Positions 1-64,000 of a stretch of DNA of 64,000 bases are shown one piece after another. The stretch covers positions 12,413,398-12,477,397 of the forward strand of contig OX459105.1 in assembly GCA_949775045.1 (NCBI GenBank), in the 5' to 3' direction. Under the pieces are notes generated by a model that did no database searches, was not told the DNA's origin, and was given only the letters and a program-made list of their open reading frames with translations. Each line of letters begins with the position of its first letter. The stretch's first letter is position 1. Made by a program: the position numbers and the translations under genes. This DNA comes from Metridium senile. Lineage: Eukaryota > Cnidaria > Anthozoa > Actiniaria > Metridiidae.

Positions 1-891
1 CTATTGTTCTAACGCTAAGGATCATGGTCGCCAGTGGGGGACAGATTCATAACAACAATACAAAAATACACAATAAAATTGCATTTACAAGACGGAAAGG
101 AAAGAAATGACCACAAATAACATACGTAAAAATTAGATAATTTGAAGCTCAATTTTCAAAGAGAAAGAAAATTTAGTTGAAATTGCCATTGTTTTCGGCG
201 ATTCTAACCCCCACTGTAAACACATCGTGACGTCATTATGAAATAGGGCAATTGTTGTAGACATTTTCGACTATTCCAATTATCACGAGTCTGATTAATT
301 AAATAATGATTCGTTTTATATCGCACTAACTAAAGATCGTGTATATATTACAATATTTACTCATGCATACAATATAAGACAAATGACATTTGGAATATTT
401 AAAGTCTTATACACTGATTAGTCCCATTCATTAGCCTTTGCATCGAAGCTAGACCAACGTCGAGATATGGCAATAATTGTCCCGCAATATGCTATTTTAA
501 GACATTTTTAAAAACTCCACTCAGCATGGAAAAAAAACAAAAATTACAACCAGCTACTCCGACAGCTATTTTAACTTTCCCGCTGTTACGACTTTTGCAA
601 TTGATCCTGGTACCTATCACGTGTGATAATTTGAAGAAAGGAAAAGAATGGACGGGAATGGACTTCGGGATTCAAATTGATGGAATAGAATGCATTTTTT
701 ATTTCAGTTTTAAATATAGTTCAATCATCATAATGACCTATTTACTATCGCCTATGACAACGTTTTTTAAAATGGCTATACAATTAGAGATGAATAATAA
801 TTTACGCCCTTCGCACAACTCCACAGCTCTGAGTTCTTCCCGATGGCTTCCTAGCTGGACGATGCCTGGCTCTTGCAAACAAAATGGGATC
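1..891. other. Gene-free AT-rich stretch
   Basis: I see no supported gene here; the open frames near 526-939 lack any recognisable domain and overlap the end of the minus-strand gene. A short piece near 434-466 resembles one arm of the large hairpin in intron 6 of the beta-tubulin gene at about 17.05-17.17 kb, so it is probably a remnant of the same repeat. Confidence 0.5.
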
Positions 892-2379
892 TCAGTCATC
901 ACTTTCCAGAGAGAAAGGTGTCGTATCATGATCATCTGAGAATGGAGTAAAACCTCTCAGGGGTGGTGACAAAAGTTTTTGTCTGTTTTTAAAAAGGTTG
1001 CGACTGCTTTTCAAGTGGTCTGTCAAGTCATTTTTGTTCAAACGCGGATAGCCGCCCACGTTGCCGCAACTTGCTTTCTTCGCATGGTTTAATGGGATGT
1101 GAAACACACTTTTAGCTTTGCTTTTAGATATATCTTTTAAAATACAATTCGAGGGATTTTGTAGATCTGTACTTAAGTGATGTGCTTGATAAATTGAAGT
1201 TAACAACTCACTTTCCTTGCAACTTTCTAAGTGATTATTTCCACTCAGTTTCTTAGCTTTTCCATAATTATGTCTTACAACCTTGCTATCTTTCTCGTTT
1301 TGATTTACTAATAAACTGCTCACCCAGACCATTTTCGGAGAATCTGTTTCCAAAACCGTGCATTCGTTCGAGCCAGTTTTGCTGCACCGTTGACCGCCAA
1401 TTTTTGGTAGTTTGAATTCAATGTTCTGTGGAGTTTGTAGATGTGCATTTGTTGATGTTTGGTAGCCGTAGCGAGCGTAAACGTCGTTGGGGTTTGGTGC
1501 TGCTGGACCGGAGATTGGTTCGAGTCTAGTTTCAGTTTCAGAGCTTGGACGAACACAAATTTTTGGAATCGTACTTCTTTTCTTTTCAAGCTGTCTCGGT
1601 TTTACTGTATGAACAGTATGGCCAACAACCTCTGAATAACTTGCCTCTTTCGGAAAACCATTTTCGTCTGTGACAGAATGACCTTCTGTGTTAACAGTAA
1701 GCTTTTTCAACTTTTTCGGTGCATTGGGTTGTATGAGTCTGGAACATTTTGTGATGCTTTCACTGTCCTTTTCGCTTTTGATGTTTCTTAAACTCGCTTT
1801 ACGCGACCATAAGTCGTCCAATATCTTTCTCTCCATGTCCTTGGTGCCTTTCTTCTTGCGAAGAAGCGAGAGTAAGTGATTGAGTATCTGTATTTCTTCA
1901 TCTTTAGTGATGACACTGTTTCCAAACGTTTTCTTATGAAACTTATTCTTCATAGTTTCATCTTTTGGTACTTTACTAAGGGAAAGATCTTTCTTCTTTT
2001 CAGCGTCTACTTCAGAAACTGTGTGATTATTAAAAAAGAGTTCTCGGTTCCCAAGAGTAATACCATTGCTCGCCGTTTTCGGCGAAGGAAAGCACAAGTT
2101 CATGCTCTTTGCTTGTGTTAATTTGTTTGCTACTGCAGGTCGTATTTTCTGAAAGTTGATATTTCGCTGTGTGTGTTTTTGTCTCAGTTCTTTTACTTGG
2201 CTTGTTTTGTTTGATCTATCCCGTGCTGAGGCATAAATGGTGGGTCGGTGAGACTTTGCGTTTTGTAGTGTCATCATTTCTCGAAGTTTCTGCTCGAAAG
2301 TGATATCAATGCCGTTCATTAGTCCAGCTCGGAGAGCCATCGCTTGGAAAAGTTCTACAGCGTCTTTAAAGTAAGACAT
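892..2379 (-). CDS. Unrecognised basic 495-aa protein, single coding exon
   Basis: A continuous 495-codon frame starts at an ATG at 2379 and ends in TGA at 892. The protein begins MSYFKDAVELFQAMALRAGL, a short helical N-terminus, followed by a long Lys/Ser/Asn-rich, probably disordered body with no membrane segment or signal peptide. A local charged stretch near residues 160-190 (LLSLLRKKKGTKDMERK) could be a helix. I do not recognise the family. Its length without stops in an AT-rich region, its clean ATG and its low-complexity but non-repetitive composition make it likely to be real. It has no close neighbour on the same strand. Earlier non-coding exons upstream of 2379 cannot be excluded. 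No function is proposed. Confidence 0.65.
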   Translation of the reverse strand: MSYFKDAVELFQAMALRAGLMNGIDITFEQKLREMMTLQNAKSHRPTIYASARDRSNKTSQVKELRQKHTQRNINFQKIRPAVANKLTQAKSMNLCFPSPKTASNGITLGNRELFFNNHTVSEVDAEKKKDLSLSKVPKDETMKNKFHKKTFGNSVITKDEEIQILNHLLSLLRKKKGTKDMERKILDDLWSRKASLRNIKSEKDSESITKCSRLIQPNAPKKLKKLTVNTEGHSVTDENGFPKEASYSEVVGHTVHTVKPRQLEKKRSTIPKICVRPSSETETRLEPISGPAAPNPNDVYARYGYQTSTNAHLQTPQNIEFKLPKIGGQRCSKTGSNECTVLETDSPKMVWVSSLLVNQNEKDSKVVRHNYGKAKKLSGNNHLESCKESELLTSIYQAHHLSTDLQNPSNCILKDISKSKAKSVFHIPLNHAKKASCGNVGGYPRLNKNDLTDHLKSSRNLFKNRQKLLSPPLRGFTPFSDDHDTTPFSLESDD

Positions 2380-3785
2380 CTTGTCTTTCTTTCTTTAGCT
2401 TGTCAGCATAAACTTACGGAGTTTTGGAAAGCAATGTTTTTGTTCCTTTAGTAACTATAAAGTTGTTCTGCTAGTTTCATTTTGAGACACAACTAAAATG
2501 CATTATTTTTGAAGTTGAAGCGAAAGTGAAGCTTGATAAATCTACTGTTAGACAGCTCGTTCTGCATTGAAACAACTGAAGTTTCCAGAGAAACTGTATC
2601 TCCTACCGGCGCACAGAGATCTACCAAAATACTTCTTTTATCACTTCCTTGCGTGTTTCTTCTTGAGATTAAACTTTTTTAAATGTAACTGACGTAAACA
2701 CTGAGTATTGCTATCAAATAATTAGAACTTTGAAAACTCTTTTTGTAAACACAATTTTGTTGGTTCAACACGGCTGAAGTAACATAGTTTCTCAGACCAG
2801 TTCAAAACTAATGATGCTTGAAGCTGGATTTCACACACAATTTTGAATTCCAAACAAGCGCGTTTCTTCTAGTGAGTATAGAGTATGATGATGAAGTTTA
2901 CTCGTCGATTTGAAAGGATATACATAGTCGGTACTTATATATAAAGCTTATACAACATACTACACAATCAAGCTAGTATACAATATAAAACAAAAGAGTT
3001 GATCTTTTCAATTAGTTGATTTAAATCCAGCAATACCTTGGTATATAATACAAACTATTGTCAGAAGACCAAAAGAGCTTTTTGTCGTTTGTTGCGGCCG
3101 ACATTCCAAACTTATTAAATTTATGATAATTGTTTTGAGAAATAAAGCAAATACATGTTCAAAGGTTCCCCATTTTAACGAAGAAAAAACTTATTATTCA
3201 ACTATTACTTCTGTCAGTAGCGTGATAGTCTGCGTAGGGGAGGGGATTGAGGAGAGGAAGGGGAGGGGTGGGCACAAAGAGCCAGCTATGCAGCCTAGAT
3301 CACAGGGAGCCCAGTTATACAAAATCGCTCTAATTGAGCTAAAACTCGGTCACAGACTAGAAAACAGTTATACACAACTAACTACGTAAAAAAAAGTTTT
3401 TATTATTGTATATTTGAGGCACAGCGAAAGGATATCTCTCGACTCCATACATTTACTGTAAAAGATCACAAGTGATGAGCTTGGGCTCCCTGTGCCTAGA
3501 TCAGCGTGAGCAAACCAATGTGAAATTCAATATGTAATTATATGAACTGTGATTATCTTTTATGAGAAAACAAATTATATATCGGAAGAATTTAGAACAA
3601 ACTTGAACATTTATTTAATTTTTGAAGATTTACCGTTTTTATTTAACAAGTAACTGGCTGATAAATCAGAATTTTTTTTTTTACTGCACACTAACTTTCT
3701 GAAGATATACAGTACTGATGATGACTCGCAATAAAAATTTGAATCCATCAATTTATTAAAGTTATAACGTGGGATAAGGCCTCCC
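2380..3785. other. Intergenic stretch with hairpin-type repeats
   Basis: No gene is supported. A GA-rich block at about 3225-3299 is bounded by imperfect inverted ends (TAGTCTGCGTA and TATGCAGCCTA) like those of the GA-rich MITE at 14.2 kb. A second inverted pair lies at about 3295-3316 and 3480-3503 (reading ATCACAGGGAGCCCA and its near-complement), so 3225-3503 looks like nested or adjacent MITE remnants. Confidence 0.45.
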
Positions 3786-3979
<194 letters not shown>

Positions 3980-4210
3980 AGATTATTTTTTTAGATTTGT
4001 ATATTATATTTTTAAGAGATTGTATAGATTTTTTTTATATACACAATTTTCCTCTATCCTTTCTTTGAATTTTCTAAATTATTACTACTTTTATGCATGT
4101 AATGTGACAACGATTTTAGATACACGATGTAATTTTATATAAATTTCAATGATTGTAATTATTATTATTAAAGTATTATAATAAAAAAAAAAATTATTAT
4201 TATTATTATT

Positions 4211-7200
4211 GTATCGTTTATTTAAACTTTTCTTGGTTTACATGTAATGAGTATTGCGGAAATTTTCTAGGCAATATTCAGTTTTGGTGCCGATTACAAC
4301 AGTGTTAACTTATGAACGGGTATATAAGGCCTTCACGATTTCACAATTTTGCGAAATTATCCATTTCTGGCACTTTTTGGCTAGTTGGTTTACTTTTTCG
4401 AGTCCTATTTTACTTAGCTCAGTTACCAGTTGTTTTTGGTAGCCTGCTAGGAAGTCTAGGACGACGTTTACTTGCACTACGTTATAGTTAGGATAGAGTC
4501 TCTTTAATCCTGTTCTTAAGTCTATATACTTTTCTGTTTTCTGAAGATCTCTTTCAGTTATGCGACCGATGTTGCATACGGTTCCTTCGATGATCAGCCA
4601 CGTCTTGGTCTTCTTGTCCATTATTGTAATGTCTGGTTTGTTTGCGCCATTTTTTGGGGCAATGTCTAGATGTATTGGGATGTTCCACAGTATTTTGGCT
4701 TCGTCATTTTCTATGCAGCTTTTTGGGAGTGATTGTTTGTGCCACGGTGTATTGTCGTCTTGTTCTGTAAACCCAAAATGTGATAGGATTTGATGGTACA
4801 CAGGGCGAAGCATACGGTCATGCCTTGCCGTGTATAAAGATTGAGCGATACCTGAGCAGTTTGAGAATAGGTGTGGAATTGTTTCTTCTTTTTGATGGCA
4901 TAGTCTGCAGATTAAATCGCCTTCTCTATTGTTTAGTTTCTTTCGTTGGTAAGTCTTTGTTGTTATTAGTTGTTGAAAGATACTGGTATATACACTGTAG
5001 ACAACATCAGGGATGTTTTTCCATATCTTGTTTATATTGTAGCTTTCTTTCTCTAGATCTTGGTCTTTCCATTGCGTAGTAAGGTACTGTCCAACCCACG
5101 GTTGTTGCTTTACCTCCTCCTCCAGTTTCTTCTCTGTTTCTTTCCTAAGTATTGATTTAATGTATCTTGGCTGGCATTTAGATACTTCTGCACTAGCGCT
5201 ACTTGAAGTGATGGTGGTTGTTTTTTCTTTGGAGTCATATCTTATGTCCAGGTTTAGTTGGTGTGCATACGTTTTTGCATCCTTTATTATGGACTTTAGA
5301 GACTTCTTTTCCTTGTACAATTGGAAGGATGAGACAAGTTGGACATGTGGGTCAGCACTCGTTGTTAAGTAGTGTGCTGTCTTGATCTTAGTGGTTTTAT
5401 ACAGCATCTCTAATTGCTGAAGACCTTTACCTCCTTTGTGGAATGGGAGATAGAGTATAGCGTTCGACTCATGTTTGTGTTTACAAGTGTTCTCATTCAT
5501 TATTTGGCGTGTTTTCCTATCAAGTTGTTGTAGGTGTTGAATGTTCCAATCAGTTGTCCACATGTGATATGAGAGTACAGGAATTGCAAAGGTGTTTGTT
5601 GCAGCTATCTTTCGCGGAATTGACAGCGGTGATGACCATATAACAGATAGTCTTCTAGTGTATTCTTTACCTGCTACCTTTTGAACTTCCTTTTTGAGCT
5701 GGGTGATATTTTCATACTTTTTGTTGATGTGGACAGCTGCGCATTTGTTGATACCCCAGTGAAGGCCGATGTCCTTGAACATACCTTCGAGTGTGCTTCC
5801 GACTGTGGCGGCTTTGGTGCTATTCTTATGGTATGATTTCAGGTCGTCTACAAAGAGACTGTGTGTTATCTTGATGGTCTTATCATGAGAGAGTTTGTAG
5901 CCTTCTGTAGTACGTAAGTACCACGCTATTGGATTTAGGCAGAGTGTGAATAGTGTAACGCAAAATGAGTCTCCTTGTAGTATTCCACGGTTGATCTTTA
6001 TTGGGCCTATTGATGTTTGGCCTTCGGCTGTTTGCACATACATTGTTGTTTTCCAGGTTTTGACGATGTTATCAATAAACGAAGACAATGTCTTGTTTAT
6101 TCCATGATCTCTTAGCACCGTTGATAGCCATGTGTGGGACACGCTGTCAAATGCTTTTTTCACATCGACCCAAAGGCATGAGATGTTCTTCTTGTTTTTA
6201 GTAGCGTCTTCCATGATTGCTTTATCTATTAACAGGTTGTCAACACATCCCATAGATCCTTTAACGCCGCCTCTTTGGTCTAGCTGCATGAGGTGGTATT
6301 TGGACAGGTGATTCTCCAACTCGACGTTGACGACTGAAGTGACGAGTTTATACATTGTGTTAAGGCACGTGATAGGTCTAAATTCTTGTACTTTAGGGTT
6401 TTCATTCTTTGGTATCATTACTGTGCGTCCTTCTGATATCCAATCGGGAATTTTGTTAGGCTTGCTGTTGATTAAGCTAGTGATTGCAATAGCTATTGGT
6501 AGATGTAATGATGAGAGTTGTTTTAACCAGAAGTTAGTAATTTTATCAAGGCCCGGAGAAGACCAGTTCTTTTTCTTTCGTAGGCAGTTGTAGATTGTTT
6601 CTTTTGTGACTATTATTGGGGCTTCATGTTGTTCTGGTCCAGTTGCTGTTAATGCCTTACGCACTTCTGTCAGCCATTTACGATTATCTAGGTTTTCATC
6701 ATGTGCATTTTGCCATATTGGTATCCAAAATTCTTCAAAGTCTTCTTTCTTCAAGGTGTTTTCGTTTCTTTTTTCAGTCATCTCGTAATCAGTGAATTTT
6801 GGGCATTCTGTAGTAGTATCACGGTTTAGTATTGTTCTCAAGTGTCCGTAGAACTTTCCCTGGTCTTGATCGTATAAATTGTTAATTTTTCTTCTTTTTG
6901 CTGTTTCTATTTTATTCTTTCTCTCGTTCTTCAACTTTCTAAGCATGTTTATTTTCTTCTCTTTAAGTGTCACCAGTTCCTTCATGTTTATTTTACCTTT
7001 AATTTCTTTACTTATCCAATGTCTGTTTCTCCTAAGCTTTTTTGTCATTTTCTTGTTGTTTTTCACTCGGTTGATTTCCTCCGTCACTTGAGACGTTTGC
7101 CTTCTTAGTTTCGTAATCTCTTGTTCTAAAGTAATTAACCATCTTGGTTTTGGTTTTTGATCTTTTCTTTGTCTTGCTTTGTTTGTTTTGCTGTTCATTG

Positions 7201-7444
7201 TGCTCTTTTTAAAGGAAATCGCCGTAGCGTAAATTGAGCAGTTACATTCCCATAGGAATAGCGTTGGGTTTTCGGTTGGGCTTGTTTTGATTAAACTGTT
7301 TGCAATAGTTCGTAGTTGGTTTAGCTGTTTTTTATTTGGTGTTTTCCTTGTGAAAGTGTTCTCCTCTCTGCTGTTCCAGGTTCCTGGTTGGTTGACGATT
7401 TTTCGGTAAGTTTCCTCTGCAGTTTGTAGTAGCTCAGCATAGTC

Positions 7445-7446
<2 letters not shown>
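4211..7446 (-). mobile_element. R4/Dong-type non-LTR retrotransposon inserted in an (ATT)n microsatellite
   Basis: The element lies on the minus strand between a short ATT array at 4193-4210 (its 3' side) and a longer one at 7446-7521 (its 5' side). It consists of one long ORF and a 3' UTR of about 100 bp, with no poly(A) other than the triplets. A restriction-like endonuclease C-terminal to the reverse transcriptase together with a TAA-repeat target is the combination described for Dong-like elements of the R4 clade, which is the basis for the name. The 5' end is either complete or slightly truncated, because the ORF begins exactly at the junction. Confidence 0.82.

Positions 7447-7447
<1 letters not shown>
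4310..7447 (-). CDS. LINE polyprotein: reverse transcriptase plus restriction-like endonuclease
   Basis: This 1045-aa frame copies element RNA into DNA at a nick made by its own endonuclease (target-primed reverse transcription). Residues 1-280 are basic and helical. The RT core follows, with WVDVKKAFD near residue 425 (first catalytic Asp), a GILQGDSFC motif, and FVDDLK near residue 530 in place of the usual YxDD. A CCHC zinc knuckle, CX2CX8HX4C (CRLCHQKEETIPHLFSNC), lies near residue 845. The endonuclease signature KPDITIMDKKTKTWLIIEG follows near residue 936. There are no internal stops or frameshifts, so the insertion is recent or still constrained. The ATG straddles the junction: its A and T come from the microsatellite and its G is the first base of the element. 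In that frame the repeat reads as isoleucine codons with no stop. Confidence 0.85.

Positions 7448-7521
<74 letters not shown>
7446..7521. repeat. (ATT)n microsatellite at the 5' junction of the LINE
   Basis: This is a triplet array of about 25 units directly abutting the first base of the LINE, followed by a degenerate ATT/GATTAT stretch to about 7565. It marks the target repeat on the 5' side of the insertion. Confidence 0.93.
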
Positions 7522-7523
<2 letters not shown>

Positions 7524-7565
7524 ATTATGATTATGATTATGATTATGATTTTTATTATTATTATT

Positions 7566-8074
7566 AATTAATCAATTAATCTTTAATGTGACCTCTTCAT
7601 TGGTTGGTTGATAGGTCCTGTCACCGCTTTGTTATGTTTTATAGCGTTACACGCAAAATATCTTTTTTACGAATATCTCGCAAAGTAGAAAAGCAAAGCC
7701 TATTTTTTATCGATGGACAAGATGCTTTTTTCGAGAAATGTCCATTTTCTTCAAACATTTTGTCCCATGATACCTTAAAAAATAAAATGAATGTATCAAG
7801 TGACATTTATTAATTGTAGATGGTCTTCATTTCTCTTTGGATAGAAATGTTTTTCCCTAATTAATTACTATCATTTCACTATCTATTTTTTCTTCTTTTT
7901 AACGTCAAAATGTGCAAGGCGTTCCAACGGCCGAGGAAGACTGAACCCTACAAAGCAAGCATTTGTTGCTAAGCAACGTACAAAGCAACAGCCGCCATTT
8001 CAGAACACAGTTTTCACACAACAAACACATTGAACTTTTCCTCGCGCTAAAATTAATCTATCTTTGCTACAAAC
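7566..8074. other. Upstream region of the CFAP144 gene
   Basis: There is no coding feature here. The last 150 bases, including the block around 7918-8010, form the likely promoter and 5' UTR of the plus-strand gene that starts at 8075. I see no clear TATA box at a convincing distance. Confidence 0.4.
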
Positions 8075-9965
8075 ATGGCTGCAAAGAAAGCAGAAAGACC
8101 AGAAACCAATTTCGTTCATCAGAATGCCATTTTGTGCGAAACCATCCAAAAAGAGCAGAGAAATCAACAACTTTATACAAGCTACAGTGTAAACCCGTTC
8201 AAGAAGAGTGAGTGATCAAGTGTTCGAATGTCTGTTTCAGTTGTAAATTCGACTGTTTAACGATGTTTTTTCGTTGTTTTGTAGTGTATACGTTGACTGG
8301 GAAGCCAAATTCGGTCCATGATTCTGCAGATGGTGAAGAAGATGGTAAGTTTATAACCCTTTTGGAATAGTTCTTTAAATCATTTCAATGGAAGGAATCA
8401 TCGAAGCGTTGATCTATCTTTCGTCTTTGTTGCCATTTACTGCGCTTAAAGATCTTTGATACCTCAGATGGATCCACTAGATACTCTAATAAAGCTACTA
8501 GATCAACCTATTAAAGTAATGTCGACAAACAACAAAATTATCATACAACAACCTCCAACCTTAGATTTCATGAATGAGCTAAAGAAGCCAAACTCTTACC
8601 ACAAGACATACACTCAAATTACTTGATACCTATACATACTCGTTTAGTTTTCTACCTAGAACAGAAATCGATTAATACAATTTAAATGATTCAGAAATTA
8701 AGTTGTCTATCAAACCAGAGGGATTTAAACTATAGCCTTGGAGCAAGAAGTTATTTAGATATGTTAAAGTCCATATCTTTTAGAGGTAGCACAAAAAAAT
8801 CACTTTTTTAATGCCTCAATCTACTAGTTGGACATGTATCATGTGCCATACTAATTGGGGAGAGTCACTCCTCTATGTTAAATACAAGTACACAACTCTG
8901 CTCACATGTTCATTTTTGCGGAGGAAGGAAAACTGGATAACCCGGAGTTTTAAAACCCTTGTGGCATGAGGGAGAAAAACACATCAAACAAACTCAATTC
9001 ACATATATAATCAGTGCCTGAGCCTGGACTTGATTCTTCTCCCCAACGATGAGAGGCCAGCCCTCTCACCGCTATGCCACCCACAACAATAATAAAATCA
9101 GTGAATGACCATTTGTATGAGATGATGTGATCATTAATAATAATATTCCTTGATCTAAAGATCATTAGAGTAGGCAAGACTCAACAAGGCCTTTCTGTTT
9201 TGTCATTTACATATCTTCTAGATCTATTGAACAGAGTTTAGTAGACATGAGAAGGTCACAATGTACTTATCAACCATTATTTTATCAAAAATGGAATACA
9301 AGTATTTAAGTTGTTGTTTTCTTTTTGTAGATAATTTTCTCAAGGTTATAAAAAGAGCACACCAGACACCAGTAGAGAAGTTTGATTTCCCCCAAACGTC
9401 ATCACAAGACTACGGCTGGAATACTGAACCATTAGTAAGTAGTGATAACAAAATAATTATCTCATAATTTTGCAAGGGAGGATCTAGAGGGGGAATTGAG
9501 GACTACCCAGGTGAACTAGCCATCTTGTTAAGACCTGGTAGAGCAGATGTCGTCATGCTGGCAAATGCTCAGTGCTGGTTATAATAGAGCGAAAAACACT
9601 AGAACCATGAAATAAAAACAAAATAATTACTAACTAATAGTTTTTATTTAGTAACTATTCAGTATCACTCAACCAGAAACATCAAATACAAAAGGAAACA
9701 ATACCTCATTACAACTTTACTTGTCTTTTATAGTAACTAATAGTCGCTAAATAAGAACTATTACACACTAACAATTTGATTTTGTTTCATGGTTCTCGAG
9801 TTTTTGCTTTACAACTGAACAGTTAATTTACATTTGTTATTATTTCTCTAGATTGATAAAACCTGGTACGATGAGCGACTACACCATCCCAGAACCCACT
9901 CTGAGATTACAAAATATATGGACGCAGCATGGCGAGTAAAGGAACAGTCTGAAAACATGAACTAA
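8075..9965 (+). CDS. CFAP144: CFAP144 (FAM183) ciliary microtubule inner protein, four exons
   Basis: Coding exons are 8075-8207, 8285-8344, 9331-9434 and 9852-9965, joined at GTGAGT, GTAAGT and GTAAGT donors and TAG acceptors. The lengths (133, 60, 104, 114) give one 136-aa frame ending in TAA. The protein has the features I associate with FAM183/CFAP144: an N-terminal FVHQNAILCETIQKEQRNQQ helix, a YTLTGKPNSVHD segment, a YGWNTEPL segment, and a C-terminal YDERLHHPRTHSEITKYMDA followed by a final helix. Its length matches the family (about 130-140 aa). In other animals the protein lies inside doublet microtubules of cilia and sperm flagella. The start is the only ATG ahead of this conserved N-terminus. 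The assignment comes from recognition and was not checked by a search. Confidence 0.8.
8890..9092 (-). repeat. tRNA-derived SINE-like repeat in CFAP144 intron 2
   Basis: Read on the minus strand, this begins with a tRNA-like head (GGTGGCATAGCGGTGAGAG, then GGCTGGCCTCTCA) near 9080. It runs into the TTTTTCTCCCTCATGCCACA and CCGGGTTATCCAGTTTTCC tail typical of a SINE family I associate with anthozoan genomes. Related pieces lie near 10305-10385, 48955-48990 and 52030-52105. Confidence 0.5.
9600..9795. repeat. Dispersed repeat in CFAP144 intron 3
   Basis: The segment containing CACTCAACCAGAAACATC and CTCATTACAACTTTACTTGT recurs at about 47935-48030, with a further TAGTCACTAAATAGGAACT piece near 48697. 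It has a weak inverted-repeat character (TAGTAACTATT against AATAGTTCTTA-type ends). The class is not known. Confidence 0.5.
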
Positions 9966-10067
9966 AATATTCTAGACTAAATTAGTTTTCATTGTAAATG
10001 CTCTTTGTACATTAAATCTCATGAATTGTTTACTTTTAATTTAAAATTAAAATAATGTTGCACATTC

Positions 10068-10073
10068 AATAAA
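10068..10073 (+). promoter_or_regulatory. Polyadenylation signal AATAAA of CFAP144
   Basis: A canonical AATAAA lies about 100 bases after the CFAP144 stop codon, a plausible distance for the 3' end. Confidence 0.6.
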
Positions 10074-10089
10074 ACTGTTATATATAAAA

Positions 10090-10765
10090 TTCGTTATATG
10101 GATAACCATTTTGTTGGCATGACAACTTGAACGTCTACTCAGACTTCAGAGAATAAACTTTCCAAAATTCAACTAGACAAATATTTGTCCAGTAATCCTA
10201 GGTAAATATTAGTTATTAGTTGTTGGCGGGAGACGTTTCGAGCGCTTACAAGGGTCTGTAACGCAGGCTACTCACATCCCGGCCACATGCTATAATTTTT
10301 TAGGAAGGAGGGAAAACCAGAATACTTGAAGAAAAAACCCTCGTGGCATGGTAGAGAACATCACAAAACATGTGATCCGAAGTGTCAACAATACAAGTTT
10401 ATTCTTTTTTTTTTTGCTTTTAAATTTTTCTTCCTTTTTTCATTTTTTTTATAATAGTGTATAAGTTTATTTGATGTTGTTAAAATTGTAAATAAGCTGT
10501 AAACCGAACCTTTTTGCGCAAATATCAAAATACAAGGTCAACAAACAAAAACCTAATTAGATGATCACCAGAACATCCCCATTGCAGTTGCCTTTCCTTA
10601 TTATTTCATACTGGAAACTTTGGTCTTCGCCTCTATTCGTTATATATGGATAACCATTTTGTTGGCATGACAACGTGAACGTCTTCTCAGACTTCAGAAA
10701 ATAAACTTTCCAAAATTCAACTAGACAAATATTTGTCCAGTAATCCTGGGTAAATATTATTTATT
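10090..10765. repeat. Pair of about 128-bp direct repeats flanking 420 bp
   Basis: Copies at 10090-10216 and 10636-10765 are nearly identical; both contain GGATAACCATTTTGTTGGC and AATATTTGTCCAGTAATCCT. The spacer holds low-complexity T-rich DNA and a SINE-like fragment. The layout could be a tandem duplication or a very short LTR-type (TRIM-like) element. I see no primer-binding site or TG..CA ends that would decide this. Confidence 0.6.
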
Positions 10766-10984
10766 GAAAGGGTCATGCACTTAAGTATATATATATTTTT
10801 TATTTTATCTTCCGACTCTCAAACAAAACTATTGAGGTTTTCATTTTTATTAACTTTCGATAACTTGGCAATGATTCTCTCCCTCAGTCCAATGTTGGCT
10901 TTATCGCCAAACCTACTGAAGCGTTCCTATCGAGGTTGGAAGGCTCGATTTATTCTTCCAAACTTGATTTTAATTTATTTTTTT

Positions 10985-11350
10985 AAGCTTGCAAAAACGA
11001 AGTTAAAGGAGCACCGCGCTCGGCTACGGCTTGTGTTTATTTTTACGACTTCTCTGTCTTCCTCTTTAGAAGTTAAAAAAAAACACCGCACTACGCCTTG
11101 GGTTTGTTTTTACGACTTGTCCGGTCTTCCTCTTTAGAACTTTAAAAAAAAAACACCGCGCTGCGCCTCGTGTTTGTTTTTACACTGAACATCTCTATCT
11201 TGCTCTATAGAAGTAGCTAGAAGTTAAAGGAGCACCGCGCGCGGCTACGCCTCGTGTCTATTTTTACGACTTCTCTGTCTTGCTCTATGAAGTTAGAGAA
11301 ACACCGCGCTACGCCTTGTGTTTGTTTTTACGACTTCTCTGTCTTGCTCT
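10985..11350. repeat. Five imperfect tandem repeats of about 70-80 bp upstream of the secreted-protein gene
   Basis: Each unit carries a GC-rich core (CACCGCGCTNCGCCT or a close variant), then TTGTTTTTACGACTTCTCTG and TCTTGCTCTATAGAAGTTA. There are four to five copies. The array ends about 270 bases before the ATG of the gene at 11624, so it may contribute to its promoter. Confidence 0.7.
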
Positions 11351-11623
11351 GCATATCCTAATGTGTTTATACCACAGTATATAAGCCCGTGTCTTACTTT
11401 ATTTTTCTTGTTTGTTGTGATAGAAAATGATAATTAAAATTGTCAAGGCCTTCTCTTCAGTAAATCAAACATTGTAATAATCTAATGAGGTTCCTTAATC
11501 TTGAATGGGAGAGCAAATTACGATAAAAACAAACATTCAACTCTGAGAAAAAAATACAAAAACAAGAAAATGAAGAAATCCTTGTTCATTTAAGACACCG
11601 TCACCGAAGAAGAGGAATCCAAA

Positions 11624-13552
11624 ATGAGGAGCTTACTTTTGCTGTTTGCTGTCTTTATCGTTGCTATGCCCAGCTGTCTGTGCAAGGATACGGGTAAGTC
11701 CATAAGTAATGGAGCTAAAATTGCTAATAATAAAAGAAATGTTCAATTGAAGGAAGGATATAAAATATTCGAAGAACACATAAAATTACAACAATTGTGG
11801 CCACCATTGCCGACGCCCAGTGCGCAACTATTGGATTTCTGGTCGGATCGAATGCTTTTCTTCTATAAATTGTAATCTCTAGTTTCTTTCAAAAATAGCT
11901 GTCTAAACGTTATGCGAAGCCGGTTGACTGAAGAAAATGTGAAAATGGTTGCAATGAGAACTAAATAATAATACTAATGACTTTATTAAATGACTTGGCA
12001 ATTATATCTTACAAGGTTGCGTTTTAGATCGGATTTGTAATTTGTAGAGTTATAGACTTTTCTTGTGAAAAGTTATGTTTCAGCTCCCGCATGAAATGCA
12101 TGCATGAATTATGCGGGAAGGTAATTTCAATATAACTGATAGGTAATAGAATGAAATTTGCCATCTCTTATTTCAAGTGACTTCAATCTGGAAACAGCTC
12201 AATCTATTTCCTGTTTGCTTTGAGGGCAGAGGAAATAAACCAGGCGAAGTGAGGAACTACGGAGAAGGTAAACTTATTGGGGCACTTAAGCTTGTCTACA
12301 GATCAGGCTCTATCCGTTGTGCAATACAAGAAGCGTATAAGAGTCGCTGGGGATGCTACCATAATAAAGGTAAGTTATCGACATTTTACAGAGAAAAGGT
12401 TTAAGAACATAGCTGATTTGTTATTTTAAGCTGTCTTCTGCCAGAGTGGTTCTGATTAGAGTGGTTTTATAAGGATGTTTGTATTATTAGAGTGGTTCTT
12501 TTTAGTTAGAGTGGTTTAGAAACCTTTTTATGTCAATATATTAGAGCTAGTTTTGATTCAGTAGAACAGTACTAGTTTTGATTAGAAGGGTTTTGATTAG
12601 AAGGGTTTTGTTTAGAAGGATTTTGAATAGAAGGGTTTTGATTAGAAGCATTGATTAGAAGGGTTTTGATTAGAAGGGTTTTGATTAGAAGGGTTTTGAT
12701 TAGAAGCATTGATTAGAAGGGTTTTGATTAGAAGCATTGATTAGAAGGGTTTCAGTTGATTATAAAGTAGTTTTGATTAGAATGGTTTTGATTAGGGTGC
12801 ATGTTTTGATTAGAGTGGTTTTCATTAGAGTGGTTAAGAGTCGCTGGGGATGCTCCCAAAATCAATGTGAGTTATCGAAATTTTATAGAGAAACGTTTTA
12901 AGAACATTTGTTTTTTTTAGTTGTCTTCTGCCAGAGTGGTTCTGATTAAGAGGTTACAGTGTGACGCGCGGTACCGTGGCCACCCAAGAAACCTCAGTAA
13001 GGTTTTTTAACCACACAAAAACCTCGCTCATCTTCGCCACTTTGTATGAAATAGGTTCCCTACTTTCGATAATCTGTTTATGCGCAGACGATCCTGTCAA
13101 CCAAAAAAAAACAAATTCTCGCACGCTGATTTGCTAACTTTCTCAAATGTTTCTTGGGTGGCCACGGTACCGCGCGTCACGCTGTAATATTAGAGTGGTT
13201 CTTTTTATAACAGTGGTTTAGAGTGGTTTTGATTAAATGGTTCCTTTTTTTATTCATAGTCACTGCTAAATACCCTCTCAACGTGATCATCACAGACAAA
13301 AGTTACAAAAAGGTCTTCCCTTTGGACCAGTACATAACGAAAGGCTTTCTAAAGCATGGCCTTTGGTACTATCTCCCCTTCGTTGATGCTCTGCATTCAG
13401 ATGAGCTGGTATTTTCGAACTACATGAACTCGTTCTACCTTCCCAAGCATGGGACTCTTTCCGTTTGGTACGGAGAGGATTTGAAAGACTGGAATGAAAA
13501 GAACAACATTGGGAAAGTTTGTGTGGATGTATACGTCCATGCTCTCTTGTAA
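11624..13552 (+). CDS. Small secreted protein with WYGEDL/CVDVY C-terminus, three exons
   Basis: Exons 11624-11693, 12178-12369 and 13260-13552 (70, 192 and 293 nt) join at GTAAGT donors and AG acceptors to give 184 aa. Residues 1-20 (MRSLLLLFAVFIVAMPSCLC) are a clear signal peptide, with exon 1 ending just after it. The mature part has a central GKLIGALKLVYRSGSIRC segment and a C-terminal half ending LSVWYGEDLKDWNEKNN then GKVCVDVY. I have seen this ending in uncharacterised secreted proteins of cnidarians and a few other invertebrates but know no established function. Cysteines in CFEG, SIRC, WGC and VCVD could form disulfides. It is followed by a good polyadenylation signal whose surroundings are duplicated downstream. 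Confidence 0.72.
12430..12840. repeat. GATTAGAAGGGTTTT minisatellite in intron 2
   Basis: About two dozen short units of the type GATTAGAAGGGTTTT or GATTAGAGTGGTTTT fill the intron between exons 2 and 3 of the secreted-protein gene. The pattern resumes after the MITE at 13187-13245. A few units carry an AAGCATT variant. Confidence 0.85.
12957..13184. mobile_element. 228-bp MITE with TA duplication, Tc1/mariner-like
   Basis: Inverted ends of about 37 bp begin CAGTGTGACGCGCGGTACCG and end with the near-complement CGGTACCGCGCGTCACGCTG. TA dinucleotides stand directly outside both ends (12955-12956 and 13185-13186). The insert splits the intron minisatellite. Confidence 0.85.
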
Positions 13553-13692
13553 AGAAAACAAATCTGATTCTACTTTAGATTGCATGCATCATTGTAGTTT
13601 ATTACTGTGATTGATAATTAATGATGATCAAATGTTCTAAAATAAAACAAATTAACGTATTTACATGTGTTTGTCCAGTCTCTTAATTCAGA
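13553..13692 (+). repeat. 3' UTR unit 1, with polyadenylation signal AATAAA at 13641
   Basis: This is the 3' UTR of the secreted-protein gene. It contains ATTGCATGCATCATTGTAG, TTCTAAAATAAAACAAATT and TTTGTCCAGTCTCTTAATTC. The AATAAA at 13641-13646 is the likely cleavage signal. Three further copies of the same unit lie at 15935-16300. Confidence 0.7.
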
Positions 13693-15024
13693 AACTAGAC
13701 GATCATAGATCATTTACTCGTGTCGTGACGTGAATGCGACAATGGGCGATTTGCACATGACCCCATCTAACCTAAATCAAGTAGAAATTACAAAACAAAA
13801 TCCAGCGATAGAAAAAGCATCACGAAATTAGTAAAAGTGCTAAGATTCAACTCATAAAACTAAATATTAGAGAAATTATTGTGAAAATAGGCTCAAATAT
13901 TTTCTTAAGATTGTTAAACTTTGCACTTTTATTAATTTTGGTATGTTCTATCCATCTTGAGATTGCAGCTTGGGGTCACGTGACCTCTTAGTGCAAATCG
14001 CGCGCCCATTTTTTGGCATCATTTGCATAACAAGAGCTTTTATTGCTGAAGAACATATTGTCTTGAGAGTCAATTTAGGCACAGTTAATCCAAGTTGTAA
14101 GATGGTTCATTTAGACAATGTATATGTTCCCTATGATAAGTCTGATATGATTTAGTCAATATTTCTAAAATAAAGCATACTGAAAATAAAAGTCATTCAA
14201 CATAAGTTTACAGTGTTTGTCGCTTCTGTGTGTTTTAGCCTGCGTAGCTCGGCCCTAGGGAGAAAGGAGCGGAGGGGAGGGGAGGGGAGGGGGATTCCTC
14301 TCCCCATCCCCCTCCCCTCCGTCCCCTTTTTCCCCTCTCCCCACCCCCAGGGCCAGCTACGCAGGCTAGTGTGTTTTGGTCACATTTTGAGGTGTTTTGA
14401 AAATCCTTTTAAAACAGCTCAGTGTGTAACCAAACAAACAAAAACAAAAACAAACAAACACATTGTCAATTATAAAGTGAGGGTTTTTTTAATTCTTTAT
14501 TTTAAGATTTTTCACTAAACTGATACAGTTTGTGCTGCGTGTGATTTTGGGACAATAAAGATTATATTTTCATTCAAGTATGTATTTTTTCACGTGGGAA
14601 GTATGGCTGTAGTGTGTACAAGTGAATAAAATATAATGTAAAGGCAATGAAACTTGAGTAGAGTACTTGATTATTATCCATCCAAATAAACTATTTTATA
14701 AACATAAATAAGCAGGACAGGAAAATAGGAATGTTATCTCTACTAACCCTGATTTAAAACTTAACATGGTTAGTATATATGACATCCTATTGCCATAGCC
14801 TGCTTAGGTTATCTTCATAAAATAGCTGCCTATTTATATTAAACATTGTTAGAAACAATTATTGACCTAATAATTTATTTGTAATCATACATAATGAACA
14901 AAAATATCAACAATATGAAAAATAGAGTATTAAAACTAAAACTCAACTATTTAAACTTGAAATATATGTTTTGAAATAATATCAACATACATAGGTTGGG
15001 AAGTGCTTAGTTTTGCAAAACTGA
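13693..15024. other. Gene-free stretch between repeat units
   Basis: Apart from the MITE at 14237-14368 I see no supported feature. The DNA is AT-rich with several TAAA-type runs. The open frame across 14213-14518 is a product of the GA-rich MITE and is not a gene. Confidence 0.45.
14237..14368. mobile_element. 132-bp GA/CT-rich MITE with 9-bp duplication
   Basis: The ends AGCCTGCGTAGCTCGGCCCT and its near-complement bound a purine-rich left half that folds onto a pyrimidine-rich right half. GTGTGTTTT is duplicated at 14228-14236 and 14369-14377. The TSD length and TAGCCTGC-type tips group it with the MITEs at 20083 and 49928. Confidence 0.85.
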
Positions 15025-15728
15025 TCAAGTTAAAGTTGGATAAACTATAACATGGTATTGGCACACTACTTTACTAGAACTATAGTAAATAAACTGAGCA
15101 CGTCGAGATCTAAGTTCTCTTGTAATATTTATTGAAACCTTTAAATCATTTTTATTATCTACATGCAACTTCATAACTTTATCTAAAGTATCACATTCAT
15201 TATCAAACATTGTTTTGAAAAACGTCACCAACTTCGATAGCTTGTATAAGAACGCTATAATTATCATAAATACAACTCCTTGAAACGATAAAATTGCTTC
15301 TTTGATCCACAATACAACAAAAGTACCGAATAAAAGTAAAATAATTACCGTGATAATTATAAATGCAAATAAGCTTTGATCTTTGATCCGTGTTGTGGCA
15401 TCAACCCAATCATGGCGGCTTTGTCGTTCTTTGTGCTCTTGCTCTTTGTTAAATTCTGGAATTCTTCATCTTCTGAGGATTTCCATTCAGTACAGTGGGT
15501 TGTTAAGTCAAAGTTTGTGGTATTCGTTCTGTCGTTTGTCAGTTTAGTCAGCATTTGATTGCTCATTGATTCTAGTAAGATCTTGTTTGACTCAGCTTTG
15601 ATATTGCTATGACGTTCACGAACCGACCCGGTTCGAAATATTCGCTCGTCACCATCTTTTAGTGTGGGCCGATCGAGAACAGTATGAATGTTTGTATGTT
15701 CGAGCAATTGTTGAAGTTCTGGAACCAT
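15025..15728 (-). pseudogene. Membrane-protein-like gene broken by a frameshift
   Basis: Two overlapping minus-strand frames look like one protein. The first, from ATG 15728, begins MVPELQQLLEHTNIHTVLDR and is polar and helical. The second becomes open just after a TGA near 15475. It reads NKEQEHKERQSRHDWVD before a hydrophobic run (FAFIIITVIILLLFGTFVV), a second hydrophobic run (VVFMIIIAFLY) and a basic C-terminus, and ends at 15025. The two frames differ by one base, and no GT-AG intron lies between them. Either the gene is decayed or the assembly has an indel near 15460-15480. I do not recognise the family. Confidence 0.45.
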
Positions 15729-15934
15729 TTGACTTGCTTTTACGGCTAAAATCTACCGTTGCAAACAGTATCTGATATGGTCACCGGTCACACATGTGTC
15801 TAAAATTATTACGTCAGACTGAGCATGCGTATTTGAGGTCAAAATTAGCACTTCTGGCAGAAATGCGAAATCGAAGGGAATTTTTAACTCTTGTCGGCTA
15901 CCTTCGGTAGCCCGACACGAGTAATAATTGTTAT

Positions 15935-16300
15935 TGAAGATTCTATTTGCGGATTGCATCATTGTAGTTTTTTACTGTGATTGATAATTAATGATGATCA
16001 AATGTTCTAAAATAAAACAAATTAACGTATTTACATGTATTTGTCCAGTCTCTTCATTCAGAAATAAATGTGATTGAAGATTCTATTTGCGGATTGCATC
16101 ATTGTTGTTTATTACTGTGATTAGATTATTGATGATCAAATGTTCTAAAATAAAACAAATTAACGTATTTACATGTGTTTTTTTTCCAGTACTTTATAAA
16201 TAAATGTGATTAAATATTCCATTGGTAGTTTGCTGTATTGTAATTTACTAGTGATTAAATGTTCTAAAATAAAGTAAATATATTGGCATGCGTAGATCAG
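15935..16300 (+). repeat. Three tandem copies of the upstream gene's 3' UTR unit
   Basis: Units of about 124 bp start near 15935, 16078 and 16200. Each repeats ATTGCATCATTGTAGTTT-like sequence and the TTCTAAAATAAA signal of the 3' UTR at 13553-13692, with growing divergence in the last copy. No coding exon of the secreted protein accompanies them. Confidence 0.8.
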
Positions 16301-16744
16301 ATGCACAAATAAATCTGATCAGTAAAGATTCTACATATCAATTATGTAATCTCATAATAATAATTACAATTTATTTATTTACAGCAAATTCATTCTACGT
16401 TTTACGTCTGTTAAATAAAATATAAAAAACGAATTTGGGTTGGTGTTATAGGGTTTAAAAACGGAGTGGCCCCAGGCAGGAGCCTTGTGGCACTCCATAC
16501 CTTTATAGTACTCCCACTGTTTGCTGATGAAGATCAGTGGGGTTGGTTATTATGGTATATGGTAACGACGCAGTGATGGTGGTTCCGCACATTTCATACA
16601 CCCACCATTTCATGCTATTTCTTTGAAAAAATGAATTTCATTAATTTAATATGCATTGATCGGACCAACCAACCAACCATCATTCAATCCATTCTTTAAT
16701 TCATTCATTCTTCCAGCCATAGATATCAAAACCAGGAAATGGAT
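16301..16744. other. Intergenic stretch, 3' flank of beta-tubulin
   Basis: There is no gene. This contains the presumed 3' UTR of the minus-strand beta-tubulin gene. A TTTATTTATTTA run at about 16369-16380 gives possible AATAAA signals on the minus strand. Confidence 0.4.
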
Positions 16745-19700
16745 CTATGGTTCATTTTCTTCCTGGAATTCTTCCGTCTCTTCTTCGTCATACACGTCAT
16801 TGTTTGCTGTTACTTCTTGGTGCTGTTGGTACTCACATATCAGATCATTGAGATTTGAATCAGCCTAAACGAATGACAGACAACACGTTTAGAAAAAGCT
16901 ACACTATTTTCGTTTATTCATTCGATCATTGATTCATATGTATTAATCAAAATAGTCTATCAAAAGGATTTTTCCATGATCGTGCCAACACTTTCACCAA
17001 CAATAGTCCCCTTCACAGTTCCCTGCGCCATCTAGAAAGGTAGCCGGGCCTTTGCATCGAAGTGAGACGAAGGTTGAGCTTGCAATGATAGAGACCCGTG
17101 AATATTTGTCCAGCAAGGTCTCTATCATTGCAAGCTTAACGTTCGTCTAGCTTTGATGCAAAGGCCCGGCAACCTTTCAAGATGACGCAGGGAACTGTGA
17201 AAGGGATTATTGAAGTTGTCTATTACCTCAGTAAACTCCATAACATCCATCCCTTCAGCAGTGTACCAATGCAGAAAAGCGCGTCTTCTGAACATAGCGG
17301 CAAACTGGTCTGTGAACCGCCTAAAGCTGTCTTGTATGGCTGTACTATTATAGAGGAACGTGGCTGATGACGTAAGGCCTTTAGGTGGGACGTTACATAC
17401 CGCTGTTTTCATGTTATTTGGGATCCATTCCACGAACGTTGGTGAATGAACATCCTAAGATAGAATAATAAATACATGGTCAATGAGGAGAATTAGCAAG
17501 TTTGTTCTCCGGTTTGCAGGGCCGTAGCACCCTCAAAATTATTGTGGGGGGGGGGGGGGGGGGGGGCGCTCGGGCCCCCCTGCCCCTCCCCGTGCTACGG
17601 CCCTGGGTTTGTGCAGAGTTGTGCATTAAAATATTTACTGAAGAGGTAGTCTGAATCTGAGTTACCCCAATTAGTAGGACACTTGTGTCTGGCTAGAAGA
17701 CAAAGAGGTTAAACAACGACAAATAGAGATCTGCGCCTTTATTTAGAATTTGAGGCGTTACGGCACTCTAGCTATGTGCTATAATATTTAATGTAGGGGT
17801 AGCCAGAGTTTGAGTCTGGGTCTCCCCAATTTATTTAGTAGGACACTTATGTCTGGCTGGAAGATTTCAGACGTTACAAAACGGTGAAAAGAGATCTGTG
17901 TTCAGTTTTAACTTTTACTCTAACTTTTACTCTGGCCAGAACATTGAGACGTTAAAGATATCTGCGTTTTTTATATGACGAAAACCTTGTTTTAACTAGA
18001 TGTAATATGCATTTGTTATAAACATATTTTAATCGCACATTAACCCCAAGAGCAAAAGCTCATCGAGGGGCTCTATATATTATTTACAATACAACAAATT
18101 AAATGGATCGAGTTTTAGGACTAGAACAAAGTACATATAATAAATATAATATAATAAAGAAAAGTGAAACAAAAAAGTTATTAAAGTATATGAAAGGCAA
18201 TACACATTAGAGCGTATTCGTATAACCCACTTTTAAAATGCAAATGTGAATATGTGTAAAATAATATGCTTATTAGGTGTATGTGTTATAAAATGCTTTA
18301 GTGAGTAGCGTTCTCGGCTCCAAATATTCAAAATAAAACATGATTGACGAAAACGAAAACGTTCATAGATTTACTCGAAACCACTTTTATCAATGTTTTC
18401 CAAAAAATAAGAGCAAATAGTTACACGCACACCTCATTAGCATGTTATTTCACACATATTCTCATTTGCATTTTAATAGTGGGTTATACGAATACGCTTT
18501 AATAAGTTAAATATATAAGTATATTAAGTATAATTTTTTAAGTATAATATGCATTTACCTGCATATGAGATATTTTCTCCTCTACATCTCTCATAGACAG
18601 TTGTCCTCTAAACATGGCGGCAACTGTCAAAAACCGTCCATGTTTAGGATCACAATCTACCATCATGCCATGCGAGCTGAACATGTCGTTGGTCAACTCA
18701 GTGACGTCATGTGCTCTGTAGTCTTCAGATTCGCTGCGTACTAAAGGTGCATGCGCAGGTATGAAGAAATGTAGTCGAGGGAATGGGACCATGTTGACGG
18801 CGAGTTTACGAAGATCAGCGTTGAGCTGGAAGATAATGGTTATAGTAGTTAGACATGTTACACTAGCTACTCTGACTATAATAATAGTTTCATTTTGATT
18901 TTCATTAGTACCCTCCCCCTTAAGTGCCCGTTGACCTTTCAGCCCCGTCTTTTGTGGAACATATACAATGCTGGTCCCTTCATTTTGCACCAGTCCCCGC
19001 CCCCATACCCTGTAAATATTGACCGGTCCCTAATACCACTGATAATGCGGCATGTTTAAACTTAAGGTGCGCAATATTTGAATATTTTGATATTTTAAAA
19101 AGTCGAACACTCACCTGACCAGGAAATCGTAACGATGTCGTAACACCACTCATTGTCGTCGCGACAAGTCGATTCAAATCGTTGTATGTCGGTGTGAAAT
19201 GTTTCAATACGTTATAGCAAATGTTGTACAAAGCCTCGTTGTCGATACAGACCGACGCATCCGCGATATCAATCAAGTGATGAAAACTTAATGTGGCATT
19301 ATACGGCTCTGTGATAGTATCGGACACTTTAGGCGATGGTAATATGCTATAGCTAGATACCAGTCTATCGGGATATTCCTCACGAATTTTCGATATAAGC
19401 AACGATCCAAGACCCGACCCAGTTCCTCCTCCGAGTGAATGGGCGAGTTGGAAGCCTTGGATCGAGTCGCAGAATTCTGCTAGTTTTCGTACGCAGTCCA
19501 TCCCGGCTTCCAAGAGTTCGGAGCCTTCTGTGTAGAAACCTTTTGCCCAGTTGTTGGATGCACTGCTTTGACCTGCATAATAAGGAGGATGGAATGGAAA
19601 GAGATCAACTAACCATATATATCAAGAAATATCAAAAATTCATAAGCAGAAGTGTATAGCCTTAGGGTAGCATTTTCCCTGTTTATTATCTTTTATTTCT

Positions 19701-22700
19701 GGACAGATGTACATGAGATGTCCGTACGTCTTGCAATGATAACACAGTTTTGGGCCATGATCTATTTGAATAATAGACCAATCTGCTCTCAGATGCCTGG
19801 GAACGCTATTTTAGTGCTGTGTTGCTGGTCACGCTAAATGTGGGTCTTAACCAATTAGAAACAGAGCTTCACATTTTGCGCGTTGTGATTGGCTGAGCGT
19901 GCAAAATTAATCTAAACATTTTTCACTCGGACAAGTAATACACTAGCCTTTATTGAAGAGGTTATGAGCTTCTGCTGATAAATCATTTAATTTACACCGC
20001 GTTTGTTAAATTGTTATATAATGTTCTCAACAAAATGACTTATTACCAACATATGTGGCTTCGCAGCTCAGTTGGTAGAGCATAGCCTGCAAAACAGGCG
20101 TTCTTTCGGGTTTTTGGGGGAAATCGGCCGACTCGGCCACAGGAAGCCCAATTTTCCCCAAAAACCCGAAAGAACGCCTGTTTTGCAGGCTAGGTAGAGC
20201 ACTGCACTGGTACTACAAAGGTCATGGGTTCGAATCCCGTTCAAGTCCCGAAATGTTTTCAACCTTCTGCCATCCCATTTGTGACTTCATAGTTTAAGAC
20301 AGAATACTGCACGAGCACTGCAAAGATCATTGGTTGAAATCCTGTCCCGAAATGTTTTGGAGCTTGATCTGACCAGCATTTGTGGCTTCAAAGCTTAGTA
20401 GACAGAAAACTGCACCAGAACTGAAAAGGAATCCTGTCCAAGTCCCGGAATGCCATATCAATGCCATATCGCATATCAAAGATATACCTATTGTTCTGTT
20501 GAAATCTCAACCTGTTAAAAGATCTCGCGCGCTAATCAAAGTATTTTGTTACTTCTCACCTACAATACAATATATGGCAATAAAATTGTTTTCAAGATTG
20601 CATACGGTATTTCTGATACGACAGCGATCATCGTATCATAAAGTAATATGTATAATACCTACCAGTGATGCAGTTATCAGGGCTGAATAGTTCACCATAT
20701 CGAGATGATCTCAGCGAGTCGATAGAGCCTGGTTCGAGGTCGATGCAAGCAGCACGTGGAACGTAACGCCCATCTAAAATAACACGTGGTATATTAGCTT
20801 CATGTGGAAAGATACAATTCAAAGTAATTATATGCAATACTATAGGTGAGCGTTGTTTTTACAAGTGTTGGCATTGTGATGCTAATTTTGCTAACCATTT
20901 GCACAATAGATTTTTTTAATTTGCTTTGTTCTAATAACAATTGTTGGTAGGAAAACCATAACAAAATACGTCTCTGTACTTCCACCTACAGTTCTTAGCC
21001 TATTAGAATAAGAATTAAATTAAAATATATAATAATATTTAAAAAGATTGTTGAGGTAGTTTACTAAATCTCTTACCGTATTTTTCGTCGAAGTAAACAT
21101 TGACCTTCTCGAGTTTGGATGGGTCATCGCCTTCAAATCGACCCTGGCAGTTAATGTCATGCTCCTCTGTTATAACTTCCCAAAACTAAGATACAATAAC
21201 AGCAGTTACATAACATAAGTTAGTGTCTATTTATTTATTGTAATTGGCGATATGCACTTGCTCAATTTTCTAATTAAACAAAGCATGATGGGAAATATAT
21301 TTTTTGCCTGTTAAAATAATTCCCAAATAATTTGTGTTAGCGTTTTATTTTTTTGTTGTTAAAATACTTGCTTTTTTGAAATAAACCCAAAAACCACATA
21401 AACCCATTTTAGAGGGACATAAAATAGTAAAAAAATTAAACTCAAATATGTTTTAAACATACAACGTTAACTGTTTTTGGTAATTTTTTCCAAGCAGAAT
21501 TATAGAAAATAGTAAAAAAAATTAAGCTCAAATTTGTTTAAACATACAACTGTTTTATTTTAATTTTGTTTTCCAAGCAGAATTTTAGAAAATAACAAAA
21601 AAAAAATGTTTTTAGAAACAGTTTTTAGAAACGTTGTCTAAACCGAAAAAGAAAATAGTTAATATTGTTGAATACAGCTTTAAAAAATCTGCAAATATGA
21701 GACAGCGGAGGATCATAGCAAATACTTTATATCAGACAAGTAGAGTTTCCTTTTGGCACAAATTTAATCTACAGCACGGGAAACTGTGAAATATACACCT
21801 GATTCAATGAACGTTGGTTATCAGAAAATGGTTGGTCTGAGACCGATTTGAATTATGGGTTCATTAAATTCCAAAGTGCATCGCACGCTTAGGTGGTTAT
21901 TCTCGAATTCAGAATAAAAAAAAAATGCATTTTTAAATATTTCCTATGCCTTACTTTTTTATATGACAGCTGTTCTTGCAATTAAATAAATTTTCTTTTT
22001 TTATAATATTTTTTTTTAAATTAATTGATAGTTTTTTTGTCATCATATTTAATATAATCCATTGGTTGGTCAACAGCAATCAGGCTATTCTTACTTGGAT
22101 TACTCTCTATTCTTACTGGACTTTGATTTCCTCTTTCTTCACAATAATGATCGAATCAAAACTTTCAATAGTTCAAAATTTCCAATATTTGAAAACTCTC
22201 TTATAACACAAAAATGCGCGAAAAACAATTATAAAAAACTCAACAACCTGCAAAATACTAAACGCATGATAAACCAAGCGTAGATAATACTATAAAAACT
22301 ATCATCCTTCACTGAAACAAAACAAAAAAAATAAATATTCAAAATTCGAAATATAAAAGGAGATATCCCGAGAAAATGAAATACATTTCCAAATCCTTAA
22401 CTCATGTGGGAACATTTGTGCTAGCGCTTGCTCTGGATCCATTTCTGCGCATGTGTGAAGTTGTGAAGCTTTATTTTGAAGTTATTATGAATCAAATTGA
22501 TTCGTTTTGATCTAAATATTTGTTATTTTGTAGCAAATAATATAAAATGCTGAATATCGGAGAATACTTTTGATATAGAAGAGCAAGAATGCTTGAAAAC
22601 TCTTAAAATAGAAAGGTTTAACGGAAAAATAGTCAACTTGAAAATCCACTTGATTTTTTATTCGTGTTCGACGAAAAATCTAAAAATTAGTCTACATCTA

Positions 22701-23133
22701 TTTGAAACTATTTTTGTTCAAATGGGAGTCATACAGAGATGGTAATAATTCTGATATTTTTATATTATTCTAAATAAAATGACAATAAATACAAAACATT
22801 GTGCTAAATTATATTTTGAAAAGCAGCGCATAAATTGGAAAAGACTGACTAGCTAGAGTCGACATTCTATCAAACTGCGTTTCAAAATTAAAAATACAAA
22901 ACAATTATATAACAAAAACAAAAGAAAACAATTTATATATTTATTGAAGTCTGAAGTGGGGTTGTTTGATAATAAAGATAAATCAAAATAAATATCAACA
23001 TTGAAAGCAGAAATACAGTGTTGACAGACAGCAGGTGTTGAAATTAAGAAGGAAACAAATCGAAAACTACACGAACCTGCTTGCTCATCTGGTTTCCACA
23101 TTGTCCAACTTGTAGATGAACAACTTCTCTCAT
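16745..23133 (-). CDS. Divergent beta-tubulin, seven exons, 449 aa
   Basis: Coding exons on the minus strand are 23077-23133, 21077-21185, 20663-20773, 19115-19572, 18559-18825, 17227-17454 and 16745-16864 (57, 109, 111, 458, 267, 228 and 120 nt), all with GT-AG borders and compatible phases. The product pairs with alpha-tubulin in microtubules. Visible landmarks are the N-terminal VGQCGNQM loop, [14 protein letters not shown], the nucleotide loop [25 protein letters not shown] with the beta-type Lys, [31 protein letters not shown] and an acidic tail [13 protein letters not shown]. The start is MREVVH rather than the usual MREI, the RFPGQ-preceding Cys is Ser, and the 195-225 region ([20 protein letters not shown]) differs markedly from common isotypes. 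It is probably a fast-evolving isotype; a germline or axonemal role is only a guess. The introns carry several MITEs. Confidence 0.93.
16990..17226. repeat. About 230-bp inverted repeat in tubulin intron 6
   Basis: The left arm (about 16990-17095: TCACAGTTCCCTGCGCCATC, GGGCCTTTGCATCGAAG, GCTTGCAATGATAGAGACC) pairs with a right arm (about 17118-17222) over roughly 100 bp with few mismatches and a short loop. The right arm ends immediately beside the exon 6 donor site. It is probably a MITE, but the duplication is not clear. Confidence 0.8.
17547..17592. repeat. Poly-G run and fold-back
   Basis: A run of about 20 G lies between CAGGGCCGTAGCACCC-like and GTGCTACGGCCCTGG complementary arms in tubulin intron 5. 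It may be a small hairpin element or a G-quadruplex former. Confidence 0.6.
18210..18500. mobile_element. 290-bp MITE in tubulin intron 5
   Basis: The inverted ends, about 60 bp each, contain GCGTATTCGTATAACCCACT and its complement AGTGGGTTATACGAATACGC, extending through AAATGCAAATG/CATTTGCATTT. The duplication is not clear (TTA-type at the left). Confidence 0.75.
20053..20255 (+). repeat. tRNA-like SINE head split by a MITE
   Basis: The left part GGCTTCGCAGCTCAGTTGGT has an A-box-like sequence. The right part, after the insert, reads CTGCACTGGTACTACAAAGG and holds a perfect B box, GGTTCGAATCC (20227-20237). Together they make a tRNA-shaped Pol III promoter without a convincing full cloverleaf, as in a SINE. 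The D-arm stretch GGTAGAGCA is the target duplicated by the insert. It lies in intron 3 of the beta-tubulin gene. Confidence 0.7.
20083..20192. mobile_element. 110-bp MITE with 9-bp duplication inside the tRNA-like sequence
   Basis: TAGCCTGCAAAACAGGCGTT starts the element and the near-exact complement closes it; the arms run on through CTTTCGGGTTTTTGGGG. GGTAGAGCA is duplicated at 20074-20082 and 20193-20201. A 9-bp duplication fits the Mutator-like group. Confidence 0.88.
20280..20445 (+). repeat. Two degenerate tandem copies of the tRNA-like repeat
   Basis: Each copy retains CTGCACNAGNACTG, a weakened B-box region and CCTGTCC(AAGT)CCCGAAATG-like sequence. This extends the SINE head at 20053-20255 into a small decaying tandem cluster with a period near 110 bp. 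Confidence 0.55.
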
Positions 23134-24612
23134 TGTGTGACCAGTTATGCACACTCTCTTATTCAATCTTAACACCGTGATAGATTTAGTCAGTTCACTC
23201 CGTCGCTATTCAGTCGCACTTGACGATCTTGTTCAGGCCAGGGTAGGTCAATAGTGAACAATAGACTACCCTAATGGGGTTGACACTCGGGAATGTTCAA
23301 CGATTTTTCCATTACATCATTAGAGAACCTTTTAGCGCCCAATCTTATTGGAGCAAAGATGGTTACGCTCGTTGGCTTTCGGGAGTAGTTCACCGAAATA
23401 GCTCCGTCGAAATAAAAAAAAAAAAAGATGGTGACCAATTTGACAATAATTTTTGAACTAAAGATGACAATAATTAACTGGAAAACATTGCTCCAATGCT
23501 ACCGAGGTACCAGATGAAGTACAAATGTATGATGACTTTTGTCGAGTTAATATGTCATTACAATTAAAATATAATAGATTATTATTATTATCATAATAAT
23601 ATATAATATGAGACACCAGATGGAGTACAAATATATGATGACTTTTATCGAGTAAATATGTCATTACAATTAAAATATAATAAATCATTATTATTATCAT
23701 AATAATATATAATATGAGACACCAGATGGAGTACAAATGTATGATGACTTTTATCGGGTAAATATGTCATAGCAATTAAAATATAATAAATTATTATTAC
23801 TATCATCATCATCATTATTATTATTATTATTATTTAACAATCATATTCAATTATTCGCAGAAGTGTGAATTTCTCTACCAACTTTTATAATACTAATATT
23901 TATTAGTATAAATAAGGTGATGATTATAGAAAATCGCGCGCGCTGATTGGTTCGAGAACTTCGGACAGTTTTCGATGGACACCTACAGCGTTTCAAAAAA
24001 GGGTAGTTATTTCTACTTTTTGAAATAATCAGCTTTTTATTTATTTATCTAAAACAATTAGTTTCCTCAGGCTCGACTTTGTCTCACGTATATTTTTAAT
24101 ATTGACAGTTTATTGTGATTATTAATAGCATCGAATGTTGTAAAAAGCTATTTTTCTGTAGTATTTATTTTTACATTGTAGATTAGCTTAAAAAGTATTA
24201 CGTTAGTAACACGTGCTAGAGTGATTTTCATATGACCGTGAAAGAATTGGCAAACTAATAGTTGTTACTACACTCTGAATCTATTGTTTTCTTTTATTCT
24301 TTACCAACAAATACAAACTTAAATAGTCGTTTTTCTTTCGCAGTCAAATGAAAATCTCTCTAGTAGTCTTATTGTTTTCTTTTGTCTGATTCTGACTGTG
24401 CGAGACCTTTACAATGTGTCTATTTATCGCTTCACAGGTTAAGCGCTTTCACTCTTTTAGAGCCGTTTTCATTACATCTGTTTTCATTAACCCGTGAAAC
24501 GCACTTGGTGTATCACTCTTTTAATGTACCTTAAATACCCATGGTCACTTACCAGCATGCTTTGCGTTGTTTATTTTGATTTGAGAGTTATAATTCAATC
24601 GCAGTCCGTCGT
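23134..24612. other. Intergenic stretch upstream of beta-tubulin
   Basis: The first few hundred bases are the likely promoter of the minus-strand tubulin gene. No other gene is supported. A 106-bp tandem repeat and an ATT tract (about 23815-23834) lie inside. Confidence 0.45.
23515..23790. repeat. Three tandem copies of a 106-bp unit
   Basis: Units begin near 23515, 23620 and 23727. Each carries GTACAAATNTATGATGACTT, then AATATGTCATTACAATTAAA and a TTATTATTATCATAATAATA core. Confidence 0.85.
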
Positions 24613-24615
24613 ATA

Positions 24616-24809
24616 GACCAAATTGGCTAACGCGTTGCTATGTACGTTTCCACCCAATTCAAAACCATTGGGAATAAAAACTTGTTCCAAACATTTTCCA
24701 CGTGATGTCTAAATACATCAAGAATGTATGTCTGAATACAAAGAATCTTATTCCCAAATAATTTGAATTGGGTGGAAACATACATAGCAACGCGTTAGCC
24801 GATATGGTC
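24616..24809. mobile_element. 194-bp MITE with TA duplication
   Basis: Ends of about 45 bp begin GACCAAATTGGCTAACGCGT and close with the near-complement ACGCGTTAGCCGATATGGTC. TA lies on both sides (24614-24615, 24810-24811). Confidence 0.82.
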
Positions 24810-24811
24810 TA

Positions 24812-26300
24812 TTACGAGAAAACAAATAGAAAACGCTAAAGGATTTAGTAAGATCGCAAATACCCACTCACATCGTGAGATATAAAATGTCTGAATGTGC
24901 GATTTTCATGGTTCACGAAATTCAGTCTTTCGCGCGCAGTGCATGCTGGTAAGTTACCGTAGGTCTTTAATCATATTCCATTGTGTTCTGTTTGTTGTTA
25001 TTTGACTATCACACTTTAATTAATACACTTATTTCAAATATGGTTGAAGGAGTGAACAGCGATTGCACGACCTAAAGGAATTATGGGATTTATCCTTGTG
25101 GAAGAAAACAAATTTACTGCACAACACCAGCCCCATTTGGTAAAGAGCTTAAAATTGTTGTAACTGAGCTTACCGATCCAGAAAAACACTAGCCTCCTCC
25201 GCAGGCAACTCCTGAGTCCGAGAGTGAGTTTCGTGATTTTGGGGTTCCTGTGTTGAAAATTCGAGGACGACGAAGCCTGGTGACGAGCCCCCGAGAAAAA
25301 GAAGGACACAGGAAGCCCGCGACGGGTTTTTTTTTCTTCGTTTTTTCTGCCTAAGAGATGCCTGCGGAGGCTAGTTGTATGCATAACCACAATTCCTTTC
25401 GGTCGTGCAATCGCCGTTCGCCATTAACCGTTCAATCCGTCAACCTTTTTTGAAATACGAAACTTTGTTTCACGTGTAAATGAAAACCACTGTATCTAGA
25501 TTAAATTAAAAAAATAAAGTTGAAGCATGCAAAAAGCATAGGCGAATTCCATTTAAAGTTAATACATTTAAAGTGTTCATACTTTTGCGCTTTGCACTGA
25601 AAAAGTTTCAAAACAAAACATAAATAGATAAAAAAACATCTCAAGAACCTTTCTAGAAAATATTTATAAAAATAGAGAATTGAGATTTTCAAAAACAATT
25701 GTTTACAAATGAAGAATATGTAAAAAAACATTGAATAAATTGTCTTTCACTTTAGCCTGCTTTGCAAATACGCCTTCATTTCACACCAATATTGATGTAG
25801 AGTAAAGTGGGATAAATTGTTTATACTTAAATTATATAAAGTAGTCACTTTGAACATGCCAACTACTTTTGACAAAGATTGCAGCTTGCAGGCTTTTTTC
25901 TTCACGGGTGACAAATTTTCTCGGAAAGAGGTATGTAATACCAAGCCAATTACCAAGAGTACAACTAGTACTTCTCGAGTTAACATTTTCTCAGACTAGC
26001 TATTTTAAGATTCATATTTTGCTTCTGTCCGCCATGTTGGTTTTTGTTTATGAAAGAGTAAATCTATGCATATGTATGACGTAAGCAGAGACATCGCAAT
26101 TTGATTGGCTGTGGCGAAATTACTTGGCGTGACATATGTTCCAAATATAGATTGTCTGGCAAAACTCCTAAAGGAGATACATGAGATGTACGCTCCGGGT
26201 AATGGGGTCCTGGTAGTACATGCAAGAATATGAATCGAAATATGAAGTGATTTTTCTATTCTCCCTAATATATATGCTTATATCTATTCTACCTACGATG
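24812..26300. other. Gene-free stretch
   Basis: No gene is supported. The MITE at 25190-25373 and an interspersed repeat at about 25398-25460 (GGTCGTGCAATCGCCGTTCG, then CCGTCAACCTTTTTTGAAAT) lie here. The latter also occurs at about 33800-33860 and 63415-63455. Confidence 0.45.
25190..25373. mobile_element. 184-bp MITE, TAGCCTCCTCCGCAGGC family
   Basis: It is bounded by TAGCCTCCTCCGCAGGCA and TGCCTGCGGAGGCTA. Its body is the reverse complement of the copy at 49928-50145 (shared ACTCCTGAGTCCGAGAGTGA and GAGGACGACGAAGCCTGGTG). I see no clear target duplication here. Confidence 0.8.
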
Positions 26301-26309
26301 ACATCCAAG

Positions 26310-27005
26310 GAGACAGACGCGTCTGTCAAAGCGTCTAGGACGGTCTGACAGGACTCCAATGCTCGATGGGTCAGTGATAGTAACGGTACTACTATAAGAG
26401 TACGGTGCATAGTTAGATGTAATCTTCGTGGACATGGTCTGACAGGATTCCAGTGCTCGAACAGTACAGTGATGGCAACGGTGCCTCTATAAGAGTATGG
26501 TGCCTTGTTAGACGTAATCTTCGTGGACGTGGTCTGACAGGACTCCAGTGCTCGAACAGTACATTGATAGTAACGGTGCTACTATAAGAGTATGGTGCAT
26601 AGTTAGATGTAATCTTCGTGGACATGGTCTGACAGGATTCCAGTGCTCGAACAGTACAGTGATGGCAACGGTGCCTCTATAAGAGTATGGTGCCTTGTTA
26701 GACGTAATCTTCGTGGACGTGGTCTGACAGGACTCCAGTGCTCGAACAGTACATTGATAGTAACGGTGCTACTATAAGAGTATGGTGCCTTGTTAGACGT
26801 AATCTTCGTGGACATGGTCTGACAGGACTCCAGTGCTCGAACAGTACATTGATAGTAACGGTGCTACTATAAGAGTATGGTGCCTTGTTAGACGTAATCT
26901 TCGTGGACATGGTCTGACAGGATTCCAGTGCTCGAACAGTACAATGATAGTAACGGTGCTCAGTATATAAGAGTATGGTGCATTGTTAGACGTAATCTTC
27001 GTGGA
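26310..27005. repeat. Satellite array, 95-bp unit, about seven copies
   Basis: The unit contains GTAATCTTCGTGGACATGGT, CTGACAGGACTCCAGTGCTC, GAACAGTACAGTGATGGCAA and CTATAAGAGTATGGTGCCTT. Copies alternate between two subtypes (CAGTGATGGCAACGGTGCCT and CATTGATAGTAACGGTGCTA), suggesting a 190-bp higher-order period. The unit length is not a multiple of three and reading frames across it change, so I do not call it coding. Confidence 0.92.
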
Positions 27006-29136
27006 CGACCTTCTTACGATATCCTACTGGTCGGAAAGCTGATTTTTGATCTGACGAACGGGAATCAGGACGATACCTAAATAATAAACAAATATATATA
27101 TACTTTAAAACAGTTATTGGAACACTGTAAATAACATATATTGCAAATTAACTCGTTTGTAAATGAAACTAAGTTCACATTGCATTGCTTTTTGGACAGG
27201 GAGTATTTTAAGGGGGCTTGAACAGTACCGAACGTATCATGACTTTCTATTATCATTCTGATTGTAAACCCCTCTTAAATTGTGAACTTTTGAAAATTTG
27301 GCAATATTCATTTGCAAAAGAAAGAAGGAATATTCTAGTTGTGATGTTTTTTGAGGCTATGATGGAAGGCAACCTTTGTTTGATGTGTACACTCCTATCG
27401 TTAATTTAAAATTGTTGTCTGTTGTCTAATTTTAAAATCTATGGTTAAATTTTAAAGAACATAATACATTATATATATCAAAGTTAAAATCTATGGTTAA
27501 ATTTTAAAGACCATATTACATTATATATATCAAAGCTTATATGTTATACGATGAGAATAGTCCAATGTTCAAATCGCCAGTGCAGAATCGAGATGCGGCC
27601 TGGGGCGGGTTAAGTCTCGCAAAGGCGCTTGGGATCTTTACATGGGACAGCAACGCCATTTTGCTATTGTTGGGCACCATTTTACAATCCCAAACGCCAT
27701 TGCGGTATGCATCTCGATTCTGCGCATTGGCTAGTTGCATAGATTCGAGGGTCGCAGCTTAGAAAACTGTAAATGGTTATTGCGTCTCCCTCCTTAAATA
27801 AAGATATTGTATTGTATTGTATAGATGCCATGCACAAGTGCTATGTTAGTGTAACGCAATTATTGTCACGCTACAGCTATGAATTGGTGCGACATGAGTG
27901 CAGATACATACGTGGGCAAGGGACTGTCAAGCGGTAAACTCTAACGTCATAATGATTACTGGTGAATTTTGCTACCACACCACACCTATGAGCACACAAG
28001 CATGCAATTAAAAAGTGCGGTTATATTAGTAACGGCCATGCGCTGATTTACAGTGATTAACAAAGCCCTAATTGTGCCTTACAATTATCATATAGTGCAT
28101 TAAATGGAGTTATAGGTGTGATTTTACATGCAATATGTAATAAATTAGAGTCAATCACTTGGTTTTATAGTACTTGTGAGCAGAGTTGTGTGATGTAAAT
28201 ATTGAATAAATGTAGTGGTAGTGGTAGTGAGTGTGAACGAGCCTCGCGTAAGAGCCTCTGCGGGGAGTGATGGCTGTAAAATAGCGTTTTTCTAAGGCCC
28301 CGTTTACACGAATCCGGATACTTTTGAAACCGCATACGTTTTGATGCGAATCGGCCTATCGTCCATACGAATCCATTGAATCCGGTCACCGAAACCGCAT
28401 ACTTTTACTTGAATCCTCCGGATACGCGGATTCGTGTGGACGCAAATATTTTTATGCGGTTTCAGCCGGATCGGATTCGTGTAGACGAGGCCTAAGAATA
28501 TAAGTGTATGAGACACGTTTATGGAACCTATTACGATGTATCTTAATCAAGACTTGTTTAAAAATTACTTTGATTGATAGTTGTTTATTTTATATGTTTC
28601 TAAATTTGTTATTTTTATACTTTATGTTATAGCGCATAGAGCATTTATTTAGATACGCACTCATATAAATGCAAATTATTATTATTATTAATAACCAATA
28701 AGCCCTATGCACAATTGGCGCTAATCCTGTTCATTTTAGACATAATTGTCTGGGGTATTTATGGTTAGAACTAATCGATCCTTTTAAATAACAGAGCCCT
28801 AGATTAGGTGCTAAGATAATGGAGCTTTGACTCGAACAAATCCTGTCATGAAAGTATCATTGCTCGACATGTATTTTCGATCTTAAAGTATATACTCTTT
28901 ATTAGTATATACTCTTTATTAGTAAGTATTCGCAAGTATATACTCTTTATTAGTTGAAAATTGTATCATTGTGACAAATAAACTAAACTAAACTAAAGTA
29001 AACTTAAAGGGCAGGCTATAGCAATTAGCCACTTTCAAAACGAGATATGGAAACTGGGGCGAGTTTTGCCATTCAATTCAATCAGCACTAAATCCTAAAA
29101 CTCATGAGTGGCTAATTCAACCGTGTCATATAGTCC
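27006..29136. other. Gene-free stretch with LINE/SINE tails
   Basis: No gene is supported. It includes an inverted pair at about 27578-27599 and 27709-27731 (GCAGAATCGAGATGC and complement), a (TTGTA)n tail at about 27808-27824, a GTAGTG tail at about 28212-28228, the MITE at 28296-28492, and an (ACTAA)n tail at about 28978-28999. The tails look like 3' ends of retroposons. Confidence 0.5.
28296..28492. mobile_element. 197-bp MITE with TAA duplication, PIF/Harbinger-like
   Basis: The inverted ends GGCCCCGTTTACACGAATCC and GGATTCGTGTAGACGAGGCC are flanked by TAA at 28293-28295 and 28493-28495. The inner part holds further inverted copies of GCATACG/GCGGTTTC motifs. Confidence 0.82.
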
Positions 29137-32100
29137 TTACCTTTCTCCCTCGTTTGATATTCTTTTATTGTATCCATGGCCACCATCACTTCTTCTCCGT
29201 TCCCTGGAATAAGCACTAGAGGTTCCGCCTTTCTCCTCTTCATTACCAACAGAATTAGAAGCTGTGGTGAGAACCACAGATCCACTCTGCGGTCGGTTTC
29301 TATTTTCAGAGATTCTACGCTCCCGTGAGGGGTAGGCTGGAGGTAAGCTTCTTTGGTTGGAACGTTCTTTGTCGCGCATCATGACGTCATCTAAAGATTT
29401 ACGTTTCGCTAAATGGTACGGTGGAGGGGAACGTTCTGGAGGTCTTGAGCTAGCCCCTTCGTTTCGTGTCCCTGGGGGTAGATATCTTGAATGGGAAACT
29501 TCCTGAGATCCATACCTAAGCCCTGAATGACCAGCTTTATTTGAGTCCTCATATCGTGCCCCTGAAAGTCTAATTGGATCAGACCGTTGAGGAGGTGGTG
29601 GTTGCCTTGGTGATGTAGCCGGAGATGGTTGAGATTCTACAATTTGTATACTCGTTGCTTGTATAGTTTCTGGTGACATACGAGGTGTTATCGACATGGC
29701 GGGCGTGGCAACACCTAGTCTGTTCCTATACTCAGCGTTTTCTTTAGTCAATTTCTCGATCTTTCTTTCAAGGGATCGCTTGGTACGAGATAGTTCTACT
29801 GCCTTCTCCATCGCCATGTCACTTGCTTTAGCACTCTCCTTTTGTAATTCCTCTGCTTGTTTACTCACATCTTTTAGCTGTTTCTCCAATTCTTCCTTTG
29901 TGGATTCTAATTCAGAATTCTTTTGACTGAATTCGTCAATGTCTTGATGAAGCTGTTCAACGGTTGTAATAACATCTGTACTTTCATGGTGAATGTCTTC
30001 ATCGGTTGACTTCATAACCTTTCCAGAAATTTCCCTCAGTTCGGTTCTTATTCGAGTGATTTCTTTATCGCCGCCATCTTTCATTCCTATAAGTCTTCTC
30101 TTCTCTTCCTCGTGTTTTTTTCTCAGGAGTTTTATCTCGTTGCTTTTCGCAGAAACATCTTTACGGACACTATCCATTTCATTCTTAAAAGCTTCGAGCG
30201 ATTCCTGGAATTCTTTCAGCTCGGCGACAAGGGTTTCCTTCTCACCAGCTACTTTTTCCAGTTGACCATTCAAAGTGTTCTTTTTCTCGACAGTCTTTTC
30301 CAACTCTGCGCTTACCTGTGCAAGGCACAGTTCAGTCTCTTGGTTCTTCTGTTCCAACTCTTGCTTCTCTCCTTTGAGCAATTCTAATTTTCTAATAGTT
30401 GTTTCTAGCTTGTTTATCTTTCCTTCAAGTTCAGCTTTCTCGTTGTTCAACTCTTCAATCTGTTTCTGCATGCTTCGCTTCTCGCCAGCAATTTTCGTGA
30501 CAGTTTCTGACAAAGCTTGACACTCGCTTTGTAAATGAAACATGTCTTTCTTCAAAACTTCGAGTTCATCTTTCAAACCATCGGGATCATCAGTGATTCC
30601 ATTCTCCTTTTTATCCTTCTTGCTTTTCTTACTATCTTTCAATTTCAAACCCTTCAACTTCTTCGTCTTCTCAGCTTTCTTAGGGGTCGCTTCGTCCGTC
30701 TTCTTCCCATCTCTCTCCTCTTCAAGGCAGATTTTAAGCGCGCTGACTTCCTTCTCCGTTTTTTCTAATTCATTTTGGAGTTGTAAGTTCTCTTTGTTAA
30801 GTTTATCAAAAGCTGGTCTCAGTGATTGACTTTTGTCTTCTTTAGCGGTGGAATGCCCTCCGTCTGTTTGCTCTTTCTCCAATCTACTTTTCAACTCTTC
30901 AATCTCTTGCTCCGCTTTTTCTAAACTTTCTTGTAATTTTGAGTTCTCCTTGTTGAGCTTGATTATTGCAGATTTTAGATTTACAGAACTGAAGTCATCT
31001 GTTTTAATTGTAACTTCAGTTTCTGCTTTAGCAGACTGTTCGTCCTTAGTAGCTTTGAGTTCATTTTGAAGTATTTCTATGTGATTTTTGTAAGCTAAAT
31101 TTTCCTCTTCAAGTATATCGCAGTGTTCGTCATATTTTAGCACTTGGACCTTCAATGTTTGGATTTCTCTCTCAAATCTCTTCGAAGTGTCCTACAATAA
31201 TAACAATACTTGAGGTGAATGTGAGGCGTAGAAACCATAGCGGTGCTAGGTATCATCAATAATAACAGCGGTAGAATTAAGAATCACGACAACGACAGGA
31301 AACAATATATATAGGAACAATAATAGTGAAATAAATTTACCATCTACATCAGCAGCATCATTACAAGCAGCAGCCGCCAGCATCAGCATTATCATCATAT
31401 TCAGAAGCATCATCATCATCATCACCACCATGATATTATGCAGAAGCAGCAGCATCCTTACCATCATCATCACCATCATCATCATCATTATCATATTATG
31501 CAGAAGCATGCATCATCACCATCATCATCATATTATGCAGAAACAGCAGCATCCTCACCATCATCATGATATTATGCAGAAGCAGCAGCATCCTCACCAT
31601 CATCATCACCATCCTCACCATCATCATGATATTATGCAGAAGCAGCAGCATCTTCACCATCATCATCATCACCACCACCATCATCATATTATGCAGAAGC
31701 ATGCAGCATCATCATGATATTATGCAGAAGCAGCAGCATCCTCACCATTAGCATCATCATCTTTACCATCATCATCCGCATCATCATCAGCCGTGGTACG
31801 TCATCATCAAATCAGCACTGTCATCAGCATCATAATCATCATACTCAGCCGCAGCAGAGTCATCTTTATACCATCATCATAACCATAATTATCATCAGCA
31901 TCATCATCAGCCGCGGTACGTCATCATCAGCACTGTCATCAGCATCATAATCATCATACTTAGCCGCAGCAGAGTCATCTTTATACCATCATCATAACCA
32001 TAATTATCATCAGCATCATCATCAAACATTAGAAGTAACAGCAAGTAAAATAATAGGAGCTCACAGCATCATGAACAAAAAAGTAAAAAAATAGCAAAGC

Positions 32101-33207
32101 AACAATAACATACTATGACAAATGAGTAAAAATATTGTAAAACTAAAGTCTTATTGCGATTTTCGACTTTCTGCGAACTCAGACATTCCAACGGTTAGTT
32201 GTAAATTACGTATTTCCTGGTTGTCAATCAAGGATTTAAAAGGTACCGACTAATTAGTTTTGATTGACGGCCGCTAATGAAATGTCTAAGTTCGCAGAAA
32301 GTCGAAAACCGCAGTAAGAAAATTAACCACCCACCTTATCAATAACATTACAGTTCTGTCTATCTTCACTCAGTCTCTTAATCTCCATCTCCATCTCCGC
32401 CTTCTCCAGCACAAGGCTATCTCTCTCCTCCTCAATGATACCCTTCACCTTCTCCAGTTGCTCAAAGTCATCTTTCATTTGAGCCATCGTCTGATGGCAT
32501 GTTGCTAGCTCATGTGCAATATTATCTTCGGAGTTCTCAGCAACTTGGAGCAGCTTCTGGAGGTCTAAATTATCCCGCTGCAATTGCTCAAAACCCGAGG
32601 TTCCTTTGCTGGACTTTTCTTTCAAATGCATTCGCTCGTTTGCTAGTCTTAGCTTTTTGATTTCCTTCTCAAGAACTTGGATCCTAGTACGCATCGTTTC
32701 CTCGTTGTCCAACGAGTCGAAATAATTCCATTGTTTAACATTTACATCCTTTTTATCATTTAAAAGTGTACTTAGGTGTTTAACTTGTTTTTTTAAACTA
32801 TTACATTCATTTTCAATGGCTTTTTTCTCGATTTCCAACTCACGGGAGTTGAGGACATGATCTTGAATGTCCGACACCGCAGTTTCGATTTCCTTCAGCA
32901 AAGAGCTCCTCTGGTCCTCAGTTGCTGTTTTCTGATCCTCAAGTCTCGAGGCGCTCTCGATCTGATCGTCCATTTCCGCTAAACTTGTCTCTAGTTCTTG
33001 TATAAGTCTATCTTTTCTAACAACGTATGGCGCTAAGTCTAAGTCATCGTCGTCCTCACTATAATCTTCAAGCTTATCAGACTTCTTAGCCTTAGAGCAT
33101 TCGTTTAGAGTCCCATACTTGGACTTTTGCGAGCTAGAGCTCTGCGAGTCAATATCAAGCCTGTTGTGGTTTATTCTAGTTGGTCCATTCATATGCTCTG
33201 TCTGCAT
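29137..33207 (-). CDS. Large coiled-coil protein, two visible coding exons, about 975 aa
   Basis: Coding exons 32335-33207 and 29137-31191 join in phase 0 (AAG/GTGGGT donor, TTGTAG acceptor). The N-terminal 60 residues are Ser/Lys-rich, followed by an acidic EDYSEDDDDLDLAPYVV stretch. Residues of about 65-290 and 292-770 are heptad-rich coiled coil (for example QLEKVKGIIEEERDSLVLEK), broken by a Lys-rich linker (KKLKGLKLKDSKKSKKDKK). The last 200 residues are Pro/Ser/Arg-rich and disordered (SPRQPPPPQRSDPIRLSG). It resembles cytoskeletal or Golgi scaffold proteins only in this general sense; I cannot name it. The TAA stop at 29137-29139 lies inside a perfect donor sequence (AG/GTAAGG), so the last exon may splice on and the true C-terminus could differ. 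A TTTTAG acceptor near 33321 suggests a 5' UTR exon. Confidence 0.78.
31380..32040. repeat. CAT/ATC-rich minisatellite in the coiled-coil gene intron
   Basis: The array is built of (ATC)n stretches interleaved with ATATTATGCAGAAGCAGCAG units (31430-31740), followed by longer duplicated blocks (31790-32020, repeating GCCGCAGCAGAGTCATCTTT). Histidine-rich and methionine-rich open frames here follow from the repeat and are not genes. Confidence 0.92.
32149..32312. mobile_element. 164-bp MITE just downstream of the exon 1 donor
   Basis: The inverted ends TTGCGATTTTCGACTTTCTG and CAGAAAGTCGAAAACCGCAG continue into AACTCAGACATT/AATGTCTAAGTT. It lies in the intron, about 20 bases from the splice donor of the first coding exon. 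Confidence 0.78.
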
Positions 33208-33965
33208 TCCTTAATGAGTGGTACAAGTGCTCCTACAAGCCCTTCATTCACTTACAGGCTGAGAGATAGATGCCGCGTTGCATACTATTCAGAACCTTTC
33301 CATGCATGGACGTTTACTTGATCTAAAATAAAGAAATATAAAAAAAATTAAATGTGGCATAGGCCTTTTTCAGTTTGTAATAAAAAATATCAATGAGATT
33401 AATGACAATGTAACTGAATTAAAAAGGAAGACAAACGCAACGAAGTTACGACGTTTCGACATCGAGAATGAAAATTGGCCAAGGCAAAGAGCTCGAATAA
33501 TAACTTTAATAGAAAACTCCCTCACGGGTTTTTCAGTAACTATTTACAGTCATATGATATTAATTATATAAACTAATTATTTACATTGATAATAACTATA
33601 AAAACTAACTATATATTGATATAAATATTAACTATACTAGTCGATCTATTCAACTGAGTGTTGCAAAAGACGTGAAGGTCTTTAGTGTAGGACTGCTTTT
33701 GATTGTTTGGTCTAAATTATCTCAGATTTTGGTTCCTCTGTACTGTATAAGAAAGAGCGCTGGCCTGCTGCCGTTTTGAACAAAGGGAAAAACAACAATG
33801 CCTTTCGGTCGTGCAATCGCCGTTCGCCATTTACCGTTCACTCCGTCAACCTTTTTGAAATAGGTGTATATTTGAAAACGATGATGATGATTGTAATAAT
33901 AATGGTGATGGAGAAGATACTAACAATGATATGATGTTCATATTGAAATTATAGCAATGATTATA

Positions 33966-34252
33966 CACCCATTTCTAAAATCGTTGTCGCAGCCGAAGCT
34001 ACAGTCCACACTCTGAACCTGCAAAGGATGTCGGTAATATGAACAGAATTTGTGATTTACTACACGTTTTTCAATAAATATTTGTTTAATCATCTACCAC
34101 TGTAACATCCTTTTATGGTCATATAAGACAGACACGTACAATTAAAATCAGTACTATGAATAAATCGATGACAAAAGAAGAAATACCAACATGCTTTGCA
34201 GGTTTCATAGTGTGGACTGTAGCTTTGATTGCGACGATTTTTGAAATAGGCG
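33966..34252. mobile_element. 287-bp MITE, CACCYATTTC family, TA duplication
   Basis: It starts CACCCATTTCTAAAATCGTT and ends AACGATTTTTGAAATAGGCG-like (CGACGATTTTTGAAATAGGC). The inverted arms continue through GAAGCTACAGTCCACACT and its complement. TA stands outside both ends. It is related by its tips to the elements at 46091 and 50631. Confidence 0.75.
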
Positions 34253-34984
34253 TATATAGAGGCTTCTCGAGCTCAGACATCACGTCCAAGATAAAATAGT
34301 GTTTGTTTAATGATATCCCCATAACTGTAATGTCCACTTATCTATCCAATCTCAATATTTGTCATTATTGTGTGCATTTTTACTGGCCAGAGATCAAATA
34401 ATATTAACCTGAACACACAGGAACATTTAGTATTCCATGTTCAATATTCCATACAGTTTCATGCTATATCTAACACCACTGTACTATTTGACAAAAGGCG
34501 CATTTCCAATGGCTAAGCCTCAAATCAGAGTAAATTCAAATGTGTTTTCTCTAGTTAAGCGCATTTTCCCTGTATACTAAAAAAATAATTGCCATTGTCA
34601 CGCGTTTGACTTTGATTTCCGATCGCCTCGGTTTTCTGATTCCGATAAAAAAGTGAGAACCAAGCTTTATAATGGAATACGATACTATATATCGTGTACT
34701 TGACTAGCAACAATTTGTCTAGACAAGTGGAGCGAGAGTGAAGTGTATAACTTTGTATGTGTATTGTGCATGTACAACCAACCATACGGCTCTGGTGAAA
34801 TGGTAATATTCAACAAGCTTGGACAAAAATAGTTGACAATTTTCAAGACATTGCATTACAAAATGGTCTTTTAATGTTTCTGCTCCCATTTCCGCTCCCC
34901 TCCCCTCCCCCTGGGACAATGTACGATTGGTCAGGTTGGTCAATCATAAACCAACACCCAACATTGTATTGGATAATCTGTAAA

Positions 34985-35650
34985 AAATAATCTGCATGAT
35001 TAAAATCTTGCCGTTTTGGCATTGAAATGAAATATTACAACTGGGACGAATTAAATAAAAAAGATCAAAATTAATAATTGGCTGAAATCTGGATTAAACT
35101 TTAAGTCAATTCTTAGGTTATCAATTTCACGTTACTACGGAGGTTAACAATAAATTATCTGATTAAAATCTTGCCGTTTTGTCATTTCAATGAATGCTAC
35201 AACTGGGACGAACTAAATCGATCAGTTGTTCAAAGCCGGATGATTGGATAAAATGTGGATCAAACTGAAATATTACAACTGGGACGAACTAAATAAAAAT
35301 AATAAAAAATAAAAATTAATAAAAATAATATTTATAAATAAATATTATTTATATTAATTTGTATTTTTCTTTTTTTCCAGCCAATTATTAATGTTTTTTT
35401 TATTATTTTTCTTAGGTTAACCATAATCTGATTAATAATCTGAGAAACGGCTTGCTGTTTTGGCATTGCAATGAAAAACTTCAACTGGGATGAAAATTTA
35501 ACTCAGTTGTTCAAAGCCGGATAATTGGATAAAATGTGGATCAAACTATAGGCTAACCATTATGATAATCTGATTAATAATCTGACCATGATGAAAGGCT
35601 TGCTATTTTAGCATTGCACTGAGATGCTACTAACTGGGACCAACTGCATG
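34985..35650. repeat. Four to five dispersed units with AACTGGGACGAACTAAAT
   Basis: Units near 34985, 35160, 35425 and 35570 share AATCTTGCCGTTTTGGCATT, CAACTGGGACGAA and TTGGATAAAATGTGGATCAA. Spacing is irregular because of AT-rich expansions between them. Confidence 0.7.
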
Positions 35651-38070
35651 TCGACCCAGTTGTTACCTATAGTAAAGATCTTAAACTCTGCTTTCAGGGT
35701 AATAATTTTTAACGTTTGCCATTTTGGAAACAAAATATGATGGCCATTATTTAATATCTGTGATGAGGCCTTTTGCATGTTTAATATAGGCATAGCCAGG
35801 TAGCCATTATTTTTTTTATTTTATTTTTATTTTTTACATTTTTGTTTTTATATTTCATGGTTTTAGTGTTTTCGCTCTAATAGCCTACAAAGACTATAAA
35901 AATAATTATTATTTTAACATCAGTAATTTTCCCTCTGTTTTCACTGTGAACATATGGTAATTTACTCTCTCAATTTTAACTCAAGTAATTGATTGTCATT
36001 GACAGGAATAACAATGAAAGCCATGATCTTGTAAATGTTTACATTACAATTTAATTAACAGAAGGTTATATAGTGTTCACATACCATAGTTGATTAGAAA
36101 GATAATCTAAATTTTAAATAAAACACAACTTATGAAGCTTTCCAAGACATATCTTTTGACTTTAATAATTGAAGCCATCGATCATCATAAATGTATACAT
36201 TGAGTGTTTGGGCAATAGTGAATCCGACAGAAAGTAAAAGCAATTTCAAATTATGAAATTATACCACTCCAGGAAAATTTGCATGAAAATAGAGCAGCTT
36301 AAGATAAAGTGCACTAATTAATAAACTGTTAATAGACCGAATCGAAATATGACGACCTACTATTCTTTTTGATTGGCAAGTCTCATGTTCATGTTGGGAC
36401 ATATTAGAATTTTCCCAGTATGAGAGGCTAGCCAGTCTAAAAACTCTATAAATTGGTCTCCATATATTTCAATTCTGTATATATATATATATATAATCAA
36501 GTTAACAAAATAAGAAACAACTAAAATAAATTAAAGTTTATGAAAACCACTCTAATAAGAATTTGCATGCATATAGTTTACTTCATTTGAAAGATATACT
36601 GATGTTTTAATGTATTAAATATTAGAAAAAAAACTATTAATAATCAAGTTAACACAATGGAAACAATAAAAAATCAAAGGCCACCTATGGCCAACTCGTG
36701 GATCATAATTAGAACATTTTGAAAGCGCTTACAGTTTAGACCGCTCCATTACGATTATGTAATTATTTTCTCGGATTAGCTTGAGATGATTTGAAGCGAA
36801 AAATAAGTATTCAATGTTGTTGTTTTATTTGTATTTTTTTGGTTGTCGTCCGTTTCGCTTATGGTCCGTCGTTCCCTCAGTCCGTGATCCGCTGACAAGT
36901 CTGATATTTACCTGGTTCGATCTTCGGTTCGTGCAGAGATACATGCGAGTTCAAAGAGTGTCTAAGAAACAGTGTTATTAAGTTGTTCTTGCAAAATAAA
37001 CGCCAGAAAAAGCAAAATAGATAGTCATTGAAGCAATTGGTGTTATATTTGAGGCGATTTGGGCTGTTGGGGTAGTTTTTAGAGTGGCCGTTTTAGCTGT
37101 TTATTTGTTGTTGTCGAGGTCAACCTGGAGGTTTAAAACCGATCACGTTATCTCACATATTGTAAAGAAAGAAATATTACTTTCATCTACATATACATAG
37201 ATCGTTAAGTTGAATTACTAGATAATAGGGTGAAGCGATTTAAGTTTTGCGAATAAGTTTGTTGTTCTGTGCAAGAAGCTAAGAGCTCGAGAATCGCCTG
37301 TTTCAATCGCCGTTCGAATTTGTACGAATTAATAGTAGTCAATAAAATTAAACTATTGACAGATAAACTGGTTACTTTAATCAAAAATATAAAAGAAATA
37401 ATTACAATAAGCAATATATTTACCCTACAACATCACTAAAACAACTATACTGTTGTTGTCTTCACTTCTAGTGTGTATCGTACTCTCTAAGAATGCTTAC
37501 CGGAAATACTGTTAAATATCCAGTAATAACAGCTTCGTCCTTTGTAACTGGTTGTGAATCCATTCCATAGCATTATGAAAGGATGGATAAAAAGTAGCTT
37601 CTGTTTATAGCAGGGAAGATTTCTCGATAAATTTGATCATAATAAGTTGGCTCGCTTAGTTCGCTCGTAAATTGCATGATCTTTAGTAAAATTCACAGTG
37701 ACCATTTCCGAAAACATTCGACATAAACTTATGTGTAATTCTACTGCGAATCGTGTGGCGTGAGCACATAAAATATGAGAGTATTCGCGATTACTTCGAC
37801 CGAAAAATCATTCCTTCAGACGAATCAAATATCCATGTGCTCGAAGTACGCTGACCGAGATCTTGGGGCTCAAAAGTTTACACTGACGGTCTAGTGAGTG
37901 AGCGAGTGAGCGAGTGAGTGAGTGAGTGAGTGAGTGACACTTCCGGTTCAAAAGCCCCATCCCAATAACTCGAGGATCTTCGATCCACGAGTTAAAAAGA
38001 ATGTAGATGATGAAAACCACTTTAATTAAACTTTATAAAGTTTAATTCATTTGAAATATTACTGATCTGG

Positions 38071-38216
38071 GGCCAGTTTTAAGAAGCCTGGATATAAAGT
38101 TATCCCCCTGGATTAGAGTTATACAGTTTATTTGTATAAGTTTTATCCGTAGGATAGGGATTTATCCTGTGAAAAGCGCTATTTGGGCTTCATACAATCA
38201 GCCCTAGGGAATGTTA
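38071..38216. repeat. MITE-like repeat (GCCTGGATAAAGTTATCC type)
   Basis: A GGGGCCAGTTTTAAGAAGCC left end and a GGGCTTCATACAATCAGCCC right end are roughly complementary. The interior has AAAGTTATCC and GGATAGGGATTTAT. A related copy lies at 42070-42212. Confidence 0.6.
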
Positions 38217-38287
38217 TTCCCTAATAAAGCAGCACATACAAAAAGGGTACTATTATATTACAAAGTTAACACAATTGAAAACAATTA

Positions 38288-38290
38288 GAC

Positions 38291-38378
<88 letters not shown>

Positions 38379-38434
38379 CTTATAAGTAATGATTTTGAAA
38401 CACATAATGAGACTTAGTAAAGAAATAAATTTTA

Positions 38435-38473
<39 letters not shown>

Positions 38474-38500
38474 CATAATCATAATAATCATAATAATAAT
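38288..38500. repeat. (TAA)n arrays enclosing a Penelope-tail fragment
   Basis: TAA arrays at about 38288-38378 and 38437-38473 flank about 60 bases (38380-38436) that match, reversed, the sequence after the Penelope-like 3' repeats at about 56817-56880 (CTTTACTAAGTCTCAT, GTGTTTCAAAATCATTACTT). Confidence 0.75.
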
Positions 38501-38519
38501 GATAATAATAAATTATATA

Positions 38520-41500
38520 AGTTTTAAAATAATAATGTCTCTCCTAAAGTAAAGATAAAAGAAACTGAGAGGAACTTATAGCACACTTACTTGGTTGCCA
38601 TACAGTTAACAAATATGTGTGTGGTACTAGTAAGCACTTGAAATCCTTTCAAGGCTAGACTGTTTTTAGTGTGCTTGGAGACAATACTTATATTCAGCTA
38701 ACCCTTTCCTATGTATTCCAGCATATAGTCAATCGAATAATTCAGAAATCGAATACAATCGAATGCAATCATATGATTGGATTCAATTGCATTCAGAACT
38801 CGAACCTTTATATATAGGATTAGACGTTTAAGCAACAATAGGTCATGAGAAAATCATTTTTAACAAACTCACTTTTAATTTGTAATTTACAGACAGGGTA
38901 TGCATCAAATACATTAACACACAAGGAAATGACTTTTGTTATGTCAGATATGTGACCTTAGGGGACAAAATATTACTTAAGTAGTTTGAGATTGAACAGT
39001 TGTGTGATATATAGATTGATAATTAACTAGATAAATAGAAAGACGATTTTAGAACAATTGCAACAAATATTTTGAGATATTCACAATAATATTTACAATA
39101 AGTTTAGTATGTTGCAATTTATGCACACTTTGTATTCTAAACAAAAATTCCATTCACGAGAGAGCACATCTGTTAAGTTTTTAATTTGATAAAAATAATA
39201 TTTTGTCTTAATTTTCTAGGTTTCTAGTATAGTAGCTGTTACAAAATCATGAAATTACAATTTCGTAAATTTGTTGCAAATATTTGCAGATTTTATATAG
39301 TATAAAAACATGAAACAATATGATAGTAAAGTTTATAATAAGCTTAATAAGCTAAGGAGGATAATTAGAACTCTCACTATCTCAATATCAGAATAATTTC
39401 AAGAAAATAAAGAAAGGAAAGTAGCTCATTTAGTTAATTCAAGTCGTTATAAAATATGCAAATTTGCAAACAAAAATCGTGTAAGTACATGTACAAATTG
39501 TTTGAAACTTGGTTGATTTTAGTAAAAACTGCCGTTGTTATTAAAAATATCTGAGTTATTATCAAAAATATTGTATATTGATAAATAAATAATAAATTAA
39601 TATCAACATTAAGAGTCATAGTAACAAATAAAACTGTGAATAATTATGAATAATAAAACACAATAAAAAATGGTGTTGATTATTGATGTAAAAATGTAAA
39701 ACATTTTACGTAAAAACAGAAACGAAAAAGTTGGCACTTTTGTACTGAAGATTGAAATTTAGCCAAGAAAGTAATTGATAAGATTCTAGTGATTTTGAAG
39801 GATATGGCATTTCGTAGCGAATGCGTTTTCTATTAAATGTGATGCCGATCGCTGCGTTTATCTCCAGCAATCAAAACATATGGTTGAGATCAATTCTTAC
39901 ATACTGCAGACTATAACATATCCCATATCCGTGAATTGAGAATGTTATCACATAAAGCCACCATTTTAAACTGAATTTTTTGCCAATAATTCCCTTAAAA
40001 TCGTTCTATAAGAGTACTTTTAATTGTGTCCATAACATTTCGATGACCTTTGAGCGGTTTCAGAATATTAATATTGACAGTGAATTATTCGTTCGCTGGG
40101 TTACGAGCTAGACTTCGGGCTATATCCCGTCTATTTATATTGGCAAAAGCACCAAATAAACTAACGATTTTCTAGTAAAATTGTCAGTGGGTTAGAAGTA
40201 AGAAGAAAAATTGTACAGAAACGTTGTCGTGCGTTTGTTGTGTTTTGTAATTATAAACTTGACCAAAGATTGAACATTGCATTGTAAATTAGTTATATGA
40301 GTTCTTATAACTGTGTTCTGTTTATATTGGGTTATATTGCTCGATAAAATACGAAGAAAAGAAATTATTGCATTATAGAAATGATGCTGGGAGTAGATAA
40401 TTTGAGAAAGAACATTGTGTTAAAACATTAATCTAATTTTTCGCAAGCTGAGTGTATCCATGCATGAAGCTCACACAAAATACAAGTACAAACACTAACG
40501 AAAAATGACCAAAAAAACTCCATAAACCTTACCTCTAAACACGTCAAAATACTTCTTAAGGAACGAGCAATAACTTAGGAATAATTACTCGGTGTTTTGT
40601 AGAGATAAACTCATCATAAGGCTATAAACATTTTGATTTTTTCGATGACAACAATGAGCGTCCGAAGAATCTTGTCGTGAACGCTTGATGTACGCTCCGG
40701 TGTTCTGCAATCTGATTGGCTTGTCAATCAAATATTTTATTACCATTGGTTCAAATAATGAATAAGGACATTTCAAAGCAGTGAAGTGAATCGCCTTCAA
40801 GAAGCCTATATTGTGAATTCGATGCTATAAAATAAATCACTTCTAAACATTCTTAATCCCAATTTTCCTTTGAAGTATAATTTATTTTCCAAAACTTCCA
40901 GGGGCGCCAATATTTGATTTGGCAACGTTGCATGACAGTAATATAATTTTTGGACCAAGTTTTGTCAACTTTGTTGGAGCCGTTCGTGTTTATTACTCCT
41001 ATTAATAATTAATGTAATAGCTGTGATCACTATATATAGATAAATTTTTAAATTTCTGATATTTCTTGTTTTCGACATCTATAGTACAGTTAAAATGGAA
41101 TAAAATTCGTTTTTATATTATATTAATCCGTTTTATAATTATGGGAATTGTTTTCATTTTCTTACTTATTGGTAATTTTTTTCACTAAATTTCGATTTAT
41201 GTCATTCCATATTTTATTTGTTAATTAATTATCATGTTCTATGCTGTTCTATCCAATCTGTTCTATTCTGTTGAATTCTATTTCTTCGATATGCAACTCA
41301 TTTCCACTATATTTTATTTCATTTTATCAGATATAAATAACAGTGGTTTACAGGAATTTCTGCAACTGAGAAATATCGTATTTGAACACATGTAAAAATA
41401 TGATTACTTTACGTGTGAAAATATCATTTTTTGAATAAAAATAATTTTTGTTTATATAGGTAATAAACAGAATAATACATTTGACGCTTTGAGATATGGA

Positions 41501-42069
41501 ACTTATCTTCTCGTCTTCAAATTCGATCGATATCTCACTCATTCGTTTCCACTAGATTTTATTTCGTTTTATTTTCCAAATATTTATTTTCTTATTTGAT
41601 CATTTCTATTTCATGTCATTCAATCTTTTTTTTAATTTTTATTGTATCATTTGTTTGGCTCTTCATGAGAAATCACAGGTAGCCCAAGCTCAGTTTTGTA
41701 ATATTGACTTCTTAAAGAATATATGGGTACTTTTGAACCTTCGATGTTTTGTCTTAAAATTTAAGAAAATTCAATAATATTCTTACAGTGTCTTCTTGTT
41801 GATCTTTATAATTATCTGCTCCAGTTTTAACCGATTTCGTTCAGGTTTATAGATACTGTCAGTCACTGCCTTGCATACTAACTTGAACGAAATACATGGC
41901 AAGTGGGAGGCAGAACAAACAGAAGACAAACAACAGACAACTAAGGGCAATATGCCAAATCAAACAAATTGGTCGCACTTGAACCAAATTTTTGAATTGC
42001 TCAAGTATTGTTTAGACTTGAAATTTTATATAACTAAACTGGCCAGGCACTAGTACTAGTATATATATA
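38520..42069. other. Gene-free AT-rich stretch
   Basis: I find no gene, RNA gene or clear repeat that I can support here. The short open frames have no recognisable domain and sit in strongly AT-rich DNA. A TTCTATTC/TTGTTCTAT-type low-complexity zone lies at about 41220-41290. Confidence 0.45.
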
Positions 42070-42212
42070 GTACTGCAAGGGTGCTGCATGAAGCCTAGAT
42101 AAAGTTATCCACTGCATGGCCGATAAGAGTTATCCAGTATATATAATTTTTTATATGTTTTAACCGTTGGATAGGGATTTATACTATTCAGGCTTCGTAT
42201 ATAACCGGCCCC
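42070..42212. repeat. Second copy of the GCCTGGATAAAGTTATCC repeat
   Basis: ATGAAGCCTAGATAAAGTTA at the left and AGGCTTCGTATATAACCGGC at the right frame an interior with TTAACCGTTGGATAGGGATT, like the copy at 38071-38216. Confidence 0.6.
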
Positions 42213-42225
42213 AGTAGTTTAGTTA

Positions 42226-42512
42226 AGCCTGGTTTTCACTAGCGACGCAACGCAAGCGCAAACGCATGCGCAAGCACAAGCATGTGAAAACGAGACGTGA
42301 ATAAGCGCAAGCGCAAACAAACTATTCACTAGTGCCACGCGCAAGCACAAGCGCAAACGCAAGAAAAAAGGAAAATTTTTGATACCTTGCGCTTGCGCTT
42401 GTGCTTGCGCTTGTGCTTGCGCTTGCATGGGCGGTTTTCACTACGAAATAAGGCCTCTTGTGCTTGCGCTTGCGTCTGCGCTTGCGCTTGCGTCGCTAGT
42501 GAAAACCAGGCT
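42226..42512. mobile_element. 287-bp MITE with TTA duplication and GCAAGC tandem interior
   Basis: The ends AGCCTGGTTTTCACTAGCGA and TCGCTAGTGAAAACCAGGCT are exact complements. TTA flanks both sides (42223-42225, 42513-42515), as in PIF/Harbinger. Inside, GCAAGCGCAAGC hexamers form both arms, so the whole molecule can fold as one hairpin. Confidence 0.88.
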
Positions 42513-42752
42513 TTAAGGGTAAAGCAATGGCTGGTCAGTGGCGGATCCAGTGGGAGGTCCAACGGTTCCATGTTGAGTTGAATTCTGATTTCTGATTGGT
42601 TAATACTGCACATTGTAACGACAATATACTGTCTAGAATCTCTTTTCTCTGCTCCTGGGTTACCTGTGGCTCTTGTCGTAACTCGCACTTGAAACAGTAG
42701 TGAAACAATATTTTCAATCACTGAATTTTAACCCTAACAGATACGACTATTA

Positions 42753-42991
42753 AGGCCCGTTTACACTAGCAATTTTGTCGCGCGACAATTAAGAGCTGGG
42801 ATATCTATGGCGATTTTATCGCAGATTTGTCAAAGCTACTTTGAACATGCTCGAAATTTAGTGCAATTTGCTGCGACTTTCTGTCTCCTAAATTCGAGCG
42901 TATTCGAAATTGCGGCGACAAAGCTGCGATAAAACCGCCATTGAAATCACAGCTCTTGTCGCGCGACAAAATTGCTAGTGTAAACTGGCCT
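42753..42991. mobile_element. 239-bp MITE, PIF/Harbinger-like
   Basis: AGGCCCGTTTACACTAGCAA and its near-complement TTGCTAGTGTAAACTGGCCT continue into TTTTGTCGCGCGACAATTAA-like arms. The flanks are TTA at the left and TGA at the right (one mismatch). Confidence 0.82.
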
Positions 42992-43094
42992 TGATATACC
43001 CAATACTTTAACGTTTAACCCCCCCCCCCCCCCCCCCCCCATAACTTAATTATCACTTCGTGGTTAATAGTGACTGTTGTTTTGCCGTGTGTAA

Positions 43095-44426
43095 TCAGTA
43101 AGGGATTGCAAGCACAATTGCAAAGACATGTATCGAGTTGTTTTGATAGTCAGTTACAATAAACCGGTCATTCCCAGGACTACACAAAGCACGCGCGGCC
43201 ACTGATATCCCATCATTCCTCACGGCACCGATGTAGACCAAACACGCAAACTTGTGCTGACTGCAGTCGATTGGCTTCTCAATGGAATGTAAATATTTGA
43301 CAATTGCCTCGCTGGTACTTCGTCCCAGTTGGTCGCAGTTTTCGGATTCGTACTCATCCAAATTTTCCAAATTTTCTTTCATAATTCGCCCAATGTTGTT
43401 TTTGATTTCTTCGTCACTATGATTAGGAAGAATCTGAAATGATTTCTCGTCTTTTTCTTCAACAGTGTTTTGAATTTGAGCACGAAATTTAGCCTCCATT
43501 GTTTTCTTTGACGAATTAAAAGCCTCAAGTGTCTTCCGAAGAACGGCGTCGGGAGCTGAACGTCTTCGGAAACCAGTCGGAAATCGTTTCGGTTTCGACG
43601 AAGGACTGGATGGTATGGAATATGAATGCGCGAGTTCATCACCGTGGGGGCTTGGTATCGAAAGGAAATTTGCATCATAATGATTTGAATTCGGCCAGAA
43701 ATTAAACTTTCCTTTAGAGCGCGGAGATTTTGGGCTGCCGCTTTTAGATTTTTTGTCGTTGCTTAAAAATGCTTTCATTCGTTTATAGAGGTCAACATCT
43801 TCAGTTTCGGGACTTATCGGAATGGACGAATCATTCGCAGAGGGAATTTGGAGGTCGTTGCTTGGCAACTCGAGCTTCAAATTCTCACGTGGGCTGTCTT
43901 TGAGTTTCTTCAAAGCGGTCTTTACTTTGCGCCAATTTTTCGTTCCTTTCGTGATTCCAGTTTCAGCTGAAACTTCTTCATGTTGTTTTTCACATTCTAG
44001 ATTCTCATTTTTAGAATTTTCGTTGTTATCATGGTACAATTTCCCGGCAAGCTTTGGTGACAGTTTAGCAATGACTTTACGTTCTTTCGACGTTTCATCA
44101 TCGTCATCTTTATTTGCCATAAGATTGAAGTCCTTTTTCAGTGAGCTCTGAAATTTTCGCATGAATTTTGGTGATGATTGCTTGAGTCGTTCAACGATTG
44201 AGTTCTGCAACACCTTAGAGTTATTGTTATTATCTAAAACGAATGAAAAGTCTTGTTGTTTCTCGTCGGACGGTGAAATAATAATTCTCCTTTCAGCAGT
44301 ATTGTTTTCATTGCCAACACTTTGAGAGCGGAGTTTTTCAACTTCAAGCACGCTCGACTTTTCTTGCTCAACCACAGACGTAAGAATGAACAATGGTGTT
44401 GCCTTAATGATGAAATCTTCTTCCAT
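43095..44426 (-). CDS. Tctex1-domain protein (dynein light chain Tctex type) with long N-terminus
   Basis: A single 443-codon exon. Residues 1 to about 345 are charged and low-complexity (KSKSGSPKSPRSKGKFNFW, SIPSSPSSKPKRFPTGF), probably disordered and phosphorylated. The last 100 residues look like a Tctex1 domain: a helix with IMKENLENLDEY, a second helix SEAIVKYLHSIEKP, then strands FACLVYIGAVRNDGISVAAR, DRFIVTDYQNNSIHVFAIVL. Tctex1-type proteins are light chains of cytoplasmic or axonemal dynein and of intraflagellar transport. Among families I know, the DYNLT4/TCTEX1D4 group also has an N-terminal extension, but this one is much longer. It could be a fusion or a divergent DYNLT4/5. The identification rests on C-terminal pattern recognition only. 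Confidence 0.68.
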   Translation of the reverse strand: MEEDFIIKATPLFILTSVVEQEKSSVLEVEKLRSQSVGNENNTAERRIIISPSDEKQQDFSFVLDNNNNSKVLQNSIVERLKQSSPKFMRKFQSSLKKDFNLMANKDDDDETSKERKVIAKLSPKLAGKLYHDNNENSKNENLECEKQHEEVSAETGITKGTKNWRKVKTALKKLKDSPRENLKLELPSNDLQIPSANDSSIPISPETEDVDLYKRMKAFLSNDKKSKSGSPKSPRSKGKFNFWPNSNHYDANFLSIPSPHGDELAHSYSIPSSPSSKPKRFPTGFRRRSAPDAVLRKTLEAFNSSKKTMEAKFRAQIQNTVEEKDEKSFQILPNHSDEEIKNNIGRIMKENLENLDEYESENCDQLGRSTSEAIVKYLHSIEKPIDCSQHKFACLVYIGAVRNDGISVAARALCSPGNDRFIVTDYQNNSIHVFAIVLAIPY

Positions 44427-46090
44427 ATTGCACTGTACCTTTGGAATGGCTGCGGTTTTCGTTTCAAAATAACGATTCTTCTTCGCTTGTTATGATAAGC
44501 GGTAGGTAACCAATTAATATAATGTTCGTGTCACACGTTTGCAGTTGGATTACCAAATAGTAAACATCAATGTGTGCTTTGCAATTCGGGTATTTCAGTA
44601 ACAAGAATCCATTGCCATCATTGTTAACTATGTTGCCATTGATGCTCTCCGTCTAAACAAATCTTTTTTTCAAAACTCAAAACTTTGACCCTTAAAAAAA
44701 CGTCTTTTTCAGTGTTATTCAGCTTTCGTTTTTTCCGTTTAGGATAAATTGAAAATACCTTGTTTGATCCGAGTCCAATTTGTCCGTTTACTGGTCTAAT
44801 GATAACAGTAAATGATCCAATTCAAAGAGCAGACCACTTGTTTCAGTCAATTACGCATCAAACATTATTCTTCGTAAAGAGTTTTCGTCCAAGATAAAGC
44901 TACATCAACCACTTGTTTTTCCATTAAACGCTAGTACGAGTAGTCTTCGAGTCCAAAGTCTATCCACAAACTCAAACAAACATGCCAAATGTTTACTGAA
45001 ATGTAGGCATGCAGGAAACAATGAGAGTATTTTGGTAATAATACTACTGTGTAGTGCATTGAATAAAAAGGAATTGAATTGATTATCATGACAAAGTTAT
45101 GCAGGGGAATATAAAGGAATTACATTAAAGCCAACAACTGAATGCCAAACAATTCATTAAAGCTGATGTTATTCTTTTTCTGGCTTAAAGTGACTTAACA
45201 TACATAACGACAGTGACCTCGGTCTATATTTCCCCTCCCCTTCCCCCTCCCTCAAGGGATCTCTTTTATGCATATTCAAATATAATTACTGTATTTACTT
45301 GAATAAGCGCCGCATTTTAACGCTATAAGTGTTAAGGCCCGGGCACCAAACGGTTTCAACATTCATTTGCTTCATGACAACTGATTCGTTCGATTTTGTT
45401 GAATGGTAAAGTTTAAATGCTTTTGAACTCTTTCAACATTGTTGAAACGTGACTGACGCAACAGCCCAAACTCATTATTAATTTGACAATATATATATTT
45501 AAAAATAAAATTACAAAATGAAAAACATATTTCATGTGTGTTGGTTTTTTTTAATTCATTTTAATCGTTAATAAACGGTTTTGTTAGTTTTTTTTATATC
45601 TGCTAAGCGTTTATTAACGATGACGTATTTAATAGAGAAAATAAGGAAGAATAGTACTATGAAACTATATCAAATTTAGAGGAAAATATCTCAAAAATGA
45701 GCTAAAACCCACCCATTTCAATTTTTCCGATTTTTCAATATTATGAGATTTAGTGTAAAATTGCTTATTTATTTTTGAATTCGTCGTTCTAAAAATATAT
45801 TTTAATTCTGTTTGTTCAAAATAAAATTCGTGTTCAAACTTGAAAAAAAATGTTCTTCCTACGCGTGATCGTTTAACAGTGCTCTTATAACTCTAAGTGA
45901 TTCGCCCTTTAATATCATTTTACTTTGGACTCAATTCAAAGACGATATTTTAGCAAAGTTCAATTTCAACCTGATGAGATGTTTTCAAACGGCCGCGTTG
46001 TTCGTGGTTTTTGTCGTGCTGATAGACTCGTTTGGCCATGGCATTTTCAGTTCTTGGTCATTTAGCTAGGTGAATGGCAATGTTTATATA
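44427..46090. other. Gene-free stretch upstream of the Tctex1 gene
   Basis: The proximal part is the likely promoter of the minus-strand gene. An AATTGAATTGATT retroposon-like tail lies near 45073-45088, and a block at about 45335-45475 (GGCACCAAACGGTTTCAAC, TCAACATTGTTGAAACGTG) looks like an interspersed repeat. No gene is supported. Confidence 0.45.
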
Positions 46091-46355
46091 CACCTATTTC
46101 AAAAAACGTTTTCAGAAGGAGATCTGAATCTGCAATCTGAGACCGAAATGAATTCTGGGGTACGGCAGTTTTTTCTTATTGCGTGCACTTTCTGGCTTCG
46201 GATATGGCGACGGTAAATCTAAATCTGAAGGTGCTAAGCGCAAAAAAAAAACAGGGCCAGGCCTGGTTTTTGCAGTACGCAATTTTCCTGAATTCATTTC
46301 GGTCTCAGATTGCAGATTGCAGATCTCCTTCTGACAACGTTTTTTGAAATAGGTG
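46091..46355. mobile_element. 265-bp MITE, CACCTATTTC family, TA duplication
   Basis: CACCTATTTCAAAAAACGTT and AACGTTTTTTGAAATAGGTG are exact complements at the tips. TA flanks both ends (46089-46090, 46356-46357). Inner arms share TCTGAGACCGAAATGAATTC. Confidence 0.88.
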
Positions 46356-46616
46356 TATGGGAGACGACCAATTTTTCCTACAAATACCTAAGGGATGGGC
46401 CATTAGTCAACTAACAATAAAAAATAAAAATCAAGCAAGGGAAAAAGAGAGACACAAATGTGTGCAAAGAAGAAAGCAAAGAAAGCTTAAACACTTACAG
46501 AAGTATATACAAACAGAAGTACACATCTCCACTGGTCCGTTCCTAATTTAGAATAGAAAATGAAAACAAACAAACAAAAAAATAGAAAACACCATGATTT
46601 GTATTTTTCAATGCAG

Positions 46617-46622
46617 TTTATT
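46617..46622 (-). promoter_or_regulatory. Polyadenylation signal of lectin gene 1
   Basis: TTTATT on the plus strand is AATAAA on the coding strand, about 60 bases beyond the lectin stop codon. Confidence 0.6.
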
Positions 46623-46681
46623 CTCTATTTCTACTGATTTAGCAGGTTGACATGCTTTCAATTACATTTTCCATGCAGTCT

Positions 46682-49368
46682 TTAACAGCCCCTCACAGCC
46701 AAATCTCTTTCTTTTTCGCACACATAGCCTATTTTTTGCGTCCACAAACACAATAGATCATTCCATGTCATTGCTCTTTTCGCAACAACCATCGATCCGC
46801 AGGCTTCTTTTATTGAATTAGGTTCGCCGCTATGCCAGTTCTTAAAATGGCTGGCAGCTAGGGATGAACCATCAACCCAGGTGAACCGACGTTTTGAATC
46901 TGAAAAAAAACATGAATAATATATCATAAACACTCATTTCAAAAAAACCTTATCGCAGCTTAAGCAATAAGCATCAAACCAAGACCGAAATAAATGCTGG
47001 TTTTGTGCTGCTAATGTATTGAAATCAGACTTCAGTGTTTTCTAAAATGCGAGCATCAGTTCACGTACTTGTTATTGTACAACGATTTTTGAAATAAGTG
47101 TATATGAAGATGGCTGCAATATGATGAAAATTATATGTGCACTGAGAAATATGCAAATGTGCTCTTTTATATGGGCTCCCTTTGTCCAATTGGTAGGGCT
47201 CCTTTTATTAAGGTATAATAGCATTTACTGTGCGTACATTTAGCTATATAGGGTGCAGGCTCAAAAGTCAATTATACGTAAAAAAAGATATGAACCGGAC
47301 TGTTGGTAGGTAGGCCAATGTAGGTAGGTAGGATTACTTCAGTGATAGATATATTCATCTCTTCAATCATTCATATTCATTCATTCATTTATTCCTTCAT
47401 TCATTCATTCATCCATCCATCCATCCATCCCTTCATTCATTCATTTATTGAATGATTAATTAATTGACTGACTGGATGTCTGGCTAGCTGACCCACATGC
47501 ATGCAATGATTAATTGTTTGATTCATTGAAACGGCAACATCATGCACTTAATTAATTCGATGAAGTAGTACCTGCAATGAACCCAATCCACCCAAATGCT
47601 GGGGCTGGGAAATATGTATGGAGAAGAATCCCCACATAGTTGTTTTCTTTTTGAGATGAAAGTACAACTAGGTCACCTCCCATGGAAAGGCAGTTCTTAC
47701 GTGCTACATACCAGCTGTTGGTTGGCTGGGCGGGCACGTTGTAACAGGATGGAGATCCTTCATAGCTTACCCAGCCTCTTGGACAGGGCACTGAAAAAAG
47801 ATTAGTTTAGTAAATATATAGTAAAAAAGAATAGAATAGTAAATAGATGATGGATAGAATCTAAAATTGTTAATTTTTTTGGCAGACACGCCAAGTTCTT
47901 TGCAACATTCGAACACGCATAATTTTATTCAGTATTTAGTCACTCAACCAGAAACATTAAACTACAAAAAGAAGCAATATCTCATTACAACTTTACTTGT
48001 TTTTGATAACGACTAATAGTAATATATTCTCACTGGCCATTGTCCCTAGGTCGATGATTAAGATATGGGAACGATAGAACTCCATTGTTCTTAGCTAAAC
48101 AATGAAAATAGATCCTGAGGGACAAGGTGCTGAGGCAATATTCGCATTAAAAAGTGGGCGGGAGGGTGGGGGACAAAAAATACTCGAGTAAACTTTCTAA
48201 ACGCCATAGGATTATTCCCCGCCCGGGGAGGGTACTCCCTTATATTTACTATACGGGGACGTTCCGCCAAATAGGGTATGGTTTTTTGCCTTGGCGTCTT
48301 GAATAGGGTATACAATTTAGTCTAATTTGTCTTAAATTGCCTTACCTAGGGTATACGATTTCCCCCTTAAGTCTTGGATAGGGTCTACTTTTTACCAATT
48401 TGTCTTGAAATAGGGTACATATTTTTAGGATTCTGCTGTCTTAAATAGGGTCAGGGTTTAGAGGTACCAGCGGAACGTCCCCGTCAGAAACTGGGTCAAG
48501 TACCCCCCCCCCCCCCCCCCCCCCGGATTCCCCGTAACATCCATTTTCCCCTTTCATCCTACTATCCGGTTTGGTGTTGTTCGTCTCGCCAGTTTGGGCA
48601 ACTAAGGATGAGCTAATACCCCGTTGCATTGTTTATATAGTCTTTCATATCATTAATCATGCATGTCCCTTGGGAGTAGAGGGCCAGTGGGAATAGTCAC
48701 TAAATAGGAACTATAATAATTACACATGGTCATGGTCAAGTTATGTGCACTTTTTAGAAATTTGTTTTATCAGTGCAAAGTTAAAAATTCGTTCTTTTTT
48801 TTTTCGTCTTTTCTTTTTCCTCGTACAATTCAACCACAACTTTCAAAAAACAAATTCACGCACCAAATTCAGTAATTCGAAATATTAATCTCGAACTCAT
48901 GCATATGTTATTACATATACATAAATCTTTTTTTATGTCTACTTTATACACGTACGAGAGTTTTTCTCCGGGGTATCCGGTTTTCCTCCGCAAAAAATCT
49001 AAAATTTGAGAAGTAATCAACATGTGAGAAATGTGCTAAAATATTTAGGGGCTGTTTATATGAACGCGAGTTGTCCCTGCTAGGCAGGATAACTTTATTG
49101 TTTTATATTCCCCTGGGGACACAAAAAAATAGAGTTATCCCGGCTAGCAGGGAACACTCGCCTTCATATATACAGCCCCTTAATGTAGGGGGAGTGAGTG
49201 TGAGTGTGTCGCGATCGAATACTTTTAAATAAGGGAGATTCAGTAACGACTCTCTGGATCCCAACGTGAAACAATGATTCGTTTTTATTTATACTCACGG
49301 TAAGTGCCTTTGCCAAACGAGTCCATCAGCACGACAAAAACCACGAAGACCGCGGCGTTTGAAAACAT
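46682..49368 (-). CDS. Secreted C-type lectin 1, three exons, 168 aa
   Basis: Exons 49299-49368, 47572-47790 and 46682-46899 (70, 219 and 218 nt) join in frame at GTGAGT and GTACTA donors. Residues 1-20 (MFSNAAVFVVFVVLMDSFGK) form a signal peptide. One C-type lectin domain follows: CPRGW and SCYNV open the fold, then WYVARKNCLSMGGDLVVLSS, then FGWIGF. The calcium/sugar site comes next, with EPN (the mannose/GlcNAc-type signature) in HSGEPNS and WND in MTWNDLLC. The terminal Cys is in GYVCEK. The six expected cysteines are present, so the domain looks functional. Such lectins bind microbial or self glycans outside the cell. It lies divergently, about 2.2 kb from lectin gene 2. Confidence 0.9.
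46900..47571. other. Lectin 1 intron 2
   Basis: The intron includes a TTCATTCATTCATTCA/TCCATCCATCCATCC tandem tract at about 47360-47450 and a solo CAACGATTTTTGAAATAAG fragment near 47080 that matches the CACCYATTTC MITE tip. Confidence 0.6.
47935..48730. repeat. Repeat cluster in lectin 1 intron 1
   Basis: This includes a copy of the 9.6-kb repeat (CACTCAACCAGAAACATTAA) and a block from about 48217 to 48530. That block is bounded by GGGGACGTTCCGCC-type and GGCGGAACGTCCCC-type sequences, with several AATAGGGTA units and a C-homopolymer of about 20 bases at 48505-48524. The block is probably a MITE. Confidence 0.55.
49048..49179. mobile_element. 132-bp MITE with TTA duplication
   Basis: GGGGCTGTTTATATGAACGC and the near-complement ending ATATATACAGCCCC are flanked by TTA (49045-49047, 49180-49182). 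Inner arms share CCCTGCTAG/CTAGCAGGG. It is PIF/Harbinger-like. Confidence 0.82.
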
Positions 49369-49927
49369 CTCGGAGGTTGAAATTGAAGTATGATAAAATA
49401 TCGTCTTCAGTGAGTTAATTAAGTCCAAAGGAAAATCATATGAAATGGTGAATCACTTAAAGTTATATAATAGCATTGTTAAACAATATCGCGTTAGAAC
49501 AACATTTTTTTTCAAGTTCGAACACGAATTTTATTTTAAACAAACATAACTAATGGCTAATTCAAAAGTAAATAAGCAGCTTGCACTAAATGTCATATAT
49601 TGAGCAATCGTATCGAAGACGGAAAAATTGAAATGAGCCGGTGGGTTTACTTCATGTTATAAAATTCATGAATAATTAATGAGCAATTGACAAAAGAATT
49701 CACGTGCACGTCCGTGACTGAGGTTGTATATCCGATACAGATTCGTCCTGATTTGGATAAGTTTTAACTTGAACTTTCTCGGCCAGATTTACTTTTATCT
49801 TGACAATTTTAGTAAAATATTAAAGAACTAATGTTGGAGTTTCATAAGTGCTATACAATATTCGTGTCCGATCTGTATGAGATATACAGTGGCGAGTCGA
49901 AGACGATCGGCGGCACTCATATTGTAT

Positions 49928-50145
49928 TAGCCTCCTCCGCAGGCATCTCTTAGGCAGAAAAAACGAAGAAAAAGAAAAAAACACGTCGCAGGCTTCCTGT
50001 GGCATATGGCAAAAATGACTGAAGGGGGGAGGAAGAAGGAAAGGGGGCTCGTCACCAGGCTTCGTCGTCCTCGAATTTCCAACACAGGAACCCCAAAATC
50101 ACAAAACTCACTCTCGGACTCAGGAGTTGCCTGCGGAGGAGGCTT
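49928..50145. mobile_element. 218-bp MITE with 9-bp duplication
   Basis: TAGCCTCCTCCGCAGGCA at the left and TTGCCTGCGGAGGAGGCTT at the right. ATATTGTAT is duplicated at 49919-49927 and 50146-50154. It is the reverse-orientation relative of 25190-25373. Confidence 0.88.
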
Positions 50146-50630
50146 ATATTGTATATAGTACTTATATGCTTGTGCTTGCCGTATAAAGAGGAATTTACTC
50201 AGTGGCGCGTAGATATCAAAATTATAGTGAGCTCCCGTGTGGGCCCAAGGCCCCCTCGAGCGGAGCACCATATGCTTAAGACAAAATAGTAATGCATCGA
50301 GTCGAATTTTCATGTCGTACTACAGGAAACACAAGCGCATGTTCGTATAACAACGTCCGTGTACATCGCGAGGCTGATTAAATTGGCTGTTTACATTTCG
50401 GCGGGATTAAATTTCCGTGGAAGAGTAAAGACTGTCTACAAGAATGTCAAAGAAGAATTGAAAAAGAAGCGACTTTATTCCTTGTGAAAATTGTCTTAAA
50501 ATCGCTTCACTCAGCACAGTTTATTAAAGGATTTTCGAGCTTTGCAGTTGTCTTTCCTATTTATTTATTTATTTACCTACCTACCTAACTATTTGCCTAG
50601 CATTTTTCATTCTATAAGTGTTTTGTTATA

Positions 50631-50886
50631 CACCTATTTCAATTAACGTTGTGAATCTGGAATGGTTGATCTGAGACCGATAGGAATTGTGGGAGTTCAT
50701 TAAATTTCAAATACATTGTTTTAATCACACTTGAATGGTGCTAGATTACGGATAACAGTATTTCAGAAGTAAACATTAATATTCAAGAGTCATTATGATA
50801 GTGCATTTGCAGTTTAACGAGCTCCCACAATTCCTATCGGTCTCAGATCAACCATTCCAGATGGACAACGTTAATTGAAATAGGTG
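50631..50886. mobile_element. 256-bp MITE, CACCTATTTC family, TA duplication
   Basis: The ends CACCTATTTCAATTAACGTT and AACGTTAATTGAAATAGGTG are complementary. Inner arms share TGATCTGAGACCGATAGGAA. TA flanks both sides. A solo half-copy lies near 21800-21870 (TTGGTCTGAGACCGATTTGA). Confidence 0.88.
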
Positions 50887-51121
50887 TATACCAACTGTCA
50901 AAGAACAACAATAACGTAGCTATGACCAACGATGTTTAATTAATCGACTTGCGGTTTTGTTATTTCCCGGTAAATAATATATTGTTACCCGCTGAGAGTC
51001 GTTGCCGCGGAAACATCCAAATTTGTTCCTTTCACGTGATACCCTCTCGCCCAATCAAAGTGCGAGAAAAATGAACTTTGACAGTTGGTATATACTAATA
51101 TGTACTTATTACTTAGTGGGA

Positions 51122-51190
51122 GGGCCGGACGGGAAAATATTTGAGGTCCGTACAAATGACCACTTACAAGAGCCAAATATTTTCCCGTCC
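51122..51190. repeat. Hairpin upstream of lectin gene 2
   Basis: GGACGGGAAAATATTTG and its complement CAAATATTTTCCCGTCC are separated by about 32 bases, roughly 330-400 bases ahead of the lectin 2 start. It may be a MITE remnant or a cruciform-forming promoter element. Confidence 0.65.
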
Positions 51191-51814
51191 GCCACGGACG
51201 GTTTTTACAGCCCGCTCAGTAAACAAAACACGTGACTTGACTTGACTGCAAGGTTTTTATTAAGGGCGAGCGAGTGGGGAAATACGGTTATATGATAGAA
51301 ACTAATATAACATTTGGCGTGCTCTTTCAGTTAACTGACATTCTCGTTATAGCACAGAGTATTTCACTCTTTTGAAAACAGTTGCGCAGTTGTGTTGTCA
51401 CGCAACAGTTTGCTTTTTGTTTGGCACAAGGTGCGCCTGCGCGGGAGACGATATATAAGTAAGCGTTAGCCGAGTGAAAGCATACTTCATAACCTTGTTC
51501 TATCACGTGAGGTACCACTATGTTTCCCAAAGCTACCGTACTGGTTTTCCTCTTCCTAGTGGAGATGATACCGTTTGCCAATGCAAAACCTGCCTTAAAC
51601 TACCGTAAGTAAATGAAAGCCTCATATACCACTAGGACATTAAGCGATCGACGCATCCTGTTACTCATCGCAGGAGTAGAACTGGATCGAGTTGAAATAC
51701 TCAGAGGTATTTTTACTCGTCTATGACTAACATTTCAAGGAAAAATATATTTTTCATAATAAAAGAAAAAAAAAACTTTTTTTCTGATAGTTTGATAATA
51801 AATTACCTATAATT

Positions 51815-51908
51815 TAGACAGTTTGATGTGTAATATGGCTTAAAGGCTCGTCAAAATACAGCGTCTCAATTGTAAAATATCCAGCCATATTACACATCAA
51901 ACTGTCTA
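51815..51908. repeat. 94-bp perfect hairpin in lectin 2 intron 1
   Basis: TAGACAGTTTGATGTGTAAT and ATTACACATCAAACTGTCTA are exact inverted copies, with the arms extending through ATGGCT/AGCCAT. It is a small MITE or hairpin. Confidence 0.85.
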
Positions 51909-53137
51909 GTAAGATATAAGTATCTAAGTATCCATAGTCACTTACTGCAAAAACTACTGAAAAGGAGTTACTCGAATAACAGAGAAGATCGATGTATTCA
52001 CAAGAAAAAGCCTTTAATTTGTAACAGTAGCAAAAGAACAACATATTTCACAAACTCAACTCACATATGATCTATGCCAGAGCTGGGTCTCGAATTGAAC
52101 CACAGCGGTCAGAAGAGCACCGAGAGGTTTGTAAACGATTTAATAATTAATTAATACAATAATAAATACATAATTAACACAGGCGCATGTTTTCCTTGTA
52201 TTTTAGCAAGACCTTATGTTTGCTTATGTTTTGAAATAACGTTTGTGGCTGGTGCAAGTCCAGTCATGTATTCATTTTCTTGGACGCCATGTTTGCCATC
52301 AACCGGTTACTGTTAAACTCACGGTACAAAATATCTTGACAGTCGAGATTTTGGAAAAATGTCCGGTCGGTCGATTTGTCCGTTAATAATATGTTATTTC
52401 AACCCCCTAACACTTGTCTCTTTTCAGGGCCCTGTCCCCATGGTTGGGTAGGCTATGCAGGATCTACATCCTGTTACAAGGTCCCCAGTACACCAACCAA
52501 CAGCTGGTATGTAGCACGTAAGAACTGCCTTTCCATGGGAGGTGACCTAGTTGTACTCTCCTCGACCAAAGAAAATAACTATGTGGCGATTCTTCTCCAT
52601 ACATATTTCCCATCCACAACATTTGGGTGGATTGGATTAATTGCAGGTAACACCGCTAGGATATACCTTAACTTTATTAACCTTGGGTGGCATAGGTGAC
52701 GTAGTGGTTCACTTATTTTCACAAGCTAACTACTTATGCTCTCTTGAAAAAATACGGTTTTTTTTCTTGCGGTCGAATTATCCTCGTTGACTCCCACAAA
52801 GGACTGGTGTGTCTTACAACCAATACTTTATGCTTTAGCTGATGTATATGAGCTCATGAATATCATATTTGTCTGTCCTAATCGATACGTATCCCATTCC
52901 TATTATCTCCTTCCAATCAGCAATGGAGTCCATTTCTCCACAAATAATACCGTATCTATTTATGTTATCTATCTAGATTCAAATCGAAACTTCATCTGGG
53001 TTGATGGTACACCATTGAATTCAAAGGCCAACAATTTCGTGAATTGGAACGAAGGCGAACCTAATAACAAAGAAGAAAATTGCGGAACTATGGTTGTAGA
53101 TATGACAAACAAATGGAATGATTATATGTGTCCAGGC

Positions 53138-54527
53138 TGTATCACCCGTAAATGTAATAACAACCGTAAATGTAATACCCACCGCAAATGTAATAAAAAT
53201 CAACCGTAAATGTAATACCCACCGTAAATGTAATAACTATCAACCGTAAATGTAATAACCGACCCCACCGTAAATGTAATAAAATTTAACCATAAATGTA
53301 ATAATCCAAACCCACCGTAAATGTAATAACATTCAACCGTAAATGTAACAAGTGTTTACACTGTAATTTAACTGAGCTTCAATACAGCATTGCAATACAG
53401 CATTGTGACGTCATGACGTCATCAACCAAAGGGAAAATGCATAGTGCATAATTGGAAGAATTAAAGATCTGTAAAATATGTATAATATTTTCCGCGACAT
53501 GCACGTGAGTATGATTGGCTCTAGACCGGCACTCCGTGACACCTAATTGAAAGACGTCCTACATAATATGTGACAATTGATGTGAGCTCTGTGGGCTTCA
53601 AGAATATTTCTACAGCCTCTTATGCAATTTCAATTTAAAAAAATTATTTTGTAAGGGTTCTTGTATATATTATTACAGGTGACTCGGCAGGTAACTCGGC
53701 AGCCTTTCATAACTGAAGATTCTCAAATTGCAAGAAGGTAATCCAGTTAGATATTTACAAGCATGGCCGAGACACTGGATTTAAACTAAAAGGAATCAGG
53801 AAAAAATAAAGCCTTAAATCAGGGCAGGATTCGAATCCGAAAACTCCCCAAGTGCAAAAATAAAAACCGTTCTGATCACTGACTCTATCTGGTCTGTGTT
53901 TCTTTTTCCTATCTTGTCGTTGCACATTTCTACTGAGAGTCCCATTTTCAGTTTCCCATTATTCATCCTAATGATAGTTCGGCTACTCGCGTGTTCCATT
54001 CGCATTTTAATTTGCATTCGTACTTGAAAATTATGTAAAAATATCATTTTATGTAGATGCTAATTAAAAGTACAAGCCTTATATTGTTGACCAATATAAC
54101 AGGGTACAGGGTACTCACAATCACTACAGTACATTCAGCATTCACATTCAGCATTTATATCAAACAGAAGTTCAAGATCACTTTGGAAAAAAAAAGAGAT
54201 ATTCCCTTTAGTTGCTGACGTCATAATGTCACGTGTTCATTTACAGTAAAGGAGGGAATACTAATTGCTATGCAATGCTGTATTGAAGTTCAGTTAAATG
54301 ACAATATAAACACTTGTTACATTTACGGTTGAATGTTATTACATTTACGGTGGGTTTCGGTTATTACATTTATGGTTACATTTTATTACATTTACGGTTG
54401 GGTCGGTTATTACATTTACGGTTGATAGTTATTACATTTACGGTGGGTATTACATTTACGGTTGATTTTTATTACATTTACGGTGGGTATTACATTTACG
54501 GTTGTTATTACATTTAAGGGTGATACA
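53138..54527. mobile_element. 1390-bp non-autonomous element with minisatellite inverted ends
   Basis: The ends read TGTATCACCCGTAAATGTAA and, complemented from the right, TGTATCACCCTTAAATGTAA. Both continue for about 210 bp as tandem ACCGTAAATGTAATAA-type units in opposite orientation (53150-53350 and 54307-54515). CAGGC is duplicated at 53133-53137 and 54528-54532. The interior (53350-54305) has no recognisable protein; it includes TGACGTCATGACGTCATCA and is inversely similar near both ends (AACACTTGTTACATTTACGG-type). I cannot assign the superfamily: the 5-bp duplication and TGTA..TACA termini fit none that I know well. Confidence 0.85.
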
Positions 54528-54734
54528 CAGGCAGCGTAAAATTGGGTTATGTCTGCGAAAAACATAAATAGTTTATTAAAGTTCGCTTTCAGTGAAAACA
54601 TATGACAACATAAACGGAAAGTAATGTTAACAAGTCAGCTTGTAATCAAAGAAATCAGCAAATATAATAAACTGAAAAGTAATTAAATGTGTTATTGATG
54701 TTTGTTTGTTGCTCGTTCTTCGACACTTAGACGC

Positions 54735-56123
54735 CTATTGCTGACACTGTTATTCTTAAAGGCTCGAGACTGGCACATCTTTATGGACTGCCGAAAACAC
54801 ACAAAACGAAATTAGCCATGCGCCCGATTCTCACAGCAACGGGCACATATAAATATGCCCTTGCAAAGTGGCTCGATAACAAGCTCAAGCCCCTGTCTAC
54901 CAACAAGCACACCATCACTGACATATTTGAATTCACAGATATCATCCAAGGTCACAAGATCAGTACCGGTGAAATCTTAGTGTCCTATGATGTGCAATCA
55001 CTTTTCACTAACGTGCCCCTAGACGAGACCATACATATTCTCGTGAATAAGGCCTTCACGGATGACTGGTTCAACAACACATACAGCCTTAACATCACCA
55101 AAACCGACCTCGTCGAGTTGTTAAGTATCGCAATGAAAAACCAACTGTTCCAATTCGATGGTGCACTTTACGAGCAGACAGATGGGATCGCCTTTATGTG
55201 TTCAGTCGAAGCAAACCTTGAAAAGGAGGGTCAACTTCCTGTCTTCTACATGAGATATGTCGATGACACGCTCACTACACTCCCGGATGTTCATTCAGCT
55301 ATCACCTTGCTACGCATCCTTAACCACGCCCATCCCGCCATTAACTTCACAATGGAGGTCGAGACAGAAGGTATGCTACCTTTCTTGGGTGTTGAATTGC
55401 ACAACCGAGCGCCTGATATCGAGACTAAGGTTTACGTGAAGCCTACGAACACAGGACTGCTACTCCATCACCAAATTAAAGTCACGTTGACAGTCGGTAC
55501 AAGCGAGGCCTATACTAACAACAATGTTAGACCGCGCCTACCGGCTATCATCCTCATGGACCTACTTCTCCGATGAGTGCGATCGCCTCAGGGATGTGTT
55601 TGTTCGACTGAAATACCCACCTAGCCTGATCAACTCTACCATCAAGAACTTTGTATCTTCAAGAGTAACAACAACGCTCTCTACGCGAGAGCCAGAGGAA
55701 CTTGTTCGTGTTGTCATCCCTTTTAAGGACCAGGTGTCCGCAGACACTGTGAAAAAGCAGCTCAAAGATCTTAGCACAAACGTCGGTACCATTATCGAGC
55801 CCATCTTTACCACCCGTAAGCTTGAAGAAGATCTCAAAACACGAGAGATGAAACCTACTATTGTGAATCAACAACGTGTCGTCTACTCTTTTAAATGTGA
55901 CCTGTGCGATGCAGGTTATGTGGGTTTCACAAATGGACACCTTCATGTACGCGTTGAACAGCACAAGCAAAAATCTTCATCTATATATAAACACTATCTT
56001 AAAGAACATAATACTACTGCTCCTGACGACTTAATTAATAACTTTATTGTCCTTAAGAAATGCTCTAATACTGAATTTGACTGCCTGCTGCAGGAGATGC
56101 TGTACATCAGGGAATTAAAATGA
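54735..56123 (+). mobile_element. Penelope-like retroelement fragment with GIY-YIG end, decayed
   Basis: Reading frames encode a Penelope-type reverse transcriptase: HLYGLPKTHKTK, LVSYDVQSLFTNVPLDET (first catalytic Asp), YMRYVDDTL (YVDD) and LPFLGVELHN. A second frame from about 55524 continues the protein to a GIY-YIG-like endonuclease (FKCDLCDAGYVGFTNGHLHV, ending at 56123). The 5' part of the RT is missing. Residues normally lying between DGIA and FMCSVE are deleted, and the two halves are in different frames near 55490-55570, so it is inactive. Penelope elements use the GIY-YIG nuclease to nick the target. It lies just after the severed lectin 2 exon. Confidence 0.88.
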
Positions 56124-56216
56124 ATGTACAGTCGGATTCCATCCGTGCCAAATTATTTACATAAATTAGTTTCTTTATAAGCGAAATTACTGCATATTGT
56201 AATTATTATTAAAAAA

Positions 56217-56785
56217 TTCATGAATAATTAATGAGACATTTTCAAAAGAAATCAAGACCATGACGAGTGTTGTAAATCTGATACAACACTAGTGTTGTAT
56301 ATCCTGATTTGCATAAGTTTCAACTGGTAATTTTACGGCAAAATTTATTTTAATCTTGAAAATTTTGGTAAAATATGAAAGAGCTAACCTATACATTTTT
56401 TAAGTAGTTTACAACATTCGCGTCCGTGTTGTATCGGCGATACAATCGCGCGCCTTCGGCTTGCGATTGTATCTGCCGATACAACACGGCCGCTCATGTT
56501 GTAAACACTACTTAAAAAATTCATGAATAATTAATGAGACATTTTCAAAAGAAATCATGACCATGACGAGTGTTGTAAATCTGATACAACACTAGTGTTG
56601 TATATCCTGATTTGCATAAGTTTTAACTGGTAATTTTACGGCAAAATCTATTTTAATCTTGAAAATTTTGGTAAAATATGAAAGAGCTAACCTAGACATT
56701 TTTTAAGTAGTTTACAACATTCGCGTCCGTGTTGTATCGGCGATACAACACGGCCGCTCATGTTGTAAACACTACTTATTTGATA
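56217..56785. repeat. Two 300-bp direct repeats after the Penelope-like element
   Basis: Copies start at 56217 and 56520 (TTCATGAATAATTAATGAGA, GAGTGTTGTAAATCTGATAC, TGATTTGCATAAGTTT). The first holds a long palindrome around GTGTTGTATCGGCGATACAA (56426-56492); in the second it is shortened. A related copy is at about 49665-49880. They may be repeated Penelope 3' ends or an independent repeat. Confidence 0.75.
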
Positions 56786-56871
56786 ATGGACCGTGATGGC
56801 TCCGAAACGTCAAAAATGTATTTCTTTACTAAGTCTCATTTTTACGTCATTATGTGTTTCAAAATCATTAC

Positions 56872-57075
56872 TTATAAAAATTTTACATATTGTTGTCTAT
56901 TTGAGAGATAGCTATTAAACCAATCAAGCGGAATACCTCGAAGTCCATATCTCTGAAGTTTGTTTAATAGTATATGGTGGTTGACCGTATCAAAAGGTTT
57001 AGAGAAGTCTAAAAATATACCATACATATATGACCATGATGGTGAGGATGACAAGCAAGACATGACAATGTTCAT
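56872..57075 (-). mobile_element. LINE reverse transcriptase fragment (CR1/L2/Jockey-like)
   Basis: The minus-strand frame reads GIFLDFSKPFDTVNHHILLN, then GIPLDWFNSYLSNRQQYV, the classic LINE RT block around the first catalytic Asp. Only about 65 residues remain, truncated on both sides. Confidence 0.85.
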
Positions 57076-57627
57076 GACTGATGATGATGATGATGACTAA
57101 CCTTGAGGATGATGATCATGGCTCCGAAACGTCATAAAATTATTTCCTTACTTAGTCTCATTTTAACATCCTTAACCCTTTGGTGACGGCCCTGTTATAG
57201 CCTGCGTTACATCCGGTTTATTCCCCGTAATAACCGTCTGCGAAATAACGAACATATTCGTGTTATGAGACCCCCAGCGAATAGCAGGAAAATATATAAT
57301 AGATGCTGATTGGCTGTTGACCTTTCAAATTCTAACGAGTCTTCCCATTGGTTCGATTACTCGCCTCAGTCTTTCCCGTTTACAAATCTAACATGGCATC
57401 GAACGAAAAGAATGTTTATATTCGGCCCGCGCGGAGCTCCGCTATAAGTCTTTACCAACCAGGAAGGGGGGTTGGATAATATCTAGTATAGCCCTTGTAG
57501 TTGTTATAGATAGCCTGTACCCAAAAATGTGTAAAATTCTACCCAATATACATGTACACTTTGTAACTCAAGGTACTGAATAAAATTGAATTGAATTGAA
57601 TTGAATAGATTATGTTGTCGTTTTCAG
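57076..57627. other. Stretch before the orphan lectin exon
   Basis: This contains a GATGATGAT tract and a GGCTCCGAAACGTC motif at 57120-57133, also seen at 56798-56811. A retroposon-like tail ending in (TTGAA)n lies at about 57574-57606, just ahead of the lectin exon. No first lectin exon is visible. Confidence 0.5.
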
Positions 57628-57846
57628 GGCCCTGTCCCATAGGCTGGGTAAGCTATGCAGGATCTAGATCCTGTTACAAAGTGCCCAGCCAGCCAACCAA
57701 CGGCTGGTATGTAGCCCGTAAGAACTGCCTTTCCATGGGAGCTGACCTAGCTACAATCTCCTCTCAAAAAGAGAACAACTATGTGGGGATTCTTCTCCAT
57801 ACATATTTCCCATCCACAACATTTGGATGGATTGGATTCATTGCAG
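57628..57846 (+). pseudogene. Orphan C-type lectin exon (third copy of exon 2)
   Basis: A 219-nt exon with an intact TTTTCAG acceptor and GTATTA donor encodes CPIGWVSYAGSRSCYKVPS, then WYVARKNCLSMGADLATISS and FGWIGFIAG. It has the same length and phase as exon 2 of lectins 1 and 2. I find neither a signal-peptide exon upstream nor an EPN/WND exon downstream within the window. A third gene with very distant exons, or a relic, is possible; I favour a relic. Confidence 0.8.
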
Positions 57847-58559
57847 GTATTATACCTTATTATTTACAAAAAGTACAGTACCACAGGGAACCCGGCTTTT
57901 ATACTATGTTAATATAGGTATACACAGGGCCCCCAAATACGTACCATTTACAAAATCTGACTGTACTCCCCACCCCCCAGGGGGTGGTAGGGGGAGGGGT
58001 AGAATTTCAGCTGCGCTAAAATGATTTTATCACATTCGTGCCAACACTTTTGTCAAAGATTATAAAATCGACCCGTGGAAGCCTCTGCTAGCAGGGAAGT
58101 CAAAAATCTTGTAAGCAAATAAAATAAACTGAAAGAGTCATGTTGTTCATAGGTGGACGTACAATGACGTAATTTGTTATGGTTTTACCAACCAGCTATT
58201 GTTATTAGAACAAAGAAAATTAAAAAATCTATTGTGAAAATTTAGGTTGGCATATATTAAGTAAGCATCACAATACCAACACTTGTAATCACTACGCCCA
58301 CCTATAGATTTTTAACTCGTGGCATGGACTGAAAACGCGCCAGTTATTGGAATGGGACTTTTGGATCACAAGTTGTCGGGGCCGGAATTCCAGAGTCCAA
58401 GGCCCAAGCGATGATATACTAACATATAATAATAATAATAATATATTTAATTAACGAGAGTGACGTCACTTTATCCTCAGATAATTTTCAAGTGGCTCTC
58501 AAATAAAATATAAATACAACTATTACAATACAACTGTTAATAATTACAATACAATACAG
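57847..58559. other. Gene-free stretch
   Basis: There is no gene. It includes a CACCCCCCAGGGGGTGG GC-rich patch near 57971-57987, a segment related to about 37950-37995, and a short ATA run before the LINE fragment. Confidence 0.4.
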
Positions 58560-59225
58560 TACAAATATAAAAGGTATAAGTGAATCAAATTGATACTAGC
58601 TATACATGTCATATTGAACAGCATGTTGAATACAAATTAACTATCTAAATAGAAAGGTATGTTGTAAAGGTTTGTTGACAAATTTGTACGATATTTATAT
58701 TTAAAATTATCTAAAGAAGGAGCCTGTCTTATATCTAATGGAATTGCATTCCATAATTTGCTACCTAAAAAATTAAAAGTCCTTTGACCGAACGTTTTTC
58801 TATACAAGGGTACACTAAGATTGTTGTTTGTATTTCCTCTAGTATTTAATAAAGGTCTACAAACTATGAATTTATTTATGAGATACTGAGGAGCACTATA
58901 GTGAATACATTTATACATTAAAACCGCTCTAAAATAATTGGCTCTTTCATCTACAGGAAGCCAATTTAATTCTTTAAAAATTTCTATTGACTTCTTATCC
59001 TGGCTTACGTTTAATATCTAAAATAAGTCTGCCCGCTCTTTTCTGTACTTTATGTACCCGTTTTAACTGATCTTTTGAACAGGTACTCCAGACAGCAATT
59101 CCATAATCAATGAGCGGTTGTATAAGGCTATTATAGAAAAGTTTACGTGCATAAAGTGGTAATAAAAACTTAATACGTCTAAGAAGAGCTAATCTACAAT
59201 CCTTTGTGGTTCGGAATAATCCCAT
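58560..59225 (-). mobile_element. 3' end of a LINE (CR1/L2/Rex-like) reverse transcriptase
   Basis: Two minus-strand frames, shifted relative to each other near 58920-58995, encode the C-terminal part of a LINE ORF2: RRIKFLLPLYARKLFYNSLI, PLIDYGIAVWSTCSKDQLKR, KVQKRAGRLIL and, further on, NLSVPLYRKTFGQRTFNFLG, SKLWNAIPLDIR. It is frameshifted and 5'-truncated. Its upstream end runs straight into the tandem array at 59226-60520. Confidence 0.85.
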
Positions 59226-60520
59226 TAAATGTTTATAAAAAAAGGTTAATTTATACCCCCAACCCCTTTTGGTTCGGAATACACTATCTCATTAAATTGT
59301 TTTTTTAAAAAGGTTAATTTATACCCACAATCCCTCATGGTTCGGAATAAACTATTGCATTAAAACATTATTTAAATAGGTTTACTATACCCACAATCCC
59401 TCATGGTTCGGAATAAACTATCGCATTAAAACATTATTTAAATAGGTTTACTATACCCACAATCCCTCATGGTTCGGAATAAACTATCGCATTAAAACAT
59501 TATTTAAATAGGTTTACTATACCCACAATCCCTCATGGTTCGGAATAAACTATTGCATTAAAACATTATTTAAATAGGTTTACTATACCCACAATCCCTC
59601 ATGGTTCGGAATAAACTATTGCATTAAAACATTATTTAAATAGGTTTACTATACCCACAATCCCTCATGGTTCGGAATAAACTATTGCATTAAAACATTA
59701 TTTAAATAGGTTTACTATACCCACAATCCCTCATGGTTCGGAATAAACTATTGCATTAAAACATTATTTAAAAAGGTTTACTATACCCACAATCCCTCAT
59801 GGTTCGGAATAAACTATCGCATTAAAACATTATTTAAATAGGTTTACTATACCCACAATCCCTCATGGTTCGGAATAACCTATTGCATTAAAACATTACT
59901 AAATAGGTTTATACCCACAATCCCTTTTGGTTCGAAATAAACTATCGCATTAAAACATTATTTAAATAGGTTTACTATACCCACAATCCCTCATGGTTCG
60001 GAATAACCTATTGCATTAAAACATTACTAAATAGGTTTATACCCACAATCCCTTTTGGTTCGAAATAAACTATCGCATTAAAACATTATTTAAATAGGTT
60101 TATACCCACAATACCTTTTGGTTCGGAATAACCTATCGCATTAAAACCTTGTTTAAATAGGTTTATACCCACAATCCCTCATGGTTCGGAATAAACTATC
60201 GCATTAATAATAATACAATTTATTTATATAGCGCTTTTTCCTTAAAAGCCCAAAAGTGCTTTACAATATCATAAATAAAAAAACTAATATTACAAAAACT
60301 TACAGATATATAGACTATATCATTGTGAGGATCTATATGATTTAAATATATTGATAAATGAATTATACATGTGGTGATTTACGATATGTGATAAACTATC
60401 GCATTAAAACATTATTTAAATAGGTTTATACCCACAATCCCTTTTGGTTCGAAATAAACTATCGCATTAAAACATTATTTAAATAGGTTTAAACCCACAA
60501 TCTCTTTTGATCTGTGAATA
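59226..60520. repeat. Tandem array of about 62-65-bp units, roughly 18 copies
   Basis: The unit reads CCCACAATCCCTCATGGTTC, GGAATAAACTATTGCATTAA, AACATTATTTAAATAGGTTT. The unit at the left border is the LINE coding sequence itself (CTACAATCCTTTGTGGTTCG, encoding FRTTKDCR on the minus strand), so the array is derived from it. Units nearest the LINE are the most divergent and the middle ones nearly identical. A retroposon interrupts the array at about 60207-60390. Confidence 0.92.
60207..60390. mobile_element. Short retroposon inserted in the array, about 17-bp duplication
   Basis: The insert begins TAATAATACAATTTATTTAT, ATAGCGCTTTTTCC, with AAAGTGCTTTACAATATC following. ATAAACTATCGCATTAA occurs immediately on both sides. 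The long duplication fits LINE-driven retroposition on the minus strand. Confidence 0.65.
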
Positions 60521-62219
60521 AACAACTCGCCTTTAAGTTTTTACAATCGATATATAATCCATCAGAGCTAGCTATTCTTTTGTATGATGTATTGTCTTAA
60601 AATTCATAATTTCGTCTGCTAGATTCTCTCATGAAAACACAAGATGTAAACAAGAAAAACGGGTTTGTTTGTAGAGTGAACAAAGCAGCTGCGTTTGCCT
60701 GTATTATTCCTTGGGCTGTCATGAGAGTTGATTAATTCACTCTCTACAATAACAACACCGAATTTCTTAAAGTAGAACTCAATTATCACATGTTTTGGTC
60801 ATTTACCCAGCACGGCTTCGCTAACAAGAGATAAAAACTTTTCCGAGCAGGTTGTATATCATTATCTTCATTTAATTGTCGAACTTGAAGACGGTGATAA
60901 ATTCACTCTGGATTTTAAGTTTTTTGCTCGCTATTTTTTCGGATTCTGGTAATACAATTAACGCCGGAAAGAGACTTTTCAAACAACATAACTAGTGAAG
61001 CTAACTGGTTTTAAAGTTAAGGACTGAAGTGAAAAACGATGAAAACGATTTTCGCTTAATTTTCTGCTTACAAACTGATACTGAAAATCTAATGCCAGAG
61101 AAAGTCAAAACGTTTTCCTTTCAAACTTTGAACAGCAGGTTGTGCTTTGCTTCCTGAAGTCGGCTGCAGTTAGACCGGAAAAGACTGAAGGATATAGCCT
61201 GACTTGGCTCAAGTCTTGGGTTTCAAGACTTATTTCAAACGGTAAGTTTATGATTTAAAATGAAGAGACTAGAATCGTAAAAACTTTATGATCATTCTAA
61301 ACTTTGAATCTTTTTTTTAGTTCTTATCCCTTAAGCAAATAGATTATAAGATTTTATTATATATATACACTACAGTATTTTAACTCATAACATCATTTAA
61401 GGCTTTCAGCTTTATAAAGTTCAGAAAATAACAAGGAAACTTTATGCCATATACACCGCAAAAATAATTAAACTTAGTGACATTTTGGACGTTTCATTTG
61501 ACAAAATTGTTACGATTCATTGGAAAACAATTACATTCATTAAAGTGATTTATATTCTAAGTGAACTTTCAAAGTGGAAAGGGTTTTAAATCGTTTGTTT
61601 CTGTCATGAAATGTGTTTCTGTTTGTTTCATATCAAAAAGCAAGCTTCCTTTCTTGTATGCGATCTTTAAGGAAACATGAACAACTGTTTGGACTTTTCA
61701 CCGATTAATTTAAATATTTCTGACAATTTATTTAATATAAAGGAAGTATCTTAAGTTTGTATAAACAGATAAATCAATAAAGTAAAATGGCGAAGATAAA
61801 ACAAGAAAATTGAATTATATATGCAAAAAAAGTCAATTCAAAACATCGATGTGACATGAAATCTGAAAATGAAGAAAAATGAAAACACCTACATAACAAT
61901 TTTTCAAGAATTAGGCAATGCTTGTATCGCGAGCAATTAGAGCGAATTTATGTTAAGGTTCTTAAGGGGGGTCCGAATCCCATTTCCCAGTTTTCAATCC
62001 CATTCCCATTTTCTATTCTTTTATTTGTAAATCCCAGTCCCAGTGCATCCAATCCCATTTTCCCAGTCAAAAATAAGGTCAATCCCAGCTCTCATTTTAC
62101 CCCTTCAGGACCCTCTTATGTTTTGTCAGGTGACATTTCTTATTTTATTTGTCTAAATTCATATTTTAAGTGACCGCTACATCAAATTTATATAGATTAG
62201 AATAACATCAACGAAGGTA
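60521..62219. other. Gene-free stretch
   Basis: No gene is supported. A spliced-looking edge (AACGGTAAGTTT at about 61239-61250) could end a 5' UTR exon of a gene running to the right, but nothing downstream confirms it. The CCCATTTTCCCAGTC-rich block at about 61975-62110 is an interspersed repeat. Confidence 0.4.
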
Positions 62220-62690
62220 AAAAGGCTTGAGAACAAAATATTAAATTCTTGAGAAGATATGAGAAATATAACTAAAAGCTTCAGACCAAAATATTAAATT
62301 CTTGAGAAGATATGAGAAATATATTTAAAGGGTTCAAACCAAAATATTAAATTCTTGAGAAGATATGAGAAATATATTTAAAGGGTTCAAACCAAAATAT
62401 TAAATTCTTGAGAAGATATGAGAAATATATTTAAAGGGTTCAAACCAAAATATTAAATTCTTGAGAAGATATGAGAAATATATTTAAAGGGTTCAAACCA
62501 AAATATTAAATTCTTGAGAAGATATGAGAAATATATTTAAAGGGTTCAAACCAAAATATTAAATTCTTGAGAAGATATGAGAAATATATTTAAAGGGTTC
62601 AAACCAAAATATTAAATTCTTGAGAAGATATGAGAAATATATTTAAAGGGTTCAGACCAAAATATTAAATTCTTAAGAAGATATGAGAAT
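62220..62690. repeat. Tandem array, 53-bp unit, about nine copies
   Basis: The unit contains CCAAAATATTAAATTCTTGA, GAAGATATGAGAAATATATT and TAAAGGGTTCAAA. The inner copies are essentially identical and the two outer ones diverged. Confidence 0.95.
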
Positions 62691-64000
62691 TTCAAAAGTG
62701 TGAAAAAACAACGAGGCTAGCAAGGAAACAGCTCATGCACTGGACACCGGCATACAAATCTTTGTAACTTTAATTACAAATGCACCTAATGGCAAGAACG
62801 TTGTCCTGGCTTTTGTAATTTAGTGGGAAGGGAATTGTAGCTAATTCCTTTGACACTAAATCACAAATGTTCTATTTTCTTTGTAACAAATGTTCTATTT
62901 TTGTATGACAACCTTACTGCAAGTAGGTGTATCTTCACTTGAATAATATTTATAGCAATATAACTTTCCAAAAATACATATCTCTGCTTGCTCTTTCTGA
63001 TGGTGGTGCTTATTTATTTAAAGATTAAGTTTATTTTTGAAAGTTAATTGACATTCGGTTTGTCCCGTTTGGTGGTCCACGATATTGATTGTATATCCGT
63101 TTTAGAGAAGGAAGTGCTACTAATTGATGGACTTTAGACATTAAAAAGTCACTTTTGAACTTACAACACTACTCACATGTTGATTTTTGGTTTAAAAGGA
63201 AAGCGACAAGACAGCGCTTACTAGAGAAACAAATAATAAAAAAAGGTAAAAAAAATTCCAAAAAATAAAAAAGAAATTCTAGAAATCCAAATATTTACTA
63301 TTTCAGAGAGCAGTTCTAAGCTTTTCTTTACTATATGGGACTGGCGTTGTTCGTTTTCTATTACAAAAGAGGTTAATTTAAAAAAATAAATAGCAAAGAC
63401 CCACAGTTCCATTTGGTCGTGCAATCACCGTTCACTCCGTCAATCCTTTTTGAAATAAGTTTATCCGTTTTAGACAAGGAAATGGCCTACTAATTGATGC
63501 ATTTTAGACACTCACTTTTGAACTCACAACACCAACCACATGCATGTTGACTTAGGGTTTGAAAGGAAAGCGACAAGACGGGATTTATCGCAGACTAGGT
63601 AAGCACTGCTAATAGGAAAAACGTGTAAAAAAGTACAAAACAGTGAAAGAAATCCAAATATTAATTATTTCAGACAACGGTTAAATCCAGCAAAATTTGA
63701 CATTTTCAAGTGTAAAAAATATAATAATAAATTCAATTAAATAAACTTTAATGAATAGATAGAAATTTCGGATAAAAAAAAATGACTTGTATTTCGATTG
63801 AAATTACTGTTATATCAATGTCTAGAGTCATTAATCTTTTAGATCAGAACCACTTCTGAAAATAATTATTTGAAAATAAATACTTCATATGTACATTCAC
63901 GTAAATACATCTAAATTTTTTATCTGTTTCAAGCTTTAATTGTCTTATAATATATAAATCTAAAATTTACTAATATTCTCGGCGACATTTTCTTTCAATT
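62691..64000. other. Gene-free right edge
   Basis: No gene is supported. Two related segments (about 63085-63225 and 63465-63600) share GACTTTAGACA, ACTCACAACAC and GGAAAGCGACAAGAC, a direct duplication about 390 bp apart. The interspersed GGTCGTGCAATCACCGTTCA piece lies at about 63415-63455. Confidence 0.5.

Follow-up and report, generated by a model that had tools for sequence, protein, structure and literature searches.

A C-type lectin gene of Metridium senile is interrupted in its last coding exon by a 1390-bp insert, which is very probably the product of a recent jump of a non-autonomous foldback-type DNA transposon into the gene. This explanation is based on the 5-bp duplications flanking the insert and its sister copies, on the identical copies found elsewhere in the genome and on the small number of changes that are the insert's own. 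The gene, designated lectin 2, lies on the forward strand of the window, which means here the whole stretch of 64,000 nucleotides analysed. Though clean and young, the event is an ordinary disruption of a gene by a transposon. It is a well-bounded example of a young transposon breaking a lectin gene, and it marks a DNA transposon family with recent movement in an animal genome. If an empty allele segregates, the locus would also provide a natural knock-out for studying the lectin.

Coding exon 1 of lectin 2 (51520-51604, forward strand) opens with a start that was judged by eye to be signal-peptide-like, MFPKATVLVFLFLVEMIPFANA, and ends at the donor ACC|GTAAGT with a donor score of 5.69. Exon 2 (52428-52646, forward strand) encodes the first half of the lectin domain and matched PF00059 by itself with an E value of 6.9e-06. 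The portion of exon 3 preceding the insert (52977-53137, forward strand) ends ...KWNDYMCPG; its calcium-site motifs, EPN and WND, are situated upstream of the cut. These coding exons amount to 465 nt in a single frame with usable splice sites. Exon 3 with its read-through into the insert gave no Pfam match when taken alone and one PF00059 match when joined to exon 2. Lectin 2 is a C-type lectin domain gene, the PF00059 profile being matched significantly over its length. At a threshold of E 0.001, a search with the protein detected no relative in the protein database, so no orthologue from outside the window backs the gene model, and no lectin relatives were confirmed in viral contigs. The cut domain matched 145 distinct chain sequences of solved structures, and the names among the 60 of these matches listed were mostly those of C-type lectins and related receptors. 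A small inverted-repeat element with arms of about 27 bp, as estimated by eye, is located in intron 1 (51813-51913).

The window contains further lectin sequences. Lectin 1 is an intact three-exon paralog on the reverse strand (46682-49368), with exon 1 at about 49298-49368, exon 2 at 47572-47790 and exon 3 at 46682-46899. Lectin 3 (57628-57846, forward strand) consists of exon 2 only; neither its exon 1 nor its exon 3 was found in the window or in 50 kb of flanks (30 kb right, 20 kb left). The dN/dS values between the exon 2 pairs of the cluster were 0.43-0.59. A decayed inverted copy with a one-base insertion in its exon was observed at 45705-46046, being 77% identical to the 5' region and exon 1 of lectin 1 (49302-49648). 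The locus looks like a small lectin cluster that is gaining and losing members amid transposons.

The original prediction that exon 3 is cut by a mobile element was borne out, as the insert occupies 53138-54527 and kindred copies with 5-bp duplications occur elsewhere. The predicted duplication CAGGC was found exact on both sides, at 53133-53137 and 54528-54532 (both forward strand). The missing end of the domain is indeed kept in frame beyond the right duplication, where 39 nt (54533-54571, forward strand) encode SVKLGYVCEKHK and a stop codon. They are followed by the likely original 3'UTR (54572-54690, forward strand, the end at 54690 being a guess) with AATAAACTG at 54666. Addition of this tail to exons 2 and 3 gave a Lectin_C score of 69.5 bits over profile positions 3-107 of 107, compared with 61.9 bits over positions 3-97 of 107 for the read-through form. 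The alignment of the tail and 3'UTR with those of lectin 1 scored 90, while the maximum of 300 single-letter shuffles was 61. The 3' region of lectin 1 also contains AATAAACTG (46622), and the two signals are 6 columns out of register in the alignment, so the signal itself was not counted as aligned. Owing to the gain in the Lectin_C score and to an alignment score above all the shuffles, the tail is not attributed to chance and is, as judged from its sequence, the real end of the lectin 2 domain. The expected agreement in length with the intact paralog held in part: in lectin 1 as in lectin 2, the two final cysteines have nine residues between them, but lectin 1, ending ...LCLWTQKIGYVCEKERDLAVRGC*, continues seven residues beyond the end of lectin 2.

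The insert, TGTATCACCC...GGGTGATACA, has TG...CA ends with TGTAT at both termini. Its left inverted arm (53138-53394, forward strand) is composed of ten tandem units in 257 bp with the core ACCGTAAATGTAATA at no more than one mismatch, and its right inverted arm (54271-54527, reverse strand), also of 257 bp, of nine units. The arms are 96.1% identical with 10 mismatches, and their arrays have periods of 18, 22 and 40. At the same tolerance of one mismatch, the core was matched 19 times in the window, in all cases within the insert, with 0.01 matches expected. No transposase-like frame was present among the frames of at least 35 codons, the longest stop-to-stop frame being 81 codons, and no integrase frame was seen in the 1390 bp. 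The arms of short tandem units are those of a foldback-type element, and the 257-bp arms with fixed-length duplications at independent sites are those of a TIR DNA transposon. Because of a B-box-like GATTCGAATCC noticed by eye, the middle of the insert was considered as a tRNA-derived SINE, which was rejected as Rfam gave no tRNA match; the sole match listed for the middle was a snoRNA family, far below the cut-off.

The 22-nt repeat-unit pattern was detected at 98 + 95 sites of the 389-Mb assembly, on contig 11 of which the window is located, and the reversed control at 0. From the places listed among these sites, 35 further stretches of the element (20 + 15) were fetched. Both ends, at no more than 2 mismatches in 12, were recognized in 22 of the 35 copies, and an exact 5-bp duplication was present in 21 of these 22, or in 22 of 23 when the window copy is included. 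The copy with both ends but without the duplication, L014, is rearranged and 461 bp long. Thirteen of the 35 had no end pair within the stretch fetched. L027 fails the end-pair rule due to a loss near one end, yet GTCTT was seen by eye on both of its sides. Apart from the window copy, TGTAT ends were seen in 20 of the 22 copies in which both ends were recognized; L041 starts with TGTACC and L043 with TGCATC. The duplications of the family are G+C-rich (67 of 110 bases), the window having 30-40% G+C. No frame of at least 90 codons was found in L024, L015 and L017. In L020 there are two frames: one of 100 codons, which gave two Pfam matches below the cut-off (E 0.06 and 0.19), and one of 105 codons, which lies in the element's own middle and had no Pfam match. 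L024 is an element carrying a second insertion in an arm. Other sequence is held by L020 and L024 (3.1 and 3.6 kb), through nesting or rearrangement. Exact copies of the element numbered 0 in viral contigs and prokaryote genome contigs.

The recency of the insertion is supported by the element family, not by the intact 39-nt tail. The window copy was aligned with 14 others, all fifteen being 1250-1450 bp long. L009 and L011 were letter-identical over 1391 bp, and so were L023 and L028. The flanks of these pairs resembled each other no more than shuffled flanks did, which indicates separate insertions, and the duplications also differ within the pairs (TGTAC/AATAC for L009/L011 and GGGTC/GTATT for L023/L028). 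Identical copies at unrelated sites show that members of the family have moved recently. Between the window copy and its nearest copies there are 12 substitutions. In comparison with the 14 other copies, it has 3 private substitutions, corresponding to 0.22% (Poisson 95% range 0.04-0.63%), and one private 1-bp deletion. As only 14 sister copies enter the comparison, these private changes are upper figures for those acquired since the insertion, barring gene conversion. Since private alleles are absent from the identical pairs, the window copy counts as young, though other copies are younger.

The insertion had been proposed to be very recent or polymorphic on the ground of its undamaged tail. 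Private changes and identical sister copies uphold the recency, whereas the argument from the tail did not stand. Simulations that assumed a given share of indels left a neutral 42-nt tail open in 91% of cases at 1% divergence, in 68% at 4% and in 39% at 10%, and dating by the intact tail was ruled out due to this low power. Dating by the identity of the arms was ruled out as well, since 6 mismatches already separate the arms in the subfamily consensus, which was built from seven copies including that of the window.

The 5-bp duplication would have arisen from a staggered cut of the target by the transposase of a putative autonomous partner. A transcript of the interrupted gene would continue from exon 3 through 23 codons of the left arm (53138-53209, forward strand), encoding CITRKCNNNRKCNTHRKCNKNQP, to the stop TAA at 53207-53209. 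It may end at an AATAAA within the element, which occurs at 53192, 53278, 53805 and 53859, or become a target of nonsense decay on read-through. Missing from the protein would be the domain's last strand and the last conserved cysteine, which lies beyond the cut. The partner of this cysteine presumably sits in exon 2, following the usual disulphide pattern; it would be left unpaired, and the predicted product would be unstable or absent. Due to the lost strand and the unpaired cysteine, this copy of lectin 2 most likely represents a loss-of-function allele. What remains of the original gene end would be the tail and, downstream of it, the poly(A) signal.

The insert could instead act as a new intron: a donor at the left end of the element, either T|GTATCA (53139) or C|GTAAAT (53148), would be joined to the CAG within the right duplication (54528-54530), with the frame preserved and 1 or 4 residues added. 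Pairing of 37 donor and 10 acceptor candidates gave eight in-frame routes, or nine with other margins. A duplication-derived acceptor is also an arrangement described for introners, transposons with short duplications that land in coding exons and whose duplication offers a splice site (PMC9860276, available passages). However, introners are spliced out as introns, while the splice-site strength of the window insert is at chance level, an equal or better route being found in 185 of 400 dinucleotide-shuffled inserts. The best pair was weak, 2.51 + 1.26, against 4.16-7.57 for the donors and 3.41-12.32 for the acceptors of the cluster, on scores whose site frequencies were not trained on Metridium senile. 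Among the papers listed in the literature search, none dealt with a transposon spliced from an exon. Such splicing is considered very unlikely, but because of the in-frame GT-AG routes to the tail the loss of lectin 2 function stays a prediction.

The alternative that lectin 2 was a pseudogene before the insertion, which would then be a bystander, is suggested by the solo exon 2 of lectin 3 and by the decayed inverted exon-1 copy in the cluster. We regard this as unlikely, as the exons, splice sites and tail of lectin 2 are all open and the dN/dS values of the exon 2 pairs point to past constraint, the end of which is not datable. A misjoin of the element into the exon is highly improbable: a repetitive family can mislead assemblers, but the perfect 5-bp duplication lies flush against family-typical ends, the lectin sequence resumes in frame beyond the insert, and the window has no N and belongs to a contig of 17.6 Mb. 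The recent jump of a foldback-type transposon into lectin 2 is the preferred explanation.

Arms of this kind are shared by foldback elements such as FB of Drosophila and TU of the sea urchin. Tetris of D. virilis resembles the window family in its long arms of short tandem units and its middle domain, and further in the lack of a transposase and in rearranged copies (PMC4079207). The duplications of Tetris are 8-10 bp long and are linked to Mutator, compared with 5 bp in the window family, and this comparison was made by description, not by sequence (PMC4079207); the 8-10 bp duplications of a Mutator-type foldback element are not seen here. Galileo, of the P superfamily in Drosophila, has long inverted repeats and, in some subfamilies, internal tandem repeats that may be binding sites of the transposase (PMC3573991). 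It is set apart, again by description and not by sequence, by duplications of 7 bp versus 5 bp here (PMC3573991). In the available descriptions, Ginger2/TDD elements share the TG...CA ends and long inverted repeats, but their ends are TGTNR versus TGTAT here, they prefer AT-rich RTATAY targets versus the G+C-rich duplications of the window family, and they carry a Gypsy-like integrase gene, no frame of which was seen within the insert itself. Transib and ProtoRAG elements have 5-bp duplications and CAC... termini; the insert begins with TGTAT.

None of the foldback groups considered fits, as described, with duplications of 5 bp, and the family therefore deserves classification. No foldback element with a 5-bp duplication was found among the 12 of 21 matches listed in the literature search, nor, in the available parts of the sources, any lectin exon interrupted in this way. 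The TG...CA ends, the strict 5-bp G+C-rich duplications, the arms of units with a 15-bp core and the identical young copies might mean that the family is moved by a transposase group new to foldback elements or undescribed and that it is active in Metridium senile now, which we hold to be a doubtful, minority interpretation.

Other sequences were observed in the neighbourhood. A reverse transcriptase remnant with two overlapping frames is located at 54731-56123, about 60 bp past the AATAAA of lectin 2. It is probably Penelope-like, some of its relatives having the GIY-YIG domain PF01541; the named relatives, among the 120 of 1698 listed, were mostly from corals and sea anemones, with one crinoid. 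The remnant is adjoined by two direct copies (96%, about 254 bp) of an inverted-repeat element at 56193-56748. On the reverse strand, 4313-7567 contains a reverse transcriptase frame of 1085 codons without a stop, with RVT_1 and zf-RVT, which is possibly a young LINE. A Tctex-1 domain protein is encoded in one open frame at 43098-44489; it represents 4 contigs in the protein collection, the longest being 2275 bp, and a relative at 36% comes from a JGI contig. Tandem arrays of 66-bp and 53-bp units are situated at 59252-60207 and 62234-62689, respectively.
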